Below, in pieces: positions 1 through 64,000 of a DNA stretch of 64,000 nt; within the stretch, counting starts at the first letter, position 1; the number at the start of each line of letters is the position of its first letter. A model generated the notes under the pieces. That model searched no databases. It was not told where the DNA came from and saw nothing but the letters and a program-made list of their open reading frames with translations. Both the position numbers and the translations under genes were made by a program. The stretch lies in the NCBI RefSeq assembly GCF_000420485.1, contig NZ_ATVA01000017.1, positions 1 to 64,000 on the forward strand, in the 5' to 3' direction. Source of the DNA: Paucidesulfovibrio longus DSM 6739 (GTDB lineage: Bacteria; Desulfobacterota; Desulfovibrionia; Desulfovibrionales; Desulfovibrionaceae).

Positions 1-10
1 GGAGGGGGGT

Positions 11-49
11 CCGGGGGGAACCCTTTCTGCAAGAAAGGGTTCCCCCCGG
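11..49. repeat. Perfect 18-bp inverted repeat (hairpin)
   Basis: Positions 11-28 (CCGGGGGGAACCCTTTCT) and 32-49 are exact reverse complements separated by a 3-nt loop. No T-run follows on either strand, so a simple intrinsic terminator is not clear. It lies 22 bases before the first gene and may end a transcript that enters from outside the window, or be an intergenic palindrome like the larger mosaic repeats further on. Confidence 0.7.
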
Positions 50-71
50 AAGATTCTTCCAAGGATTCGCC

Positions 72-782
72 ATGCTCGACGACAACGCTCTGATTCTTGA
101 TTTTCTGCGCCGGACCATGGCGCACTACGGCCTTTGGTTCGCCGAGGCCGTGCACCAGGTCGGCCTGCCCCTGGCCCTGGAGGCCGAGCGCGAGGCGGGC
201 GACCGCTGGCTGGCCATCGCGCTCAAGCGTCTGGCCAAGACCACGGGCCAGCCCATGAAGGACGGGCTGCCCGCGTTTTTGGCCGACATGGACGAGCAGA
301 AGAAAACGGCCCTGCTGGAAACCCTGGCCGTGAACTGGCTGGCGGCGGACGGCGTCTGGTTCCAGGCCATCGAGACGCGCGCGGGCATGCACGACGCCAA
401 GCGCGCCAACGACACCTGCTGGTCGCGCTTTTCGCCGCTGGAGGCCGCGCGCATCAAGGCGCTGCTGGAGCTGGAAGATGAGGCCGGGCTGGCGGGGCTC
501 AAGGCGGCCCTGGGCTGCCGCCTCTACGCGCGCATCAACGAGCAGGAAATCGTGGACGAGGGCGATGCGGGCTTCACCTTCCGCATGACCCGCTGCCGCG
601 TGCAGGACGCCCGCACGCGCAAGGGCCTGCCCGACTATCCCTGCAAGTCCGGCGGCTGCGTGGAATACACCAGCTTCGCCCGGACCATCGACCCGCGCAT
701 CAAGACCGAATGCATCGCCTGCCCGCCGGACGAGCATCCGGCGGAATGGGTCTGCGCCTGGCGGTTCGAGATCGGCAAGTAG
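72..782 (+). CDS. DUF6125-like cytosolic protein
   Basis: This 236-residue soluble protein has no signal peptide or membrane segment. Its C-terminal third has conserved-looking Cys and charged positions (MTRCRVQDAR, YPCKSGGCVEYT, RTIDPRIKTECIACPPDEHP) that resemble the DUF6125 family, which is related to the L-2-amino-thiazoline-4-carboxylate hydrolase fold. No enzymatic activity can be assigned with confidence. The ATG at 72 is preceded by AAGGA at a good distance. The gene stands alone, convergent with the small gene that follows. The family call is from memory of the motif and was not searched. Confidence 0.75.
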   Translation: MLDDNALILDFLRRTMAHYGLWFAEAVHQVGLPLALEAEREAGDRWLAIALKRLAKTTGQPMKDGLPAFLADMDEQKKTALLETLAVNWLAADGVWFQAIETRAGMHDAKRANDTCWSRFSPLEAARIKALLELEDEAGLAGLKAALGCRLYARINEQEIVDEGDAGFTFRMTRCRVQDARTRKGLPDYPCKSGGCVEYTSFARTIDPRIKTECIACPPDEHPAEWVCAWRFEIGK

Positions 783-815
783 GCGAAATGAAGCGGGCGG
801 CGGGCGCGGGCCGGG

Positions 816-1028
816 CTATTCGCCCTCGCCCTTTGCCGCTTCCATGTAGGATTCCTTGAAGATCAGCTTGGTGGCCAGCTCGTCGCAGGCTTCGCCCAGG
901 TCCATGATCCGTTCCAGAAAATCCAGTATTTCCACGCGCTGTCCTTCCTCGCCGTTGTCGAATTCAAAGGCGAGGTCGCCGCTCTGGACGTAGTTTTCTA
1001 TTTTCTCCAAATATTCCGAAAAGATCAT
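816..1028 (-). CDS. Small acidic protein, unknown function
   Basis: A 70-residue acidic protein begins MIFSEYLEKIENYVQ and is predicted to be mostly helical. A longer frame runs upstream, but that part lies antisense to rlmH, so the ATG at 1028 is the sensible start. It sits 77 bases downstream of rlmH on the same strand and is probably co-transcribed with it. I do not recognise a family. The amphipathic composition and lack of a signal peptide suggest a cytosolic accessory protein. Confidence 0.65.
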   Translation of the reverse strand: MIFSEYLEKIENYVQSGDLAFEFDNGEEGQRVEILDFLERIMDLGEACDELATKLIFKESYMEAAKGEGE

Positions 1029-1105
1029 TGTCGCTCCGAAGGGGTGGAAGGGTTGAACGGCTCGCGGATACGCAGCGTGGCGCGGGCTTGCCCGCGTCCT
1101 CGCGC

Positions 1106-1573
1106 CTAGTCGTGATGATACGGCAGTCCCCTGTTGATGCTCGCGGCGCGGTAGAGCTGCTCCAGGAGCATGACCCGGCAGAGTTCGTGGGGCCAGGTGG
1201 CCTTGCCGAGCGCGAAGAGCAGGTCCGCACGCTTGCGGACCTCGTCCGTATGGCCGAACGGCCCGCCGATGACGAAACAGGGCGTGCGGCCGGGATCCTC
1301 GGTCCAGCGTTGCAGGTTCGCGGCCAGGGTCCGGGAGGGCAGTTCCTTGCCGCGCTCGTCGAGGATCACGGCGATGTCCTTGGGGTCCAGCGCGTCGAGC
1401 AGGGCGCGGCCCTCGCGCTGGCGCTTCTCCTCCGGCGGCAGCTTGCTCGGCGCGTCCTTCAGCTCCACGATCTCCAGCTTGTGGAAATGGCCGAGCTTTT
1501 TGACGTAGTGTTCTGCCGCGTCGCGGAAGAAGGGCTCCTTGAGCTTGCCCACGAAGAGGCACTTCACGCGCAC
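1106..1573 (-). CDS. rlmH: 23S rRNA (pseudouridine1915-N3)-methyltransferase RlmH
   Basis: This 155-residue protein matches RlmH in length and motifs. It has an N-terminal beta strand (MRVKCLFVGKLKE), the SAM-binding trefoil-knot loop FVIGGPFGH near residue 100, and the family's C-terminal tail ending YHHD. RlmH is a SPOUT methyltransferase that modifies pseudouridine 1915 in helix 69 of 23S rRNA on the assembled 70S ribosome. The gene starts 2 bases after the stop of the upstream phosphoesterase gene on the same strand, so the two are almost certainly one transcript. Confidence 0.95.
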   Translation of the reverse strand: MRVKCLFVGKLKEPFFRDAAEHYVKKLGHFHKLEIVELKDAPSKLPPEEKRQREGRALLDALDPKDIAVILDERGKELPSRTLAANLQRWTEDPGRTPCFVIGGPFGHTDEVRKRADLLFALGKATWPHELCRVMLLEQLYRAASINRGLPYHHD

Positions 1574-1575
1574 GG

Positions 1576-2247
1576 TCAGACCTGCCTGAGCGTGCCGGTC
1601 ACGCCGCCGTTGTCCGGCTCGACGACCACGTAGCCGCCCTGGGCGAGCATGCCCGGATTGATGACCTTGGTGCGGCCGATGCGGTCCTCACCTTCGGACT
1701 CGTGAATATGCCCGCTGATGCAGAGTGCGGGCTGCGTCTCCTCCAGAAAGGCGCGCACGGCCGCGCTGCCGACATGCCCGCCGGAGGTCAGCCGGTCCGC
1801 GCGGGTGTCCAGCGGCGGGGTGTGGATCACGGCCACCAGCTCGTCGTAATCGCGGGCCTTGGCGTGCGTCTCGCGAATCCAGGCGTCGATCTGGCGGTCC
1901 GAGACCTCGCTCGGCGTGCCGAAGGGCGTGGGCGTGGAAAAGCCCACCCCGAACGCGCCGATCCTGCGGCCCACGAGTCCCGGAAACAGGTCCACCACGT
2001 TCAGATGCAGGTTCGCGTTCCTGTCCACCAGGAAGTCGTGCACGGCCTGGGTGTCCATGTTGCCGATCTGGGCCAGCACGCGCGGGTTGCGCCGGGTCAG
2101 CTCCGCCCAGATGCGGCGGATCTGCGGCTCGCCGCCCCGGTTGGTCAGGTCGCCGCTGACGATGATCCCCTCGGCCTGTTCCAGGTCGGGGATCCTCTCG
2201 ATCATGCCCGTGCTCTCGTGCACGTCGCCGAAGGCAATCCAAAACAT
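1576..2247 (-). CDS. Calcineurin-like metallophosphoesterase
   Basis: A 223-residue protein carries the metallophosphoesterase signature: GDVH near residue 7, SGDLTNRG near 31, GNMD near 62 (replacing the usual GNHD/E) and GHIHE near 179. The family uses two metal ions to cleave phosphoesters; the substrate here is unknown. The start at 2247 gives the canonical N-terminus MFWIAFGDVHES. Longer frames upstream run antisense to the cyclo-ligase gene and were discarded. The gene is divergent from the cyclo-ligase with 117 bases between them, which must hold both promoters, and is followed directly by rlmH. Confidence 0.85.
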   Translation of the reverse strand: MFWIAFGDVHESTGMIERIPDLEQAEGIIVSGDLTNRGGEPQIRRIWAELTRRNPRVLAQIGNMDTQAVHDFLVDRNANLHLNVVDLFPGLVGRRIGAFGVGFSTPTPFGTPSEVSDRQIDAWIRETHAKARDYDELVAVIHTPPLDTRADRLTSGGHVGSAAVRAFLEETQPALCISGHIHESEGEDRIGRTKVINPGMLAQGGYVVVEPDNGGVTGTLRQV

Positions 2248-2364
2248 GTTCCGCTCCTTGCCCGGTCCGCGCCCGCAAAGCGAAAGCGCACGAGCCGGGG
2301 CTTGTTGTCCGTCCGGAGTTAGCATAAACAGGATGCTGGAGGCACGCAACGGCTTGAGGACGAC

Positions 2365-2949
2365 ATGACCAAGAAGGACAAGGTTCGACGAACGCTCATT
2401 GAACAACGGCGTTGCATGGGCCAGGACGAGGTTTCGGAAAAAAGCGCGGCCATCGTGGCCCGCATCCGCGAGACCCTGGCCTGGAAGAACGTGCGACAGG
2501 CCCTGGTGTACTGGCCCACCCAGAACGAGGTGGACACCAGGCCGCTCATCGTGGAACTCTGGCAGCGGGGCGCAAGCGTGCTCCTGCCGAGATGCCGCCC
2601 AGGCCAGCCCGGCGTCATGGACGTGGCCTGCGTCAGCTGCGAGGCCGACCTCGCGCCCGGCGCCTATCAGATCATGGAGCCCGGTTCGGGCTGCCGCATC
2701 GTGGACATCCAGGCCGAAGACTTCGCGCCCGACCTCGCCCTCATTCCGGGCGTTGGCTTCGACCGCGACTGTTTCCGCGTCGGCTTCGGCGGCGGCTACT
2801 ACGACCGCATGCTCGAAGGCCCGCAAATGGGACGCGCGCTCAAATTCGGCCTCTGCTACTCCTTTCAGGTCGTAGGCAAGCTCCCCGTGGACGACTGGGA
2901 CAGGCCCGTGAACGCGGTCTGCACCGAGGAGGAACTGTGGTACAGATAG
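2365..2949 (+). CDS. 5-formyltetrahydrofolate cyclo-ligase
   Basis: This 194-residue enzyme converts 5-formyl-THF and ATP to 5,10-methenyl-THF in the one-carbon cycle. The motif RVGFGGGYYDRML near residue 140 is the hallmark of the MTHFS/YgfA family, and the N-terminal lysine-rich helix KKDKVRRTLIEQRR fits as well. The start ATG at 2365 yields the usual length. The last 13 bases overlap the GTG start of the next gene, so the pair is translationally coupled. Many bacteria have 6S RNA beside this gene, but the 117-base upstream gap is too short for it here. Confidence 0.92.
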   Translation: MTKKDKVRRTLIEQRRCMGQDEVSEKSAAIVARIRETLAWKNVRQALVYWPTQNEVDTRPLIVELWQRGASVLLPRCRPGQPGVMDVACVSCEADLAPGAYQIMEPGSGCRIVDIQAEDFAPDLALIPGVGFDRDCFRVGFGGGYYDRMLEGPQMGRALKFGLCYSFQVVGKLPVDDWDRPVNAVCTEEELWYR

Positions 2950-3677
2950 CCTTTATCCCGTTCGAATTTCCGGAGATCCCAGGGATAGGCTGCGCCTTTT
3001 CCTCGCGCCGGGGCGGAGCCAGCCGGCTCCCCTACCATTCCGCGAACCTCTCCTACGACGTGGGCGACGACCCGGACCACGTGGACGAAAACCGGGCCTG
3101 CCTGCAAAACCGCTTCCGGCTCAAGGCGCTCGTGGACTGCACCCAGGTCCACGGCGACGACATGCGCCTGGACGCGAAGCCCGGCATGCGCTGCGAGGCC
3201 GACGGCCTGACAACCGCCGAGCCAGGCATCGGCCTGATGATCAAGACCGCCGACTGCCAGCCCATCCTCCTGGCCCACGAGTCCGGAAAATACGCGGCGG
3301 CCCTGCACGCGGGCTGGCGCGGCAACAAGATCAACTTCCCGGCCACGGGCGTGCGCGTCTTCTGCGAGCATTACGGGCTGAAACCCTCCGAGCTGCTCGC
3401 AGTGCGCGGCCCCTCCCTCGGCCCGGACCAGGCCGAATTCCAGAACTTCGAGGACGATTTCGGCCCCGGATTCGAGCCCTGGTTCAACCCCGAAACCCGG
3501 ACCATGAACCTCTGGGAGCTGACCCGCCACCAACTGGCCGAGGCCGGACTCGCGCCCGAGCGCATCTTCGGCCTGGACCTCTGCACCAAGTCGCGCGAGG
3601 AGGATTTCTTCTCCTACCGCCGCGACAAGACCACCGGCCGACAGGCCGGAATCATCTGGATCAAGAGCCCGATTTAG
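2937..3677 (+). CDS. pgeF: Purine nucleoside phosphorylase/laccase-domain protein (PgeF/YfiH)
   Basis: The 246-residue protein has the LACC1/YfiH fold signatures: QVHG, KTADCQPILL and HAGWRG, which supply the zinc-binding His, Cys and His. The family has purine nucleoside phosphorylase and adenosine deaminase activity and was formerly called polyphenol oxidase. I chose the GTG at 2937 because GAGGAGGA lies just upstream and the N-terminus VQIAFIPFEFP begins the conserved domain. The frame continues upstream only as a shadow of the cyclo-ligase. It overlaps the preceding stop by 13 bases. Confidence 0.88.
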   Translation: MVQIAFIPFEFPEIPGIGCAFSSRRGGASRLPYHSANLSYDVGDDPDHVDENRACLQNRFRLKALVDCTQVHGDDMRLDAKPGMRCEADGLTTAEPGIGLMIKTADCQPILLAHESGKYAAALHAGWRGNKINFPATGVRVFCEHYGLKPSELLAVRGPSLGPDQAEFQNFEDDFGPGFEPWFNPETRTMNLWELTRHQLAEAGLAPERIFGLDLCTKSREEDFFSYRRDKTTGRQAGIIWIKSPI

Positions 3678-3690
3678 ATTTCTTGGGAAA

Positions 3691-3881
3691 AGAATGCCTC
3701 CGGCGGCCAGAGGGCCCGCGGCCCTCTGGACTCCCTTTCTGCGGCAAAAAGCGATGCTGCGCATCCGCTTTTCGCCGCGAGCAGGGGCTATGGCAGGCTC
3801 TTTCTTGCGGCGCGACCAGCGCCGCCGAATGGGATTCCAAAGGGGCATTGCCCCTTTGGCCGCCGGAGGCGCATCTTCTTC
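3691..3881. repeat. Palindromic mosaic repeat, copy A
   Basis: The element starts with GAATGCCTCCGGCGGC and ends with the inverted GCCGCCGGAGGCGCATC. Just inside each end is a hairpin (CAGAGGGCCCGCGGCCCTCTG on the left; AAAGGGGCATTGCCCCTTT on the right). A further imperfect hairpin around GCGATGCTGCGCATC lies in the middle. Copies B, C and D in this window share the ends and the layout but not the stem sequences. It occupies most of the gap between pgeF and hisI. Nothing else was seen in 3678-3930. Confidence 0.8.
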
Positions 3882-3932
3882 CCCCTGAATTCACCTGATC
3901 GTCACCTCGTCCCCTCCCCGCATCGGGAGGCC

Positions 3933-3996
3933 CTGGTGTATGTCCCTTGCGGGCTGCGGCGTGATGGGCTAAGGAATTGGGTTCCCGATACACCAG
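3933..3996 (+). promoter_or_regulatory. Candidate structured leader upstream of hisI
   Basis: CTGGTGTAT at 3933-3941 pairs exactly with ATACACCAG at 3988-3996. The enclosed 46 bases can form two small hairpins (CCC-TTGC-GGG and GGAA-TTGGG-TTCC), giving a three-way-junction shape. The closing stem ends 4 bases before the GAGG ribosome-binding site of hisI, so stem formation could affect translation. It matches no riboswitch class I can recall. A plain inverted-repeat operator is the alternative. Confidence 0.35.
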
Positions 3997-4008
3997 ATGA
4001 GGAAGACC

Positions 4009-4383
4009 ATGCGACCCGACTTCAAGAAAATGAACGGATTGGTGCCTGCCATCGCGCAGGATGCGGACACGGGCGAAGTCCTGATGATGGCCTACATGAA
4101 CGAGGCCTCCTGGGACAAGACGCTGGAGACCGGCGAGGTCCATTATTGGAGCCGCAGCCGCCAGGAGCTCTGGCACAAGGGCGGCACGTCCGGCCATGTG
4201 CAGAAGGTCCGCTCCATACGCCTGGACTGCGACGACGACACCATCCTGGTGCTGGTCGAGCAGCTGGGCGGCGCGGCCTGCCACAAGGGCTATCGCTCCT
4301 GCTTCTACCGCGAGCTGAAGGACGGCGTCGTTTCCGAATGTTCGCCCGTGGTCTTCGACCCCAAGGAGGTCTACAAAAAATGA
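4009..4383 (+). CDS. hisI: Phosphoribosyl-AMP cyclohydrolase
   Basis: HisI opens the purine ring of phosphoribosyl-AMP in step three of histidine synthesis. The 124-residue protein shows the family motifs [22 protein letters not shown], the metal-binding region RLDCDDDT and [14 protein letters not shown], which supply the Zn and Mg ligands. I chose the ATG at 4009 because GAGG sits 6 bases upstream; an ATG at 3997 has no ribosome-binding site. There is no fused HisE domain. The TGA stop overlaps the hisG start as ATGA, so the two are translationally coupled. Confidence 0.95.
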
Positions 4384-5258
4384 ATGACAAGAAGCTGCGC
4401 CTCGGCGTTCCCAAGGGCTCGCTCCAGGAAGCGACCATCAAGCTTTTCGATAAGGCCGGCTGGCAGATCCGCACCCATGCGCGCAACTACTTTCCGGACA
4501 TCAACGACCCGGAGATCAAGTGCAGCCTGGCCCGCGCTCAGGAAATGGCCACCTACGTGCAGAACGGCACCTTCGACGTGGGCCTGACGGGCAAAGACTG
4601 GGTTCTGGAATGGGACGCGGACGTGGTCGTGGTCGATGACCTGATCTACTCCAAGGTCTCCAACCGCCCGGCCCGCTGGGTGCTCTGCGTCAAGGGCGAC
4701 TCGCCCTTCAAGCGCCCGGAGGATCTGGACGGCTGCAAGGTGGCCACGGAACTCGTGGGCTTCACCAAGAACTATTTCAACTCCCTGGGCGTGAAGGTGG
4801 ACGTCTCCTTCTCCTGGGGCACCACCGAGGCCAAGGTGGTCGAGGGCCTCTGCGACGCCATCGTGGAGATCACCGAGACCGGCACCACCATCAAGGCCAA
4901 CGGGCTGCGGATCATCGCGGAGCTGATGCAGACCAACACCCAGCTCATCGCCAACAAGGACGCCTGGAACGATCCCTGGAAGCGCAAGAAGATCCAGAAC
5001 ATCAACCTCCTGCTCCAGGGCGCCCTGCGCGCGGACAAGATGGTCGGCCTGAAGATGAACATGCCCAAGGCCAAGCTGGCCGAGGCCAACGGCGCGCTGC
5101 CCGCGCTGACCTCCCCCACCGTGGCCGAGCTGAAGAACCCGGACTGGGTTTCCGTGGAAATCATCGTGGAGGAGGCCATCGTCCGCGAAATCATTCCCCA
5201 GCTCAAGGAGCTGGGCGCAGAAGGCATCATCGAATACCCGCTGAACAAGGTCATCTAG
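4380..5258 (+). CDS. hisG: ATP phosphoribosyltransferase, long form
   Basis: HisG joins ATP and PRPP in the first committed step of histidine synthesis. At 292 residues this is the long form, with a C-terminal ACT-like regulatory domain from about residue 215 ([12 protein letters not shown] to the end), so it should be hexameric and histidine-inhibited without HisZ. The motifs [17 protein letters not shown] and [16 protein letters not shown] are typical. The ATG at 4380 overlaps the hisI stop by 4 bases. Only hisI and hisG are here; the rest of the pathway lies elsewhere. Confidence 0.95.
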
Positions 5259-5267
5259 TTTCGGGCC

Positions 5268-5301
5268 GGGGCGCGAAAGACCGCACTGTTTTTCGCGCCC
5301 C
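5268..5301. terminator. Stem-loop after hisG, terminator-like
   Basis: GGGGCGCGAAA (5268-5278) pairs exactly with TTTCGCGCCCC (5291-5301) around a 12-base loop, 10 bases after the hisG stop. There is no T-run 3' of the stem, so it may stabilise the mRNA end or end transcription weakly rather than act as a standard intrinsic terminator. Confidence 0.45.
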
Positions 5302-5326
5302 AGCCATCAAGGCTTGAGGAGCGCGA

Positions 5327-5491
5327 ATGCTGACGAAAATCGCCATTATCCTGGCGTTGCTGGTTATCCTGATCGGATCGCTCCGCAACCGAAAGTCCGA
5401 GCGCCCCAGCCGGACCACGAACGTCCTGCTCTGCATCATCGCCGCACTGCTCGCCCTGTCCATTCTCACCCACTTCATCCGGACCTCCTAA
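5327..5491 (+). CDS. Small two-TM membrane protein, unknown
   Basis: This 54-residue frame has two hydrophobic segments, at about residues 4-18 (KIAIILALLVILIGS) and 33-50 (NVLLCIIAALLALSILTH), separated by a basic loop RNRKSERPSR. A GAGGAG site lies just upstream of the ATG. It sits between hisG and an EamA transporter on the same strand, 33 bases before the latter, so it may be co-transcribed with it. The hairpin-like topology resembles small stress or assembly membrane proteins. No family is recognised. Confidence 0.6.
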   Translation: MLTKIAIILALLVILIGSLRNRKSERPSRTTNVLLCIIAALLALSILTHFIRTS

Positions 5492-5524
5492 CCGTCCAGG
5501 TTTCCTAAACGCGAGGAGATTCCC

Positions 5525-6457
5525 TTGCTCGGCACCTATCTTCGGCTCGTGGCCACCATGACCCTCTGGGGCGGCACCTTCATCGCCGGGCGGCTGCTCG
5601 CCGACATCGGCCCGGCCACGGCCTCGCTGATGCGTTTCGCCGTGGCCTCGCTGTTCATGCTCGCGCTCTGCTGGCGGCTGGAAGGGCGCGCCCCGCGGCT
5701 GTCGCGCGGCCAGATCGTCCCGGTGCTGCTCCTCGGACTCACCGGCATCTTCCTCTACAACATCTTCTTCCTCACGGGCCTGAAGACCGTCACCGCGGGC
5801 CGGGCCTCCCTGATCATCGCGGGCAACCCCGCGCTCATCGCGGTGCTGGCCGCCATCTTCTTCAAGGAGCCCTTCGGACGGGTCAAGATCCTGGGGCTGG
5901 CCCTGTCCATCCTCGGCGCGCTGGTGGTCATCTCGCGCGGCGAGCTGGGCGCGATCATGGGCCAGGTCAAGATCGGCGACCTGTTCATCTTCGGCTGCGT
6001 CTTCGCCTGGAGCAGCTACACCGTGCTCGGCAAGAAGGTCATGAACGGCCTCTCGCCCGTGGCCGCCGTGACCTGGTCCTGCCTCGCGGGCATGCTTTAT
6101 CTCTTCCCCCTGGCCCTGCGCGAGGGGCTGGCCGCCAACCTCGCCGCCGCCAACAGCGTGGAATGGGCGAGCATGGCCTACCTGGGCGTGTTCGGCACAG
6201 GCGTGGGCTTCTCCTGGTACTACCAGGGCGTGAAGACCCTGGGCGCGGGCCGCGCCGGAGTCTTCATCAACCTCGTGCCCGTCAACGCCGTGCTCATGGG
6301 CTGGCTGCTGCTCGGCGAAGCCGTGGACCTCTCCCTGGCCATCGGCGCGGCGCTGATCTTCACGGGCGTGTATCTCGTCAACCGCCCGGCCCGCCGCGAC
6401 CACGCGCACGCCCAGGCCGCAACGCACCAGCCGGACCCCGCGCCTATCGCGCGCTGA
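5525..6457 (+). CDS. EamA (DMT superfamily) transporter
   Basis: The 310-residue protein has about ten hydrophobic helices arranged as two EamA repeats, which is the layout of drug/metabolite exporters such as RhtA and YdcZ relatives. Motifs include LWGGTFIAGRLL in TM1 and the second-repeat signature VFAWSSYTVLGKKV. A hydrophilic tail rich in Ala, His and Pro ends the protein. The start is a TTG at 5525 with GAGGAG 6 bases upstream; no in-frame ATG fits as well. The substrate cannot be predicted. A clear terminator follows at 6503. Confidence 0.85.
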   Translation: MLGTYLRLVATMTLWGGTFIAGRLLADIGPATASLMRFAVASLFMLALCWRLEGRAPRLSRGQIVPVLLLGLTGIFLYNIFFLTGLKTVTAGRASLIIAGNPALIAVLAAIFFKEPFGRVKILGLALSILGALVVISRGELGAIMGQVKIGDLFIFGCVFAWSSYTVLGKKVMNGLSPVAAVTWSCLAGMLYLFPLALREGLAANLAAANSVEWASMAYLGVFGTGVGFSWYYQGVKTLGAGRAGVFINLVPVNAVLMGWLLLGEAVDLSLAIGAALIFTGVYLVNRPARRDHAHAQAATHQPDPAPIAR

Positions 6458-6502
6458 CCGCTCCGGCTCGTCCGCGACTCGTCCGCGACAAAGCCGCAAT
6501 AT

Positions 6503-6539
6503 GGCCGCACGGCAGCAACGCCTGCGGCCTTTTGCTTTT
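6503..6539 (+). terminator. Intrinsic terminator after the EamA gene
   Basis: GGCCGCA (6503-6509) pairs with TGCGGCC (6523-6529), with an inner GGC/GCC pairing, and is followed by TTTTGCTTTT. It lies 46 bases after the EamA stop. Confidence 0.75.
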
Positions 6540-6570
6540 CCGCAGGCATGCAAGCTTGGCCCCTGCTCGA

Positions 6571-6640
6571 CCTGTCTGCCCCCGCCTGTCTGCCCCCGCC
6601 TGCCTGCCCCCGCCTGCCTGCCCCCGCCTGCCTGCCCCGA
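6571..6640. repeat. Five 14-bp tandem repeats
   Basis: Five head-to-tail units of CCTGYCTGCCCCCG fill 6571-6640. The first two have T and the next two C at the variable position, and the last unit is degenerate at its end (CCCCGA). There are no spacers, so this is not a CRISPR array. Copy number may vary by slippage. Confidence 0.9.
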
Positions 6641-6808
6641 AATTCAAATTTTTTGCCCACCACCGCCCCCCCGGCAACGCTGACCCCCCGCGAAATCACC
6701 GCCGCCAAGCCAGGACACGGCAGGCCGCGCTCCGAAGTTTACATTTTTTCTTATTATATCACAGCATCTTATAGCCGGACTGCACGACTCAAGCTCCCGG
6801 CGCGCGAA

Positions 6809-6857
6809 AATTTGTACCTGAACAAGGCGCTCTGCTCCCACGTTCAAGATTTTTTAC
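6809..6857 (+). promoter_or_regulatory. Putative enhancer (UAS) modules of sRNA unit 1
   Basis: AATTTGTAC (6809-6817) and GTTCAAGATTTTTTAC (6842-6857) recur upstream of the second unit at exactly the same distances: 147 and 114 bases before the TGGCAC of the sigma-54 promoter. The sequence between and after the modules is not conserved, so these islands look like protein-binding sites. The position fits binding of a sigma-54 enhancer-binding protein. Confidence 0.55.
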
Positions 6858-6955
6858 CAAAAAACTCTGCCAGCCCGGCATGGGCAAAACCAGAGCAAGA
6901 CACAACAGCTTGTTTTTATGCGATTTATTTTCTTATTTGCTTTTATGGCGGGCTT

Positions 6956-6970
6956 TGGCACGAGCGTTGC
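6956..6970 (+). promoter_or_regulatory. Sigma-54 promoter of sRNA unit 1
   Basis: TGGCACGAGCGTTGC matches the -24/-12 consensus TGGCACG-N4-TTGC at every conserved base, with exactly 10 bases between GG and GC. Transcription should start about 12 bases downstream, near 6982. No gene start follows within reach; a short hairpin-terminated RNA does. Confidence 0.85.
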
Positions 6971-6981
6971 TATATTAGAAT

Positions 6982-7050
6982 TATCCTTCACAATTCCTTC
7001 CTTCACGAGAAATTTACAGGCTCCCCCCTTCAGGGAGCCTTTCTCGTTTC
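6982..7050 (+). ncRNA. Putative sigma-54-dependent small RNA, copy 1
   Basis: The predicted RNA of about 70 nt starts near 6982. It has a pyrimidine-rich 5' part with repeated CCUUC (UCCUUC, UCCUUCCUUC) and ends in an 8-bp hairpin (7018-7025 with 7033-7040, loop CCCUUCA). An outer stem CGAGAAA (7006-7012) with UUUCUCG (7040-7046) extends it. The 5' part and the loop are complementary to Shine-Dalgarno-like GAAGG, suggesting an antisense riboregulator of translation. It is almost identical to the copy at 7677, while the DNA outside promoter, RNA and UAS has diverged. The final U-run is short and interrupted, so the 3' end is the least certain part. Confidence 0.65.
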
Positions 7051-7072
7051 CAGGCCCTGGGAAAAGAGCGAA

Positions 7073-7318
7073 GAGGCCTCCGGCGGCCAGAGGGCCCGCG
7101 GCCCTCTGGACTCCCTTTTTGCGTCGAAGCCCGATGCTGCGCAGGCGCAGCATCGGGCTTCGACGCGAACGGCCTCCCCGGATATGGAGTTCTCTCAGGC
7201 GCTCTCGCAGCCTTGGCGCATCCCTTGCGCGGCGCTGGCCGGATGCGAAGCATCGGACAGCGCCGCCGAACGGGGTTCCAAGGGGCCGCGGGCCCCTTGG
7301 CCGCCGGAGGCATTCTTT
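7073..7318. repeat. Palindromic mosaic repeat, copy B
   Basis: This copy has the same ends as copy A (GGCCTCCGGCGGC and GCCGCCGGAGGCATTC). Inside are a left hairpin GAGGGCCCGCGGCCCTC, a long perfect hairpin around 7113-7162 (arms GTCGAAGCCCGATGCTGCGC), an imperfect hairpin GGCGCTG...CAGCGCC, and a right hairpin CAAGGGGCCGCGGGCCCCTTG. Stem sequences differ from copy A but pairing is kept. It lies between the two sRNA units. Confidence 0.8.
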
Positions 7319-7503
7319 CTTCTCCCCGCACCGGGCCGAATCCAATTTTTTCAACTCCGCTGTCGCCGTCCCGGCCTGCGCCCTGGACTTTTTTGCGCCC
7401 TGCCCTGTGGCCTGCGCTGTTTCGCCTCGCATTTGCTCGAAAATTATCCTGCGATTACAGGATGTTTTTGCCGCGATTTCGCACGGAGCACGCTGGTTCC
7501 AAG

Positions 7504-7552
7504 AATTTGTACTCGGATCCGGGCCGGGCACCGCCCGTTCAATAATTTTTAC
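7504..7552 (+). promoter_or_regulatory. Putative enhancer (UAS) modules of sRNA unit 2
   Basis: AATTTGTAC (7504-7512) and GTTCAATAATTTTTAC (7537-7552) stand 147 and 114 bases before the TGGCAC at 7651, exactly as in unit 1. The 24 bases between the modules differ between the units, so only the putative binding sites and their spacing are conserved. Confidence 0.55.
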
Positions 7553-7650
7553 TCATTCGCACTCCCTCGGACCTGCCCGGCAAGCAATTCGTATCAGCAA
7601 CACACTGCAAAATCAGGATAAAAAAATATTCTGCCTGCCAACTGCAACTT

Positions 7651-7665
7651 TGGCACGAGCGTTGC
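7651..7665 (+). promoter_or_regulatory. Sigma-54 promoter of sRNA unit 2
   Basis: The same perfect TGGCACGAGCGTTGC as in unit 1 is present, and identity continues through the initiation region (TATATTAGAATTATCC). The predicted start is near 7677. The DUF4911 gene starts 140 bases further on, beyond the hairpin. Confidence 0.85.
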
Positions 7666-7676
7666 TATATTAGAAT

Positions 7677-7744
7677 TATCCTTCATCACTCCTTCCTTCT
7701 TCGAGAAATTTTGGCTCCCCCCTTCAGGGAGCCTTTCTCGTTTC
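7677..7744 (+). ncRNA. Putative sigma-54-dependent small RNA, copy 2
   Basis: The predicted RNA of about 68 nt is nearly identical to copy 1. It begins UUAUCCUUCAU, carries UCCUUCCUUC, and ends in the hairpin GGCUCCC-CCCUUCA-GGGAGCC (7713-7719 with 7727-7733). The outer stem CGAGAAA (7702-7708) with UUUCUCG (7734-7740) is conserved although the bases between the stems changed. The few substitutions fall in the linkers, not in stems or the CCUUC motifs, which suggests selection on structure and seed. Read-through would reach the DUF4911 gene 73 bases later, so a leader-RNA role for this copy cannot be excluded. Confidence 0.65.
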
Positions 7745-7816
7745 TGGGCCTGAGAAGTGGGGCCATTCTGCCTGCTTCGCCTTGACGCTTCCCTGCCTGA
7801 CCGGGCATAGGGGGGC

Positions 7817-8173
7817 ATGTCCAACTCCACGCACGACGCCGCCCCGCAGGGCAAGGCGCGCAAGCCGAAGCGGGTTCGTCCGCGCCGGGGCCGGGTCTTT
7901 CCCGCGCCGGACTGGTCCGCGCGCGCGTATGTGCGCGTGGCCCGCTCGGACGTGGCTTTGTTCCGTTTTCTGCTCGAAGCCTGGGACAACCTGGCGCTGT
8001 TCACGGTGGTGGACCGCGCCGCAGGCATTCTCATGCTCCGGTTCAGCGCACATCAGGAGCGCGAAGTGCGCCTTTTCCTGGAGGCGGCCCGCTCGGAAAT
8101 CGCGGTGGAGCCGGTCTGCTGGCCGGGAGCGGACGCAGCGGGCGCCGGGCCTGTGCCGCCGATGAAGCTGTAG
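7817..8173 (+). CDS. DUF4911 domain protein
   Basis: This 118-residue protein has a basic N-terminal tail (GKARKPKRVRPRRGR) and then a compact domain, ARAYVRVARSDVALFRFLLEAWDN through EREVRLFLEAA, that resembles DUF4911. That family is a small ACT-like fold found in Desulfovibrio and Geobacter, and its function is unknown. No good Shine-Dalgarno is evident; AGGGGGGC just before the ATG is the best candidate. It lies between the second small RNA and a strong terminator. Confidence 0.75.
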   Translation: MSNSTHDAAPQGKARKPKRVRPRRGRVFPAPDWSARAYVRVARSDVALFRFLLEAWDNLALFTVVDRAAGILMLRFSAHQEREVRLFLEAARSEIAVEPVCWPGADAAGAGPVPPMKL

Positions 8174-8200
8174 CTGACCGGATTGTGGTTGACCGCAACG

Positions 8201-8234
8201 AAAGAGCCCGCTCCTTGGAGCGGGCTCTTTTATT
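8201..8234. terminator. Strong bidirectional intrinsic terminator
   Basis: AAAGAGCCCGCTCC and GGAGCGGGCTCTTT form a 14-bp stem with a 2-base loop, flanked by A-rich and T-rich ends (TTTTATT on the plus strand). It follows the DUF4911 gene by 27 bases and can also stop transcripts coming from the NhaB gene on the minus strand. Confidence 0.9.
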
Positions 8235-8235
8235 C

Positions 8236-8281
8236 GGGGTTCTCAGGGGCCGCGGGCCCCTGAGCCGCCGGAGGCATTCTT
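8236..8281. repeat. Palindromic mosaic repeat, copy C (right half only)
   Basis: Only the right end of the element is present: GGGGTTCTCAGGGGCCGCG, its pairing arm GGGCCCCTGA, and then GCCGCCGGAGGCATTC. The left end and middle hairpins are missing. It directly follows the bidirectional terminator. Confidence 0.7.
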
Positions 8282-8305
8282 CCTCCTCCGGCCTCTCTCT
8301 TCGGC

Positions 8306-9973
8306 CTAGTGGCCGCTGAAGTGCAGCACGCTCACGAGCCAGTGCTCGATTTCGGGCATGTACCAGGTGGCGGTCAGTCCGGCGATGGACATGGTGATGG
8401 TGTACGGCAGGGCCAGCATGACCATGCGCATGTAGGACAGGCGGATGACCGGAGCCAGGGCCGAGGTCAGCAGGAAGAGGAAGGCGGCCTGTCCGTTGGG
8501 GGTGGCTACGGACGGGATGTTCGTGCCGGTGTTGATGGCCACGGCCAGGGCGTTGAACTGCTCCTTGATGGCCACGAGCTGCTGTGCGGCGGCCTGCGGG
8601 AACTGCGCCAGGAACTCGTGCGAGTTGACCTTGTAGTCGGTCAGGCCGGCCATGATGTCGTGTCCGGACATGGTCACGCCGGGCACCGCGCCCATGACCT
8701 CGGTGAAGTGCATCTTGGTTTCCGAGATGTACACCGTGGCCACGAAGACGTTGTCCGAGATCATGGAGAGCAGACCGTTGGCCAGGTAGTAGGCCGCGAG
8801 CTGCTGCTTGCCCTGGAGGCTGAGCACGAAGTTGATGATGCCCTTGAAGAGGTGCTGGTCGTGGATCACGGCCACGATGGCGAAGAAGACCACGAGCAGC
8901 GCGGTGAAGGGCAGGGCTTCTTCAAAGGCCTTGCCGATGCGGTTTTCCTCGATCACGCCGTTGAGGGCGGTGAGCAGCACGATGATGGACAGGCCGATGA
9001 TGCCGACTTCGGCCAGGTGCAGGGCCAGGGCCAGAATCAGCCAGATCGCGGCGCAGGCCTGGATGAGCAGGCGGGCCTTGCCGGCCAGGCCAAGGGCCTC
9101 CTCGCTGCGGGTGGCTTCTTCCAGCAGGACCGAGCGGACGTTGCCGGGCAGGAAGTGGCCGTAGCCGAAGATGTGGAATTTCTCGACGGCGACGCAGGTC
9201 AGCAGGCCCACGATGAGCACGGGCATGGAGATGGGCGCGACGTAGACGAAGAACTCGACGAAGTGCCAGCCCATTTCCGAAGCGATGAGCAGGTTCTGGG
9301 GCTCGCCCACCAGGGTGCAGACGCCGCCGAGCGCGGTGCCCACGGCGCCGTGCATCATGAGGTTGCGCAGGTAGCCCCGAAATTCCTTGAGATCCTCGCG
9401 GGCCATTTCCTTCACGGCTTCGTCGTTGAGCAGGTCGTGCCCGCCCTTGGCCGCGACTCCGGAAGCGTATCGGTGGTAGACGTTATAAAAGCCGTAGGCC
9501 ACGGCGATGATAACGGCGGTGACGGTCAGGGCGTCGAGAAATGCGGAGAGAAACGCTCCCGCAAAGCAGAAGAGCAGCGAAATGGCGATCTTGGATTGAA
9601 TCTTGACGAGCAGCTTGGTGAAGGTGAACTGGAGCAGTTCCTTCATGAAGTGGATGCCCGCGACCATGAAGATCAGCAGCAGGATCACGGGAAAGTTGTT
9701 CAGGGCTTCGTGATAGACGGTTTCCGGGCTGGTCATGCCCAGGAACACGGCCTCGATGGCCAGCAGGCCGCCCGCGGGAAGCGGGTAGCACTTCAGGGCC
9801 ATGGCCAGGGTGAAGATGAATTCGCAGATCAAGACCCAGCCCGTTACGAACGGACCGGCAACCTGCAACAGAATGGGGTTGAGGATAAGAAAGCCTATGA
9901 TGCAGAGCTTGTACCACGTCGGCGCATTGCCGAGCAGGTTTCTCTGTAAGGCTTGTGCAATCGTTTTCGGCAC
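8306..9973 (-). CDS. nhaB: Na+/H+ antiporter, NhaB family
   Basis: A 555-residue inner-membrane protein with about twelve hydrophobic helices resembles NhaB throughout, for example [12 protein letters not shown] at the N-terminus, [17 protein letters not shown] and [19 protein letters not shown]. NhaB exchanges cytoplasmic Na+ for H+. I chose the GTG at 9973 because AGAAGGAGAA lies 7 bases upstream; the longer frame adds only ten residues without a site. A DASS Na+-symporter lies upstream on the same strand, so this gene may return the sodium that the symporter imports. Confidence 0.9.
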
Positions 9974-10124
9974 AGTTGTTCTCCTTCTAATCGTTGGCGA
10001 CAAACTATCGTTCGGCCCGGTGGCCGATGCGATATTGCGGTCCGCCCCTGCCCGGACGACACGCTCTGTTAAGGCATTCGAAGCACAGTAGCCGTTTCCT
10101 TTCGAGCAGGCAACGCTTCCGCTT

Positions 10125-11564
10125 TTAGAATCTCCCCGTATGGCAGGAATCGCCGATGGTCACCGTGGGGCAAAGGCCCTTGAGATCCCCCTGCGGATAG
10201 GGCTGGAGGATGCTGTAGGAGCTGCCCTGGGTTTTCTGGGCGTGGCCCTGGGTGTCCTCGTCGTCGAAGTAGGCGCCGTTCTCCTCCAGGATGTGCTCGA
10301 TGCGCTTGCGGAATCCTTCCACAAAGAGCTTGCCCGCGCCTTCGAAGGTCATGTTTCCGAGGCGGAACTGCCCCTTGAGCTCGGAAAAGGCCTCCAGGGA
10401 CATGCTGTTCACTTCCAGATCGCTCTGCCGGTTGACCAGCCCCCAGACCAGGCTTCCCGCCGGGATCTCGATGGGCTCTTCCGCGTCGATGATGGTGTGG
10501 GGCATGACGATGCTGTCGCTGCCGATGCGCACGGGGCAATCCTCGCTGCCGCGCAGGAAGGAGTTGAACCCGGTGAAGACCTTCTGGCCCAGGTGGCAGT
10601 GGATGACCTTGCCGCCGTGGGCGTTGACGTCCATGCCTTCGAGCACGGAATTGACGATGTAGCAGTTTTCCTGGGCGTTGGCGCCGTTGCCGAGCTGGGA
10701 GTTCTCCACGTAGGCGCGCTGGGCCACGAGCACGTTCTCGCCGATCTGGGTGTCGCCCTTGACCACGGCGTACGGGCTGACCAGGGCGGACTCGGGAACG
10801 TCCGAGGGCAGTTCCGGAACCACCGAGGCGTAGACCGGCATGAAATCCTCCTTGCGGCTCTCCAGGAAGTCCATGAAGTCGCCGCGCGGGGTCTTGCCGG
10901 GAGTGTAGTCCACGTACTTCTTCAGCGCGTTTTCCGGATACTGGTACTTGAACTCGAAGGCGTCGTCCGCGCGGACCCAGACCAGGCCGTCGCCGATGTG
11001 CTCGTGGGAAAGCTCCGTGACCTGGACGTAGCTGAACACGCCGACCACGCAGTCGTGCAGGGTGGAGAGGTCCACCGTGCCGAAGGGCTTGAGCAGCAGG
11101 CCCTCGGTGCAGGTGCCGTGGATGTTGGAGTAGTGCAGGGCCACGGTGTTGCGGATGCGGAAGATCTCCAGGCTTTCGGGGTCGTGGGAATTGTTGTGCA
11201 CCAGGGTCTTGAGCAGGATGGAGTTGCGGATGCTGATGATCTCGTCGGCGTAGACGAGCACGTCCTCGTTGCCGACCTTGATCACGGTTCCTTTCTTTTT
11301 CAGCTCGTCTCCGCGGATGTCGCTCTTGTAGAGCACGGCGTTCTCCACCTCGCACTTGCCCAGGAAGTAGGTTCCGGCAAGGCTGGAGCTGTGGAACCGG
11401 AAGTAGAGCGGGTGGTGGGGCGTGAGCGCGTAGAACGCATAGTACTGCGCGAACTTGTCCTCGGCCACGAGGCCGCTGACGTAGGGCCGCACGTCCGCGC
11501 GCGGATTGCGCAGGTTCAGGTTCACGCGGGTCACGATGTGTTCGATGAGTCTCTCCAGTTGCAT
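10125..11564 (-). CDS. Left-handed beta-helix (hexapeptide) protein
   Basis: This 479-residue soluble protein has many imperfect hexapeptide turns of the LbH type in its middle and C-terminal parts (for example [20 protein letters not shown] and [20 protein letters not shown]). Such folds occur in acyltransferases, nucleotidyltransferases and carbonic anhydrases. No substrate can be named, and no catalytic histidine of a known acetyltransferase is evident. The start at 11564 has AAGGAG upstream. It follows the DASS transporter gene by 98 bases on the same strand, suggesting a linked role. Confidence 0.7.
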
Positions 11565-11662
11565 GAGCGGCTCCTTCTTCAAGCTATTTCCGCGAAAGGC
11601 GCGGCCGGGCACCTTGCAATGCCCGACCGCGCCCGTTCACAATCAGTTATGATCCACGCTTC

Positions 11663-13159
11663 CTAGCCTCCGGCGGGCAGGGTTACGGCCATGCCCATGA
11701 GAGGCCAGATCACGGCGACGAACAGGGCCAGCACGACCATGAGCAGCACGGACGCCAGAATGCCGTACTTGAAGAACTCGCCGCTGGTGAACTGCCCGGA
11801 ATCGTAGGCGATGGCGTTGGGCGCCGCGCCCACGAGCAGCAGGAAGGGCATTCCCGCGCAGGCCAGGGACGCGAAGAGCACGACCTCGCCGGCCACGCCC
11901 AGGTACGGCGCGATGACGAGCGCCACGGGCAGGGAGATGGCGATGGCGGCCACGTTCATGATGAAGTTGGTCATGACCAGCACGAAGAAGGCGATGGACA
12001 TGATGAACAGGAACCAGTTGGCTTCCTTGAAGAGCGCCAGCCAGTTCACGGCGAGCCACTTGGCCGCGCCCGTTTCCCAGAGGCAGAAGCCGATGGACAT
12101 GGCGCCCGCGAAGAGCAGGATGATGTTCCAGGGCACGGACTCCAGGTCGTCGAGATCAAGGATCTTGAGCACGAAGAAGCTCACGGTGGTGACCAGGAGC
12201 ACGGCGGACTTGTGGAAGCCCTGGAGCGCGGGGATGAAGCTCTGCAGCGACATGAACACGATCACGCCGAGGATGACGCTGGCCGCGATGACCTCGTTGC
12301 GGGTGATGGGCCCCATTTCCTTGTCCAGCCGGGCGACCTTCTCGCGCAGGCCGGGAATGACCTTCTTTTCCGGCTTGAAGAAGATCATGAAGAATCCCCA
12401 GAGCAGGAAGACCATGCCCCAGCCGATGGGGAAGTTGTAGAAGGCGAACTTGAAGAAGGTGATGTCCGCGCCCATGAGCTCCTTGTAGAAGCCCAGGGCC
12501 ACCATGCCGCGCGCCGCGCCGAGCAGGGTGATGATGGAGCCCGCGCCCGCCACGTAGGCCATGCCGATGAACAGGCCCTTGCCGAACTTGGTGACCTTGT
12601 TGCCTTCGCCGTAGAGCGCGTAGATGGCCAGCAGCAGCGGGTAGATGGTGGCGGCCACCGCGGTGTGGGCCATGAAGTGGGTCAAAAACGCGGTGACCAC
12701 GAACACGCCCAGATAGATCATGCTGGTGCGCTCGCCCACGACCTTGAGCATCTTGTAGGCCAGGCGCTTGGTCAGTCCGGTCTTGGTGAAGACCAGGCCG
12801 ATGACGATGGAACCGAAGATGAACAGCACGGACGGATCCATGAAGTCCTTGAACGCGGCCTTGGAGTCCCAGACGCCCTCGGCGTTGGTGCGCAGGTGGC
12901 AGAGCGTCTGGAGCACGCCGATGAGCAGCGAGGTGATGCCGATGGGCACGACCTCGAAAACCCACCAGGTGCCGGCCCAGAGAAACACGGCCAGCGCGCC
13001 CTTGCCCTCGCGGCTGAGCACGAAGTGCTCGCCCAGCGGGTCGATGGCGTCGGGCCAGGGCGGACAGTAGTAGACCAGGGCGAAGAGCGCCGGTCCGAGC
13101 AGCAAAAAGAACAGGCGCTTCCAGTTGAAGGCCTTTTTATCAATGGCGGCAGTCGTCAT
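11663..13159 (-). CDS. DASS (SLC13) sodium:dicarboxylate/sulfate symporter
   Basis: The 498-residue membrane protein has about 12-14 hydrophobic segments and the SLC13 signature near its C-terminus (VGAAPNAIAYDSGQFTSGEF). An internal copy, LGAARGMVALGF, lies near residue 220. DASS carriers import C4-dicarboxylates, citrate or sulfate with Na+. Sulfate or a dicarboxylate is plausible for this organism, but the sequence does not decide. The ATG at 13159 has GGAGG 10 bases upstream. It lies 53 bases after a CBS-domain gene on the same strand, which may regulate it. Confidence 0.88.
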   Translation of the reverse strand: MTTAAIDKKAFNWKRLFFLLLGPALFALVYYCPPWPDAIDPLGEHFVLSREGKGALAVFLWAGTWWVFEVVPIGITSLLIGVLQTLCHLRTNAEGVWDSKAAFKDFMDPSVLFIFGSIVIGLVFTKTGLTKRLAYKMLKVVGERTSMIYLGVFVVTAFLTHFMAHTAVAATIYPLLLAIYALYGEGNKVTKFGKGLFIGMAYVAGAGSIITLLGAARGMVALGFYKELMGADITFFKFAFYNFPIGWGMVFLLWGFFMIFFKPEKKVIPGLREKVARLDKEMGPITRNEVIAASVILGVIVFMSLQSFIPALQGFHKSAVLLVTTVSFFVLKILDLDDLESVPWNIILLFAGAMSIGFCLWETGAAKWLAVNWLALFKEANWFLFIMSIAFFVLVMTNFIMNVAAIAISLPVALVIAPYLGVAGEVVLFASLACAGMPFLLLVGAAPNAIAYDSGQFTSGEFFKYGILASVLLMVVLALFVAVIWPLMGMAVTLPAGG

Positions 13160-13212
13160 TTGTCCATTTCCTCCTCGAAAATCACTCGGTTTCCCCAATC
13201 GAGCGGGGCCGA

Positions 13213-13764
13213 CTACGGTTTGCAGGCCAGGGTCAGCTCGCGGATTTTCTCGAAAACGTCACCAAGGCGCAGAACGCCCGTGACTTCCTCGCCACGCCGC
13301 ACGATGATCGGCTGATGCACGCCCATGACGAACCGGTGCAGGGCCTTGCCGAGATCGTCGCCCTCGTCCATGAACTCGGTCCGGGCGCAGTGGTGCATGA
13401 TTTCGCCGACCCTGATCTCCGCGCCGTCCCGGCAGAGGTTTTCCAGGGGCTCGGTCCAAAGGTCGTAGTCCTTGTAGAGCTTGGCCACGTAGTCGGCGGA
13501 AAGCGAATTTTCACCTTTCGCCGTGCCGAAGAGGCGCTTGTAATTCGGTTCCAGGGCCATGAACACGTCAAGCATGGTCACTTTGCCCTTGAATTCGCCG
13601 CCGTTGCCGAAGACGAGCGCATCCCTGTGCGCGTGCCCGGCAAGCCCCTTCCGTTCGCGGTCCTCTTCCAGGGCGCGAAAGCAGTCGGAAAGGGTGTCGT
13701 CCACGTCCACACGGACATACTCGGACAACGGCACCATCAGTTCCTTGACAGCGATTGACTTCAT
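13213..13764 (-). CDS. CBS-domain pair protein
   Basis: The 183-residue protein contains two CBS motifs. The first is at about residues 5-70 (VKELMVPLSEYVRVDVDDTLSDCF, then KGKVTMLDVFMAL), and the second at about 118-178 (VGEIMHHCARTEFMDEGDDL, then VTGVLRLGDVFEKI). Paired CBS domains bind adenosyl nucleotides and often gate a neighbouring transporter or enzyme. Here the neighbour is the DASS symporter downstream. GGAGG lies 8 bases before the ATG. This is the first gene of its minus-strand group, so the promoter should lie in 13765-14299. Confidence 0.85.
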   Translation of the reverse strand: MKSIAVKELMVPLSEYVRVDVDDTLSDCFRALEEDRERKGLAGHAHRDALVFGNGGEFKGKVTMLDVFMALEPNYKRLFGTAKGENSLSADYVAKLYKDYDLWTEPLENLCRDGAEIRVGEIMHHCARTEFMDEGDDLGKALHRFVMGVHQPIIVRRGEEVTGVLRLGDVFEKIRELTLACKP

Positions 13765-14299
13765 TCGGGTGTCCTCCCCCTTGCAATGATCCAGATCCCT
13801 CATTTCATTCACGCGGACGAGCGCCAACGGAAAAAGACCCGCGGCTGCGGAAGCAGTCGGATCCTCGTCCTTCGTCAGCCGGAACGTACTGCCTGAGTCT
13901 GCCGGGGGCGCGCGCCAAAAGCGCACACCCCACCCCGGAAGCCTGAATATCCCCGCATCAGGATGTCGGTACTCGTATGGTTGAGCGCATTTCCCGGTCC
14001 GGCGGCGTCTTGAAGACACGGATTCCAGGGTCTGCCTTGGAACGGCGCGGCGCTTGCCTTGCCTCTCCACCCCGGATCCGCGGCCGTCTTCGCACGGCAC
14101 GCCGATCCCAGAGAATACGCTCGGAATTCCTGCCGGATTATCGTCCCGGCAAAATCGTGTCAAGACTTTGTGAAATTTAGCAACAAGCTCGAACGCGAAT
14201 GATTAAAGCGAGTTATGGCTGCGCGATTTCCGGGAAACACGCGGATATCGCGCAGGGAAGCGCGGGGAATTGACTGCTAACTATACGGCGGCGTTTATT
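13765..14299. other. 535-bp intergenic region, promoter of the CBS-DASS group
   Basis: No gene is supported here. On the minus strand, TTGACA (near 14160) followed by GATAAT after 15 bases is a possible sigma-70 promoter, although the spacing is short and the leader would be about 390 bases. TTGTGAAATTTAGCAACAA (14168-14186) is a weak CRP/HcpR-like dyad next to it. The palindrome at 14219-14255 is listed separately. Confidence 0.35.
14219..14255. repeat. 13-bp inverted repeat downstream of the PEP-synthase-like gene
   Basis: CTGCGCGATTTCC (14219-14231) and GGATATCGCGCAG (14243-14255) pair with one mismatch around an 11-base loop. It lies 45 bases after the end of the minus-strand operon but has no T-run. 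It may be a weak terminator, an mRNA-protecting hairpin, or an operator. Confidence 0.5.
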
Positions 14300-16927
14300 T
14301 TATTTCGAAACTTGCCCGACCGGGGCAACAATCGTTCGCAAATCATTTAGCATTTTGGCCTTGGCCCGCTGAACGGCGTTCTGGTCGGCCATGATCATGT
14401 CGATCTGCCGCGTGTGGATGATCATGTAGCCGAGCACCTTGAGCCGCTGCTCCATGAACTCCCGGCCCGCGTCCTTGACGCGCGCGGTCAGGCTGTCCTC
14501 GCGGATGTCGCAGCGGAAGTCGTATTCCTCCAGCACCTCGGCCACGAGCCGGGCCCGGGCCTGGCGCCGGAGCGCGTCCGCAGCCCCGCCCTTGAACCGG
14601 AAGGCCACGTAGTTTTCCTGATGCCGGTCGCTGACCAAGGCTTCCACAAGGCAGAAATGGAAGCCGAAGCGCGATTGCAGGCTGCAAAAATGCTTGGAAA
14701 TCATGAAGTAGTTGCGGATCAGGTATTTGGTGTCCGAGGCCGGGTCCAGGTGCGGGTTCATGGTCGCCTCGAACATGACCGAGAGAAAGCCGCGCGCGTT
14801 GACCGGGGGAGGCCCGTCCCAGGGCACGGCGGTCATGCCCGACCAGAGCGCGAGCATGGGCACGGAGGTGATGTTCGAAAGCCGCACCGTGTTCTCGCGG
14901 GTTTCCTTGCGGAAGCCGTCGTCCAGGTTGATGATCCAGAACTGCATGGGCGACTGGGGCGTGACCAGCTGCTTGGCCGAACGTTCCGGGAAGTTGTCGT
15001 CCTTGCCGAAGCGGAACATCTCCTCCACGGCCTTCTGGTGGCAGAAGCGGGTCACGTCGTGCAGGGTCTTGCAGTTGCGGACCCGGAAATCAACGCTTTC
15101 CGGAGCCAGCAGGTTCAGGGGCAGGACCAGCTCGGCCACTTCCTTGAGCCGCTCGTGGACCTGGGTGCCGACCATGATCGCCTTGCGCGGCCTGGCCCGG
15201 CGCAGCAGCACGTCGCAGCGGCCCTCGTAGACCGCGCCGCGCTCCGCGTCCACCGTGACTTCCAGGCCGGAGGTCAGTGTCGAGGTCGCCCCCGCCAGGG
15301 CGAAGACCGCGGGAATGCCGAATTCGCGGGCCACGTTGGCCAGATGTCCGGCTGCGCCGCCCTCCTCGGCCACCACGGCGGCGGCGCGGGAAAGCAGCAC
15401 GGCCCGGCGCGGCAGCGGCTGGCGCAGCACCATGATCGCCCCCAGGGGAAAGTCCAGGGCGTCCGCGTCGCGCTGGATCACCCGGACCGGTCCGCAGGCC
15501 GCGCCCGGACTGGCCGTGACCCCGCCGGAAAGCAGCAGGGGGGCGCCCTGCACGTCGGCGGGCGGCGGCTTGGGCGCGCCGTCCCGTTCCAGCCCGGTCA
15601 GGGGCCGACTCTGGAGCACGAGCAGACGCCCGTCGTGGTCGAAGGCCCATTCCACGTCCTGGGGCTGGCCGAAATGCCGCTCCAGGGACATGGCCCCCCG
15701 GGCCACCTGGAGCACCTGCTCCTCGGTGAGCGAAGGCAAGGCCCCGGTTTCCGGGTCCAGCTCCTCGCGGGCCACGCCCTCGCCCTCGCGGCAGACGAAG
15801 CGGCTGCGCTTCTGCGCGATGCGGCTGCCCACGATGCGGCCCTCGCGGCGGTGCACGTAGAAAAGATCGGTGCCCCCGCCCCCGTCCACAACGGCCCTGG
15901 CCAGTCCCCAGGCCGCGTTGATCATTTCGTTGTCGGAGCCGGGGTCGAGCGGGTCCACGCTGTAGGCCACGCCTCCGGCAACGGTCCGGACCATTTCCAG
16001 GCAGCCCACGGCCATGCCCGCGGCCTCGTCCGGAATGCCCCGGTGCAGGCGGTAGGCCATGGCCTGGGGGCTGTATTTCGAGGCCACGACCTCGCGGTAC
16101 ACGTCCGGGGCGTTTTCCGTGCAGACGTTGAGCACGGTGCGGTACTGCCCGGCAAAGGAAGCCTCGCGCCCGTCCTCGCCCAGGGAGCTGGACCGCATGG
16201 CCAGGCGCAGGCCCGGCCCTGTCTTGGCCTCCATCTCGCGGCAGCGCATGCGGATGGCGTCCTCCACGTCGCCGGGCAGGGGCGCGCGGATGATGCGCTG
16301 CTGAATCGCGGAGCTGAGGCGCTGCAATTCGTCGGGCTCGTCGTGCGGCGCGCCCTGGATCATGGCGTCGATCTCCTCCTGGAGCCCCAGGTGGGTCAGG
16401 AAAAGCCGCTGGGCATGGGCCGTGACCACAAAGCCGCCGGGCACCGCGAGCCCAAGGCCCGACGCGATTTCTCCCAGGTTGGCCATCTTGGCCCCGGCCA
16501 GGTCCGTGGAGTCGCGGTTCAGGTCCGCAAGCCGAACGGTCAGGGGGCCGTCCTCGTCTTCCGGGACGAGCCCGAGCCGGATGTTGATTTCCGTGCGGAT
16601 TTCCCCGAAACGCTCCATGAGCCTGGGGTGCCGCTCCGGGGCGAGGTCTTCGAGGTGGCGCACCAGGTTGTAGACCGAGGCGCACAGGCGGGTGGCCGAG
16701 CTGCGGATGAAGTGCATCCCGAAGGGACGGAGGCCCCGCAGGGCCTCCTCCATTTCGGTCATGATTTCCAGTGCCGACGAATTGGCGTTCAGCAGCAGCT
16801 TGAAGCTGTGGTAGCGGGCCTTGAACTCGGCCTTGAGGGTTTCCAGGCGTTCGTCCCCGGAATCCTCCGGTTCTCCGCGCCCGAAAAGGCGCCGCAATAT
16901 GCCGATCACGTCAGGCCCGCTTCCCAC
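14300..16927 (-). CDS. PEP synthase-like phosphotransfer protein without the PEP-binding barrel
   Basis: The 875-residue protein has a helical N-terminus (about 1-125), then a PPDK/PEP-synthase ATP-grasp domain (AGAKMANLGEI; LAMRSSSLGEDGREASFAGQ; DVEWAFDHDGRLLVLQSRPL). The swivelling phosphohistidine domain follows, with the catalytic His in EEGGAAGHLANVAREFGIPA. The last ~300 residues are not the PEP/pyruvate TIM barrel, so the enzyme should accept phosphate from ATP on His but pass it to an unknown acceptor. The start is a GTG at 16927 with AGGAAG upstream. It is the last gene of the signalling operon, 12 bases after a two-TM protein. Confidence 0.8.
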   Translation of the reverse strand: MGSGPDVIGILRRLFGRGEPEDSGDERLETLKAEFKARYHSFKLLLNANSSALEIMTEMEEALRGLRPFGMHFIRSSATRLCASVYNLVRHLEDLAPERHPRLMERFGEIRTEINIRLGLVPEDEDGPLTVRLADLNRDSTDLAGAKMANLGEIASGLGLAVPGGFVVTAHAQRLFLTHLGLQEEIDAMIQGAPHDEPDELQRLSSAIQQRIIRAPLPGDVEDAIRMRCREMEAKTGPGLRLAMRSSSLGEDGREASFAGQYRTVLNVCTENAPDVYREVVASKYSPQAMAYRLHRGIPDEAAGMAVGCLEMVRTVAGGVAYSVDPLDPGSDNEMINAAWGLARAVVDGGGGTDLFYVHRREGRIVGSRIAQKRSRFVCREGEGVAREELDPETGALPSLTEEQVLQVARGAMSLERHFGQPQDVEWAFDHDGRLLVLQSRPLTGLERDGAPKPPPADVQGAPLLLSGGVTASPGAACGPVRVIQRDADALDFPLGAIMVLRQPLPRRAVLLSRAAAVVAEEGGAAGHLANVAREFGIPAVFALAGATSTLTSGLEVTVDAERGAVYEGRCDVLLRRARPRKAIMVGTQVHERLKEVAELVLPLNLLAPESVDFRVRNCKTLHDVTRFCHQKAVEEMFRFGKDDNFPERSAKQLVTPQSPMQFWIINLDDGFRKETRENTVRLSNITSVPMLALWSGMTAVPWDGPPPVNARGFLSVMFEATMNPHLDPASDTKYLIRNYFMISKHFCSLQSRFGFHFCLVEALVSDRHQENYVAFRFKGGAADALRRQARARLVAEVLEEYDFRCDIREDSLTARVKDAGREFMEQRLKVLGYMIIHTRQIDMIMADQNAVQRAKAKMLNDLRTIVAPVGQVSK

Positions 16928-16939
16928 GTCGCATGCTTC

Positions 16940-17647
16940 CTAGGTTTCCGTTCTCTTGCCCTTCTTCATCTGCAGGCCGATGCCCTCGGAGAGGAAGAAG
17001 ATGGCGAAGCCCCACCAGAGCGTATAGATCACGTAGAAGACCAGGGCGAAGGCCAGGGTGCCCGCCTTGGACGCAGCGCTCTGCGGCTGGATGCCGTAGA
17101 AGTTGTAGCCCACTTCCACGCCCTTGGCGATGGCCGTCTGGATGAACAGGGCGGGCTTGAAGTGCTTTTGCAGGTTCAGTTCCGTGATGGTCCCAGTGAG
17201 GACCTTCCACCAGAGGAACATGACGCGTCTGGCCTCGATGCCGTACTTGGCCTCCAGCTCTTCGCCCTTGTTGAAGAACATGGCGTCCGAATCCGCCAGG
17301 GCAGCGGCCAGGAGCTTGCCCAGGTCCGCCTCGTAGCTGAGTCCGGCGTCGGCGGAGGTCACGCTCGCGCCGTTGCGCTCCAGGATCACCGCTCCTTCCG
17401 CTGCCAGGGCCGCTTCTTCGGAAAGCACCGTGACCGCGATCATATTGCCGTCGAATTCCTTGGCCTGCTCCATGACCTTGGGCATGTAGTAGGTCGAATC
17501 CTTGGCGATGGAGTTGAACAGGGCGTCCGAGGCGTGGAACGCGTTCTGCCCGCCGAAGTTGGGGGTGAACATGTACCAGAGAACCACAAAGAAGCTCACG
17601 GCCAGGGCCGCGCCCCACGTAAAGTGCTTTTTATCCTGAATCAACAT
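16940..17647 (-). CDS. Two-TM membrane protein of the TauE/PEP-synthase-like operon
   Basis: This 235-residue protein has one N-terminal membrane helix (about 12-28, AALAVSFFVVLWYMF) and one near the C-terminus (about 198-222, FALVFYVIYTLWWGFAIFFL), with some 160 mostly polar residues between them. The topology suggests a periplasmic middle domain. The end is basic (KKGKRTET). I recognise no named family. It starts 3 bases after the TauE gene and ends 12 before the PEP-synthase-like gene, so the three were probably selected as a unit. Confidence 0.75.
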   Translation of the reverse strand: MLIQDKKHFTWGAALAVSFFVVLWYMFTPNFGGQNAFHASDALFNSIAKDSTYYMPKVMEQAKEFDGNMIAVTVLSEEAALAAEGAVILERNGASVTSADAGLSYEADLGKLLAAALADSDAMFFNKGEELEAKYGIEARRVMFLWWKVLTGTITELNLQKHFKPALFIQTAIAKGVEVGYNFYGIQPQSAASKAGTLAFALVFYVIYTLWWGFAIFFLSEGIGLQMKKGKRTET

Positions 17648-17650
17648 GAC

Positions 17651-18907
17651 TTACGCCTCCCTGAGCTGACCGATCTTCATGATGAAGGTGCCCACGACCC
17701 AGATGCCGAAGATGGCCACCACAATGAAGAAGACCCAGTTGCCTATTTGCGTCAACAGTATTCCGGTGGACTTCTCCAGGACGATGAACTTCATCTCCGC
17801 GAGCTTGCCCGGCAGGGCGAAGAGGCGGTTGGCGAAGCCCGCCAGGATGGCGACCGCGTAGAACCCGCGAATGTAGATGCCCTTGACCAGCTTGGTGGTC
17901 AGCGCGCCCACCTGGATGCCCAGGAGCGAGCCGAGCAGCATGCCCATGGCCAGGGTGTAGAAGATGAAGCCGTAGATGGCGTACTGGCTGATGGCCGCGA
18001 AACCCGCGGTGAAGATGATCTGGAGGATGTCCGTTCCCACGGTGGTGAAGGAGCTGACGCCCAGGATGTAGACGAACATGGGGAAGGTCAGGAAGCCGCC
18101 GCCCACGCCCATGATCGCGGCCACGAAGCCAACGATGGCGCCGCAGATGGCCACGTAGAGCGCGGGAATCTTCTTGCCGCCGGGAACCAGGTCTTCGTCG
18201 AAGGTCAGCAGCGGCGGAATCTTGGAGGCCTGGAGCCGCGCGGGCAGGCCCTTGCCGGAATCGCCGCCTCCGCCGTGCGCGTCGCCGTCGCCGCCGGCCT
18301 TGCGCAGCTTCAGGAAGTCGAGCAGCGCGTAGATGCCCAGGAAGCCGAGCAGCACCACGTACACCAAGGAGATGAACGTGTCCGAGAGCACCGGGTTGAG
18401 GTTGTAGAGATAGTGGTTGATGAACCCGCCGCCGACCACGCCCACGATGGAACCCGCCAGGAAGGCCACGGCCAGCCCCACGGAGACGTTGCCCAGCTTC
18501 TTGTGCACGGTGGTGCCCATGATCGCCTTGGCGAAGATGTGGAACAGGTCCGTGCCCACCGCGAGAATGCCCTTGATGCCCGCGCTCATGAGCGCCGGGG
18601 TGATGATGAAGCCGCCGCCCGCGCCGATGCAGCCCGTGATCAGGCCTGCGGCCACGCCGATGAAGATGGAGACCAGGAAGATCTCCGGGGTGTAGAAGGC
18701 CGGGCTGTAGGCCTTCTTGCCGCCCAGGATCTGGGGCAGCGTGCCGGGATCGGCGGCCATGGCCACGGAGAACAGGATGGCCGGGAGGGCCACCAGCAGC
18801 AGGATGAGCAGGCGCTTCCTGCTCTTCAGGATATTCATGGACGTCTCATAGTCCCACCGGGCGTGGGCTGCGGACGCCATGCACATCAGCTCGTAGATTT
18901 TTCTCAT
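17651..18907 (-). CDS. TauE/SafE family permease
   Basis: A 418-residue membrane protein contains the two TauE half-repeats, each with the family's glycine-rich motif: GCIGAGGGFIITPALMSAGI near residue 95 and AAIMGVGGGFLTFPMFVYI near residue 255. The halves are joined by a Gly/His/Asp-rich cytosolic loop. TauE/SafE proteins export sulfite, sulfoacetate or other small organosulfur anions. In a sulfate reducer a sulfur oxyanion is a reasonable guess but is not shown. A GAGGAG site lies 10 bases before the ATG at 18907. It sits between the response regulators and the two-TM protein. Confidence 0.85.
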   Translation of the reverse strand: MRKIYELMCMASAAHARWDYETSMNILKSRKRLLILLLVALPAILFSVAMAADPGTLPQILGGKKAYSPAFYTPEIFLVSIFIGVAAGLITGCIGAGGGFIITPALMSAGIKGILAVGTDLFHIFAKAIMGTTVHKKLGNVSVGLAVAFLAGSIVGVVGGGFINHYLYNLNPVLSDTFISLVYVVLLGFLGIYALLDFLKLRKAGGDGDAHGGGGDSGKGLPARLQASKIPPLLTFDEDLVPGGKKIPALYVAICGAIVGFVAAIMGVGGGFLTFPMFVYILGVSSFTTVGTDILQIIFTAGFAAISQYAIYGFIFYTLAMGMLLGSLLGIQVGALTTKLVKGIYIRGFYAVAILAGFANRLFALPGKLAEMKFIVLEKSTGILLTQIGNWVFFIVVAIFGIWVVGTFIMKIGQLREA

Positions 18908-18962
18908 GGGTCTTGCACTCCTCTCCAATGATCGTTGCGTTAGAAAGTTTCCCCGTCCATTC

Positions 18963-19409
18963 TCAAACGTCGTCATCGTTTCCGGACGTTCCCCGTTTCG
19001 CAAGCCTGTCCGAGGTCGCCCGTATTTTCCGTTCGTGCAGATCCTTGCGCGTGTAGGCGTCCTGGATCTTGAAAAGCAGTTCGTCGATGTCCATGGGCTT
19101 CATGAGGTAGTCGAAGGCGCCCAGCTCCATGCCCTGCACCGCCGCGTCCAGGTCCGCGTGCCCCGTGAGCAGGATGACCTCGGTCAGCGGGTGCTCGCGC
19201 TTGAGCGCCCGCAAGGCCTCGATGCCGCCCATGCCGGGCATTTTCACGTCCAGCACGACCACATCCGCAGGGTTGGCGTGAAGCTGCTCCAGGGCGGCTT
19301 CGCCGGAATGGGCCGTTTCCGGCCTGAGTCCGCGCCGTTGCAGCCGCTTGCCCAGCGTCTGCAGAAACTCGGCCTCGTCGTCCACAAGCAGCAGCCTGAT
19401 GGGTTCCAT
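18963..19409 (-). CDS. Single-domain response regulator (third of three)
   Basis: The 148-residue protein is a receiver domain with all key residues: the acidic pair in LLLVDDEAEF, the phospho-Asp in VVVLDVKMPG, Thr in LLTGHAD and Lys in DYLMKPMD. A charged helical tail (KDLHERKIRATSDRLAKRG) follows. There is no DNA-binding domain. The start at 19409 has GTGAGG 5 bases upstream; a GTG two codons earlier overlaps that site. It is the last of three receivers between the kinase and the TauE gene. Confidence 0.9.
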   Translation of the reverse strand: MEPIRLLLVDDEAEFLQTLGKRLQRRGLRPETAHSGEAALEQLHANPADVVVLDVKMPGMGGIEALRALKREHPLTEVILLTGHADLDAAVQGMELGAFDYLMKPMDIDELLFKIQDAYTRKDLHERKIRATSDRLAKRGTSGNDDDV

Positions 19410-19416
19410 GCGCACC

Positions 19417-19794
19417 TCACTTGCCCACGGCCTGCCGAATCTTGGCCAGCAGGTTATCCAGTTCGCAGGGCTTGAGCAGATAATCGAAGGCCCCGTGGGC
19501 CATGCCGTCCCGCGCCGCCTGCTCCGAGCCGTGGCCCGTCAGCATGATCACGGGCAGTTCCGGGACCATCTTCTTGAGAATGCTGAGCACCTCGATGCCG
19601 TTCATGTCCTCCATCTTGAGGTCGACCACGGCCACGTCGAAGTCCTGGCCGCGCAGCTTCCGGATGGCGTCGGTGCCGGAAAGGGCCGGAGTCACCTGGA
19701 CCCCCCGCCTGCCGAGCCGCTTGCGCATGACGTCCACGAACCCCGCCTCGTCGTCCACGAGCAGCAGCCGTATGGTTTCCCTCGCGCTGGACAT
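19417..19794 (-). CDS. Single-domain response regulator (second of three)
   Basis: The 125-residue protein is essentially a bare receiver (CheY-like): LLLVDDEAGF, phospho-Asp in VAVVDLKMED, Thr in IMLTGHGSE and Lys in YLLKPCE. There is no output domain. It starts at 19794 after a GGGAGA site and ends 7 bases before the next receiver. Its sequence differs enough from its neighbours (MEDMNG in place of MPGxxG) to suggest a separate role rather than a fresh duplication. Confidence 0.9.
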   Translation of the reverse strand: MSSARETIRLLLVDDEAGFVDVMRKRLGRRGVQVTPALSGTDAIRKLRGQDFDVAVVDLKMEDMNGIEVLSILKKMVPELPVIMLTGHGSEQAARDGMAHGAFDYLLKPCELDNLLAKIRQAVGK

Positions 19795-19822
19795 GCCGTC
19801 TCCCGCCTGTTTCCGTTCCGGC

Positions 19823-20257
19823 CTAGTCGCCGCGCCGCAGGGCGATGCTCTGGGCGCGGGCCTCGATGATCTTTTCCTCGTGCTGCCGCTTCTTGGTGGC
19901 GGCCGCATCGATCTTCTCCATGAGCACGTCCATGTCGCTCGGCTTCATGAGATAGTCGAAGGCGCCGAGCTTCATGCCGTCGATGGCGGTTTCCACGGTG
20001 GCATGCCCCGTGAGCATGATCACCTCCACCAGCGGGTATTCCGCCTTGATGCGCTTGAGCGTGTCCACGCCGTCGATGCCGGGCATCTTCACGTCCAGCA
20101 CCACCACTTCCACGTCCGGCGCGGCAGCCAGCGCGTCCAGGCACTCCTGCCCGCTGAAGGCGGCGCGCACGTCCACGTCGCGCTTTGTCAGCCGCCGGGT
20201 CATGGCCTCCACAAAGGCCTTTTCGTCATCCACCAGCAACACGGTGGCCACACTCAT
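19823..20257 (-). CDS. Single-domain response regulator (first of three)
   Basis: This 144-residue receiver protein has the full residue set: VLLVDDEKAF, phospho-Asp in VVVLDVKMPG, Thr in MLTGHATV and Lys in LMKPSDMD. Its charged C-terminal helix (ATKKRQHEEKIIEARAQS) resembles the tail of the third receiver. It lies 75 bases after the histidine kinase gene on the same strand and is the likeliest direct partner of that kinase. There is no DNA-binding domain, so output must be through protein contacts. Confidence 0.9.
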   Translation of the reverse strand: MSVATVLLVDDEKAFVEAMTRRLTKRDVDVRAAFSGQECLDALAAAPDVEVVVLDVKMPGIDGVDTLKRIKAEYPLVEVIMLTGHATVETAIDGMKLGAFDYLMKPSDMDVLMEKIDAAATKKRQHEEKIIEARAQSIALRRGD

Positions 20258-20332
20258 GATCCTCCCTCCTCGTTTCCGGTTTCCCGTTCCAGTTCCCCTG
20301 ACAGCGACCGCCCGGCGGACGCCGTCGAAAAA

Positions 20333-22043
<1,711 letters not shown>

Positions 22044-22054
<11 letters not shown>

Positions 22055-22433
22055 GCCCCACCTCCGCGCCGCCGGAACCCGGATGCGCGCGCCCGAGCGC
22101 GCGTCTCACCGCCACGCCGAGCGCGTCGATGCGCCCGCTCTTTTCCACCAATTCCACCACGGCAGGTCCCGGCGGCACCAGTTCGCCGACTCCATGTCCG
22201 TGCAGCACGAGCGGCAGGCCCGGATGCTCGGAACGGAGAAAGCGCAGCAATGCTTCGCCGCCACGCGAAGGAAGATCAGGATCGACGATGAGCAGGTCCG
22301 GAAGAACTTCCGAACCGAGCAGGCGTTCCATGTCCTCGCTGCTGCCCGCCCCGCGCACGCCGAAGCCGCGATTCCGAAACTCCCGGCCAAGGAATTCGCG
22401 CACATGCGGGTTGCGGTCCACAATGAGGATCAT
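22044..22433 (-). CDS. Degenerate receiver-domain protein, first gene of the operon
   Basis: This 129-residue protein begins MILIVDRNPHVREFLGREF like a receiver and keeps one likely phospho-Asp (LLIVDPDLPS). The second acidic residue of the DD pair is Arg (VDRN), the Thr position is HGHG, and the Lys position is VEKSGR, so phosphorylation may be altered or lost. A glycine-rich tail ends the protein. An AGGAAAGAG site precedes the ATG at 22433, and a perfect sigma-54 promoter lies 54 bases upstream. The stop overlaps the kinase start by 11 bases, indicating translational coupling. Confidence 0.75.
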
Positions 22434-22486
22434 GATCTCTTTCCTGTTCACGGTTACTCTCGCTTCCTCGTTCTGCATTCCATAAG

Positions 22487-22501
22487 GCAATGAACGTGCC
22501 A
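22487..22501 (-). promoter_or_regulatory. Sigma-54 promoter of the kinase/TauE/PEP-synthase-like operon
   Basis: On the minus strand TGGCACGTTCATTGC matches the -24/-12 consensus with the correct 10-base spacing. Transcription should begin near 22475, leaving a leader of about 43 bases before the ATG at 22433. Upstream, GATTTTTTAC (22626-22617, 125 bases before the TGGCAC) is identical to a 10-mer in the upstream region of small-RNA unit 1, a possible shared enhancer site. Confidence 0.85.
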
Positions 22502-22691
22502 GATTTCACGAAGCCATACGCATTTTCAAACCCCCGTCGGCAAAGGATAAATTCCGGCGAAATTCTCCACCGAATCGGTTCTTTACGGCTTCCGGTGTCA
22601 GCTCCCTTTACACCTCGTAAAAAATCCGTCCGCTCCCGCTCCGGCGGCGCGCCTTGCGCCGAGGGCGCGATCGCGGTACGTCTGCCCCGCT

Positions 22692-23552
22692 ATGAGCAAG
22701 AAGAACAAAAAGCCCCGCCCAGGGCCGGAAACGCTGGAACTGCCGCTTTGCGGCGTGGATTCGCACGCCCACCTGGACATGCGCGATTCGGAAGCGGACG
22801 AGGACGGGCGTGAACTGCCCGATGATCTGGAAGAAGTGCTGCGCGCGGCGAAAAACGCGGGCGTGGCCCGCGTGGGCAACGTCTTTCTCGGCCCGGAGGC
22901 CTACGAACGCGGTCGCGGACTCTTTGCCGCGCATCCCGAAGTCTTTTTCATCCTCGGCATCCACCCCACAGACGCGCTCCACTACACGCCCGAACGCCTG
23001 GAAAAAATGCGCGCCGCCTTTCTCGCCGATCCGCGCCTGCGCGCCGTGGGCGAAATCGGGCTGGACTACTACTGGGACGACGCCCCGCCCGAAGCACAGG
23101 AACCCGCGCTGCGCGCGCAGCTCGGACTGGCGCGCGACCTGGGCCTGCCGCCCGTGATCCACTGCCGCGACGCCGAAGCCGAAACCCTGCGCATTCTCGA
23201 CGACGAAGGCTTTGCCGGACGCGCCCTGCTCTGGCACTGCTTCGGGGCCGGGCCGGAACTCGCCGAAGCCGTGCTCGCGCGCGGCTGGACCGTGAGCATC
23301 CCCGGACCCGTGACCTACCGGAAAAACGACGAGCTGCGCGCCGCCGTGGCCATGATCCCCCTGGAACGCATGCTCGTGGAAACGGACAGCCCCTACCTCG
23401 CGCCCGAACCCTGGCGCGGCAAGCGCAACCACCCCGCACTCGCGGCCTTCACCGCCGCCGCCGTGGCCGAAATCAAGGGCCTCGCGCCCGAAGAAGTCTG
23501 GCGCGCCACCGGGCAAAACGCCCTGCGCTTTTTCAGGCTGGACAACTCGTAG
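22692..23552 (+). CDS. TatD-family metal-dependent hydrolase
   Basis: The 286-residue protein has the TatD amidohydrolase motifs: the HxH metal site in DSHAHLDM near residue 25, GIHPTDAL near 89, GEIGLDYYWD near 121, PVIHCRDAEAE near 155, and ETDSPYLAPEP near 236. TatD proteins are Mg2+/Co2+-dependent 3'-5' exonucleases acting on DNA or RNA. The ATG at 22692 gives a lysine-rich start typical of the Desulfovibrio members. It is transcribed away from the signalling operon, and the 258 bases between them hold both promoters. Confidence 0.9.
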   Translation: MSKKNKKPRPGPETLELPLCGVDSHAHLDMRDSEADEDGRELPDDLEEVLRAAKNAGVARVGNVFLGPEAYERGRGLFAAHPEVFFILGIHPTDALHYTPERLEKMRAAFLADPRLRAVGEIGLDYYWDDAPPEAQEPALRAQLGLARDLGLPPVIHCRDAEAETLRILDDEGFAGRALLWHCFGAGPELAEAVLARGWTVSIPGPVTYRKNDELRAAVAMIPLERMLVETDSPYLAPEPWRGKRNHPALAAFTAAAVAEIKGLAPEEVWRATGQNALRFFRLDNS

Positions 23553-23559
23553 GACGAAG

Positions 23560-23771
23560 GCATGCCTCCGGCGGCCAAGGGGCCCGCGGCCCCTTGGAAC
23601 CCCTTTGAGCGCCGCAGCCCCCATGCTGCGCATGGGGGCTGCGACGCGGGCTTCACCAAAAAAACTACAGCGGAGCCAGACCCGCGCGGCCCCCTGATGC
23701 ATTTGCATCAGGGGGCCGCGCCGAATGGGATTCTCAAGGGGCATTGCCCCTTGAGCCGCCGGAGGCATTCT
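23560..23771. repeat. Palindromic mosaic repeat, copy D
   Basis: The ends are GCATGCCTCCGGCGGC and GCCGCCGGAGGCATTC. The left hairpin is AAGGGGCCCGCGGCCCCTT, followed by a hairpin with arms CGCAGCCCCCAT and ATGGGGGCTGCG, another with arms CGCGGCCCCCTGATGCA and TGCATCAGGGGGCCGCG, and the right hairpin CAAGGGGCATTGCCCCTTG. Layout matches copies A and B, while the stems differ in sequence and keep their pairing. It lies 8 bases after the tatD-like stop. Confidence 0.85.
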
Positions 23772-23840
23772 TTTTCGTCTTTCGCCTCAAGTTTTTCCTG
23801 CGCCGGTCCGATAGGTGGGATGTACCCAACCGGAGAAACC

Positions 23841-24623
23841 ATGCGCATCGACGGCACGAACCTGAACCACGTCATGCTCCAGAACAGGAGCCGGAACAGC
23901 GGATCATCCCTTTCGGGAACGTCCGCCGGTTCCGTTTCGGGCGTGGTGCCGCGCATTGCCACGGCCACGCCGGGCCAGGGCGAGAGCGAGACCTTCGCCA
24001 ACGAGATCGCGCGGCGCGCAGGCGCGTATCTGGACGGGAACGGCCAGCCCAAGGACGCCTCGACCCTGAGCGCCGGGCTGACCGACGCCATGGACTGGCT
24101 GCGGGAGAATTTCGGCGACGACGTGGCCACGGCCGCCGAGGGCATGGTTCTGGGGGGCACGGCCGGCGGCATCACCGAGGAAAATCTCGGCAACAGCCTG
24201 ACCAATGTGCTCAAGATGGTGGACCGCAATTTCGGCATCGCGGCCGGGGATTCGGCCATCGCCAGGTTCAACGGCGGGCTGAACGATTCCATCAACGGGT
24301 TCTTCGACAACGGGCGGGACGAGCTGTTCCTGGCCGTGCCGTCCAAGAACGCTTCCGGCCTCAGCCAGAGCGCGGTCCTGGGCGACCTGACGGACCGCGT
24401 GCTTTCTTCTTCCGGCGCGAGCGATGCGCCGAGCGGCATGGAGCAGCTCCTCGATTCGCTCAAGGCCGACCTGGACGAAGCCCTGCAAAAGGCCCAGGAA
24501 AGCTCGAACGCCGATTCCGGCTTCTCCCCGAAGGCCCGCACGTCCCAGGCTTTAAACGGCTACGCTGCCGCGTCCGGCCTCTCCGCCGATTCCGGTCCGG
24601 CTCTGCTGTCCATGAGCGTGTAG
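23841..24623 (+). CDS. Unknown Ser/Gly-rich protein
   Basis: The 260-residue protein is soluble, acidic and rich in Ser, Gly, Ala and Asn, with no signal peptide or membrane helix. The N-terminus MRIDGTNLNHVMLQNRSR followed by a Ser/Gly linker (SGSSLSGTSAGSVSG) resembles the disordered starts of flagellar or type-III-exported proteins, but this is only an impression. A central helical domain spans about 45-230. The ATG at 23841 has CGGAGA upstream; the frame extends further up only through the repeat element. I recognise no family. Confidence 0.6.
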   Translation: MRIDGTNLNHVMLQNRSRNSGSSLSGTSAGSVSGVVPRIATATPGQGESETFANEIARRAGAYLDGNGQPKDASTLSAGLTDAMDWLRENFGDDVATAAEGMVLGGTAGGITEENLGNSLTNVLKMVDRNFGIAAGDSAIARFNGGLNDSINGFFDNGRDELFLAVPSKNASGLSQSAVLGDLTDRVLSSSGASDAPSGMEQLLDSLKADLDEALQKAQESSNADSGFSPKARTSQALNGYAAASGLSADSGPALLSMSV

Positions 24624-24720
24624 CAACATCCCTTTTCCGGGAGCCAAGGTGCGATGGCCCGCGAGGCTCCTCGCCTTTCGCGCGAAGAGCGGAATAACGG
24701 ACACCGACCTCTGCCGAAGC

Positions 24721-27429
24721 TCACTGCTTTCCGCAGAGAGCGGCTGCTTCCCCGGTTCCCACGCTGCCCGACCAGGAACTGGACATCCACCAATTGTCCG
24801 GCTGCGCGCTCTTGCGGCAGGACCAGAACTCGTATTCTCCCACGCAACGCCCGTTCTCCAGTCGAATGGCCTGGATTGCGCGCATCTCCGCGCCACAGAA
24901 ATCAGAATAAGCCCGCCGCGCGGACTCGACGAGTTCCTGCTGTTCCGGTCCCATCTTCCATTGATGCAGACAGGCGCAGGCCTGCTCCGGCGAAGGTCTG
25001 GACGGTGCGGTTTCCTGAACAGGTCGGGCTTTGGTGGCGGGGGGTGCGGGCTTCGGATTGTCCGGTATCGATTCCGGCTTCGTGCGCGGCAGGACGCCCT
25101 TGTTATTTTCGCGCCCCTTGTCTTCGGGCAGGGGGGTCAGCCGCACCACGGCCACCGCGTCATCGCCGGGACGCACCTCCGCGTTGGCCATGCCTTTTTG
25201 GTATCCCGGCGCACCGGCACGGACGGAATACGTTCCCGCTGAAACCGCGTCGAAACGCACCTCGCCGACGCCGTCCGCTGCGCCGGACAGTCCGGACGGC
25301 CCGGATGCGGCCACTCCGGCCCCTGGAATCGGTCTTCCCGTGGCCGCATCCAGCACGCGGACAAGCAAAGCGGACCGATCCAGTCCGGCGATCAGACGAA
25401 CGCTCCGCTGGGCGCGTCTGTCTTCGAAACCATCCTTATACGTAATCGTGAAGGTCAAATCCGCGGCGAACTCGCCGACCGCGCCCTTTCCTGGCCGCGC
25501 CAGCAGCGCAAGACTCTTCGCGGCAAAACGCCCGCCCCCCGAACCGAGCCGGATGGCGGCGCCGTCCGCGGGCCACGGCCCGGTCAGAATCCAGCCCGTG
25601 TTTTCGCCCAGGCGCACCGCGCAGCGCACGTCGTATCCCGGTCGGTACTGCTCCGTCAGGTTCGCCTTGAGCCATTGCGCCGCCTTTTCCCAGCCCCGTT
25701 CGCAGATGATTTTTTCGTAGTAGCCCGCTGAGGGCGGCACGATTCTGCCGAAACCGAACTCGCCCATGAGCAGCACCTCGAAGCGAGCCACGCCGTCATC
25801 CGCCGTGGTGACGCGCGCGAGGCCGACACTGCCCTCCCCGGCTTCGCGGCCATTGACCACGACTTCCAGCGGACGCGGCACTCCTTCATAGTCGCCCAGG
25901 GCCAGAAGCAGCCCCTCTTGCTGCCGGGCGGAAAGCCAATCCTGTGATTTCTCCAGATCGACGGACATCTGCGCCAGCAGGCGCGGCGTCACGTCTCCGG
26001 CTCCTTCCGTGGCGAAAAGTCCCGCGTTCCAGCCCTTGGCTTGGTCCAGGTAGCGGTTCACTCCGGCCCGGAGCATTTCCGGACTGCCGAAGCGGCAGGC
26101 CAACGTCTCGCGAGTCAACCCCTTGAACGGGCTCTGGTCCCAAGTGAAGATATGGACCGGGGAATCCGGCGCGTAGACCCTGCCGCGCAGAAAACTGTCG
26201 TTGACGGGGTCGAAGACCAAGGCGTTTCCGGTCCACTCCACCCCTGCCACGAATACTTCTTTGACCAAGTCAGCCACGAGTCCGGCCAGAAGGGCCGGAG
26301 GCACGGCATAGCCTGCCAGGGAAATTCCCGTTTCCATGATCGCCGCCTGAGGCCCGCCTTCGTAATAGGCTTTCAGGATCATGTAGGCGTCGGCCGCGGC
26401 CAGGGGCACCCGCAATTGCTTGAAGATTCGGGAAAGAAGCTCGTCGCGCATCTTCACGGCCCGGGCAGGGCCGCCAGCCCGGTCCAGCAGTCCGGAACGA
26501 TGCAGCTTTTCCACCAATTCCACGTCGTCCCGCGCCGTAATCAGGTACCGCCGCGTATCGCGCACAAAGGCGCGCATCTCCGCCTCCAGCGCGACTTCCG
26601 AATCCACACCGAGGCGCGTGCCCAGCCGCTCCAACGCCCCGGCCGCGTCCGTGGCCGCTTCCGCCTTGTAGGCGAGCAGAGCCTGCATGCGCTCACGCAT
26701 GGCCGGCGGCAGTTCGGCCAGTCCGTCCAGGGAGCCCACGCCGCGCCGCAGTTCGGTCTTGAGAAAGCCTTCGTAATTGTTAAGATATTTTGCGGCCTTT
26801 TCCGCCTGCACCAGCGTCGGCTTCGTGGAATACCGCTCCAGGAAGATCACCGAATCTTCCACGAACCGATACGCACCTTCCACGTTCTTGGGCACGGCCA
26901 GTTCATGATCCAGCCAAAACCGCTCAGTTTGCACCCGGCGGCGCGAAAGGCCGCCCTCCCCTGCCTCGTAGACGTAACAGGAACGGTACTCGCCGGACTT
27001 GTCCGCATAGTCGTAGAAGAATTTCTGGCCCACCTCGCCCCGGAAGCGGTCCTCGAAAAGATGGTCGCGGCGCCAAGTCACGTTGATCTCGTGTTCGGCC
27101 CCGCCCGCGAGTTCGGAAACTCTGGCGCGGATGCGCTCGGCCAGTTTGCGTTCCGTTGCCGCGTCCCGGCAGCCCACGGTGACGTCAATGTCAGAGGCGG
27201 CTCCCGCCGTGCCGCTCATCCAGGAGCCCACTCCCAGCAGCCGCGCCTGCGCGGCCAGTTCCGGAGATTGCTCGAAAACGCTCTCCACGGCCCGCCAAAG
27301 CAGCGCTTCCTGTTCCTGAATGCTCAGTCTCGCGCCCCACGCGGAAGCGGGCGCACACACCGCCACCGCACAGACGACCATGCAGCACGCCACCCAATAC
27401 ACGCCGACGGAAAAGAACGCCCCTCGCAT
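24721..27429 (-). CDS. Exported protein with nucleotidyltransferase motif and PEGA-like domain
   Basis: This 902-residue protein starts with a clear signal peptide (hydrophobic 8-25, likely cleavage after ASA at 28-30). Residues 67-85 (VGSWMSGTAGAASDIDVTV) match the GS...DxD signature of DNA-polymerase-beta-type nucleotidyltransferases, and EINVTW near 115 could supply the third acidic residue. A long middle region of unknown type follows. Then comes a carboxypeptidase-regulatory/PEGA-like beta domain (about 715-790), a Pro-rich linker, and a Cys-rich C-terminus. A transferase needing NTP in the periplasm is unexpected. GGAGGAGC precedes the ATG. It is last in a minus-strand run, 151 bases after cobC-cobQ. 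Confidence 0.7.
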   Translation of the reverse strand: MRGAFFSVGVYWVACCMVVCAVAVCAPASAWGARLSIQEQEALLWRAVESVFEQSPELAAQARLLGVGSWMSGTAGAASDIDVTVGCRDAATERKLAERIRARVSELAGGAEHEINVTWRRDHLFEDRFRGEVGQKFFYDYADKSGEYRSCYVYEAGEGGLSRRRVQTERFWLDHELAVPKNVEGAYRFVEDSVIFLERYSTKPTLVQAEKAAKYLNNYEGFLKTELRRGVGSLDGLAELPPAMRERMQALLAYKAEAATDAAGALERLGTRLGVDSEVALEAEMRAFVRDTRRYLITARDDVELVEKLHRSGLLDRAGGPARAVKMRDELLSRIFKQLRVPLAAADAYMILKAYYEGGPQAAIMETGISLAGYAVPPALLAGLVADLVKEVFVAGVEWTGNALVFDPVNDSFLRGRVYAPDSPVHIFTWDQSPFKGLTRETLACRFGSPEMLRAGVNRYLDQAKGWNAGLFATEGAGDVTPRLLAQMSVDLEKSQDWLSARQQEGLLLALGDYEGVPRPLEVVVNGREAGEGSVGLARVTTADDGVARFEVLLMGEFGFGRIVPPSAGYYEKIICERGWEKAAQWLKANLTEQYRPGYDVRCAVRLGENTGWILTGPWPADGAAIRLGSGGGRFAAKSLALLARPGKGAVGEFAADLTFTITYKDGFEDRRAQRSVRLIAGLDRSALLVRVLDAATGRPIPGAGVAASGPSGLSGAADGVGEVRFDAVSAGTYSVRAGAPGYQKGMANAEVRPGDDAVAVVRLTPLPEDKGRENNKGVLPRTKPESIPDNPKPAPPATKARPVQETAPSRPSPEQACACLHQWKMGPEQQELVESARRAYSDFCGAEMRAIQAIRLENGRCVGEYEFWSCRKSAQPDNWWMSSSWSGSVGTGEAAALCGKQ

Positions 27430-27580
27430 ACGCTCCTCCAGGCCTTTTGTGGACGATGCCGAGATTCTGGCCCGGAAAAAGGGAACAAGCAAGAAAAACC
27501 CGCTATGGGGCAGGTCCGCTTCCCTGCGGCGGAAACGTCGCGAAACAACGCACGCGGCCAAGGAGGGCGAACGCCGGAGG

Positions 27581-30247
27581 CTATCGCAGCAGGCTGGCCT
27601 GGGCCTGGCCGTCCATGCCCAGCGCGCGGTAGACAGCGCCCATGTCCAGGTTCTCGCGCACCACGCTGGCGAGGTGGTCCAGCGCGGCTTCCAGGCCGTA
27701 GGACGCGCCGACCCCTTCGAGGGGGTCGAGTCCGCGCGCGGCGCGCAGCTCGTTGATGAACCAGCGCCGGAAGCCGTCGTCGTCGAACACGCCGTGCAGG
27801 TAGGTTCCCCAGACGCGGCCCGAGGCCAGGCCGTAGCCCAGGGGGCCGTCCCGGCCCTCGATGATGGGCACGGCCTCGTCCGTGAGCGGCCGGGTCACGC
27901 CGTGGTGGATCTCGTAGCCGTACACGCCCCGACCCGAAAGCAGGTGCGTGCCCAGGGCGCGGGTGAGGGTTTTCTCGGCGGCGAGGGTGGTGCGCAAGGG
28001 CAGGAACCCGAATCCGTCCACGGTGCCCAGGTCGGTTTCCAGGCCCAGGGGGTCGGCTATTTCCGCACCGAGCATCTGAAACCCGCCGCAGATGCCCACG
28101 ATGACCGTTTTTCCCGGCAGGGCGCGCAGGGCCGCGAGCATGCCCGCGCCCTTGAGCTGGCGCATGTCGGCCACGGTGTTCTTGGAGCCGGGCAGGATGA
28201 CCGCGTCGGGCCGTCCCAGCTCGTGCGGGCTGTGCACGATGCGCAGGTTCACGTCCGGTTCCTGCATCAGCGGGTCGAGGTCGTTGAAGTTGGAGATGTG
28301 TCCCAGGTCGAGGCAGGCGACGTCCACGGCGGCCTCGTCCTTGACCACGTCGATGGCGCGTTCCCCGGCCTTGAAGGAGACGGAATCCTCCTCGGGCAGG
28401 CCGAGGTTGTGGATGTGGGGCACCACGCCGAGCACGCGGCGTCCGGTCATGGAAACCATGGCCGAGAGGGCCGGGTCGAGCAGGCGCTTGTCGCCCCGGA
28501 AGCGGTTGAGCACGTAGCCCGCCACCCGCGCCCGTTCGGACTCGGCGAGCAGGTCCATGGTGCCCACCAGGGAGGCGAAGACCCCGCCCCGGTCGATGTC
28601 GCTGACGAGCAGCACCTGCGCGTCCGCGTATTCGGCCATTTTCATGTTCACGATGTCGTGCGCCTTGAGGTTGATCTCGGCGGGGCTGCCCGCGCCCTCG
28701 ATGACCATGACGTCGTGCTCGGCGGCGAGCGAGTCGTAGGCCCGGCAGACCTGCTCGAAGGCGCGCGGCTTGTAGCGGACGTATTCGGCCACGTTCATGT
28801 TGCCCACGGGCTTGCCCATGACGATGACCTGGGAGCCGGTGTCGCTGCCGGGTTTGAGCAGCACGGGGTTCATGCGCGCGTCCGGCTCCAGGCGGCAGGC
28901 CAGGGCCTGGGTCACCTGGGCGCGGCCCATCTCGCGGCCGTCGCGGGTCACGTAGGAGTTCAGGGACATGTTCTGGGCCTTGAACGGAGCCACGGACAGG
29001 CCGTCCTGGAGCAGGATGCGGCAGAGGGCCGCGGCCAGCACGCTCTTGCCCGCGTTGGAGCTGGTGCCCTGGAGCATGATCGCGGGCTTCTTGCGCGCCT
29101 TGAGCACGCGAGGCGGCCTGCGCAGGCCGAAATAGACCTCCAGGGCCTCGCAGAGCCGTTCGTTCTGCTCGCGGGTGCGCACGGCCACGCGGAAATAGCG
29201 GTCGTCCAGACCCCGGAAGTTGCCGCAGGGCCGGATGGCGATGCGCTGGGAGAGGAGCTTCTCGAAGAGCGGCTGCACGCCCTGGCCGAGCCGCTCCACG
29301 CGGCAGAGCAGAAAATTCGCCTCGGAGGGAAAGACCTTGATGCCCGGCACGAAGCCGAGGCCCAGGGCCAGCTTTTCGCGCAGGCGGCGGACCACGGCGC
29401 GGGTTTCGGCCTGGTAGGGCAGATCGCGCAGGGCGCGCGCGCCCACCCGCTGCGCCGCCACGTTCACGCTCCATTCGGGCTGGGCCTTGCGGAGCTGGAA
29501 GATCAGCTCCGGCGCGCCGAAGGCCAGGCCCAGGCGCAGGCCCGGAATGGCGTAGAACTTGGTCAGGGAGTGGATGACGAGGACGTTGTCGGGCCGCTCG
29601 CGCACGAGCCGGTCCAGGCCGGGCACGAAGTCCGCGAAGCTCTCGTCCGCGATGAAGCGGCAGTGCGGGTGCGCCTCGGCCAGCGCGCGGATGCGCCCTG
29701 CGCTGGCGAGCGTGCCCGTGGGATTGTTCGGGCTGCACAGGAAGACCACGGCGGGCGAGGTTTCGCTGCGCGCCAGGGCGCGGGCCAGGGCCTCGTCGTC
29801 CAGGGCGAAGTCCCGCTCCGGGTCCAGCGGCAGGAACGAGGGTTCCAGCCCGGCGGCCTCGCAGACCCGCTCGTAATCCACGTAGGACGGCACCGGGATC
29901 ACGGCCCGGCGGAAGCCGGAATAGGCCGCTGCCCGCGCCGCCGCCAAGAGCAGTTCGGACGCGCCGTTGCCCGCGCAGACCTGGGTGGGCCAGACCTTGT
30001 ACAGCTCGCAGGCCGCCAGGCAGACCTCGCGGCTCTCGGCGTCCGGATAGCTGGCCGCGTCCAGGGCGGCCCGCGCCAATTCGCGCTCCAGCCAGGACGG
30101 CGGGCCGAGCGGGTTCAGGCTCGCGGAAAAGTCGTCCAGTTCCTCCACGGAGCAGCCCGCGCGCTCGGCAAGGGCGCGCACGTCCCCGCCGTGCGCGAAA
30201 CGCCTGCCGTCGCCCGGCTCGTGGTGTCCGCAGATGAGTGATTTCAT
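27581..30247 (-). CDS. Fused threonine-phosphate decarboxylase-like aminotransferase and cobyric acid synthase
   Basis: The 888-residue protein joins two cobalamin enzymes. Residues 1 to about 375 are a PLP aminotransferase-fold CobC/CobD-like part: [22 protein letters not shown], and the PLP-Lys in [15 protein letters not shown]. From about 385 follows CobQ: the P-loop region [31 protein letters not shown], glutaminase nucleophile Cys in [13 protein letters not shown], and YEIHHG. CobQ amidates adenosylcobyrinate a,c-diamide; the first part makes aminopropanol phosphate for the nucleotide loop. The ATG at 30247 was preferred over a TTG three codons earlier. It begins 5 bases from the kinase gene's end. 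Confidence 0.9.
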
Positions 30248-30252
30248 GCTTT

Positions 30253-31653
30253 TCAACTACCGCATACGGCCCGAACGTAAAAGGAACAAGTGCGGTCCTG
30301 CCAGCCCACGAAGCCCAGGTCCGCGTCCACGTACCACGCCGCGGTGAAGGCTTTGCGGTCCGCGCTCCAGAGCCGGGCCTTGTCCGCTCCGAACGCGGGC
30401 TCGAAGCAGAAGGCTCCGGGCGCGGCGCGGTCCACGAAAAGCGTGCAAAGCTCCTCCACCATGGGCAGCCGCCAGCCGCTTCGCCCTGCATACCCGGATT
30501 CATCAAGCATCGCCACATATTCGGCGGCCTGCTCGAAATCGAGCGGATATTCGCTGCCGCCGCGCTGCCAGAACAGGCCCGTGGTCCGGTCGAGCACGAT
30601 TTCCCCGCGCGGCTCGAAATCGTTCGCCGTATAGCGCCGGGGCCGCCAGAGCGCGTCCAGCCCGAAGACCTCCGGCGCCCGCTTCAGGGCCACGCGCAAC
30701 GGCGCGGCGCGCGGCAGTGCGGGCTTTGCGGCCTCGCCCGGCTCTTCGTGAAACACGCAGGCTTCGGAGCGCCCCCGCGCAAAGGCGCGCTCCAGCCCGG
30801 ACAGGGCCGCCAGCATCCGCCCGGCCGAGGCGAACCGGCCGCCGGGATCGCGCGCCAGCGCCCGCGGGAAAAACTCGTCCCATTCCGGCCCCAGCTCCGG
30901 CCGCAGCTCCCTGGCCGCGGGATCATCCGACCCTTCCGACGCCTTGTCGCGCCCCGGTTCCCGTTCCAGGCCGCCCTCCTTGGGCAAGCGTCCGGTAAGC
31001 ATACGAAAGAGGGTTACGCCCACGGCGTAGAGATCGCTGCGCGCGTCCGCGGATTCGGGGTCGGCCTCCTGTTCCGGCGCGGCGTAGAACGGCGAGCCCA
31101 CGACCATGCCGCGCGGCCTGTCCTGCGCGGGCGGAGTCTCGCCGCGCAGCCGGGAAAGCCCGAAATCGATGAGCACCGCCCGGTCCTCGTCCGTGATCAT
31201 CACATTGAAGGGCTTCACGTCCCGGTGGACGATGCCTTCATGGTGCAGCCGCCGCAGCGCTTCGCAAATCTGCCGCGCATACCGCAGGGCGCGGGGCACG
31301 GAAAACAGCCGGGAGGGTTTTTCCGCGTCGTACTCCTCGCCCATGAGCACGCCGAGATTGTTGCAGAAATATTCCATGGTGAAGAAGGGCATGCGCCCCA
31401 GGCCGGGCACCTCCGCCTCGCCCGCGTCCAGGACCGCGGCCACGTTCGGGTGGCGCACCCGGCCCATGGTCCGCGCCTCGGCCAGGAACAGCTCCCGGAC
31501 CTTGTCCGCGCCCGCCACGTCGAGCATGATCTCCACCGGGCGGCAGAGCTTGAGCGCCACCACGCGGCCCGTGAGCGGCTGCTCGGCCTTGTAGACGACG
31601 CCCATGCCCCCGCGCCCGAGCCGACCCAGGATCTTGTATTTGTCGATGTGCAT
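30253..31653 (-). CDS. Hanks-type Ser/Thr protein kinase with DUF1566/Lcl C-terminal domain
   Basis: The first ~300 of 466 residues are a full protein kinase: Gly loop [14 protein letters not shown], Lys in VALKL, catalytic [11 protein letters not shown], and IDFGLSR. No membrane helix follows. After a linker, residues 345-466 form a DUF1566/Lcl-like domain ([34 protein letters not shown]), usually found in surface or phage-tail proteins, so the whole protein is probably a cytosolic kinase with a sensing or substrate-binding module. It begins 7 bases after a calcineurin-like phosphatase gene, suggesting a kinase-phosphatase pair. Confidence 0.88.
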
Positions 31654-31660
31654 GAAACCC

Positions 31661-32407
31661 TTACAGCAGCCTTTTGACGTAGCCCTCGTTCAGGCCCAGC
31701 GCGCGCATGGCGTTCACGGTCTTCATCACGTCATATGGCACGAACACCGCCTGAAGGACGTTCTTTTCGCGGTCGAGCAGCACGTATTTGGCGCGGTTGT
31801 CGCCGTCGCGCGGCTGGCCCACGGCCCCGGCGTTGACGAGGTAGCGCCTGTCCGGCTCCAGGGTCACGGGCTTGTCCCAAAACTCCTCCCGCCGGGCCGC
31901 GCTGCCGTCATACGAGTAGAGGTTCAGCTCGTGGGTGTGCCCGGCAAAGGCGAACCGGTGCGGGTAGGAGCGGAAGACCCCGGCCAGCTCGTCCTCGTCC
32001 AGCGTGTAGAGGTATTTGTTCACGGAGTCGGGCGGGCAGCCGTGCACGCAAAGCATGCCCTGGAACTCCAGGGTTTCGGGCAGGCCGCGCAGCCATTGCA
32101 CGGAATCGTCCGAAAGCATGGTCCGGGTTTTCTCCACGGCTTTGCGCGCCGGGGGATTGAACCATTGCAGATACTTGCCGCCGCGCAGCCCCTGCTCGTG
32201 GTTGCCCAGGACCGAGGGGATGCCGCGCTCGCGGATGCGCCGCACGCAGGCTTCCGGCTCCGGGCCGTAGCCCACGATGTCGCCCAGGCAGACGCAATCC
32301 CTGATCCCGCGCCGGTCCATGTCCTCCAGCACGCGGTCCAGGGCCTCGACATTGCCGTGCGCGTCCGAAATCACGGCCAGAAGCTGCTCGTTGCCGTCCT
32401 TGCTCAT
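31661..32407 (-). CDS. Calcineurin-like phosphoesterase paired with the kinase
   Basis: The 248-residue protein has the metallophosphoesterase motifs ISDAHGNVEAL near residue 14, CLGDIVGYGPEP near 40, LGNHEQG near 67, VHGCPP near 118 and FAGHTHE near 155. It is closest to the cytosolic YfcE/ApaH-like group, which includes bacterial PPP-type and cyclic-nucleotide phosphatases. The next gene, 7 bases downstream, is a Ser/Thr kinase, so reversal of that kinase's phosphorylation is the natural hypothesis. It lies 89 bases after metF on the same strand. Confidence 0.88.
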   Translation of the reverse strand: MSKDGNEQLLAVISDAHGNVEALDRVLEDMDRRGIRDCVCLGDIVGYGPEPEACVRRIRERGIPSVLGNHEQGLRGGKYLQWFNPPARKAVEKTRTMLSDDSVQWLRGLPETLEFQGMLCVHGCPPDSVNKYLYTLDEDELAGVFRSYPHRFAFAGHTHELNLYSYDGSAARREEFWDKPVTLEPDRRYLVNAGAVGQPRDGDNRAKYVLLDREKNVLQAVFVPYDVMKTVNAMRALGLNEGYVKRLL

Positions 32408-32496
32408 GCTTATGCCTTACCCCAGCGGACCGCGCCGGGGCAAGCAGAGGCAGGCGCGGACCAGGAAGAACGCCTGCCCCGGACGCGCTCCATGCG

Positions 32497-33375
32497 TCAA
32501 TCCGGCAGCAGGCCCGCGCGCCGGGCCACGTCGAGCGCCTGGTCGGACTGGTTCAGGGGATAGAGATGCACGCCGGGCGCGCCGCCGTCGAGCAGTCCCT
32601 TGATCTGCCGCGCGGCGTATTGCGTGCCCGCCTCCTGCACGGCCTCGTCCCCGCCCTGGGCGTGCGCGGCTTCGAGCGCGGCGTAGAGGTTGCCGGGAAT
32701 GGCCGCGCCGCAGAGCGAGAGGATGCGCCGGGCCGAGGCCATGCTCCGCAGGGGCATGACCCCGGGGATGATCGGCTTTGTGCAGCCTTTTTGCGCGAGG
32801 CGCTCGACCATGTCGAAATAGCGGCGGTTGTCGAAGAAGAGCTGGGTCACGCCGAAATCCGCTCCGGCGTCGAGCTTGAATTTGAGCATCTCGATGTCCG
32901 CTTCCACGCTGGGCGATTCCAGGTGCGGCTCCGGGTAGGCCGCGATTGCCAGGGCGATGTCCGGGAAGCGGGGCCGGATGCGGGCCACGAGGTCCGAGGC
33001 GTGCATGAAGGGCGCGCCGGGCTTGGGTCCGGTGCCGTCGCTGCCGTCCCCGCGCAGGGCCAGGACGTTGTTGATGCCGCCCGCCTGGAACTGGGCCACG
33101 GCGTTGTCCACCCGCTCCGGGGTCAGGCCGCAGCAGGTCAGGTGGGGCATGACCGTGAGCCCGTGGACCGCGGCCAGGGCCGTTGCCGCTTCCAGGGTGT
33201 TGCTCCCGCCGCCGCCGGCCCCGCAGGTCACGGAGACGAACAGGGGCCGCAGCGCCTTGAGCCGACGGGCCACTTCGAGCATGCGCTCGCGCGCGGCCTG
33301 GTCGCGCGGGGGGAAGAATTCCAGGGACACGAACCGCTTGTTCCTGGCGATCAGATCGGGAATGCGCTCTTGCAT
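32497..33375 (-). CDS. metF: 5,10-Methylenetetrahydrofolate reductase
   Basis: MetF is a FAD-dependent TIM-barrel enzyme that makes 5-methyl-THF for methionine synthesis and, in sulfate reducers, may link to C1 metabolism. The 292-residue protein shows VSLEFFPPRD with the catalytic Glu, VTCGAGGGGSNTLE, LALRGDG, and FGVTQLFFDNRRYFD. The length is typical. The ATG at 33375 has AAGGAGC upstream. The 250-base gap to the divergent LytTR gene contains a TACAA-N3-TTGTA palindrome 28 bases before the start. Confidence 0.93.
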   Translation of the reverse strand: MQERIPDLIARNKRFVSLEFFPPRDQAARERMLEVARRLKALRPLFVSVTCGAGGGGSNTLEAATALAAVHGLTVMPHLTCCGLTPERVDNAVAQFQAGGINNVLALRGDGSDGTGPKPGAPFMHASDLVARIRPRFPDIALAIAAYPEPHLESPSVEADIEMLKFKLDAGADFGVTQLFFDNRRYFDMVERLAQKGCTKPIIPGVMPLRSMASARRILSLCGAAIPGNLYAALEAAHAQGGDEAVQEAGTQYAARQIKGLLDGGAPGVHLYPLNQSDQALDVARRAGLLPD

Positions 33376-33402
33376 GGCTTGCTCCTTGATGCAGGCACAG
33401 CC

Positions 33403-33415
33403 TACAATATTTGTA
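33403..33415. promoter_or_regulatory. Palindrome upstream of metF
   Basis: TACAATATTTGTA is a perfect TACAA-N3-TTGTA dyad, 28 bases before the metF start. It lies in an AT-rich patch (33400-33440) that probably carries the metF promoter, so it could be an operator. It matches no consensus I can name with confidence. Confidence 0.35.
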
Positions 33416-33626
33416 TATTCGGTTTGATTGATTTAAGTGCTACCCCTTTGCCGCGCCTTCGTCAAGCGCGTGAGGACCGCCGCCGGGGCCGCAGCGCCGG
33501 AACGGTCCGTACAGGAACAAACCCCTCTTTTGCGCCCGGCGCGGATGCCGCTGCGGATGCAGCTCCGCCTTGCGCCCGGACCGGGTTTCACGCTAGAAGG
33601 GCATACAAACGTGAGGATTTGCGGCC

Positions 33627-34493
33627 ATGTCCAAGCTCAAGACCCTGCTCCTGCATCCGGACCCGGAAGTGCGCGCCCAGCTGCGGCGCATGCTCGCGGA
33701 CGTTCCCTTCCTGCAGGTGCTCGGCGAGGCGGTCTCGGCCTTCGAGGGCCTGGAGCTGCTGGAGCACGTCGGCTACGGCGCGTTCTTCGTGGGCCTCGAC
33801 CTGGACGAGGGCGTGAGCGGCATGGAGCTGGCGCAGATGCTGCGCGGCCGCAAGGACAGGCCCGCCCTGGTGCTGCTCTCGGAAGACGAGAGCAAGGCCT
33901 ACGCCGCCTTCGAGCTGGGCGCGCTCGACTACATCATCTGGCCTCCTTCCGAGGAACGCCTGGAGATGACCCTGGAAAAGCTGCGCGACTTCAAGGCGCG
34001 CTACCGCGAGGTTCCGGAGCCTTCGGACTGGCGCGACGCGGACGCGGGCGAGGCCACCTCGGAAGAGACCCTGCGCCTGGCCCTGGACGAGGACGAGCAG
34101 GAGAGCTTTCTGGCCGCGCTCAAGCAGGCCTGGGACTCGTCCCACAAGTCCAGCCCGGAGATCGAGAAGCTCGCCGTGACCCAGGACGGCAAGACCATCC
34201 TGATCCCCTACACGCAGATCATCTTCGTGGAGGCCTTCGAGGACTATTCCTACGTGCACACCAGCGGCCAGAAGTTCCTGACCTCGCACCGGCTCAAGAA
34301 CCTGGAAGACCGGCTGGAGCCGCACCGCTTCTTCCGGGTGCACCGCAAATTTCTGGTCAACCTGGACATGGTCACGGAGATCGCCAGCCTGCCCGGCAGC
34401 AACTTCATGCTCCGCACGGCGGGCAAGACGCGCATCGAGCTGCCCATCTCCCGGCGCAGGATCGCCAAGCTGAAACAGATCCTCGGCTTCTAG
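33627..34493 (+). CDS. LytTR-type response regulator with atypical receiver
   Basis: The 288-residue protein has an N-terminal receiver (about 1-120), an acidic linker, and a C-terminal LytTR DNA-binding domain (about 182-286: IFVEAFEDYSYVHTSGQKFLTSHRLKNLED, FFRVHRKFLVNLDMVTEI). The receiver is unusual: the acidic pair is HPD, the Asp region is FFVGLDLDEG, and the conserved Lys of the KP motif is replaced in IIWPPSEE. Phosphorylation may therefore be altered. It is followed by a terminator-like hairpin and an acetyl-CoA synthetase-like gene, and diverges from metF. Confidence 0.88.
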   Translation: MSKLKTLLLHPDPEVRAQLRRMLADVPFLQVLGEAVSAFEGLELLEHVGYGAFFVGLDLDEGVSGMELAQMLRGRKDRPALVLLSEDESKAYAAFELGALDYIIWPPSEERLEMTLEKLRDFKARYREVPEPSDWRDADAGEATSEETLRLALDEDEQESFLAALKQAWDSSHKSSPEIEKLAVTQDGKTILIPYTQIIFVEAFEDYSYVHTSGQKFLTSHRLKNLEDRLEPHRFFRVHRKFLVNLDMVTEIASLPGSNFMLRTAGKTRIELPISRRRIAKLKQILGF

Positions 34494-34510
34494 CCGGGGA
34501 AGCAGGGTCC

Positions 34511-34544
34511 GGCCCGCACCGTTCACCGTGCTGCGCGGGCCTTT
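34511..34544 (+). terminator. Terminator-like hairpin after the LytTR gene
   Basis: GGCCCGC (34511-34517) pairs with GCGGGCC (34535-34541), with an inner GCAC/GTGC pairing, followed by TTT. The U-run is short, so termination may be partial. Confidence 0.5.
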
Positions 34545-34637
34545 GACCGAATAGATATGGCCGGGCGCGCGCCCAACTGCAATCATCGGCGTCGTATTCG
34601 GGGCAATGCGTCCTTCGCGGCCCTGTCGGAGCAAGAT

Positions 34638-36545
34638 ATGGACAAGCGGGAAACCCTCGACAACCTCCTGCGCGAAGAGCGCGTGATCCGGCCCCTGCCG
34701 CAGTTCGTGGCCGAGGCCAATCTCAAGCCGGGCCAGGTCCAGGCCCTGCGCGAGCGCGCGGAGTCCGACCCGCTCGGCTACTGGGAGGAGGCCGCCGAGG
34801 AGCTGGAATGGTTCCGGCGCTGGGACGCCGTGCTGGACGAGTCCCAGGCCCCCTTCTACAAATGGTTCCCGGGCGCGCGCTGCAACATCGCGCACAACGC
34901 CCTCGACCGCCACATCGAGACGCCGAACAAGAACAAGCTCGCCCTGATCTGGGAAGGGGAGCCGGGCGACACCCGCAAATTCACCTATTTCGAGCTGCAC
35001 CGCGAGGTCAACCGCTTCGCCAACGCGCTGCGCTCCCTGGGCGTGCGCAAGGGCGACTGCGTGGCCGTGTTCATGCCCCCCCTGCCGGAAACCGTGGTGG
35101 CCATGCTCGCCTGCGCCAAGATCGGCGCGGTGCATTCCCTCGTCTTTTCCGGCTATTCGGCCAAGGCCCTGCGCCAACGCCTGAACGGCTGCAAGGCCAA
35201 GGCCCTGGTCGCGGCGGACGGGTATTACCGCAACGGCAAGGTCCACCGCCTCAAGGAAGTGGCCGACCAGGCCCTGGACGGCGCGAACGGGGACGTGGAG
35301 TCCGTCGTCGTGGTCCGGCGCACGGGCGGCGACGTGACCATGCGCGAGGGGCGGGACTTCTGGTACGAGGAACTGGTGCGCCGGGAACGCAAGGAAGCCT
35401 CCGTGGAGGTCGTGGACGCGGGCGATCCGCTCTTCTACCTCTACACCTCGGGCGCCTCCAGCCGACCCCAGGCCGTGGTCCACTCCCACGGCGGCTACAT
35501 GGTCGGCGTGCAGCGCACCTTCAGCCAGGTCTTCGACGTCAAGGCCACGGACATCTTCTGGTGCACCTCGGACCCCGGCTGGATCATGGGCCACACCGCG
35601 GCCATCTACGGCCCGCTCCTGGCCGGGACCACCACGGTGCTCTACGAGGGCCACCCCAACTACCCGCAGCCGGACCGCCTCTGGAGCATCATCGAGCGCT
35701 ACGGCGTGAGCATCTTCTACTCCACGCCCACCACCATCCGCACCCTGATGCGCTTCGGCGGGCAGTATCCGCGCCAGCGCGACCTGACCAGCCTGCGGCT
35801 GCTCGGCTCCGCAGGCGAACCCCTGGACCCGGAAACCTGGACCTGGCTGCACCGCCAGATCGGCGACGAGAACTGCCCCGTGCTGGACACCTGGTGGCAG
35901 ACCGAAACCGGCATGTTCATGGTCTCGCCGCTGCCCGTGAGCGTGGTCAAGCCGGGGTCCGTGGCCCGCGCCCTGCCCGGAGTGCAGGCCGACGTGGTGG
36001 ACCTGGACGGCGGCCCGGTGGAGCGCGGCGAAGGCGGCTTCCTGATCATACGGAAGCCCTGGCCCGCCATGATGACCGGAATCCTGGACGACGAGGACGG
36101 CTACCGGGCCTGCTTCCGCCGCGTGCCCGGCGTCTACTTCGCGGGCGATCTGGCCCGGCTGGACGAGGACGGCTACATCTGGGTCAAGGGGCGCTCGGAC
36201 GAGGTGCTGCTCATCGCCGGGCACCGCATCGGCACCGCGGACATCGAAGAGGCCTTCATCTCGCACCGCGCCGTGGCCGAGGTGGCCGTGGTGGGCCTGC
36301 CCGACCGCATCAAGGGCGTCACCGCCAAGGCCTTCGTGGTCCTGACCCCGGACGAGGATCCCTCGGACGAGCTGCTGCGCGACCTGGAGCGCCACGTGCG
36401 CGAGGAGCTGGGGCCCATCGCCGCCATCCGCAGCATCGAGTTCCGCGAGAGCCTGCCCAAGACCCGCAGCGGCAAGATCCTGCGCCGCTCCCTGCGCGAC
36501 GAGGAGCTGGACAGCCCCCTGGATCCGATTCGGGACGATTCCTGA
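34638..36545 (+). CDS. Acetyl-CoA synthetase-like AMP-forming enzyme with altered P-loop
   Basis: The 635-residue protein aligns with acetyl-CoA synthetase over its length: FYKWFPGARCNIAHNALDRH, DIFWCTSDPGWIMGHT, DTWWQTETGMFM, and the acetylatable Lys in PKTRSGKILRR. The usual phosphate-binding motif STGKPKG is YTSGASSRPQAVVHS here, losing the Lys and two Gly. Activity could be reduced or the substrate changed. The ATG at 34638 has GGAG upstream; 27 residues of frame before it lack support. It stands between a LytTR regulator and a hybrid kinase. Confidence 0.85.
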   Translation: MDKRETLDNLLREERVIRPLPQFVAEANLKPGQVQALRERAESDPLGYWEEAAEELEWFRRWDAVLDESQAPFYKWFPGARCNIAHNALDRHIETPNKNKLALIWEGEPGDTRKFTYFELHREVNRFANALRSLGVRKGDCVAVFMPPLPETVVAMLACAKIGAVHSLVFSGYSAKALRQRLNGCKAKALVAADGYYRNGKVHRLKEVADQALDGANGDVESVVVVRRTGGDVTMREGRDFWYEELVRRERKEASVEVVDAGDPLFYLYTSGASSRPQAVVHSHGGYMVGVQRTFSQVFDVKATDIFWCTSDPGWIMGHTAAIYGPLLAGTTTVLYEGHPNYPQPDRLWSIIERYGVSIFYSTPTTIRTLMRFGGQYPRQRDLTSLRLLGSAGEPLDPETWTWLHRQIGDENCPVLDTWWQTETGMFMVSPLPVSVVKPGSVARALPGVQADVVDLDGGPVERGEGGFLIIRKPWPAMMTGILDDEDGYRACFRRVPGVYFAGDLARLDEDGYIWVKGRSDEVLLIAGHRIGTADIEEAFISHRAVAEVAVVGLPDRIKGVTAKAFVVLTPDEDPSDELLRDLERHVREELGPIAAIRSIEFRESLPKTRSGKILRRSLRDEELDSPLDPIRDDS

Positions 36546-36651
36546 TCGTTTTCCACTCCGCCGAGCCGCTGAAACATTTCCATTTTCCTTGCGCCGTGCT
36601 AATGGGGAGTCGAGTTTTTCCGGACAACTCTCCAAGGGGTACGCGACGAAC

Positions 36652-38841
36652 ATGCCCAAGCCTCGAAAACCCGGCGGCCAAAGCGCCCTGCTCATAGCGC
36701 TGGTCTACGCCGCGTGCGGTTTCCTCTGGATTCTGCTCTCGGACAGGGCCGCGGAACTGCTCATCGACAACCAGAGCGCCCTGGGCATCGTCCAGACCTA
36801 CAAGGGCTGGTTCTTCATCCTGGGAACCGCCCTGCTGCTCTACGTTTTCGTCCGCCGCCAGCTCTCCCGCACCCACGACGCCGCCGTGACCGCCGAAAGG
36901 CAGGCGGAAAAAGTCATGGAACTGATGCGCGCCCTGCCCCTGGCCGTGCAGGGCTACGACGAAAACCGGCGCGTGGTCCTCTGGAACGCCGCCAGCGAGC
37001 AGCTGTACGGTTTCCGCGAAGACGAGGCCATGGGGCGGCTCCTGGAAGATCTGATCATCCCCCCGGCCATGCGCCCATTCGTGATCGAGGCCGTGCAGGG
37101 CTGGATCGAGCGGGACGAGGCCATCCCGGCGGGCGAGCTGACCCTGCTGCGCAAGAGCGGCGCGCCCGTGGAAGTCTATTCCTCGCACCTGATGTCCTTG
37201 CAGACGGACGGCTCCCGGATCATGTTCTGCCTGGACATCGACCTCTCCGAGCTGAAGCGCGCCGAGCGCGAGCTCAAGGAAAAGGAGCGCGTGCTCCGGC
37301 TGACCCTGGAAGCCACCAACGACGGCATCTGGGACTATCGCCTCGACACCGAGGAATTTAAGTGCAGCAGCCGCTGGGCCGACATGCTCGGTCTGCGCCG
37401 CGAGGATGTTTCGTCCAAGGGCTGCCAATGCATGCTCATGATGCATCCGGAGGACCGCGCCGGAACGGGAGCGGCCCTGGAGGAATACCTCGCCGGGCGC
37501 ACCGAGAGCTACAGCGCGGAGTTCCGCCTGCCCCACGAGGACGGCGGCTGGCGCTGGATCTATTCCCGCGGGCGCATCGTGGAACGCGACGAGGCGGGCC
37601 GCCCCCTGCGGCTCATAGGCGCGCACACGGACATCACCGAACTCAAGCAGACGCAGCAGCGCCTTCTGGAAGCCAAGGAGCAGGCCGAGAACGCCTCCCG
37701 CGCCAAGAGCGAGTTCCTGGCCAACATGAGCCACGAGCTGCGCACCCCGCTGAACGGACTCATGGGCATGCTCCAGCTGCTTTCCATGGGCTCCCTGGAA
37801 GGCGAGGAGCGCGAATACGTGGACACGGCCCTGGCCTCAGGCCGCAGCCTGCTCGCCATCATCGGCGACGTGCTCGATTTCTCCAAGCTCGACGCCGGGA
37901 TCATGGACGTGGCCAGCGAGCCTTTCGACCTGCGCGAAACCCTGGACACCGTGATCGGCAACTTCACGATCATCACCAAGGACAAGGGTCTCAGCCTGGA
38001 GCTGGACGTGGCCCCCGGCGTGCCCAACGTGCTTGTGGGCGACCCCGGCAGGCTCCGCCAGATCCTCTTCAACCTCATCGGCAACGCCCTCAAGTTCACG
38101 GAGCAGGGGTCGGTCCGGCTCAGCGTCTCGCCGCTTCCCGGCACGCGCGAGCTTTTCCGGGTTCTCTTCGTGGTTTCGGACACGGGCATCGGCATCCCGG
38201 AAAACCGCCTCGAAGACATTTTCGGGGCCTTCACCCAGGTGGACGGCTCCTTTGCCCGGCGGTTCCAGGGCGCGGGACTGGGCCTGGGCATCGTCCGCCG
38301 CCTGACCCGGCTGCTCGGCGGCGGGGTTTCCGTGGATTCGGAGCTGGGCAAGGGCACGAGCTTCTACGTCAGCCTGCCCTTCGTGCGCACCGGACCCGGC
38401 ATGCGCCCGGAAAGCAGCGCGCGCCGGGAACACTGCCTGATCAACCGCCCCCTGCGCATTCTCGTGGCCGAGGACGACCGGGTCAACCAGATCCTGGCGC
38501 GCAAGATGGTCGAGCGCCTGGGCCACGAGGCCACCTGCGTCTCCAACGGCCGCCAGGCCCTGGAAGCGCTGCGCGCGGGCAAGTACGACTGCGTGCTCAT
38601 GGACGTGCAGATGCCCGTCATGGACGGGCTGGCCGCCACGCGGGCCATCCGCCAGGACGCCGAGCTGGGGGCCATGCGCATCGTGCCCATCCTCGCGCTC
38701 ACGGCCCACGCCATGTCCGGGCACAAGGACAAATTCCTGGCCGCGGGCATGGACGGCTACCTGCCCAAGCCCGTGGACATGAACATCCTGGCCGACAAGC
38801 TGGCCGAGATATGCGAGGGGGGGCGCAAAGCCCGGCTCTGA
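36652..38841 (+). CDS. Hybrid sensor histidine kinase with two PAS domains
   Basis: The 729-residue protein has two membrane helices (about 12-32 and 50-68), with a very short periplasmic loop. A PAS domain follows at about 90-200, then a PAS_3-type domain at 215-335. The kinase has the phospho-His in NMSHELRTPLNG and ATPase motifs NLIGNALKF, DTGIGIP and GAGLGLGIV. The receiver at about 600-725 has VAEDDRVNQ, phospho-Asp in [11 protein letters not shown] and PKPVD. There is no HPt domain, so the phosphate must go to a separate protein. It lies 113 bases before a second hybrid kinase with a similar core. Confidence 0.92.
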   Translation: MPKPRKPGGQSALLIALVYAACGFLWILLSDRAAELLIDNQSALGIVQTYKGWFFILGTALLLYVFVRRQLSRTHDAAVTAERQAEKVMELMRALPLAVQGYDENRRVVLWNAASEQLYGFREDEAMGRLLEDLIIPPAMRPFVIEAVQGWIERDEAIPAGELTLLRKSGAPVEVYSSHLMSLQTDGSRIMFCLDIDLSELKRAERELKEKERVLRLTLEATNDGIWDYRLDTEEFKCSSRWADMLGLRREDVSSKGCQCMLMMHPEDRAGTGAALEEYLAGRTESYSAEFRLPHEDGGWRWIYSRGRIVERDEAGRPLRLIGAHTDITELKQTQQRLLEAKEQAENASRAKSEFLANMSHELRTPLNGLMGMLQLLSMGSLEGEEREYVDTALASGRSLLAIIGDVLDFSKLDAGIMDVASEPFDLRETLDTVIGNFTIITKDKGLSLELDVAPGVPNVLVGDPGRLRQILFNLIGNALKFTEQGSVRLSVSPLPGTRELFRVLFVVSDTGIGIPENRLEDIFGAFTQVDGSFARRFQGAGLGLGIVRRLTRLLGGGVSVDSELGKGTSFYVSLPFVRTGPGMRPESSARREHCLINRPLRILVAEDDRVNQILARKMVERLGHEATCVSNGRQALEALRAGKYDCVLMDVQMPVMDGLAATRAIRQDAELGAMRIVPILALTAHAMSGHKDKFLAAGMDGYLPKPVDMNILADKLAEICEGGRKARL

Positions 38842-38954
38842 GCCTTTCCCCGTCTGCGAAGCGGATTCGAAACAATATGTCTATCCACTGCCCCTGCAAT
38901 GTGATAGGGTTTAAGCGTCCATAGAACCCTTCTTCATGGAGTCCGCAACCCGTC

Positions 38955-41807
38955 ATGCGCAGACCTTCCCGCACCGCCCTTTCCGCGCTGCTCCTGGCCG
39001 CCTTCGCCCTGGGCGCGCTGCTTCCGTTCGCGGCTCCATCCGGGACGGCTTTCGCGGAAGCAGGGCGGGGCGCGCTCCGCTCCGCAAGCGAGCTGGACTA
39101 CCCTCCCTTTGCCCTGGTGCTGCCGGACGGCAGCCCGGACGGCTTTTCCGTGGACCTGCTCAAGGCCGTGGCCCAGGCCAAGAATCTGAACATCGACATC
39201 GCCGTCGGGCCATGGAGCGAGATCAAACAAAAACTCATGGACGGCGAGCTCGACGTGCTGCCCCTGGTTTCCTATTCCAAGGAGCGCGACCGGCATTTCG
39301 ACTTTTCCACGCCCTACCTGCGCATGCACGGCACCGTGTTCGTGCGCGAGGACAACGAGAGCATCCGCAGCGAAAAGGATCTCAAGGACAAGGAAGTCAT
39401 CGTCATGCGCGGGGACACGGCCGAGGAGTACGCCGTGCGCAACGCGCTCAGCGACCATCTGGTGCTCACGGACAACTACGAGCAGGCCATGCTCATGCTC
39501 TCAAGCGGCGAGCACGACGCCGTGCTCGTGCAGCAGGTCGTGGGCTGGCAGCTGATCCAGAAGCTGCACATCGAGAACCTCAAGGACGCGCTGGCGCGGG
39601 AGGAAACGAGCCTCAAGCCCATGGGCAGCCCGCTCCAGGGATTCGAGCAGAAATTCTGCTTCGCCGTGCAGGAAGGCGACCGCGAGCTCCTGGCCGATTT
39701 GAACGAGGGGCTGGCCATCGTCATCTCCAACGGCACCTACGACGCGCTCTACGACAAGTGGTTCGGCCCGATCCTGCCGGGACCGCCCCTTTCCGTCCGC
39801 CAACTCCTCACATATTTCCTCGTCACGGTCGTGCCGATCCTCCTGCTCCTGGCCGGAGGGGGGCTGCTCTTCCTGCGCCGGGAGGTCCGCCGCCAGACAG
39901 CCAACCTGCGCAAAAGCGAAAAGCTCTACCGCACGCTGGTCAACGGGCTGCCCGACTACGTGGTGCGCTACGACGCGGACGCCCGCTATCTTTATATTTC
40001 CGACAACATCGAAGAGCTGCTGGACATCCCGCCGCAGGACTTCATCGGCAAGTCGCACCGCGAGCTGGGCTTTCCGGAAGAGCAATGCGCGCTCTGGGAC
40101 GCGACGATCAAAAAGGTCTTCGAGACCGGGCAGTCCATGGACACGGAATTCCCTCTTGAGGCCAAGTCCGGCACCGCCGTGCTCGACTGGCGGCTCATCC
40201 CGGAGATGGACGAGCAGGGCGCGGTCAAGACCGTGCTTTCCCTCTGCCGCGACATCACCCGGCAGCGCAGGCTGGAGCAGGAATACCAGACGCTCTTCCG
40301 CGAGATGCTCGACGGCTTCGCCCTGCACGAGATCCTCCTCGACGAGAACGGCACGCCCCGGGACTACCGCTTCCTGGCCATCAACCCCGCCTTTGAAAAG
40401 CTCACGGGGCTGCGCTCCGAAAACGTCCTGGGCCGGACCGTGCTGGAAGTCTTGCCGGAAGTCGAGCCCTACTGGATCGAGACGTACGGCAAGGTGGCCC
40501 TGGACGGCGAGCCCACGTTCTTCGAAGGCTATTCCGGCGCCATCGGCAAATACTTCAAGGTCACGGCCTTCCGGCCCGCGCCGGGCCTCTTCGCCTGCAT
40601 CTTCCACGACCTGACCTCCCGCAAGCTGGCCGAGGAAGCCCTGCTCCAGGCCAAGGAGCAGGCCGAATCCGCAAGCAGGGCCAAGTCCGAGTTCCTGGCG
40701 AACATGAGCCACGAAATCCGGACGCCCCTCAACGGCGTGCTGGGCATGCTCCAGCTCCTGGAACTCTCCCGCCTGGAGCCGGAGCAGGAATACTACGCCA
40801 AGACCGCGATCAAATCGGCCCACCGCCTGCTGCGGCTGCTTTCGGATCTGCTGGACATCTCCCGCATCGAGGCGGGACGCCTTTCGCTCAGCCGCGAATG
40901 GTTCACCCTCGACGACCTGCGCCAGTCCATCCTCGAACTCCAGAACCTGGCCGCCCGCGACAAGGGGCTCCGGCTTGAATTCGTCCTGGGCGAGCGGCTT
41001 CCGAAGGCCCTGCTCGGCGACGAGGTCCGGCTGCGCCAGATTCTCTTCAACCTCGTGGGCAACGCCATCAAGTTCACCTCCGAAGGGAGCGTGCGGGTGG
41101 ATGTTTCCCTGCTGCCCTATTCCAGAGACAACTCGGCCCGGGTGCTCTTCATGGTCAGCGACACGGGAATCGGCATTTCGGACGAGCTGCTGGAGAACAT
41201 CTTCGAGCCCTTCGTCCAGGGCGAGGGCAACTACACCCGCCACTTCCAGGGGGCCGGACTCGGCCTTTCCATCGTGCGGCGGCTGGTGGGCCTGATGCAC
41301 GGCGAAATCGCCATCGACAGCCGCGTGGGCGAAGGCACGACGATCTACCTTTCCCTGCCCTTTGAGCTGCCCTCCCGGAAGCGGCCGCTTCCGCAAGACC
41401 GGGACGAGGAGACGACCTGCTTCACGCAGGGCTGCCGCAGGGTGCTCCTGGCCGAGGACGACGAACTCAGCCTCCAGGTGGTCGAGCGCATGCTCACGAA
41501 AATGGGCTACGCCCCGGTCACGGCCCGCAACGGGCTGGAAGCGCTGGATCTGCTCGCCCGCGAGGATTTCGACCTCGTGGTCATGGACGTGCAGATGCCC
41601 GTCATGGACGGCGTGGAGGCCACCAGGCGCATCCGCACTTCCGCCCAGTTCCAGGACAAGGCCGCAATCCCCATCGTGGCCATGACCGCCTACGCCATGG
41701 ACGGCGACCGGGAGAAGTTCCTGGCCGCGGGCATGAACGGCTACGTCTCCAAGCCCGTGGAAATGAACCGGCTGCGCGAATCCCTGGCCAGCGTCCTGGC
41801 CAACTGA
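38955..41807 (+). CDS. Hybrid histidine kinase with periplasmic solute-binding sensor (BvgS-like)
   Basis: The 950-residue protein has a signal peptide-like start, a periplasmic SBP_bac_3 (Venus-flytrap) domain at about 40-270 ([24 protein letters not shown]), and a membrane helix near 285-308. Two PAS domains follow, then the kinase (phospho-His in [37 protein letters not shown]) and a receiver (LAEDDELS, phospho-Asp in [17 protein letters not shown]). The flytrap domain resembles the three orphan binding proteins at 54.6-57.6 kb, so amino-acid-like ligands are plausible. The start is at 38955. Confidence 0.92.
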
Positions 41808-41901
41808 CGCCGCAAGCCGACGCGCGATGCCCGCGCGCCCGGATCCGATTTCCATTGCGCGCCGCCGCCGGAGCCGCTATGCTCCGGCCGGGAGCGCAAG
41901 C

Positions 41902-42432
41902 ATGCAGGAACGAACGAAAAAATACCTCGACCCCAAGCCGCCCCGCCGCAAGCCGCACAGCCACGTCCGCGACCTGCTGCTGGTGCTGCTCGGCGTGGGA
42001 CTGGTGATCATCTTCTTCAGCAGCCAGTCGCGCTTCAACTTCACGTCCCGGAACATGACGGACAAGGAACGGATCGTGCGCAAGGTCGTCTACGACGGCG
42101 AGCTCGAACCCAAGAACCTCGGCCTCTCCCCGGAACAGCTGCGCCCCCTGGACGACCTGCTCGCCGAGGAAACCCGCAACCTGCGGCAGATCCGCATCCA
42201 CATCGAACGGCAGGACCGCTACGAAAAGCTCTCGGACGGCACCGAGCTGCGCTTCTGGTGCGTGCTCACCCTGGACAACGGCAGCACCGTCCGCACGGTG
42301 ATCTCCCGGACCCGGCGCGACGGACTGATCTCCAGCCTGACGCGGCGCATCCGCGACGACCTGGAAAAATACCGCTCCTCGGCCCGGAAAATGGGCAAGG
42401 AACGTATCGATTCCTTCACCAATACCATGTAA
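41902..42432 (+). CDS. Single-TM membrane-anchored protein, unknown
   Basis: The 176-residue protein has a basic N-terminus (RTKKYLDPKPPRRKPHSH), one membrane helix at about 24-41 (LLLVLLGVGLVIIFFSS), and then a polar domain of about 130 residues that should be periplasmic by the positive-inside rule. The start at 41902 follows GGGAG; 25 extra codons upstream have no site. It lies between the BvgS-like kinase and lepA on the same strand. I recognise no family. The conserved-looking core is DRYEKLSDGTELRFWCVLTLDNGSTV. Confidence 0.65.
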   Translation: MQERTKKYLDPKPPRRKPHSHVRDLLLVLLGVGLVIIFFSSQSRFNFTSRNMTDKERIVRKVVYDGELEPKNLGLSPEQLRPLDDLLAEETRNLRQIRIHIERQDRYEKLSDGTELRFWCVLTLDNGSTVRTVISRTRRDGLISSLTRRIRDDLEKYRSSARKMGKERIDSFTNTM

Positions 42433-42600
42433 ACTGGCCCGCAAGGCAAACTGCGGCCACTCCCGACCCGGGGCGGGGAGGCGATTTCCGCCGGGAAAAC
42501 GCCTCCGGCGCAAAGGCGACCGGCCTGTTGGACAGGCGCGGCCGAATCCTTTACAAGTGGCTCCACCCAAACTCTGGAAACCTACGGACCACAACACCAT

Positions 42601-44403
42601 ATGGACACCGCGAAGATTCGCAATTTCAGCATCATCGCCCACATCGACCACGGCAAGTCGACGTTGGCGGACCGCATCCTTGAGCTGACCGGCCTCGTCG
42701 GCGAGCGCGACAAAAAGGAGCAGTATCTCGACAGGATGGAGCTTGAGCGAGAGCGCGGCATCACCATCAAGGCCCAGACCGTGCGCATTCCCTACACCGC
42801 GCCGGACGGGCAGAAATACGTGCTCAACCTCATCGACACGCCCGGCCACGTGGACTTCAGCTACGAAGTCTCGCGCTCGCTCGCGGCCTGCGAGGGCGCG
42901 CTCCTCGTGGTCGACTCCACCCAGGGGGTCGAGGCCCAGACCCTGGCCAACGTCTATCTCGCCCTGGACAACAACCTCGAAGTGGTCCCCGTGCTGAACA
43001 AGGTGGACCTGCCCAGCGCCGACCCGGAGCGGGTCGCCGCCGAAATCGAGGAGATCATCGGCCTGGACGCGTCGGGCGCCGTGGCCGTCAGCGCCAAGAG
43101 CGGGCTGAACGTGGACCAGGTGCTTACGCAGATCGTGGAGCAGCTGCCCGCGCCCGGAGGCGACTGCTCGGCCCCGCTCAAGGCCCTGATCTTCGACTCC
43201 TGGTACGACTCCTACCAGGGCGTGGTCGTGCTCTTCCGCATCTTCGAGGGCACGCTCAAAAAAGGGCAGTCGATCCGCATCTTCTCCACGAAGCGGGATT
43301 TCGAGGTCACCAAGCTCGGCGTGTTCTCGCCCGGCCCCAAGGACATGAAGGAGCTTGGCCCCGGCGAAGTGGGCTTTCTCTGCGCCTCCATGAAGGAACT
43401 GGGCGACGCGCCCGTGGGCGACACCATCACCTCGCCGGAAAACCCGACGGACAAGCCCTATCCCGGCTTCCAGAAGGTCAAGCCCATGGTCTTCGCCGGG
43501 CTCTACCCGGTGGAGCCCGCGGAATACGAGACCCTCAAGACCGCCCTGGAAAAGCTCCAGCTCAACGACGCGGCCTTCACCTACGAGCCGGAAACCTCCC
43601 AGGCCCTGGGCTTCGGGTTCCGCTGCGGCTTCCTGGGCCTCCTGCACATCGAGATCATCCAGGAGCGCCTGGAGCGGGAGTTCGAAGCCCGGCTGATCAC
43701 CACCGCCCCCTCGGTGGTCTACCAGGTGCGCACCACGGACGGAACGGAACTGCGCATCGACAACCCGAGCAAGCTGCCCGACCCGCAAATCATCGACGTG
43801 ATCCGCGAGCCTTTCGTGCGGCTCGAGGTCCACGTGCCCAACGACTACGTGGGCGCGGTGCTCGCGCTCTGCGAGGAAAAGCGCGGCATCCAGAAAAACA
43901 TCAACTACGCCGGCATGAACAGGGTGATCATCACCTACGAGATCCCCTTCGCCGAAATCATGTACGACTTCTTCGACCGCCTGAAGTCCTCCACCAAGGG
44001 GTACGCCTCCCTGGACTACGAGGTCATCGACTACCGCGAGGCGGACATGATCAAGCTGGACATCCTCATCAACGGCGATCCCGTGGACGCCTTCTCCATC
44101 ATCGTGCACCGCGAGAACGCCCCGCGCATGGGCCGCAGCGTGGCCCTGAAGCTGAAGCGCTCCATCCCGCGCCAGATGTTCGAGGTGGTCATCCAGGCCG
44201 CCATCGGCCGCAAGATCATCGCCAAGGAGCGCAACGCGCCCTTCCGCAAGGACGTCACCGCCAAGTGCTATGGCGGCGACATCACCCGAAAGCGCAAGCT
44301 CCTGGAAAAGCAGAAAGAAGGCAAGAAGCGCATGCGCCGCATGGGCAACGTGGAAATTCCGCAGGAGGCCTTCCTGGCCGTCCTCAAGGCCGGCGACGAA
44401 TAG
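42601..44403 (+). CDS. lepA: Elongation factor 4 (LepA)
   Basis: LepA is a ribosomal GTPase that back-translocates or rescues stalled ribosomes. The 600-residue length is standard. The G motifs are AHIDHGKST (G1), RGITIKAQT (G2), DTPGHVDF (G3), NKVDLPSA (G4) and VSAKSG (G5). The LepA-specific C-terminal domain includes [29 protein letters not shown]. The start [18 protein letters not shown] is canonical. It precedes the signal peptidase gene by 28 bases, the common lepA-lepB arrangement, so the two should be co-transcribed and end at the terminator at 45081. Confidence 0.97.
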
Positions 44404-44431
44404 GGCCGGCACGCCAACCAAAGGAAGATCA

Positions 44432-45061
44432 ATGACGTTCAACAAACAGTCCGCAGCGGTCGACGATCCCGTGGCCAAGCTCCGGGAGTGGGTCGAGGCC
44501 ATCCTCATCGCCGTGGTCCTGGCCCTGTTCATCCGCTCCTTCGTGGTCCAGGCCTTCAAGATTCCGTCCGGCTCCATGCTGGAAACGCTCCAGATCGGCG
44601 ACCACCTGCTGGTGAGCCGCTTCGCCTACGACCTCAAGGTGCCGTTCACGGACATCTCGATCCTCTCCACGGGCGACCCGCAGCACGGCGACGTGATCGT
44701 CTTCGAATATCCGGAAGACCCCTCCAAGGATTTCATCAAGCGCGTCATCGGCGTTCCCGGCGACACCATCGAGATCAAGAACAAGATCGTCTACCGCAAC
44801 GGCGAAGCGCTCATCGAGCCCTACGTGCGCCATTCGGACCCGCGCATCCTGCCCAGCCGCCGCGACTTCGTGGCCACCTTCACCGTGCCGGAGGGCCAAT
44901 ACTTCGTGCTCGGCGACAACCGCGACGACTCCCGCGACTCCCGCTTCTGGGGCTTCGTGGGCCGCGACGCCATCGTGGGCAAGGCCCTGGTGCTCTACTG
45001 GTCCTGGAACGGCGAGGACATGAGCGTGCGCTGGAACCGCATCGGCGATCTGGTGGAATAA
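44432..45061 (+). CDS. lepB: Signal peptidase I
   Basis: LepB cleaves signal peptides from exported proteins at the periplasmic membrane face. The 209-residue protein has one N-terminal membrane helix (about 20-40, ILIAVVLALFIRSFVVQ), the catalytic Ser in IPSGSMLETL and the general-base Lys in FIKRVIGVPGD. Other boxes are VIVFEYP and LGDNRDDSRDSRFWGFV. The size is that of the short, single-helix form. AAGGAAG precedes the ATG at 44432. It follows lepA and is followed 20 bases later by a strong terminator. Confidence 0.96.
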   Translation: MTFNKQSAAVDDPVAKLREWVEAILIAVVLALFIRSFVVQAFKIPSGSMLETLQIGDHLLVSRFAYDLKVPFTDISILSTGDPQHGDVIVFEYPEDPSKDFIKRVIGVPGDTIEIKNKIVYRNGEALIEPYVRHSDPRILPSRRDFVATFTVPEGQYFVLGDNRDDSRDSRFWGFVGRDAIVGKALVLYWSWNGEDMSVRWNRIGDLVE

Positions 45062-45080
45062 GCCCGGCTCCGTCCGACAA

Positions 45081-45117
45081 GAAGAAGCCCCGGTCCGAGG
45101 ATCGGGGCTTCTTCTTT
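45081..45117 (+). terminator. Intrinsic terminator of lepA-lepB
   Basis: GAAGAAGCCCCG (45081-45092) pairs exactly with CGGGGCTTCTTC (45103-45114) and is followed by TTT. The A/T-rich arms could also work in the opposite direction for the convergent gene at 45169. Confidence 0.88.
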
Positions 45118-45168
45118 GGCCTTCCGCGCCCGGCGGGCGCACTCTGGCGGCGCAGTCCGGTCCGGGCG

Positions 45169-45645
45169 CTAGTCCTCTTCGGGCTCCCAGACGAACCGGA
45201 ACAGGCAGGCCGGGTTTCCGGCGGCGATGGTTTCGGGCCGTTCCATGCGCAGCCGATCCGAATAGCCCCGCGCAAAAGGCTCGTCCCGCGCGCAGGAAAG
45301 CAGCGGCAAGAGCGCTTCCGGCATGCCCAGGGCGCGGTAGCTCTCCACGTAGAGGCAGCGGCGCACGCGGAACGAGGCGCTGTTCGCGTCCCGCTTGAAA
45401 TCGGCCACGGCAATGGCCCCGCCCGCCCGCCAGAGGTCGAGCACGGTCAGAAAGTGGTCCAGGCAGGGCTTCTCGGGAGCCGCCGCCGCGAAATCGCGCC
45501 CGGCCTCGAAGGCCGAACGTTCCTGGACGGCGCGCACGAGTTCCAGGGCCTCGTCCGGCCCGTGCAGGCGCACGGCTTCGTCGTAGACGCGGCGCAGCAC
45601 CTGGGCCTCCAACACGCGGCGGTCGAGCTGGGTGATCTTCGTCAT
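45169..45645 (-). CDS. L-2-amino-thiazoline-4-carboxylate hydrolase-like protein
   Basis: The 158-residue soluble protein resembles the ATC hydrolase family, best seen in the C-terminal part CLYVESYRALGMPEALLPLLSCARDEPFARGYSD. The founding enzyme opens a thiazoline ring in cysteine synthesis from ATC, but most members have no assigned role. The ATG at 45645 has only a weak AAGG nearby; a GTG five codons upstream is an alternative. It is a single gene, convergent with lepB and divergent from the diguanylate cyclase. The 72..782 protein may share this fold distantly. Confidence 0.7.
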   Translation of the reverse strand: MTKITQLDRRVLEAQVLRRVYDEAVRLHGPDEALELVRAVQERSAFEAGRDFAAAAPEKPCLDHFLTVLDLWRAGGAIAVADFKRDANSASFRVRRCLYVESYRALGMPEALLPLLSCARDEPFARGYSDRLRMERPETIAAGNPACLFRFVWEPEED

Positions 45646-45789
45646 GCCTTGGGCTACCACATCGCGCCGGCGGGAAAAAGCCCCTTGCCCGCGCCTGGCC
45701 CGCCGCCCGCCAACTTGCCCTTGCCCAGGCATTGGAGTATCCTTTGCAACTTCCCAGTAACTATGCCCAGTTCCTTTCCGAGGATGGAA

Positions 45790-47166
45790 ATGCCTCCCAG
45801 CAAGCCTTCAAACCCGTCTTCCGGGCGCTCCGAAAACGGACCGGAGCGCGCTCTGCCCGAATCCCGCGAAAACGGGACGGAGCTTGCGCGTCTGGAGGCC
45901 GAGCTTGAACAGCTGAAAAAGGAAAACGCCCGCCTGCGCGCCCTGGCCGACGCCCCCTACGAAGCCATCGCCTTTTTCGGCGCGGACATGCGCTGCGTGA
46001 CCGCCAACGCCACCACCCTGCGGCTCTTCGGCTACGAGAGCGAATCCGAGCTGCTGGGCAAACATGTCCTGGAATTCGTGGCCCCGGAATCGAGGGAGGA
46101 AGTCTCCCGGCGGTTTCAGACCGAAGACACGCGAGCCTACGAGCTGATGGGCCTGCGCCGCAATGGGGAGACGTTTCCGGCCGAGGCGCACGGCAAGAAA
46201 GGCGTCTTCAACGGCCAGCCCGTGCGCATCTCCGCCATGCGCGACATCACCCGGCGCAAGCAGATCGAGCGGGAGCTGCAAACCGCGGCCAACGAGCTGG
46301 AAATCATCTTCGCCTACAGCAAGGTCGGGCTGATGCTCCTGCGCGGCGGCCGCTGGCTGGCCAAGGCCAACCAGGCCCTGGCCGACATCCTCGGCTACGA
46401 CACTCCCGAAAAGATGATCGGGCGGAGCATGCGCGAGCTGCACCTGACCGAGGAAAACTTCCAGCATTTCGGCGAGAAGTACTACAACGCCCTTGCGGAC
46501 AAGGCCCTGCTGCACATCGAGTACCGCCTGCGCCGCAAGGACGGCAGCCCGGTCTGGTGCATGCTCTCCGGCCAGGCCCTGGACCGGGGCGCCCCCGCGG
46601 ACCTGAACAAGGGCGTGCTCTGGGCCGTGGACGACATCACCCGCATCAAGACCCAGGAGCAGGAACTGCGCGCCCTGGCCTGCACGGATTACCTCACGGG
46701 CGTGCACAACCGCCGCCATTTCCTGGACCTCGCCTCGCGCGAGCTGAAGCGGAGAAAACGCCACGGCGGGGACTGCGGCCTGCTGCTCATCGATCTGGAC
46801 CGCTTCAAGGACGTCAACGACCAGCTCGGACACGGCGCGGGCGACGCCGTGCTCAAGACCTTTGCCCGGCGCTGCTGCGGCGCGCTGCGCGAAGTGGACA
46901 TCTTCGGGCGGCTCGGCGGAGAGGAATTCGCCGTGCTCCTGCCCGGATCCGACCTGGAAGGGGCGCGCACCGTGGCCGAGCGCATCCGCGAGGGCATGAG
47001 CGACATGGAAACCCGCACCCCCGAAGGCAACATCCGGGTCACGGTGAGCATCGGGGTGACCTCCACCGAGCGCCCCGTGGCCGACGTGGAGGCCCTCATC
47101 GCCCGCGCGGACAAGGCCCTCTACCGGGCCAAGCGCCTGGGCCGCGACCGGGTCGAGATCGGCTGA
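45790..47166 (+). CDS. Diguanylate cyclase with two PAS domains
   Basis: The 458-residue protein has a short coiled coil (ARLEAELEQLKKENARLRAL), PAS domains at about 50-160 and 170-285, and a GGDEF domain from about 295. The active-site loop is GGEEF and an inhibitory RxxD site (REVD) sits 5 residues before it, so it should make c-di-GMP with product feedback. There is no EAL domain and no membrane helix, so the signal is cytosolic. The ATG at 45790 has GAGG 6 bases upstream; ATGs at 45763 and 45784 are alternatives. Confidence 0.92.
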   Translation: MPPSKPSNPSSGRSENGPERALPESRENGTELARLEAELEQLKKENARLRALADAPYEAIAFFGADMRCVTANATTLRLFGYESESELLGKHVLEFVAPESREEVSRRFQTEDTRAYELMGLRRNGETFPAEAHGKKGVFNGQPVRISAMRDITRRKQIERELQTAANELEIIFAYSKVGLMLLRGGRWLAKANQALADILGYDTPEKMIGRSMRELHLTEENFQHFGEKYYNALADKALLHIEYRLRRKDGSPVWCMLSGQALDRGAPADLNKGVLWAVDDITRIKTQEQELRALACTDYLTGVHNRRHFLDLASRELKRRKRHGGDCGLLLIDLDRFKDVNDQLGHGAGDAVLKTFARRCCGALREVDIFGRLGGEEFAVLLPGSDLEGARTVAERIREGMSDMETRTPEGNIRVTVSIGVTSTERPVADVEALIARADKALYRAKRLGRDRVEIG

Positions 47167-47282
47167 GCCTCTTCCCGACCTTCCGCCCTTGCCGTTTTTC
47201 CCACGCCCCGGTACAGAAACGGTATCCGCTTGCGGGCCGCAGGCCCCGCGGACATCCGCAACACCATCCAAGGAGCGTGCGC

Positions 47283-48206
47283 ATGCGTCCCCTGTTCCCC
47301 GCCGTTCACCTCGCCGCCTGTCTCGCCGCGCTCTTGCTTGTCTGCGCCGCCCCGGCCATGGCCGAAAGCGCGAAGCCCGATCCGAAGGCTCCGGAGCTGC
47401 CCGTCTGGAACGACCCGACCACCGGCATGGAGTTCGTGCTCCTGCCGGGCGGCTGTTTCCTCATGGGCAGTCCGCAGAACGAACCCGGCCACGAACCCGG
47501 CGAAGAAACCCGGCAGGTCTGCGTGGACCCGTTCTGGATGGGCCGCTACGAGGTCACGCGGGCGCAGTTTTCCAAATTCGCGGACACGGCGGGGTACGTG
47601 ACCAATGCCGAGCGCCAGGGCTGGATCCGGGTCTGGGAATACCGCTGGATGAACGTCTACCACGAGGACTGGCGGGAGCCGCACTTCAAGCAGGGCGACG
47701 ACGAGCCCGTGCTGACCATGGACTGGGACGACGCCGAGGCCATGGCCGCGTGGCTGAGCAAGCGCGGCAACGGACGCTTCCGCCTGCCCACTGAGGCCGA
47801 GTGGGAATACGCGGCCCGCGCCGGGACCACCACCGCCCGCTACTGGGGCGACGCCTACGACGAGCGCGTCTGCGCGAACGCCAACGTGGGCGACATGACC
47901 AACATCGCCGCCTTCGGCAATCTCTCGGGCGACCCCTCGCCCGCCGCGCCCTGCGAGGACGGCTACGTCTTCGCCTCGCCCGTGGGCAGCTTCGCGCCCA
48001 ACGCCTTCGGCCTCTACGACATGCTCGGCAACGCCCAGGAGTGGTGCGCGGAGGAAAACCCGGACGATCCCAAGCTGGGCCACATGGCCCGCGGCGGCAG
48101 CTTCCTCTCCATCACGGACGACGTGCGCGCGGCCAAGCGCGAATGGATCAACCCGGAATACGGCATCTATTTCACACTGGGCTTCCGGCTCGCGCGCGAC
48201 AAATAG
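47283..48206 (+). CDS. Exported SUMF1/FGE-sulfatase domain protein
   Basis: The 307-residue protein has a signal peptide (hydrophobic 8-24, cleavage near AMA at 25-27) and one formylglycine-generating-enzyme-sulfatase (C-type-lectin-like) domain: GMEFVLLPGGCFLMGS, FWMGRYEVTRAQF, RFRLPTEAEWEYAARAG, NAFGLYDMLGNAQEWC, ARGGSF and LGFRLARD. The paired Cys of true formylglycine-generating enzymes are not evident, so a binding or scaffold role is more likely than FGE activity. AAGGAG precedes the ATG. It follows the diguanylate cyclase by 116 bases. Confidence 0.88.
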   Translation: MRPLFPAVHLAACLAALLLVCAAPAMAESAKPDPKAPELPVWNDPTTGMEFVLLPGGCFLMGSPQNEPGHEPGEETRQVCVDPFWMGRYEVTRAQFSKFADTAGYVTNAERQGWIRVWEYRWMNVYHEDWREPHFKQGDDEPVLTMDWDDAEAMAAWLSKRGNGRFRLPTEAEWEYAARAGTTTARYWGDAYDERVCANANVGDMTNIAAFGNLSGDPSPAAPCEDGYVFASPVGSFAPNAFGLYDMLGNAQEWCAEENPDDPKLGHMARGGSFLSITDDVRAAKREWINPEYGIYFTLGFRLARDK

Positions 48207-48293
48207 CGGCGCCGGAACGCTTTTTCCACTTGATGCCCGGCCGAGGCAAAGCGTATTCCCTCCGGGTACGCCCCTCAACCCGGAGAGCGAATC

Positions 48294-49151
48294 TTGCAGC
48301 AGAATACGCGCGCGGCCCTGCTCATGGCCCTGACGGCCCTGATCTGGAGCTCCGGCGGGCTGGTCATCAAGCTCGTGGACCTGCACCCCATGGCCCTGAC
48401 CGGGACGCGCAGCGCGCTCTCCGCCCTGACCCTTCTCGCGCTCTTTCGCGGGCGGCTGCGTTTTTCCCTGACTCCGGCGCGGCTGGGCGCGGCCCTGGGC
48501 TACGCGGGCCTGCTGATCACCAACGTGGTCGCCACCAAGCTGACCACCGCGGCCAACGCCATTCTCCTGGCCTACACCGCGCCCATCTACGTGGCCCTGC
48601 TCGCGCCGCTCTTCCTGGGCGAGAAGACCCGCCGCTCGGACTGGTTCTGCATCGCCGCAACCCTGGGCGGCATGGTGCTCTTCTTTCTGGACAGGCTTTC
48701 GCCCGCCGGGCTTTGGGGCAACGCGGTCGCCGTGGGCACGGGCCTTTCCTACGCCCTGTTCACCCTCTGCATGCGCGCCCAGAAGGACGCCTCCCCCGTG
48801 GAATCCGTGATCCTGGGCCACGCGCTCACGGCCCTGGCGGGCCTGCCCTTTCTGGTCCACGGCCTGCCCGGCGGCGAGGCCCTGGCCGGGCTGGTCTACC
48901 TCGGCATAATCCAGCAGGGCGTGTCCCTGGCGCTCTATGTCTGGGCCATCAAGCGGCTCGGCGCGCTGGAGGCCATCCTGATCATGACCCTGGAACCGAT
49001 CCTGAATCCGGTCTGGGTCGCCCTCGGCTACGGCGAGCTGCCCGGCCCCTGGGCCGTGCTCGGCGGGATCGTGGTCGTGGGGGCCGTGACCCTGCGGGGA
49101 ATCCTGGGTTCCCGGCGCAGGCCGCCCGCCCCGCAGCAAGCCTCGGCCTGA
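48294..49151 (+). CDS. EamA (DMT superfamily) transporter, second copy
   Basis: The 285-residue membrane protein has about ten helices in two EamA repeats (LIWSSGGLVIKLVDLHPMAL at the start; ALYVWAIKRLGALEAILIMTLEPILNPVW in the second half). It is only distantly similar to the EamA protein at 5.5 kb. It is probably an exporter of amino acids or other small metabolites, with no substrate clue. The start is a TTG at 48294 with GGAGAG upstream. It lies between the SUMF1 gene and comM, same strand. Confidence 0.85.
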   Translation: MQQNTRAALLMALTALIWSSGGLVIKLVDLHPMALTGTRSALSALTLLALFRGRLRFSLTPARLGAALGYAGLLITNVVATKLTTAANAILLAYTAPIYVALLAPLFLGEKTRRSDWFCIAATLGGMVLFFLDRLSPAGLWGNAVAVGTGLSYALFTLCMRAQKDASPVESVILGHALTALAGLPFLVHGLPGGEALAGLVYLGIIQQGVSLALYVWAIKRLGALEAILIMTLEPILNPVWVALGYGELPGPWAVLGGIVVVGAVTLRGILGSRRRPPAPQQASA

Positions 49152-49267
49152 TCCGGTTGCAACGCGGGCCGCCCCGAAAGGAGCCGGAAGAGTCCACCGG
49201 CCTTGCCAGAAATCGGCAAACCGCCTACCAACTATCGGAAACGCCACACCCGAACCGGAGCCTCTCC

Positions 49268-50809
49268 ATGCTCGCACGCGCCACTGCCGCCGCCCTGCTC
49301 GGAATCGACGCCTTTGAAGTCGCCCTGGAAGCGGACCTCTCCCGGTCCGGTCTGCCCGCCTTCACCCTCGTGGGCCTGCCGGACGGCGTTGTCCGCGAGG
49401 CCAAGGAGCGCGTCTTCACCGCGCTGCGCAACCGGGGCTTCAAGCTGCCGCCCGCGCGCATCACCGTGAACCTCGCCCCGGCGGACGTGCGCAAGGAGGG
49501 CAGCGCCTACGACCTGCCCCTGGCCGTGGCCCTGGTGGCGGCTTCCGGCATGCTCGACCCGGAAAAGCTCGAAGGCTGGTACATGGCCGGGGAGCTTTCG
49601 CTCACGGGCGAGCTGCGCCCCGTGACCGGAGTCCTGCCCATGGCCGTGCAGGCGCGGGCCGCCGGAGCCAAGGGGCTGATCCTGCCCATGGAAAACGCGG
49701 GCGAAGCCGCCGTGGTCCAGGGACTGGACGTGTATCCCCTGGCGGACCTGGGCCAGGCCGTGCGCTTCCTGAACGGCGAGGAAGCGCTGGAGCCCGCCGC
49801 CGTGGACATCGACGCGCTCTGGGACGAGCGCAGCGAATGCCTGCTCGACTTCAGCGAGGTCAAGGGACAGGAGCACGCCAAGCGCGCCGTGGAAATTGCG
49901 GCCGCAGGCGGCCACAACCTGCTTTTCATCGGTCCTCCCGGCTCCGGCAAGACCATGCTCGCCCAGCGCATCCCCTCGGTGCTGCCGCCCCTGGCGTTCG
50001 ACGAGGCCCTGGAAGTGACCAAAATCTATTCCGTCGCCGGGGAGCTGCCGCGCAAGCGCTCGCTGATGGTGGCCCGGCCCTTTCGCAGCCCGCACCACAC
50101 CATCTCGGACGTGGGCCTCGTGGGCGGCGGGCATTACCCCCGGCCCGGCGAGGTTTCCATGGCCCACCGGGGCGTGCTCTTCCTCGACGAGCTGCCGGAA
50201 TTCAAGAAGCACGCCCTGGAGGTGCTGCGCCAGCCCCTGGAGGACGGGCGCGTGTCCATCTCGCGCTCCCTCGTGACCCTGACCTACCCGGCGGACTTCA
50301 TGCTCGTGGCGGCCATGAACCCCTGCCCCTGCGGCTACCAGGGCGACGAACGGCACGAGTGCTCCTGCTCGCGCCGCAGCGTGGACAACTACCGCGCGCG
50401 GCTTTCCGGCCCGCTGCTCGACCGCATCGACCTTCAGGTGGAGGTGCCCGCCGTGCCCTGGAAAGACCTCAGCCGCACGCGCGGCAGCGTGGACTCGGCC
50501 ACCATGCGCGACCGGGTGCTGGCCGCGCGCAAGGTCCAGGCCGCGCGCTACGCGGACCTGCCGGAAAACCGGCGCATCCGCACCAATGCCGAGCTTTCCG
50601 GCGCGGCCCTGGAGCGGCATTGCGCCCTGGACGACGCCGGGCGGGAATTTCTGGGCAAGGCCGTGAAGACCCTGGGGCTTTCGGCGCGGGCCTACACCCG
50701 CATCCTGCGCATCGCCCGGACCATAGCGGACCTGGACGGCGCGGAGAGGATATTGACAACATGCTTAGCAGAAGCTATTAACTATAGATCACTAGACCGA
50801 ATAAAATAG
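49268..50809 (+). CDS. comM: ComM/YifB AAA+ helicase-like (Mg-chelatase family), 3' end replaced by island
   Basis: The 513-residue protein has the N-terminal Lon-protease-like fold (about 1-170), Walker A GPPGSGKTMLAQR near 220, Walker B VLFLDELPEF near 300, the Cys cluster CPCGYQGDERHECSCS, and a C-terminal MCM-like tail. ComM promotes branch migration during natural transformation. The last 20 codons, from ATA at 50751, are AT-rich and use codons unlike the rest. A GC-rich version of the same tail (LAEAINYRTLDR) lies 1.7 kb downstream, so an inserted island has supplied a recoded but intact C-terminus. Confidence 0.93.
   Translation: MLARATAAALLGIDAFEVALEADLSRSGLPAFTLVGLPDGVVREAKERVFTALRNRGFKLPPARITVNLAPADVRKEGSAYDLPLAVALVAASGMLDPEKLEGWYMAGELSLTGELRPVTGVLPMAVQARAAGAKGLILPMENAGEAAVVQGLDVYPLADLGQAVRFLNGEEALEPAAVDIDALWDERSECLLDFSEVKGQEHAKRAVEIAAAGGHNLLFIGPPGSGKTMLAQRIPSVLPPLAFDEALEVTKIYSVAGELPRKRSLMVARPFRSPHHTISDVGLVGGGHYPRPGEVSMAHRGVLFLDELPEFKKHALEVLRQPLEDGRVSISRSLVTLTYPADFMLVAAMNPCPCGYQGDERHECSCSRRSVDNYRARLSGPLLDRIDLQVEVPAVPWKDLSRTRGSVDSATMRDRVLAARKVQAARYADLPENRRIRTNAELSGAALERHCALDDAGREFLGKAVKTLGLSARAYTRILRIARTIADLDGAERILTTCLAEAINYRSLDRIK
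50760..50775 (+). repeat. Direct repeat, left copy (att-like)
   Basis: CATGCTTAGCAGAAGC lies in the recoded comM tail and recurs with 14 of 16 matches at 52334-52349, at the end of the island's ATPase gene. The pair could mark a smaller nested unit or old attachment sites. Confidence 0.5.
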
Positions 50810-50839
50810 CATCCTCTTCTTGAGGGGAAACATCATCGA

Positions 50840-52342
50840 ATGAAAAATCTGACGACTCTTCAGCAATTTTTTTTAAGCGGTACTGCCGAAGGTGACTCTC
50901 AATTTCTAAATCGAGTTTTTGTCCCATCTGAGCAGTTGGCTGAACTTCTTTCGATCCCAGCAGGCAGCCCTAGGCTTTTAATCGGAAACAAAGGCATCGG
51001 TAAAACGGCACTTCTTTCGTATTTAAACTCGATTGCTAAAAAGTACTGCGTCCCTACATTATTACTGGCTCCAGACGATCTAAATTATAGCAATCTCGGC
51101 AACAATAATGACATCGCCACGATAAAGCGCATATTATATAATTCATTGGTACACAGTGTGTCCAAATGCATCGGAACCCAGTTAAAAGGATTACTCTCTG
51201 CAGATGAAAAAATAATATATGATACAGCAATTGCTGAGGGGCTTACTAAACCGGATCTGATCACGAACCTCGCTTCCTTGCTTCCCAAGATAGGAGCAGA
51301 AATTTTAAAAATCAATTCAAACAGCTTCGCTTTTGATCTTGGAGGGAATCGAGGAGGAGAAGCCTTGGCACTTTCTGTTAAAAAATACTTAATGTCCTCC
51401 AACAAACTTTTCTTTCTCTTCTTGGATGACATTGATCAAATTTCTTCGCCTGACTCCAGTGCAAACCTTAACCGCATATGGGGCCTACTCCTTGCTGCCA
51501 GGAAACTTGTTCAACAGAATATACAAATTCGTTGTATTATATCTGTTCGTACTGAAGTATGGACGCGACTTGTCTCTGACGATGCGGGGCAACGGGATCA
51601 AGTTGATCATTTTCAACCACTTGTCATCAACCTCAAAGCCAGTGATGATTACATTCACAGCATTATATACAAAAGAATTAAAATTGCAGCAGAAGAGCTA
51701 GGATATAATGCTGAAGACCCTTGGAGTTGCTTTTTCTCTACAAAAGAAGTCACACTCCCAAAAAGTAAGGAAACCCGAAAATGGGGGAACTTCATTATCA
51801 AATCGGCAAGACAAAGGCCAAGAGATGCAATACAGCTTGTGCATTTCTTAGCAAAGACAGCTTTGAGCATTGGACACTCACATATTTCTGATGCAACGAT
51901 CGAATCTTCATTGGTGCAATATTCCACTGGGGCTGCACGATATTTAGTTGGCGAAGTTGGAACCGATTGTAACAATTTTATGGAGGTGATTAGATCCTTC
52001 GCAGACCTAGATACCTTCTCTATTCCTTTTGAAAAATTAAAAAAACACCTCTCCTCGATGCCCTCCAGATTCAGTCTCACAATACGAGGAATTACCCTTG
52101 GCAATGATCGTGATAATGACTTTTTTACTTTATTAGCTCTTTTACACGAATCTGGCTTTATTAATCCGCGTGTCAAAGATAACTCTATGCCACGAGGCTA
52201 CAATCACATCACCTTTTTCGATGACCCATACCTAGTCAATCGTTCCCGTCTTAACCAATTGCAACAGACTCTATCGTGGGATATTCACCCTGCTTTTCGT
52301 TCATTCCTTTTAGATATTCAAAAAGATCGATTCCATGCTTAG
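50840..52342 (+). CDS. P-loop ATPase, Sll1717-like, cargo of the comM island
   Basis: The 500-residue protein is soluble. It has a Walker A motif GNKGIGKT at 49-56, Walker B LFFLFLDDID at 190-199 and an arginine in CIISVRTEVW near 236, so it is a STAND/AAA-like NTPase. It resembles proteins named 'P-loop ATPase, Sll1717 family' (from memory). The last ~200 residues look like a winged-helix or sensor region. The codons are AT-rich, unlike all neighbours. The ATG lies 30 bases after comM with only a distant TGAGGGG site and no obvious promoter, so it may rely on comM transcription. A role in phage defence is inferred from context. Confidence 0.8.
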   Translation: MKNLTTLQQFFLSGTAEGDSQFLNRVFVPSEQLAELLSIPAGSPRLLIGNKGIGKTALLSYLNSIAKKYCVPTLLLAPDDLNYSNLGNNNDIATIKRILYNSLVHSVSKCIGTQLKGLLSADEKIIYDTAIAEGLTKPDLITNLASLLPKIGAEILKINSNSFAFDLGGNRGGEALALSVKKYLMSSNKLFFLFLDDIDQISSPDSSANLNRIWGLLLAARKLVQQNIQIRCIISVRTEVWTRLVSDDAGQRDQVDHFQPLVINLKASDDYIHSIIYKRIKIAAEELGYNAEDPWSCFFSTKEVTLPKSKETRKWGNFIIKSARQRPRDAIQLVHFLAKTALSIGHSHISDATIESSLVQYSTGAARYLVGEVGTDCNNFMEVIRSFADLDTFSIPFEKLKKHLSSMPSRFSLTIRGITLGNDRDNDFFTLLALLHESGFINPRVKDNSMPRGYNHITFFDDPYLVNRSRLNQLQQTLSWDIHPAFRSFLLDIQKDRFHA

Positions 52343-52349
52343 TAAAAGC
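52334..52349 (+). repeat. Direct repeat, right copy (att-like)
   Basis: CATGCTTAGTAAAAGC matches the left copy at 50760 with two differences and spans the ATPase stop codon. It also forms a 7-bp hairpin (CATGCTT with AAGCATG, loop AGTAA), which could act at the mRNA end. Confidence 0.5.
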
Positions 52350-52496
52350 ATGCCACTTTGTATACCTTATGCCATTATAGATTTATACAATAATATGTCA
52401 TAGTTCGATGTCCTCAATGTCTTCATAGTTACCGCTCAAACTTATTTATAAACACAATACCCCCTATTCGCTGCGGTTATATCTTATTTTCTTGCC

Positions 52497-52556
52497 ACAA
52501 CGCCCCAGCTCGCCGAAGCCATCAACTACCGGACCCTGGACCGCCACGACGGCTGA
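52497..52556 (+). pseudogene. comM: Displaced original 3' end of comM
   Basis: Read in frame, the 20 codons ACA ACG CCC CAG CTC GCC ... TGA encode TTPQLAEAINYRTLDRHDG, the GC-rich counterpart of the functional gene's present tail (LAEAINYRSLDRIK). It has no start and is separated from the gene body by the island, so it is a non-functional remnant. Confidence 0.88.
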
Positions 52557-52571
52557 GGACAGCGCTCCGGA

Positions 52572-53303
52572 TCACGGCTTGGCCGCGTACACGGTCACGA
52601 CCCCGCCGCGCCACTCCCGCGCCACGCCGTTTTCAATCTCCACGCGGTCGCCCTCGGCCACGCCGTCCACGAATTCGCCGAGCACGCGCCGCGACCCGTC
52701 CGGAAGCCAGGCCTCGCCCCGGCCGTGGGCCAGGCGCGCGCCGTCGCGGAGCACGCTTTCCCCGCGGTAGAGGCAGGAAACCAGCCGCGTCCTGCCGGGC
52801 AGCCGCGCCAGCGCCGTTTCCTCGTCCACGTAGCGGAACACGTATTCCGACTCCTCCTGCGCCTCGCGCAGCATGAAATCGATGAGCGCCTGCATGGCCT
52901 CCCGGAACTGCTCCTGCGTCTCGGCCCGCTTCACGGCCTTCTCGTACGGCCGGGACTTGCTGCGGGGCGTTTCGCAAAAAACGAACCCGCCGGGCAGCGG
53001 ACGCATAAAGCAATAGCCGTTCCTTCCCTCCTGCCGCATCTGCAACAGATACATGCCGCTGCCGACGTCCAGCGTCCGCAAGCTTCCGCGGCTCGGCGCC
53101 TCGGGCCATTGCTCCTTGACGTACTCCAGCCCTTGCGGCGTCTCCAGCAGCGTCACGACTTCGTTGTCCAGGACCACGACGCCGGGTTGCAACGGTTCCG
53201 CTGCCGTGGAATCGAGATATGAAAACTTCGATTCTGCGGAAACAACGCAGCCGGAAACACAGCACAAGAGTACGAAAAGCAAAGGCAACGATATTTTATT
53301 CAT
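52572..53303 (-). CDS. Lipoprotein, unknown function
   Basis: The 243-residue protein has a lipoprotein signal ([12 protein letters not shown], lipobox Cys at about 19). The mature part is soluble. Its end, with [26 protein letters not shown], resembles two MORN-like repeats (G-x-G-x-x-x-x-x-D-G). No enzyme motif is seen. It is convergent with the comM remnant, 15 bases apart, and divergent from msrAB, with which it shares a 210-base upstream region. The protein is probably attached to the inner face of the outer membrane or the periplasmic face of the inner membrane. Confidence 0.75.
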
Positions 53304-53448
53304 GGCTTTCTCCGAAGTCGCATAATGCAGAGGATGAACCAGACTACGATATTTGCGCAATGCTGCCAATGCGGACGGACGGGGAAGGCCCTCCATGCTC
53401 TGACCGGTCCCCGGAAGAAGCCTTTGTTTCGTCCTGTTTGTTTCCCCC

Positions 53449-53477
53449 TTTACTTTTCTAAGAATGATTCCTATGTT
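53449..53477 (+). promoter_or_regulatory. Sigma-70-like promoter of msrAB with internal palindrome
   Basis: TTTACT (53449-53454) and TATGTT (53472-53477) are spaced by exactly 17 bases. The 15-base dyad TAAGAATGATTCCTA (53459-53473) fills the spacer; its 7-1-7 layout resembles a PerR/Fur-type box. A repressor bound there would block RNA polymerase. Transcription would begin near 53484, some 30 bases before the msrAB start. Confidence 0.5.
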
Positions 53478-53513
53478 AAGGATAGAAAACAATCCCCACC
53501 TGGGAGGTGGAAC

Positions 53514-54626
53514 ATGAAGACGACCCTCATTCTGACGCTCGCACTGGGCGCGCTGGCCATAGGAGCCTTGGCTCCCGGCGGTTTCCGGACCGGCCGGGCC
53601 ATGGCCGGAGTCGCCGACAGGATTCCGAACCGCGACAGGCTCAAGACAGCCGTATTCGCCGGAGGCTGCTTCTGGTGCACGGAATCCGATTTCGAAAAGG
53701 TGCCCGGCGTGGTCGAGGTCATTTCCGGATACACCGGCGGTCAAGTGAAGAACCCCAGCTACGGCCAGGTCTCCTCCGGCGACACGGGACATCTCGAGTC
53801 CATCCAGGTCTGGTATGATCCGGACAAGGTCGGCTACGAATTCCTGCTGGACTGGTTCTGGCGGCACGTGGATCCCACGGACGCCGGAGGATCGTTCGTG
53901 GACCGGGGCGAGCAGTACGCCTCGGCCATCTTCTACGCGGATGCGGAGCAGAAGCGCCTGGCCGAGGAATCCAAGGCCCGCCTGGAGGCGTCCGGAGTAT
54001 TGTCCAAGCCCGTGGTCACGCCCATTCTGCCGCTCGGCACGTTCTACGAAGCCGAGGACTACCACCAGGACTACCACAAGGAGCACTCCCTGAAGTACGA
54101 ATTCTACCGCTACCGTTCCGGGCGGGACGACTTCCTGGACACGACCTGGGGCGACCGCAAGGACAGCCTCTCCCCGGTGCTTTCCGAGGGATACGTCAAG
54201 CCGGGCGAGGCTGAACTGCGCAAGATGCTGACCCCGCTGCAATACAGGGTCACGCAGGAGGAAGGCACGGAAAAGCCCTTTGACAACGCCTATTGGGACA
54301 ACCATGAGCAAGGCATCTACGTGGACCTGCTCTCGGGCGAGCCGCTGTTCAGCTCCACGGACAAGTTCGACTCCGGCACGGGCTGGCCGAGCTTCACGAG
54401 GCCCCTGGAACCGGACAACATCGTCACCCGCGAGGACCGCAAGCTCTTCTCCGTGCGCACCGAGGTGCGCAGCAGGCAGGGAGACAACCATCTCGGACAC
54501 GTCTTCGACGACGGTCCCGCGCCCACAGGCCTGCGCTACTGCATGAACTCGGCGGCGCTGCGCTTCGTGCCCAAGGCGGAGCTGGAAAAGCAGGGCTACG
54601 GCAAGTATCTGGAACTGTTCAATTGA
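53514..54626 (+). CDS. msrAB: Exported bifunctional methionine sulfoxide reductase MsrA-MsrB
   Basis: The 370-residue fusion reduces both S- and R-methionine sulfoxide. A signal peptide or anchor (about 1-30) sends it to the periplasm. MsrA (about 43-200) has the catalytic Cys in [11 protein letters not shown] and YHQDYHKEH. MsrB (about 225-365) has [20 protein letters not shown] and the catalytic Cys in [11 protein letters not shown]. The MsrB zinc Cys pairs are absent, as in many fusions. GGGAGG precedes the ATG. The end overlaps the next, convergent gene by 8 bases. Repair of oxidised periplasmic proteins suits an anaerobe exposed to oxygen. Confidence 0.95.
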
Positions 54627-55422
54627 CCGGAGGCAGAGGATAGGGCGAGAATTCGTCCGTTTGGAAATATCGGCGGTAGAGCGCGGCATAGGTCCCGTCC
54701 CGGACCATGCCGCGCAGGACGGCGTTCCAGGACCGGACCAGCTCCGGATCCGCCTTGGCGCAGAAGGCGATGTTGAGCGTGTATTCGTCCATGACCAGGG
54801 CGGGCTCCACCTTGGGCATCAGGACGGTATACTCCGGATCCAGGATAAGGGAGGAGAGGTTGGACCCGGCCACGAGATCGACCCGGCCGTCCACCAGCAT
54901 TTTCCAGCCGAAGACGTCCACGGGCACCACCTGGAGATTGGAGAAGCCCCGGCTTTCCATGTAGACCATGCGCGCGTCCCCGCCGGACACCGCGATTCTG
55001 TCGAGGCCCCTGGCGTCCTCCAGGCTGGAGAGCCGGATCAGCGAGCCTTTGCGCCTGTAGAGAATCCATTTCGCCTTGAGGAGCGGCTCGCTCCAGAGGA
55101 AGTCCTGCTCGCGCTCGGCAATGCGGTACACGGGGAAAATCGCGGAATCCGGATCGGTTTTCGCTTCCATGTAGCCGCGTATCCAGGGCAGCAGCTTGAT
55201 CGTCCCCTGGCCCCCGGTCCGGCGCAGGGCCTCCTGCACGAGTTCCACCATGAACCCGCTCATGGCGCCGGTTTCGTCGATCTGGAACGGGCGGCCTTTT
55301 TCCGTATAAAGACGCAGAGGCCCGGCCCATGCGCCCGATGCTTCGAAAACCGCCGGCAGGACCAGACAAAGCGCCAAACAGAGGGCCGCCGCCCGAAATC
55401 GGCCGCCAAAACGTCGCGCCAT
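54619..55422 (-). CDS. Solute-binding protein family 3 (orphan), copy 1
   Basis: The 267-residue protein has a signal peptide ([20 protein letters not shown]..., cleavage near AWA) and an SBP_bac_3 fold: [34 protein letters not shown] through [15 protein letters not shown]. The family binds polar amino acids or related acids for ABC importers, but no permease or ATPase gene is nearby. The start is uncertain: ATG at 55422 gives the cleanest signal peptide, while ATGs at 55443 and 55467 are possible. It shares its fold with the next two genes on the same strand. Confidence 0.85.
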
Positions 55423-55706
55423 GCCGCGTTTCCGGCCAAGCATGCCGGAAAATGCTCTTTGGTTCATTCGCGTATTTTTAGCCGACGTTTTCAAGATTAA
55501 CAACGTTTATCGTCCTGCATGCGTGCCGCAGTACGCCACGGTGCTCATATGACAAGGATGAAGCATCCGACTTCCTTCCATATTATCGCATCAGGAAGTC
55601 GCGGCACGCTGAGGAGGGATGCGGACGCCGGGGCGCAGCCGCCCCGCGCTGCCGCAGAGCGGCATGCGCCCGGCATCGAGGAAACGCGGAAGAAGGATCC
55701 TTGGAC

Positions 55707-56534
55707 TCAGCGGGTCACGGGAATCGCCGCGTAGGCCGGGGAGGCGTACCACGTGCGATACAGCTCGGCGTAGGTTCCGTCCGAAAGCATGCTCTCCAGG
55801 GCTTTGGCGCAGGCTTCGACCACGGCGGAATCCGTGCCCTTGGAGAGCACGGGATAGAGCTTGATGGTGCGCAGTTCCAGGGCGGTTTCCAGTTCGCCCG
55901 CAAGCGCAGCCTGCTCCGCGAAGCCTGTCTGCTCGGGAGGCAGATCGCTGCCCACGAGCAGGTCCACCCGGCCGGAAACGAGCATGTTTCGCCCCAGGCA
56001 GGGATTGCTGACCACTTCAAGATTGGCGAAGCCCTGCCGCGCCAGGAATTGGTGGCGCGCATCCCCGCGATAGACCGCGATGCGCTCCACGCGGCGGGCG
56101 TCGTCCAGGCTTTCGATGGCCAGGGGCGAGCCGCGTTTCTTGAAGAGCACCCAGCGGACCTTGAAGATCGGGGCGAGCCAGTGGAAGCGGTCTTCCCGGT
56201 CCCGGAGGAAGGACGTCGGAAACAGCAGCACGTTCGGTTTTTCCAGGGCGACCTGGTAGGCGCGCTTCCAGGGAACGACCTCGACCTTTCCGGCCACGTG
56301 CGCCCGGCGCAGCATCTCGCGCATCAGCTCCACGAGAAAGCCGGAGGGCGCGCCCTTCGCATCCCGCACCACGGCGCTCTGCTCGGTGTAGACGGTCAGT
56401 CGCGGAAGGCTCTCCGCCCGCGCGAGCGGGACATGAACAGCAAAATTGATACACAGCAGGGCGTAAACGGCAAAGCGAAGCGTAACGGCGTTTTCCGGGA
56501 CGAAGCGTATGAACCGTGCGCGAAAAAAGAACAT
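55707..56534 (-). CDS. Solute-binding protein family 3 (orphan), copy 2
   Basis: The 275-residue protein has a signal peptide (hydrophobic about 17-34, cleavage after ARA) and an SBP_bac_3 domain beginning LPRLTVYTEQSAVVRDAKGAPSGF and ending DGTYAELYRTWYASP. It is closest to copy 3, sharing VVPWKRAY, PNVLLFPT, DRFHWL/DLFHWL and DARHQFL/DVRHQYL blocks. No transporter genes adjoin it. GAGAGG lies 7 bases before the ATG at 56534. The 172 bases upstream hold no gene, and the 203 bases downstream, before copy 1, also look non-coding. Confidence 0.88.
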   Translation of the reverse strand: MFFFRARFIRFVPENAVTLRFAVYALLCINFAVHVPLARAESLPRLTVYTEQSAVVRDAKGAPSGFLVELMREMLRRAHVAGKVEVVPWKRAYQVALEKPNVLLFPTSFLRDREDRFHWLAPIFKVRWVLFKKRGSPLAIESLDDARRVERIAVYRGDARHQFLARQGFANLEVVSNPCLGRNMLVSGRVDLLVGSDLPPEQTGFAEQAALAGELETALELRTIKLYPVLSKGTDSAVVEACAKALESMLSDGTYAELYRTWYASPAYAAIPVTR

Positions 56535-56705
56535 TCATGGCCTCTCGGGGCGTTGATGCAACAGGCGGAGCGTCGTCGGACTGCATTGAAGCCCCAGGGC
56601 TATGCAACATTTTTCCGCGCAGATCAACCCGAAACTGATACAGCAGCGGCGAACCAGACAAGCGTTGCGTCCGCGTCCGCATGGTTTCGCCGCTTCGGCG
56701 GCGCG

Positions 56706-57557
56706 CTATGGCTTCGGCTTCTGGGGGGCGTAGTCGCGCGCGGCGTACCAGCGCCGGAAGATGCGCTCGTAGGTGCCGTCGGCGAACATCGACTTGAGGG
56801 CCTTGTCGCAGGCCCGGACCAGGGCGGGGTCCGAATCCAGGGAAAGAACCGGATGCAGCACGGATTCGGAGAGGGTCAGGGCGGGGTCGAGGGTGCTCCG
56901 GTCCAGGCGCTCGGCGTAGTCCGTCTCGCTCACGGAGGCGTCGCTGGCCGCGAGCAGGGCCACGCGCCCCTGGAGCAGCATCCGCCAGCCCTGGGCCGTG
57001 CTGTCCACCACCACGAGGTTGCTGAAGCCGAGCCAGCGCAGGTACTGGTGGCGGACATCCTCGCGGTAGACCGCGATGCCCTTCGCCAGCCGGGCGTCGT
57101 CCAGGGATCGGACGCGGAGCGCGTCGCCATGCTTGGAATAGAAGATCCAGCGCACCCGGAACACCGGATCCAGCCAATGAAACAGATCCTTGCGCTCCGG
57201 GATGTAGGCCGTGGGAAACAGCAGCACGTTCGGCCGGTCCTGGGCTTCGACATATGCCCTTTTCCAGGGGACGACCTGGATTTCCGCGTTCAGATGCGCG
57301 CGCCGCAGCATCTCGCGCACCAGCTCGACGAAAAACCCGGCAATGCGGCCGTCCGCCAGCCGGGTGACGGCGCTTTCCTCGGTGTAGACCATGAGCGGGG
57401 GAGCGCTTTCGGCGGCGTCCGAAGCGGCGGAAACAGCCGCGCAAGGCAAAAGAAGCAGCACGGCCAGGATGCAGACCTTGGCGAGCCGGCGCACAGCGCC
57501 TCCCGCATCTGTCCGGACCCTTCCGGGCGTTTGCCCGCCCGCTTCGTCTTGCACCAT
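56706..57557 (-). CDS. Solute-binding protein family 3 (orphan), copy 3
   Basis: The 283-residue protein has a signal peptide (hydrophobic about 26-42, VCILAVLLLLPCAAVSA) and an SBP_bac_3 domain from PPLMVYTEESAVTRLADGRIAGF to GTYERIFRRWYAARDY. It is a clear paralogue of copy 2. The ATG at 57557 has AGGAGG upstream. With copies 1 and 2 it forms a tandem of three same-strand genes without permease partners. They may feed a shared ABC transporter elsewhere or present ligands to the flytrap-domain kinase at 38955. Confidence 0.88.
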   Translation of the reverse strand: MVQDEAGGQTPGRVRTDAGGAVRRLAKVCILAVLLLLPCAAVSAASDAAESAPPLMVYTEESAVTRLADGRIAGFFVELVREMLRRAHLNAEIQVVPWKRAYVEAQDRPNVLLFPTAYIPERKDLFHWLDPVFRVRWIFYSKHGDALRVRSLDDARLAKGIAVYREDVRHQYLRWLGFSNLVVVDSTAQGWRMLLQGRVALLAASDASVSETDYAERLDRSTLDPALTLSESVLHPVLSLDSDPALVRACDKALKSMFADGTYERIFRRWYAARDYAPQKPKP

Positions 57558-57653
57558 GCGCCTCCTGTTCCGTCTTCGCCCAGCGTACCCGCCGCTCCCG
57601 CCGGGCAATTCCGCATCGGTTGCAATCGCGGCTACGGTCTGTATACTCTCTGC

Positions 57654-57680
57654 TTGACTTTGAAGCCACCAATATATAAT
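57654..57680 (+). promoter_or_regulatory. Sigma-70-like promoter of the spermidine cluster
   Basis: TTGACT (57654-57659) and a perfect TATAAT (57675-57680) lie 84 bases before the speA start. The 15-base spacing is shorter than optimal. Confidence 0.55.
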
Positions 57681-57763
57681 GCGGCTGTTCCGGTGGGGGC
57701 CCCTTTCTGTGCGGCCCCGGCACGCCTGCGCCGGAAATCCCGTAAAACATAGGGGGAGCTGGA

Positions 57764-59689
57764 ATGCACCGCACCCTGGAACGCTGGAACAAGACCAAAT
57801 CGGCGGAGCTCTACGGTATCTCCGAGTGGGGCAGCGGATATTTCGACGTCAACGAAAACGGCGACGTGGTGGTCATGCCCTTTCCGGGCGACCGCACCCG
57901 GGCAGTGAGCATTCCGGAAATCATTTCCGGCATCCAGGCGCGCGGCCTGGACATGCCCGTGCTCCTGCGCATCGAGAACATCCTCGACTCCCAGATCACC
58001 CTGCTCAACGAGAGCTTCATCACGGCCATGCGCGACCTCGGCTACCGGGGCACGTTCATGGGCGCATACCCCATCAAGGTGAACCAGCAGCAGCAGGTCA
58101 TCGAGGAAATCACCCAGTTCGGCTCGCGCTACCACCACGGCCTGGAGGCCGGCAGCAAGGCCGAGCTGATCGCGGCTATGGGCATGCTCCGCGACAAGGA
58201 AGCCATGCTCATCTGCAACGGGTACAAGGACGAGGAGTTCATCGACATGGCGCTCTACGCCACGAAGATGGGCTTTCACTGCGTGCTCGTGGTCGAAATG
58301 CCGGGCGAGCTGCCCCTGATCATCGAGCGCAGCAAGGCGCTGGGCGCGCGGCCCATTCTCGGCGTGCGCATCAAGATCACCTCCCAGGCCAACTCGCACT
58401 GGGCAGAGTCCGGCGGCGAGCTTTCCATCTTCGGCCTGAACACCCGCCAGGTCATCGAGGCCGTGGACCTGCTCAAGGCCGAAGAGATGATCGACTGCCT
58501 CCAGCTCGTGCACTACCACCTCGGCTCGCAGATCTCGAACATCCGGGAAATCCGCACCGCCGTGGGCGAGGCCTGCCGGGTCTACGCCGGGCTCGCGGCC
58601 GAGGGCGCGAACATGCGCTACCTCGACCTCGGCGGCGGGCTGGCCGTGGACTACGACGGCTCCCAGACCAACTTCATGTCCAGCCGCAACTACTCCCTGG
58701 ACGAATACTGCATCGACATCGTCGAGGCGGTCATGACCACCCTGGACGACGAGCAGAACGAATACAAGGTCGAGCACCCGGTGATCATCACCGAGTCGGG
58801 CCGCGCCCTCGTGGCCTACTATTCCATGCTGCTCTTCAACGTGCTCGACGTGACCCGCTTCGAGCCGGAGCCGCCGCCCGCGACCCTGCCCGAGGACACC
58901 CACGCCACCATCCGGTACATGTTCGACACGCTCAAGGGCCTTTCCGTGCGCAATCTCCAGGAAGGCTTCAACGACGCGATCTACTACCGCGACGAGGCGC
59001 GCCAGCTCTTCAGCCACGGCAAGATCACCCTGCGCGAGCGGGCCATGGCCGAGTCCATCTTCTGGACCACGGTCAACGAGATCGCCCGGCTCTCGGACCA
59101 GCTCAAGCACGTGCCCCCGGACCTGGCCAACATCCACAACGTGGCCTCGGACGTCTATTACTGCAACTTCTCGGTCTTCCAGTCCCTGCCGGACGCCTGG
59201 GCCATCGGCCAGCTCTTCCCGGTCCTCCCCGTGCACCGCCTCGGCGAAGAACCCACCCGCCAGGGCATGCTCACCGACATCACCTGCGACTGCGACGGCA
59301 AGATCGACCGCTTCATCGACCGCCAGGGCGTCAAGCGCACCCTGCCCCTGCACGAGCTCAAGGAAAACGAGGAGTATTACCTCGGCGCGTTCCTCGTGGG
59401 CGCGTACCAGGAAACCCTCGGCGACCTGCACAACCTGCTCGGCGATACCAACGTGGTCACGGTCAAGATCCGCGACAACGGCGAATACGACTTCGTGGGC
59501 GAGCTGGAGGGCGACTCCGTGGCCGACGTGCTCTCCTACGTGGAATACGACCCCAAGGCGCTCCAGGTGCGCTTCCGCGAAACCGCGGAAAACGCGGTGC
59601 GCGAGGGGTCCATCACCCCGCAGGAGCGCCGCGAGATCATGCGCGCGTATGACCGCGGCCTGCGCGGATACACCTACTTCGAACGCTAA
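57764..59689 (+). CDS. speA: Biosynthetic arginine decarboxylase
   Basis: SpeA converts arginine to agmatine using PLP. The 641-residue length and order match the biosynthetic enzyme: N-terminal GYFDVNENGDVVVMP, PLP-Lys in GAYPIKVNQQQQVIEE near residue 105, the glycine loop DLGGGLAVDYDGSQ near 290, and the active-site Cys region VASDVYYCNFSVFQSLPD near 470. GGGGGAG precedes the ATG. It is the first of four same-strand genes (speA, a saccharopine-dehydrogenase-like gene, nspC, speB) that together make spermidine without S-adenosylmethionine decarboxylase. Confidence 0.96.
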   Translation: MHRTLERWNKTKSAELYGISEWGSGYFDVNENGDVVVMPFPGDRTRAVSIPEIISGIQARGLDMPVLLRIENILDSQITLLNESFITAMRDLGYRGTFMGAYPIKVNQQQQVIEEITQFGSRYHHGLEAGSKAELIAAMGMLRDKEAMLICNGYKDEEFIDMALYATKMGFHCVLVVEMPGELPLIIERSKALGARPILGVRIKITSQANSHWAESGGELSIFGLNTRQVIEAVDLLKAEEMIDCLQLVHYHLGSQISNIREIRTAVGEACRVYAGLAAEGANMRYLDLGGGLAVDYDGSQTNFMSSRNYSLDEYCIDIVEAVMTTLDDEQNEYKVEHPVIITESGRALVAYYSMLLFNVLDVTRFEPEPPPATLPEDTHATIRYMFDTLKGLSVRNLQEGFNDAIYYRDEARQLFSHGKITLRERAMAESIFWTTVNEIARLSDQLKHVPPDLANIHNVASDVYYCNFSVFQSLPDAWAIGQLFPVLPVHRLGEEPTRQGMLTDITCDCDGKIDRFIDRQGVKRTLPLHELKENEEYYLGAFLVGAYQETLGDLHNLLGDTNVVTVKIRDNGEYDFVGELEGDSVADVLSYVEYDPKALQVRFRETAENAVREGSITPQERREIMRAYDRGLRGYTYFER

Positions 59690-59733
59690 CCAGCCCGCTC
59701 CCTGAAGCGGCGCAAACATTGGGAGGATACCCG

Positions 59734-60924
59734 ATGCCCAAGGTTTTGATCATCGGCGCAGGCGGCGTCGGCAGCGTTGTTGCGCACAAGTGCGCCCAAG
59801 TCCCCGAGGTCTTCGAGGAGATCCTGCTCGCCAGCCGCACGCTGAAAAAGTGCGATGACATCGCCGCGTCCATCAAGTCGCGAACAGGCCGCGACATCCG
59901 CACCGCCCAGGTGGACGCGGACAACGTGGCCGAGACAGTGGCCCTGATCAAATCCTTCGGTCCCGACCTCCTGCTCAACGTGGCCCTGCCCTATCAGGAT
60001 CTCGCGCTCATGGAAGCCTGCCTGGAAACGGGCGTGGACTACCTGGACACCGCCAACTACGAGCCGCCGGACGAGGCCAAGTTCGAGTACAAATGGCAAT
60101 GGGCCTACCAGAAGCGCTTCCGCGAAAAGGGCATCATGGCCCTGCTCGGCTCCGGGTTCGACCCCGGCGTGACCAACGTCTACTGCGCCCACGCCATGAA
60201 GCACCACTTCGACGAAATCCATGTCCTGGACATCATCGACTGCAACGCGGGCGACCACGGACAGGCCTTCGCCACCAACTTCAACCCGGAAATCAACATC
60301 CGCGAGATCACCCAGCGCGGGCGCTACTGGGAGCGCGGCGAATGGGTCGAGACGGACCCGCTCTCCTGGTCCATGAACTTCGACTTCCCCGAAGGCATCG
60401 GCGAGAAGAAGTGCTACCTCATGTACCACGAGGAGCTGGAGTCCCTGGTCATGCACCTGAAGGGCCTCAGGCGCGCCCGGTTCTGGATGACCTTCGGCGA
60501 GCAGTACCTCACGCACCTGCGCGTGCTGGAGGGCATCGGCATGACCTCCATCGAGCCCGTGGAATACAACGGCCAGATGATCCAGCCGCTCCAGTTCCTC
60601 AAGGCCGTGCTGCCGGAGCCCGGCTCCCTCGGCCCGCTGACCAAGGGCCGCACCTGCATCGGCTGCCTGATGCAGGGGATCAAGGACGGACGCGAAAAGA
60701 AGCTCTACGTCTACAACGTCTGCTCCCACGAGGAGGCCTACCGGGAGGTCGGCTCCCAGGCCATCTCCTACACCACGGGCGTCCCGGCCATGATCGGGGC
60801 CATGATGGTGCTCACGGGCAAGTGGCGCAAGGAAGGCGTCTGGCACATGGAACAGTTCGACCCGGATCCGTTCATGGCCGCCCTGAACAAGCACGGCCTG
60901 CCCTGGGTGGAGACGGTCCTCTAG
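59734..60924 (+). CDS. Carboxynorspermidine/carboxyspermidine dehydrogenase
   Basis: The 396-residue protein belongs to the saccharopine-dehydrogenase-like family, with the NAD(P) motif VLIIGAGGVGSVVAHK at the N-terminus and blocks LLNVALPYQDLALMEACLETGVDYLDTANYE and LGSGFDPGVTNVYCAHA. In this context it condenses putrescine with aspartate semialdehyde to carboxyspermidine. The neighbours speA and nspC rule strongly against a lysine-pathway role. The ATG at 59734 has GGGAGG upstream. It starts 44 bases after speA. Confidence 0.92.
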   Translation: MPKVLIIGAGGVGSVVAHKCAQVPEVFEEILLASRTLKKCDDIAASIKSRTGRDIRTAQVDADNVAETVALIKSFGPDLLLNVALPYQDLALMEACLETGVDYLDTANYEPPDEAKFEYKWQWAYQKRFREKGIMALLGSGFDPGVTNVYCAHAMKHHFDEIHVLDIIDCNAGDHGQAFATNFNPEINIREITQRGRYWERGEWVETDPLSWSMNFDFPEGIGEKKCYLMYHEELESLVMHLKGLRRARFWMTFGEQYLTHLRVLEGIGMTSIEPVEYNGQMIQPLQFLKAVLPEPGSLGPLTKGRTCIGCLMQGIKDGREKKLYVYNVCSHEEAYREVGSQAISYTTGVPAMIGAMMVLTGKWRKEGVWHMEQFDPDPFMAALNKHGLPWVETVL

Positions 60925-61055
60925 CGGACCGGCTTTCCGCCGCCGGGCAACGGCTCCCGCTCCCGGCCCGCGACGCTGACCCCGCGCGGGCCGGGGACGG
61001 AAGTCCCCGTCATCCCTGAACCGCCGCCGCAAGGTCCGGCCCGCGAGGTCACGCC

Positions 61056-62342
61056 ATGTCCGACCCAAAGACCGCGCACCATTCCACGCCGCCGTCCCGG
61101 CCGCCGGAGCCGCCCTACGACGGCTCCGCCGAGGCCCGCTTCGATCCCGCCGCCCTGGAACGCACCCCGGCCTTCGTCGTCGGCGAGGAGCTGCTGCGCG
61201 CCAACGCGGAAATCCTGGCCCACGTGCGCCGCGAAGCGGGCTGCAAGGTGCTCCTGGCCCTGAAGTGCTTCTCCATGTTTCGGGTCTTTCCGCTCCTGGC
61301 CGGATATCTCGACGGCATCTGCGCCAGCTCGCCCCACGAGGCCCGGCTCGGCCGCGAGGAGTTCGCTGCCCAGGCTCCGGGCAAGGAAGTGCACAGCTTC
61401 GCCGCCGGATACGACGAGACGGACGTGCGCGAACTGGCCGGAACCAGCGACCACCTCGTGTTCAACTCCCTGGCCCAGCTCGAACGCTTCGCGCCCCTGG
61501 CCCGGCGGGTCGCTGCGGACCAGGGCCGTGCCCTCGACATCGCCATCCGCATCAACCCGGAGCATTCCGAAGGGGCCGTGCCGCTGTACGACCCCTGCTC
61601 GCCCGGCTCTCGCCTGGGCATCCGCCGCGCCCAGCTCGACGCGGGCCTGCGCCGCGCCGGAAGCCCGGACGCGCTGCTCCAGGGCGTTGCCGGGCTGCAC
61701 TGGCACAACCTCTGCGAGCAGGGCGCGGACAACCTCGAACGCACCCTGCGGGCCGTGGAGGCCCGTTTCGCCGACGTCCTGCCCCGGATGCGCTACGTCA
61801 ACTTCGGCGGCGGCCACCACATCACCAAGCCCGGCTACGACGTGGACCGCCTGATCCGGCTGATCCGCGAATTCAAGGCCCGCTGGGGCACGGAGGTCTA
61901 CCTGGAACCGGGAGAGGCCGTCGCGCTCAACGCGGGCTGGCTCGCGGCCACGGTGCTCGACGTGCTGCCCGCCGAGTTCGGCTCGGACCTGCCCCTGGTG
62001 ATCATGGACAGCGCCGTGCCCTGCCACATGCCGGACGTCATCGAGATGCCCTACCGGCCCCACGTCGTCGGCTCGGGCCAGCCGGGCGAAAAGGCCTGGA
62101 CCTGCCGCATCGGCGGGCCGTCCTGCCTGGCCGGGGACTCGGCCGGGGAATATTCCTTCGACCAGCCCCTGCGCGTGGGCCAGCGCATCGTCTTCGCGGA
62201 CATGGCCATCTATTCCATGGTCAAGACCAACACCTTCAACGGCATCCGCCTGCCGGACATCGTGCTGCAAAAAGAGTCCTCCGGCGAGCTGGAACTCGTG
62301 CGCCGTTTCGGGTACGAAGACTTCCGCGCGCGCCTTTCCTGA
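61056..62342 (+). CDS. nspC: Carboxynorspermidine/carboxyspermidine decarboxylase
   Basis: NspC decarboxylates carboxyspermidine to spermidine with PLP. The 428-residue protein has the alanine-racemase-fold decarboxylase motifs: the PLP-Lys in KVLLALKCFSMFRVFP, HWHNLCEQGADNL, VNFGGGHHITKPGYDVD, EPGEAVALNAGW, and the C-terminal Asp region VIMDSAVPCHMPDV. The N-terminus has about 30 extra residues (SDPKTAHHSTPPSRPPEPPYD) compared with the core. It lies 131 bases after the dehydrogenase, a gap containing a GGGGAC-GGAA-GTCCCC hairpin, and 75 bases before speB. Confidence 0.94.
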   Translation: MSDPKTAHHSTPPSRPPEPPYDGSAEARFDPAALERTPAFVVGEELLRANAEILAHVRREAGCKVLLALKCFSMFRVFPLLAGYLDGICASSPHEARLGREEFAAQAPGKEVHSFAAGYDETDVRELAGTSDHLVFNSLAQLERFAPLARRVAADQGRALDIAIRINPEHSEGAVPLYDPCSPGSRLGIRRAQLDAGLRRAGSPDALLQGVAGLHWHNLCEQGADNLERTLRAVEARFADVLPRMRYVNFGGGHHITKPGYDVDRLIRLIREFKARWGTEVYLEPGEAVALNAGWLAATVLDVLPAEFGSDLPLVIMDSAVPCHMPDVIEMPYRPHVVGSGQPGEKAWTCRIGGPSCLAGDSAGEYSFDQPLRVGQRIVFADMAIYSMVKTNTFNGIRLPDIVLQKESSGELELVRRFGYEDFRARLS

Positions 62343-62417
62343 CCCGCTGCGCAGCAAAGCCGCATCGCGGAGCTAGCTTCCGGAAGAAATCAATCAACCT
62401 CAAGGGAAATCAATACG

Positions 62418-63320
62418 ATGGATCAGCCGAATTGGAATGGCGTGGAATTCGAGGCCCCGGATTTCCTCGAGTCGGAGCTGGCGGACCGCAGTCCGGAGAA
62501 CTGCCGCTTCCACGTCATTCCCGCGCCCTTCGAGGCCAGCGTGTCCTACGGCGGCGGCACCGCCAACGGCCCGGCGGCCATCCTGGAGGCGTCGCAGCAG
62601 CTGGAGGTCTGGGACGGGCTTTCCGCCCCGGCCGTGCTCGGCATCCATACCACCCCGGCGGTGAACGCGGGCGGAACGGCCCAGTCCGTGGTCAGCCGCA
62701 TCGAGGCCGCCGTGTCCTGGGTGGCCGAGCGCGGAGCCGTTCCCGTGCTGCTCGGCGGCGAGCACACCGTGACCCTGGGCGCGCTGCGCGCGCTGGCCGC
62801 GCGCCACGAGCGCTTCGGCATCGTCCAGTTCGACGCCCACGCGGACCTGCGCCAGAGCTACGAAGGCTCGAAGCTCAGCCACGCCTGCGTGATGCGCCGG
62901 GCTCTGGACCTGACCTGCACGGACGGCCTGCATCCCGAAATCTTCCAGATCGGCGTGCGCGCGCTCTCGCCCGAGGAGGTCGCCCTGCGCCGCGAGCGGG
63001 GCATCGCCCACCTGGACGCGCGCGCCCTGGCCCTGCACGGCATTCCCAGGCCCCTGCTCCCGCCCGACTTCCCCGAAAAGGTCTACCTGACCTTCGACGT
63101 GGACGGCCTCGACCCCAGCGTGATCCGGGCCACGGGCACGCCCGTTCCCGGCGGGGTGGGCTGGCACGACGCCCTCACGCTTGCGGAAATGGCCCTCAAA
63201 GGCCGCACGGTGCTCGGATTCGACGTGGTGGAACTGGCCCCGGCCGAAGGGGACCACGCCTCGGACTTCGCCGCGGCCCAGCTCGTCTACGCCCTCATGG
63301 GCATGGTCCAGCGCGGCTGA
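62418..63320 (+). CDS. speB: Agmatinase
   Basis: SpeB hydrolyses agmatine to putrescine and urea with a two-Mn centre. The 300-residue protein shows the ureohydrolase motifs: GGEHTVTLGALRAL near residue 114, QFDAHADLRQSYEGSKLSHACVMRRA near 136, and TFDVDGLDPSVIRATGTPVPGG near 226. Together with SpeA it makes putrescine from arginine for the carboxyspermidine route. Its stop is 5 bases from the end of the convergent BLUF gene, with no terminator visible between them. Confidence 0.95.
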   Translation: MDQPNWNGVEFEAPDFLESELADRSPENCRFHVIPAPFEASVSYGGGTANGPAAILEASQQLEVWDGLSAPAVLGIHTTPAVNAGGTAQSVVSRIEAAVSWVAERGAVPVLLGGEHTVTLGALRALAARHERFGIVQFDAHADLRQSYEGSKLSHACVMRRALDLTCTDGLHPEIFQIGVRALSPEEVALRRERGIAHLDARALALHGIPRPLLPPDFPEKVYLTFDVDGLDPSVIRATGTPVPGGVGWHDALTLAEMALKGRTVLGFDVVELAPAEGDHASDFAAAQLVYALMGMVQRG

Positions 63321-63325
63321 AAGCT

Positions 63326-63766
63326 TCACCCGCAGCCGGAAACGTCCACCTGCCCCCGGTACGTCTCGGCCACTTCCAGCAGGAAGGTCCGGGCCGCGTC
63401 CCCGCTCATGAGATACGGGTCGTACTTCTCCAGCACGGCATACCTGTCCAGCAGGCCCAGCGGGATGTTCGTCGTGGCCACGGCGGCCATGCTCCAGTCC
63501 GCGAAATCGCGGCGGTGGATGTAGCCGTATTCGAGCAGTATCAGGCTGTGGTGCTTGGGATTGTCGAGCAGCCTGCGATAGAGGTCGTTCACTGATTCGC
63601 GCGGACCTTCGATCCATTGCAGGAAGGAATCCCCGGAATGGCAGAGAATGCCGGTGATGCTGTCGCGCTTGTTCAGGCGCCGGGATTCCTCAAGGATCGA
63701 CTCCAGGTCGGCCTCGCTGAAGCCCTCGACGGGTCTGCTCGCGTAGATCAATCGGACCATGTACAT
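63326..63766 (-). CDS. BLUF-domain blue-light sensor
   Basis: The 146-residue protein is a stand-alone FAD-binding BLUF domain plus a short helical cap. With the start at 63766 (GGGAGA 8 bases upstream) the photocycle residues fall at Tyr8, Asn32, Gln50, Trp91 and Met93, the numbering I recall for cyanobacterial PixD-type proteins. No output domain is fused, so it must signal by binding a partner. It is isolated between speB and an unrelated partial gene. Light sensing in an anaerobe is unexpected; flavin redox sensing is an alternative. Confidence 0.9.
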   Translation of the reverse strand: MYMVRLIYASRPVEGFSEADLESILEESRRLNKRDSITGILCHSGDSFLQWIEGPRESVNDLYRRLLDNPKHHSLILLEYGYIHRRDFADWSMAAVATTNIPLGLLDRYAVLEKYDPYLMSGDAARTFLLEVAETYRGQVDVSGCG

Positions 63767-63874
63767 GTCTTTGCTCTCCCTTCTGCGGGCGAACGCCGCC
63801 CAGCTCCCCCAAGCATAGCATACCAGCGCGCCGGCGCAACACGTCCGAGGGATTCTTCTTCTCCGGGAACGCCG

Positions 63875-64000
63875 CTACAGCCCGTATTCGTCCTTGAGCC
63901 GGTGAAAGGCCTGCTCTTCCATGTCGCGGTAGCGGGCCTTGTCCAGGAGCGTGGGCTGGCCCGTGGGCGGCACGTCGTGGTGCATGTATTCATAGATGTC
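63875..64000 (-). CDS. C-terminal fragment of a gene cut by the window edge
   Basis: The last 41 codons of a minus-strand gene enter at 64000 and end at the TAG at 63875-63877. The readable protein end contains DIYEYMHHDVPPTG and KARYRDMEEQAFHRLKDEYGL. It is soluble and charged. The codon use is like the neighbouring genes, so it is probably real. No family can be named from this much. Confidence 0.6.
   Translation of the reverse strand, partial: DIYEYMHHDVPPTGQPTLLDKARYRDMEEQAFHRLKDEYGL

Follow-up and report, generated by a model that had tools for sequence, protein, structure and literature searches.

The Qrr RNAs of Vibrio, controlled by LuxO and sigma-54, come from a handful of small genes in each genome; every gene has its own sigma-54 promoter and upstream activator sites, and the short RNA finishes in a terminator. 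The LuxO-type operator reads TTGCA-N3-TGCAA. The enterobacterial GlmY/GlmZ system likewise comprises sigma-54-driven small RNA under a response regulator, GlrR. Qrr, GlmY/GlmZ and CrcZ are presumably among the families with an Rfam model. In Pseudomonas, CrcZ, CrcY and CrcX are described as several RpoN-dependent ncRNAs under an NtrC-type activator, CbrB, acting with sigma-54 (PMC8657755). Within the Desulfovibrionaceae, D. vulgaris Hildenborough is reported to have four sigma-54 ncRNAs, which lie near DVU0653, DVU0679 (Dv_sRNA2), DVU2357 and DVU3282 (PMC4641369, PMC3333781); Rajeev et al. (2011) placed Dv_sRNA2 downstream of DVU0679 (PMC3333781), and Kazakov et al. (2015) listed all four (PMC4641369). 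The ncRNAs of O. alaskensis have also been predicted (PMC11124144). A sequence-only reading of the DNA studied here had known of no such family in Desulfovibrionaceae. This has to be corrected, because the four ncRNAs reported in D. vulgaris Hildenborough (PMC4641369) are a precedent for sigma-54 control, and the kind is thus already known. No description of the present RNA family was found among the matches listed for Desulfovibrio and Desulfovibrionaceae sRNAs, sigma54 and enhancer-binding proteins (EBPs), a search with most subscription journals outside its scope.

This study found a conserved, apparently new RNA family of Desulfovibrionaceae, which is set beside the D. vulgaris sigma-54 ncRNAs by description only and whose mechanism we infer. 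The window, meaning the whole stretch of 64,000 nucleotides of Paucidesulfovibrio longus DSM 6739 that was analyzed, holds two copies. As read from the DNA, each copy is a predicted unit in which two dyad enhancer sites precede a perfect -24/-12 sigma-54 promoter; after it come a 5' tail rich in C and U, a hairpin with a bulge and a U-run. The features are as follows:

6801..6818, + strand: putative distal enhancer (UAS) dyad, copy 1, CGCGCGAAAATTTGTACC, weak left half; motif score 7.7 bits, below the shuffle 99% level of 9.5, so that its support is positional (centre 146 bp from TGGCAC)
6841..6858, + strand: putative proximal enhancer dyad, copy 1, CGTTCAAGATTTTTTACC; score 19.3 (this unit belonged to the motif's training set), centre 106, 40 bp from the distal site
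6956..6970, + strand: sigma-54 -24/-12 promoter, copy 1, TGGCACGAGCGTTGC, by sequence
6981..7049, + strand: predicted sRNA 1, start at about 6981-6982 as judged from promoter spacing, end at the U-run, CCUUC at 6985-6989
7006..7046, + strand: predicted terminator hairpin of sRNA 1, CGAGAAA / bulge / GGCTCCC-loop-GGGAGCC / TTTCTCG, by folding and covariation
7496..7513, + strand: putative distal enhancer dyad, copy 2, GTTCCAAGAATTTGTACT; score 11.7, centre 146
7536..7553, + strand: putative proximal enhancer dyad, copy 2, CGTTCAATAATTTTTACT; score 18.2, centre 106, spacing 40
7651..7665, + strand: sigma-54 promoter, copy 2, TGGCACGAGCGTTGC, by sequence
7676..7743, + strand: predicted sRNA 2, CCUUC at 7680-7684, by repeat, folding and profile match
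7702..7740, + strand: predicted terminator hairpin of sRNA 2, by folding and covariation

Both promoters, at 6956 and 7651, are present in the window as the sequence-only reading had claimed. The bare promoter motif says little by itself, with five sites within one mismatch of TGGCACNNNNNTTGC in the 64 kb window versus a shuffle mean of 4.9; the significance of the observation lies in the surrounding repeated unit. The near-identical segment reported after each promoter was recovered in a direct-repeat search as two blocks, one of 52 nt (94% identity) and one of 38 nt (95%), offset by 695/694 bp, and no further direct repeat besides the sRNA unit was found in 6700-7800 at the settings used. 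AATTTGTAC and GTTCAA lie exactly 147 and 114 bases before TGGCAC in both copies, as reported; these modules are halves or wholes of two palindromic enhancer sites. The hairpin GGCTCCC-CCCTTCA-GGGAGCC was found at 7019-7039 and 7713-7733, but it is longer than described, with outer arms CGAGAAA/TTTCTCG across a 5' bulge; the folding z-scores of the window hairpins were -4.9 and -3.4. Four ORFs over 6548-8034 (two per strand) had no Pfam match, and therefore no recognisable protein gene follows copy 1, again as had been noted. The word "twin" fits the two copies of the window and is too narrow for the genome, which has a third match, and for the family, which is multi-copy in many genera. Two other repeats were observed in the window. 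A near-perfect 25-bp inverted repeat with a 2-nt loop lies at 7118-7169 between the two sRNA genes. In addition, a dispersed, G+C-rich, intergenic-looking repeat around GCCGCCGGAGGCATTC occurs at window positions 3692, 7300, 8264, 23560 and 23755 (five matches versus 0.28 expected), one copy lying between the two sRNAs.

A BLASTN search with the unit was performed in same-family genomes. Matches were found in 27 of 247 genomes and 11 of 44 genera, and many of them, read by eye, kept the architecture with diverged hairpins. On reading, the matches L019, L020, L025, L026 and L027 were rejected as units (L, G and g numbers are our handles for loci, genomes and genera). L014, L016, L028 and L031 were also dropped, the segment downstream being a different one. 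Three of these loci (L014, L016 and L031, from g40 genomes G136 and G211) have sigma-54 promoters with TATATT and then another shared leader outside the sRNA family, CCGCCGAC..GGCGGT..AATATATACG, of which G211 has two copies. TGGCAC and TGCTA were invariant in a 23-row alignment of units. The first covariance model, R1, covered the promoter and RNA of 23 units and no enhancer sequence; it is in effect a sequence profile, because RNAalifold chose a false TGGCA/TGCTA pairing. At E<=0.01, where the weakest matches may be bare promoters, R1 matched 166 of 288 Desulfovibrionaceae genomes and 27 of 44 genera. The P. longus genome has three matches, two of them in the window. By hand count, and with the same caution about the weakest matches, at least two per genome were found in all 17 matching genomes of g8, 35 of 36 of g5 and all 14 of g25; tandem copies are often 0.28-0.7 kb apart, with three in G104 and three in G093. 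At E<=1e-5, R1 matched 81 of 297 order-level and 2 of 247 phylum-level genomes, all belonging to Desulfovibrionaceae, and no match outside this family was found in these two samples. Among 30 further genomes, hand-picked mostly for weak R1 matches, 24 matched at E<=0.001. The promoter was present in 29 of 30 loci fetched with R1 (absent in L176), and 25 also passed a crude test for tail, hairpin and U-run; L164, L165, L172 and L182 failed its hairpin or U-run part, the units of the last three having no clear U-run. A strict-pattern scan of named genomes returned four records, of which the Desulfotomaculum one had no RNA by eye.

The RNA itself was then considered apart from its promoter. Among 46 RNA-only sequences, 10 of the 11 core stem pairs had changed on both sides. 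This alignment was obtained from 52 distinct rows minus L070, L071_2033, L078_8001, L092_8350, L102 and L104; L084_8292, L091_8001 and L091_8285 were outside the RNA-only set because the end-finding pattern failed on them. Core stem cells were paired in 94.2% versus 77.3% when shuffled (0/500 shuffles), and the covariation score was 0.561 versus 0.259 (0/500), with a sharp drop when the stem was slid. Because the stem columns were picked on this same alignment and related copies inflate such counts, the slid control leans toward the reading; the counts of pairs and of pair types, which are less inflated, were also above all shuffles. A second model, R2, made from the RNA without promoter sequence, was run at E<=0.1 on 20 loci (371 kb) outside the training set and gave 23 matches in 13 of them. 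Nineteen of the 23 have a -24/-12 promoter in place, and all 19 have at least one enhancer site; the remaining four come from L190, where each of two ordinary terminators was matched on both strands. In seven loci (L183-L187, L200 and L201) the known unit escaped R2. Three of the 19 units were absent from the R1 list (L193:4152, L192:10344 and L195:9399), and only these are fully new, since R1 had served to choose the loci. Related genomes thus conserve the promoter together with the hairpin, a test set beforehand, as seen in the R1 matches, in the compensatory changes of the hairpin and in the promoter-blind matches. In Rfam, no family reached its gathering score for the window and 20 related loci, and only weak matches appeared at loose E-values.

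The enhancer motif is a palindrome near GGTACAAAATTTTGTACC that occurs in pairs, and in both window copies the site centres lie 146 and 106 bp before TGGCAC. Of the 61 training units, 60 had at least one site at the 9.5-bit cut-off and 54 had two, spaced 40-42 bp apart in 27, 52-54 in 23 and otherwise in 4. These counts are circular; those of the 19 independent R2 units are not, and tandem copies are mutually dependent in both. All 19 independent units had at least one site and 17 had two, with spacings of 51-53 in 14, 40-41 in 2 and 30 in 1. In shuffled upstream DNA (training and independent sets, respectively), one site was found in 1.4% and 0.9% and two in 0% and 0.1%. Of the 30 loci fetched with R1, 28 likewise had at least one site over 9.5 bits. 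Spacings of 40-42 or 51-54 account for 50 of the 54 training pairs and 16 of the 17 independent ones; they are near four or five helical turns, which suggests binding on the same face. In long loci totalling 1.23 Mb, selected for a unit or the candidate regulator, no enhancer pair (>10.5 bits, spacing 39-43 or 50-54) was found except at a unit. A lone 18-mer with three mismatches was not enriched in 16 genomes, where the backward control had more matches. Of 18 loci fetched by the enhancer 18-mer, 10 had a unit in view and 8 did not (L105, L108, L109, L110, L113, L114, L116 and L118).

The units can now be compared with the described systems. They have what is expected of a sigma-54-dependent sRNA gene, namely a -24/-12 promoter directly before the predicted RNA, also in the 19 promoter-blind matches, and, by motif evidence, upstream activator sites at a fixed distance before the promoter. 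The sequence-only reading, that of putative sigma-54-driven small RNAs, is supported by the conservation, the compensatory changes and the promoter-blind matches. Like Qrr, the units are multiple short predicted RNA genes, each with a sigma-54 promoter, upstream sites and a terminator. Unlike Qrr, they have no Rfam match and their matches are confined to Desulfovibrionaceae in the samples searched; the enhancer consensus also differs from the LuxO-type operator. The units share with GlmY/GlmZ a predicted sigma-54-driven small RNA under a response regulator, the latter being only a candidate in Desulfovibrionaceae, but they are shorter, multi-copy and without Rfam match. Several ncRNA genes under sigma-54 control also recall CrcZ, CrcY and CrcX, with the NtrC-type activator again only a candidate here; the units differ from them in being much shorter, with a single C/U-rich tail and no Rfam match. 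With the D. vulgaris ncRNAs, compared by description only, the units share the bacterial family, a sigma-54 promoter, EBP control (predicted for the units) and non-coding character. However, three of the four D. vulgaris ncRNAs are reported to adjoin their own EBP gene, whereas for the present units a motif search found an EBP in 5 of 61 long sources, with one adjacent.

The 5' tail of the units is G-poor (10% G). In 75 of 80 units CUUC occurs in roughly the first 23 nt (the other five have none), mostly as CCUUC or UCUUCC, with a mean unpaired probability of 0.84 and a lowest value of 0.07. The complement of CCUUC, GAAGG, looks like a Shine-Dalgarno sequence, and the tail is similar to the anti-Shine-Dalgarno end of 16S rRNA; for these reasons, pairing with ribosome-binding sites is favoured. 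The seed-complement pattern GAAGGATA-N2-10-ATG gave 64 matches in seven genomes versus 9 for the backward control, an enrichment that a Shine-Dalgarno sequence plus ATG would produce anyway. No cross-genus target was found in this narrow search of seven genomes, orthologous sites being common only within a genus: rpsE-, fbp- and lysC-like genes (by eye) in g1, and two others in g25. We consider it probable that the units encode lineage-wide, trans-acting sRNAs that are activated by sigma-54 and an EBP and use their unpaired CCUUC 5' end to pair with Shine-Dalgarno-like sequences. An enhancer-binding protein, working in trans, would bind the two palindromic sites on the same DNA face and loop to Esigma54. 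Transcription would start about 12 bases after the -12 GC, and the RNA, roughly 60-78 nt long, would end, as judged from sequence and covariation, at its own hairpin and U-run. Its C/U-rich unpaired 5' tail may then pair with the GAAGG-type Shine-Dalgarno sequence of target mRNAs and block translation, perhaps with Hfq bound at the U-rich stretch. With several copies answering to one activator, dosage could be additive or redundant.

Other explanations were weighed against this reading, and the gene neighbourhood bears on two of them. The window pair has EamA on one side and DUF4911/NhaB genes on the other; past copy 2, DUF4911 at 7817 is the first gene that can be recognised, and NhaB comes next on the opposite strand. 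Counted on real proteins with gene names given by eye, 24 of 61 long sources, from 14 of 20 genera, have one unit near YrdC/Sua5-type and NUDIX genes; glgA accompanies the NUDIX gene in 18 and glgB is found in 17 of these 61. The order is Sua5 upstream of the unit and NUDIX-glgA-glgB downstream, on the same strand, and the syntenic copy of P. longus is its third copy, C11:275661 (L065, C11:267661-283757). This synteny suggests an ancestral locus, perhaps linked with glycogen metabolism. No GAAGGATA was seen at the ribosome-binding sites of NUDIX, glgA, glgB and Sua5. The unit might instead be a sigma-54 leader whose attenuator controls the gene after it, which would be DUF4911 for copy 2 and NUDIX-glgA-glgB at the conserved locus. 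The DUF4911 ORF begins just 73 bases past the end of sRNA 2, and the unit is upstream of and on the same strand as NUDIX wherever the start was placed, in keeping with the synteny. However, the NUDIX start lies anywhere from 153 to 1687 bp beyond the promoter of the first unit in the 12 loci placed, 37 of the 61 long sources have no Sua5 and NUDIX pair, copy 1 precedes no recognisable gene, and a strong terminator-like hairpin ends most units, all of which makes a leader improbable. A dispersed repeat or mobile element that has a promoter-like end but serves no function in the cell, already disfavoured, is very improbable: copies do recur within a genome, often in tandem clusters, but the window repeat is limited to the unit itself, the stem covaries, the enhancer spacing is constrained and one unit is syntenic in 14 of 20 genera. 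That the RNA mainly titrates a protein, either an RNA chaperone or a translational regulator, in place of pairing with mRNA is unlikely but deserves more weight than these two. EBP-driven RNAs that sequester Crc/Hfq, as CrcZ/CrcY do, are described in Pseudomonas (PMC8657755). CCUUC is repeated in some units, including the two of the window, and U-rich stretches are common. Against this, the RNA is very short and its conserved single-stranded part is mostly one element at the 5' end; units such as those of L077 have a single CUUC.

A further alternative concerns only the activator. The EBP genes near units, found by a motif search that can miss some, are in four cases orthologous PAS-type EBPs of g5 and in the fifth a PAS-type EBP adjoining the unit in L071. 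Searches of small genomes, each with a unit, gave two EBP matches in G215, one in G229, three in G209 and five in G275. A response regulator with REC, AAA+ and Fis-type HTH domains was found in G215, G209 and G275 and in 29 of 30 other tested genomes, with best hits of 65-88% identity and the next group at 46% or less; in P. longus it lies at C17:258179-259537. In the two genomes examined with Pfam, G211 and G148, a histidine kinase gene directly precedes it. The conserved membrane histidine kinase and this NtrC-type response regulator are the best activator candidate, by elimination only. G229 has a unit, but the regulator was not found there; it is also present in G006, G047, G029, G031 and G087, where searches gave no clear unit (G029 has weak matches, best E 0.005). 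Its operon showed no enhancer pair in 20 loci, only a lone site each in L326 and L332 (12.3 and 12.5 bits). A one-component PAS-type EBP or an EBP of about 865 aa in the membrane is a serious competitor, at somewhat less than even chances. The orthologous PAS-EBP genes lie 4-6 kb from the unit in four g5 loci, another is right beside it in L071, and the 865-aa type is the only EBP found in G229. However, EBPs were found near few units, the four g5 cases may be one event, and the 865-aa type is not among the three EBPs found in G209. The TyrR-type HTH (PF18024) was tried as another route to the activator and dropped; it led to several EBPs, none linked by motif. As separate observations, the sigma-54 activators of about 865 aa in L206, L209 and L212 (from G229, G215 and G275, very small Desulfovibrionaceae genomes) look membrane-anchored and have no Fis-type HTH by eye, and the PAS-EBPs 4-6 kb from the unit in L078, L080, L090 and L096 have clustered cysteines in the PAS region and may be redox sensors.

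In sum, the trans-acting sRNA reading is preferred. A broader proposal, which we regard as doubtful, is a Qrr-like hub across the Desulfovibrionaceae, in which one conserved membrane kinase and NtrC-type regulator would drive dispersed and tandem RNAs of the same purpose, their 5' ends mimicking the 16S anti-Shine-Dalgarno tail, for graded, additive repression of a broad set of GAAGG-type mRNAs on an envelope or energy signal. The covariance models allow immediate annotation across the Desulfovibrionaceae, and the conserved dyad, with its spacings near four or five helical turns, provides a testable handle on the regulator. If transcribed as predicted, the units would be a further case, outside the Gammaproteobacteria, of several sigma-54-driven RNA genes under one activator, and would form a major conserved riboregulator family of sulfate-reducing bacteria, a group in which we found little published sRNA work.
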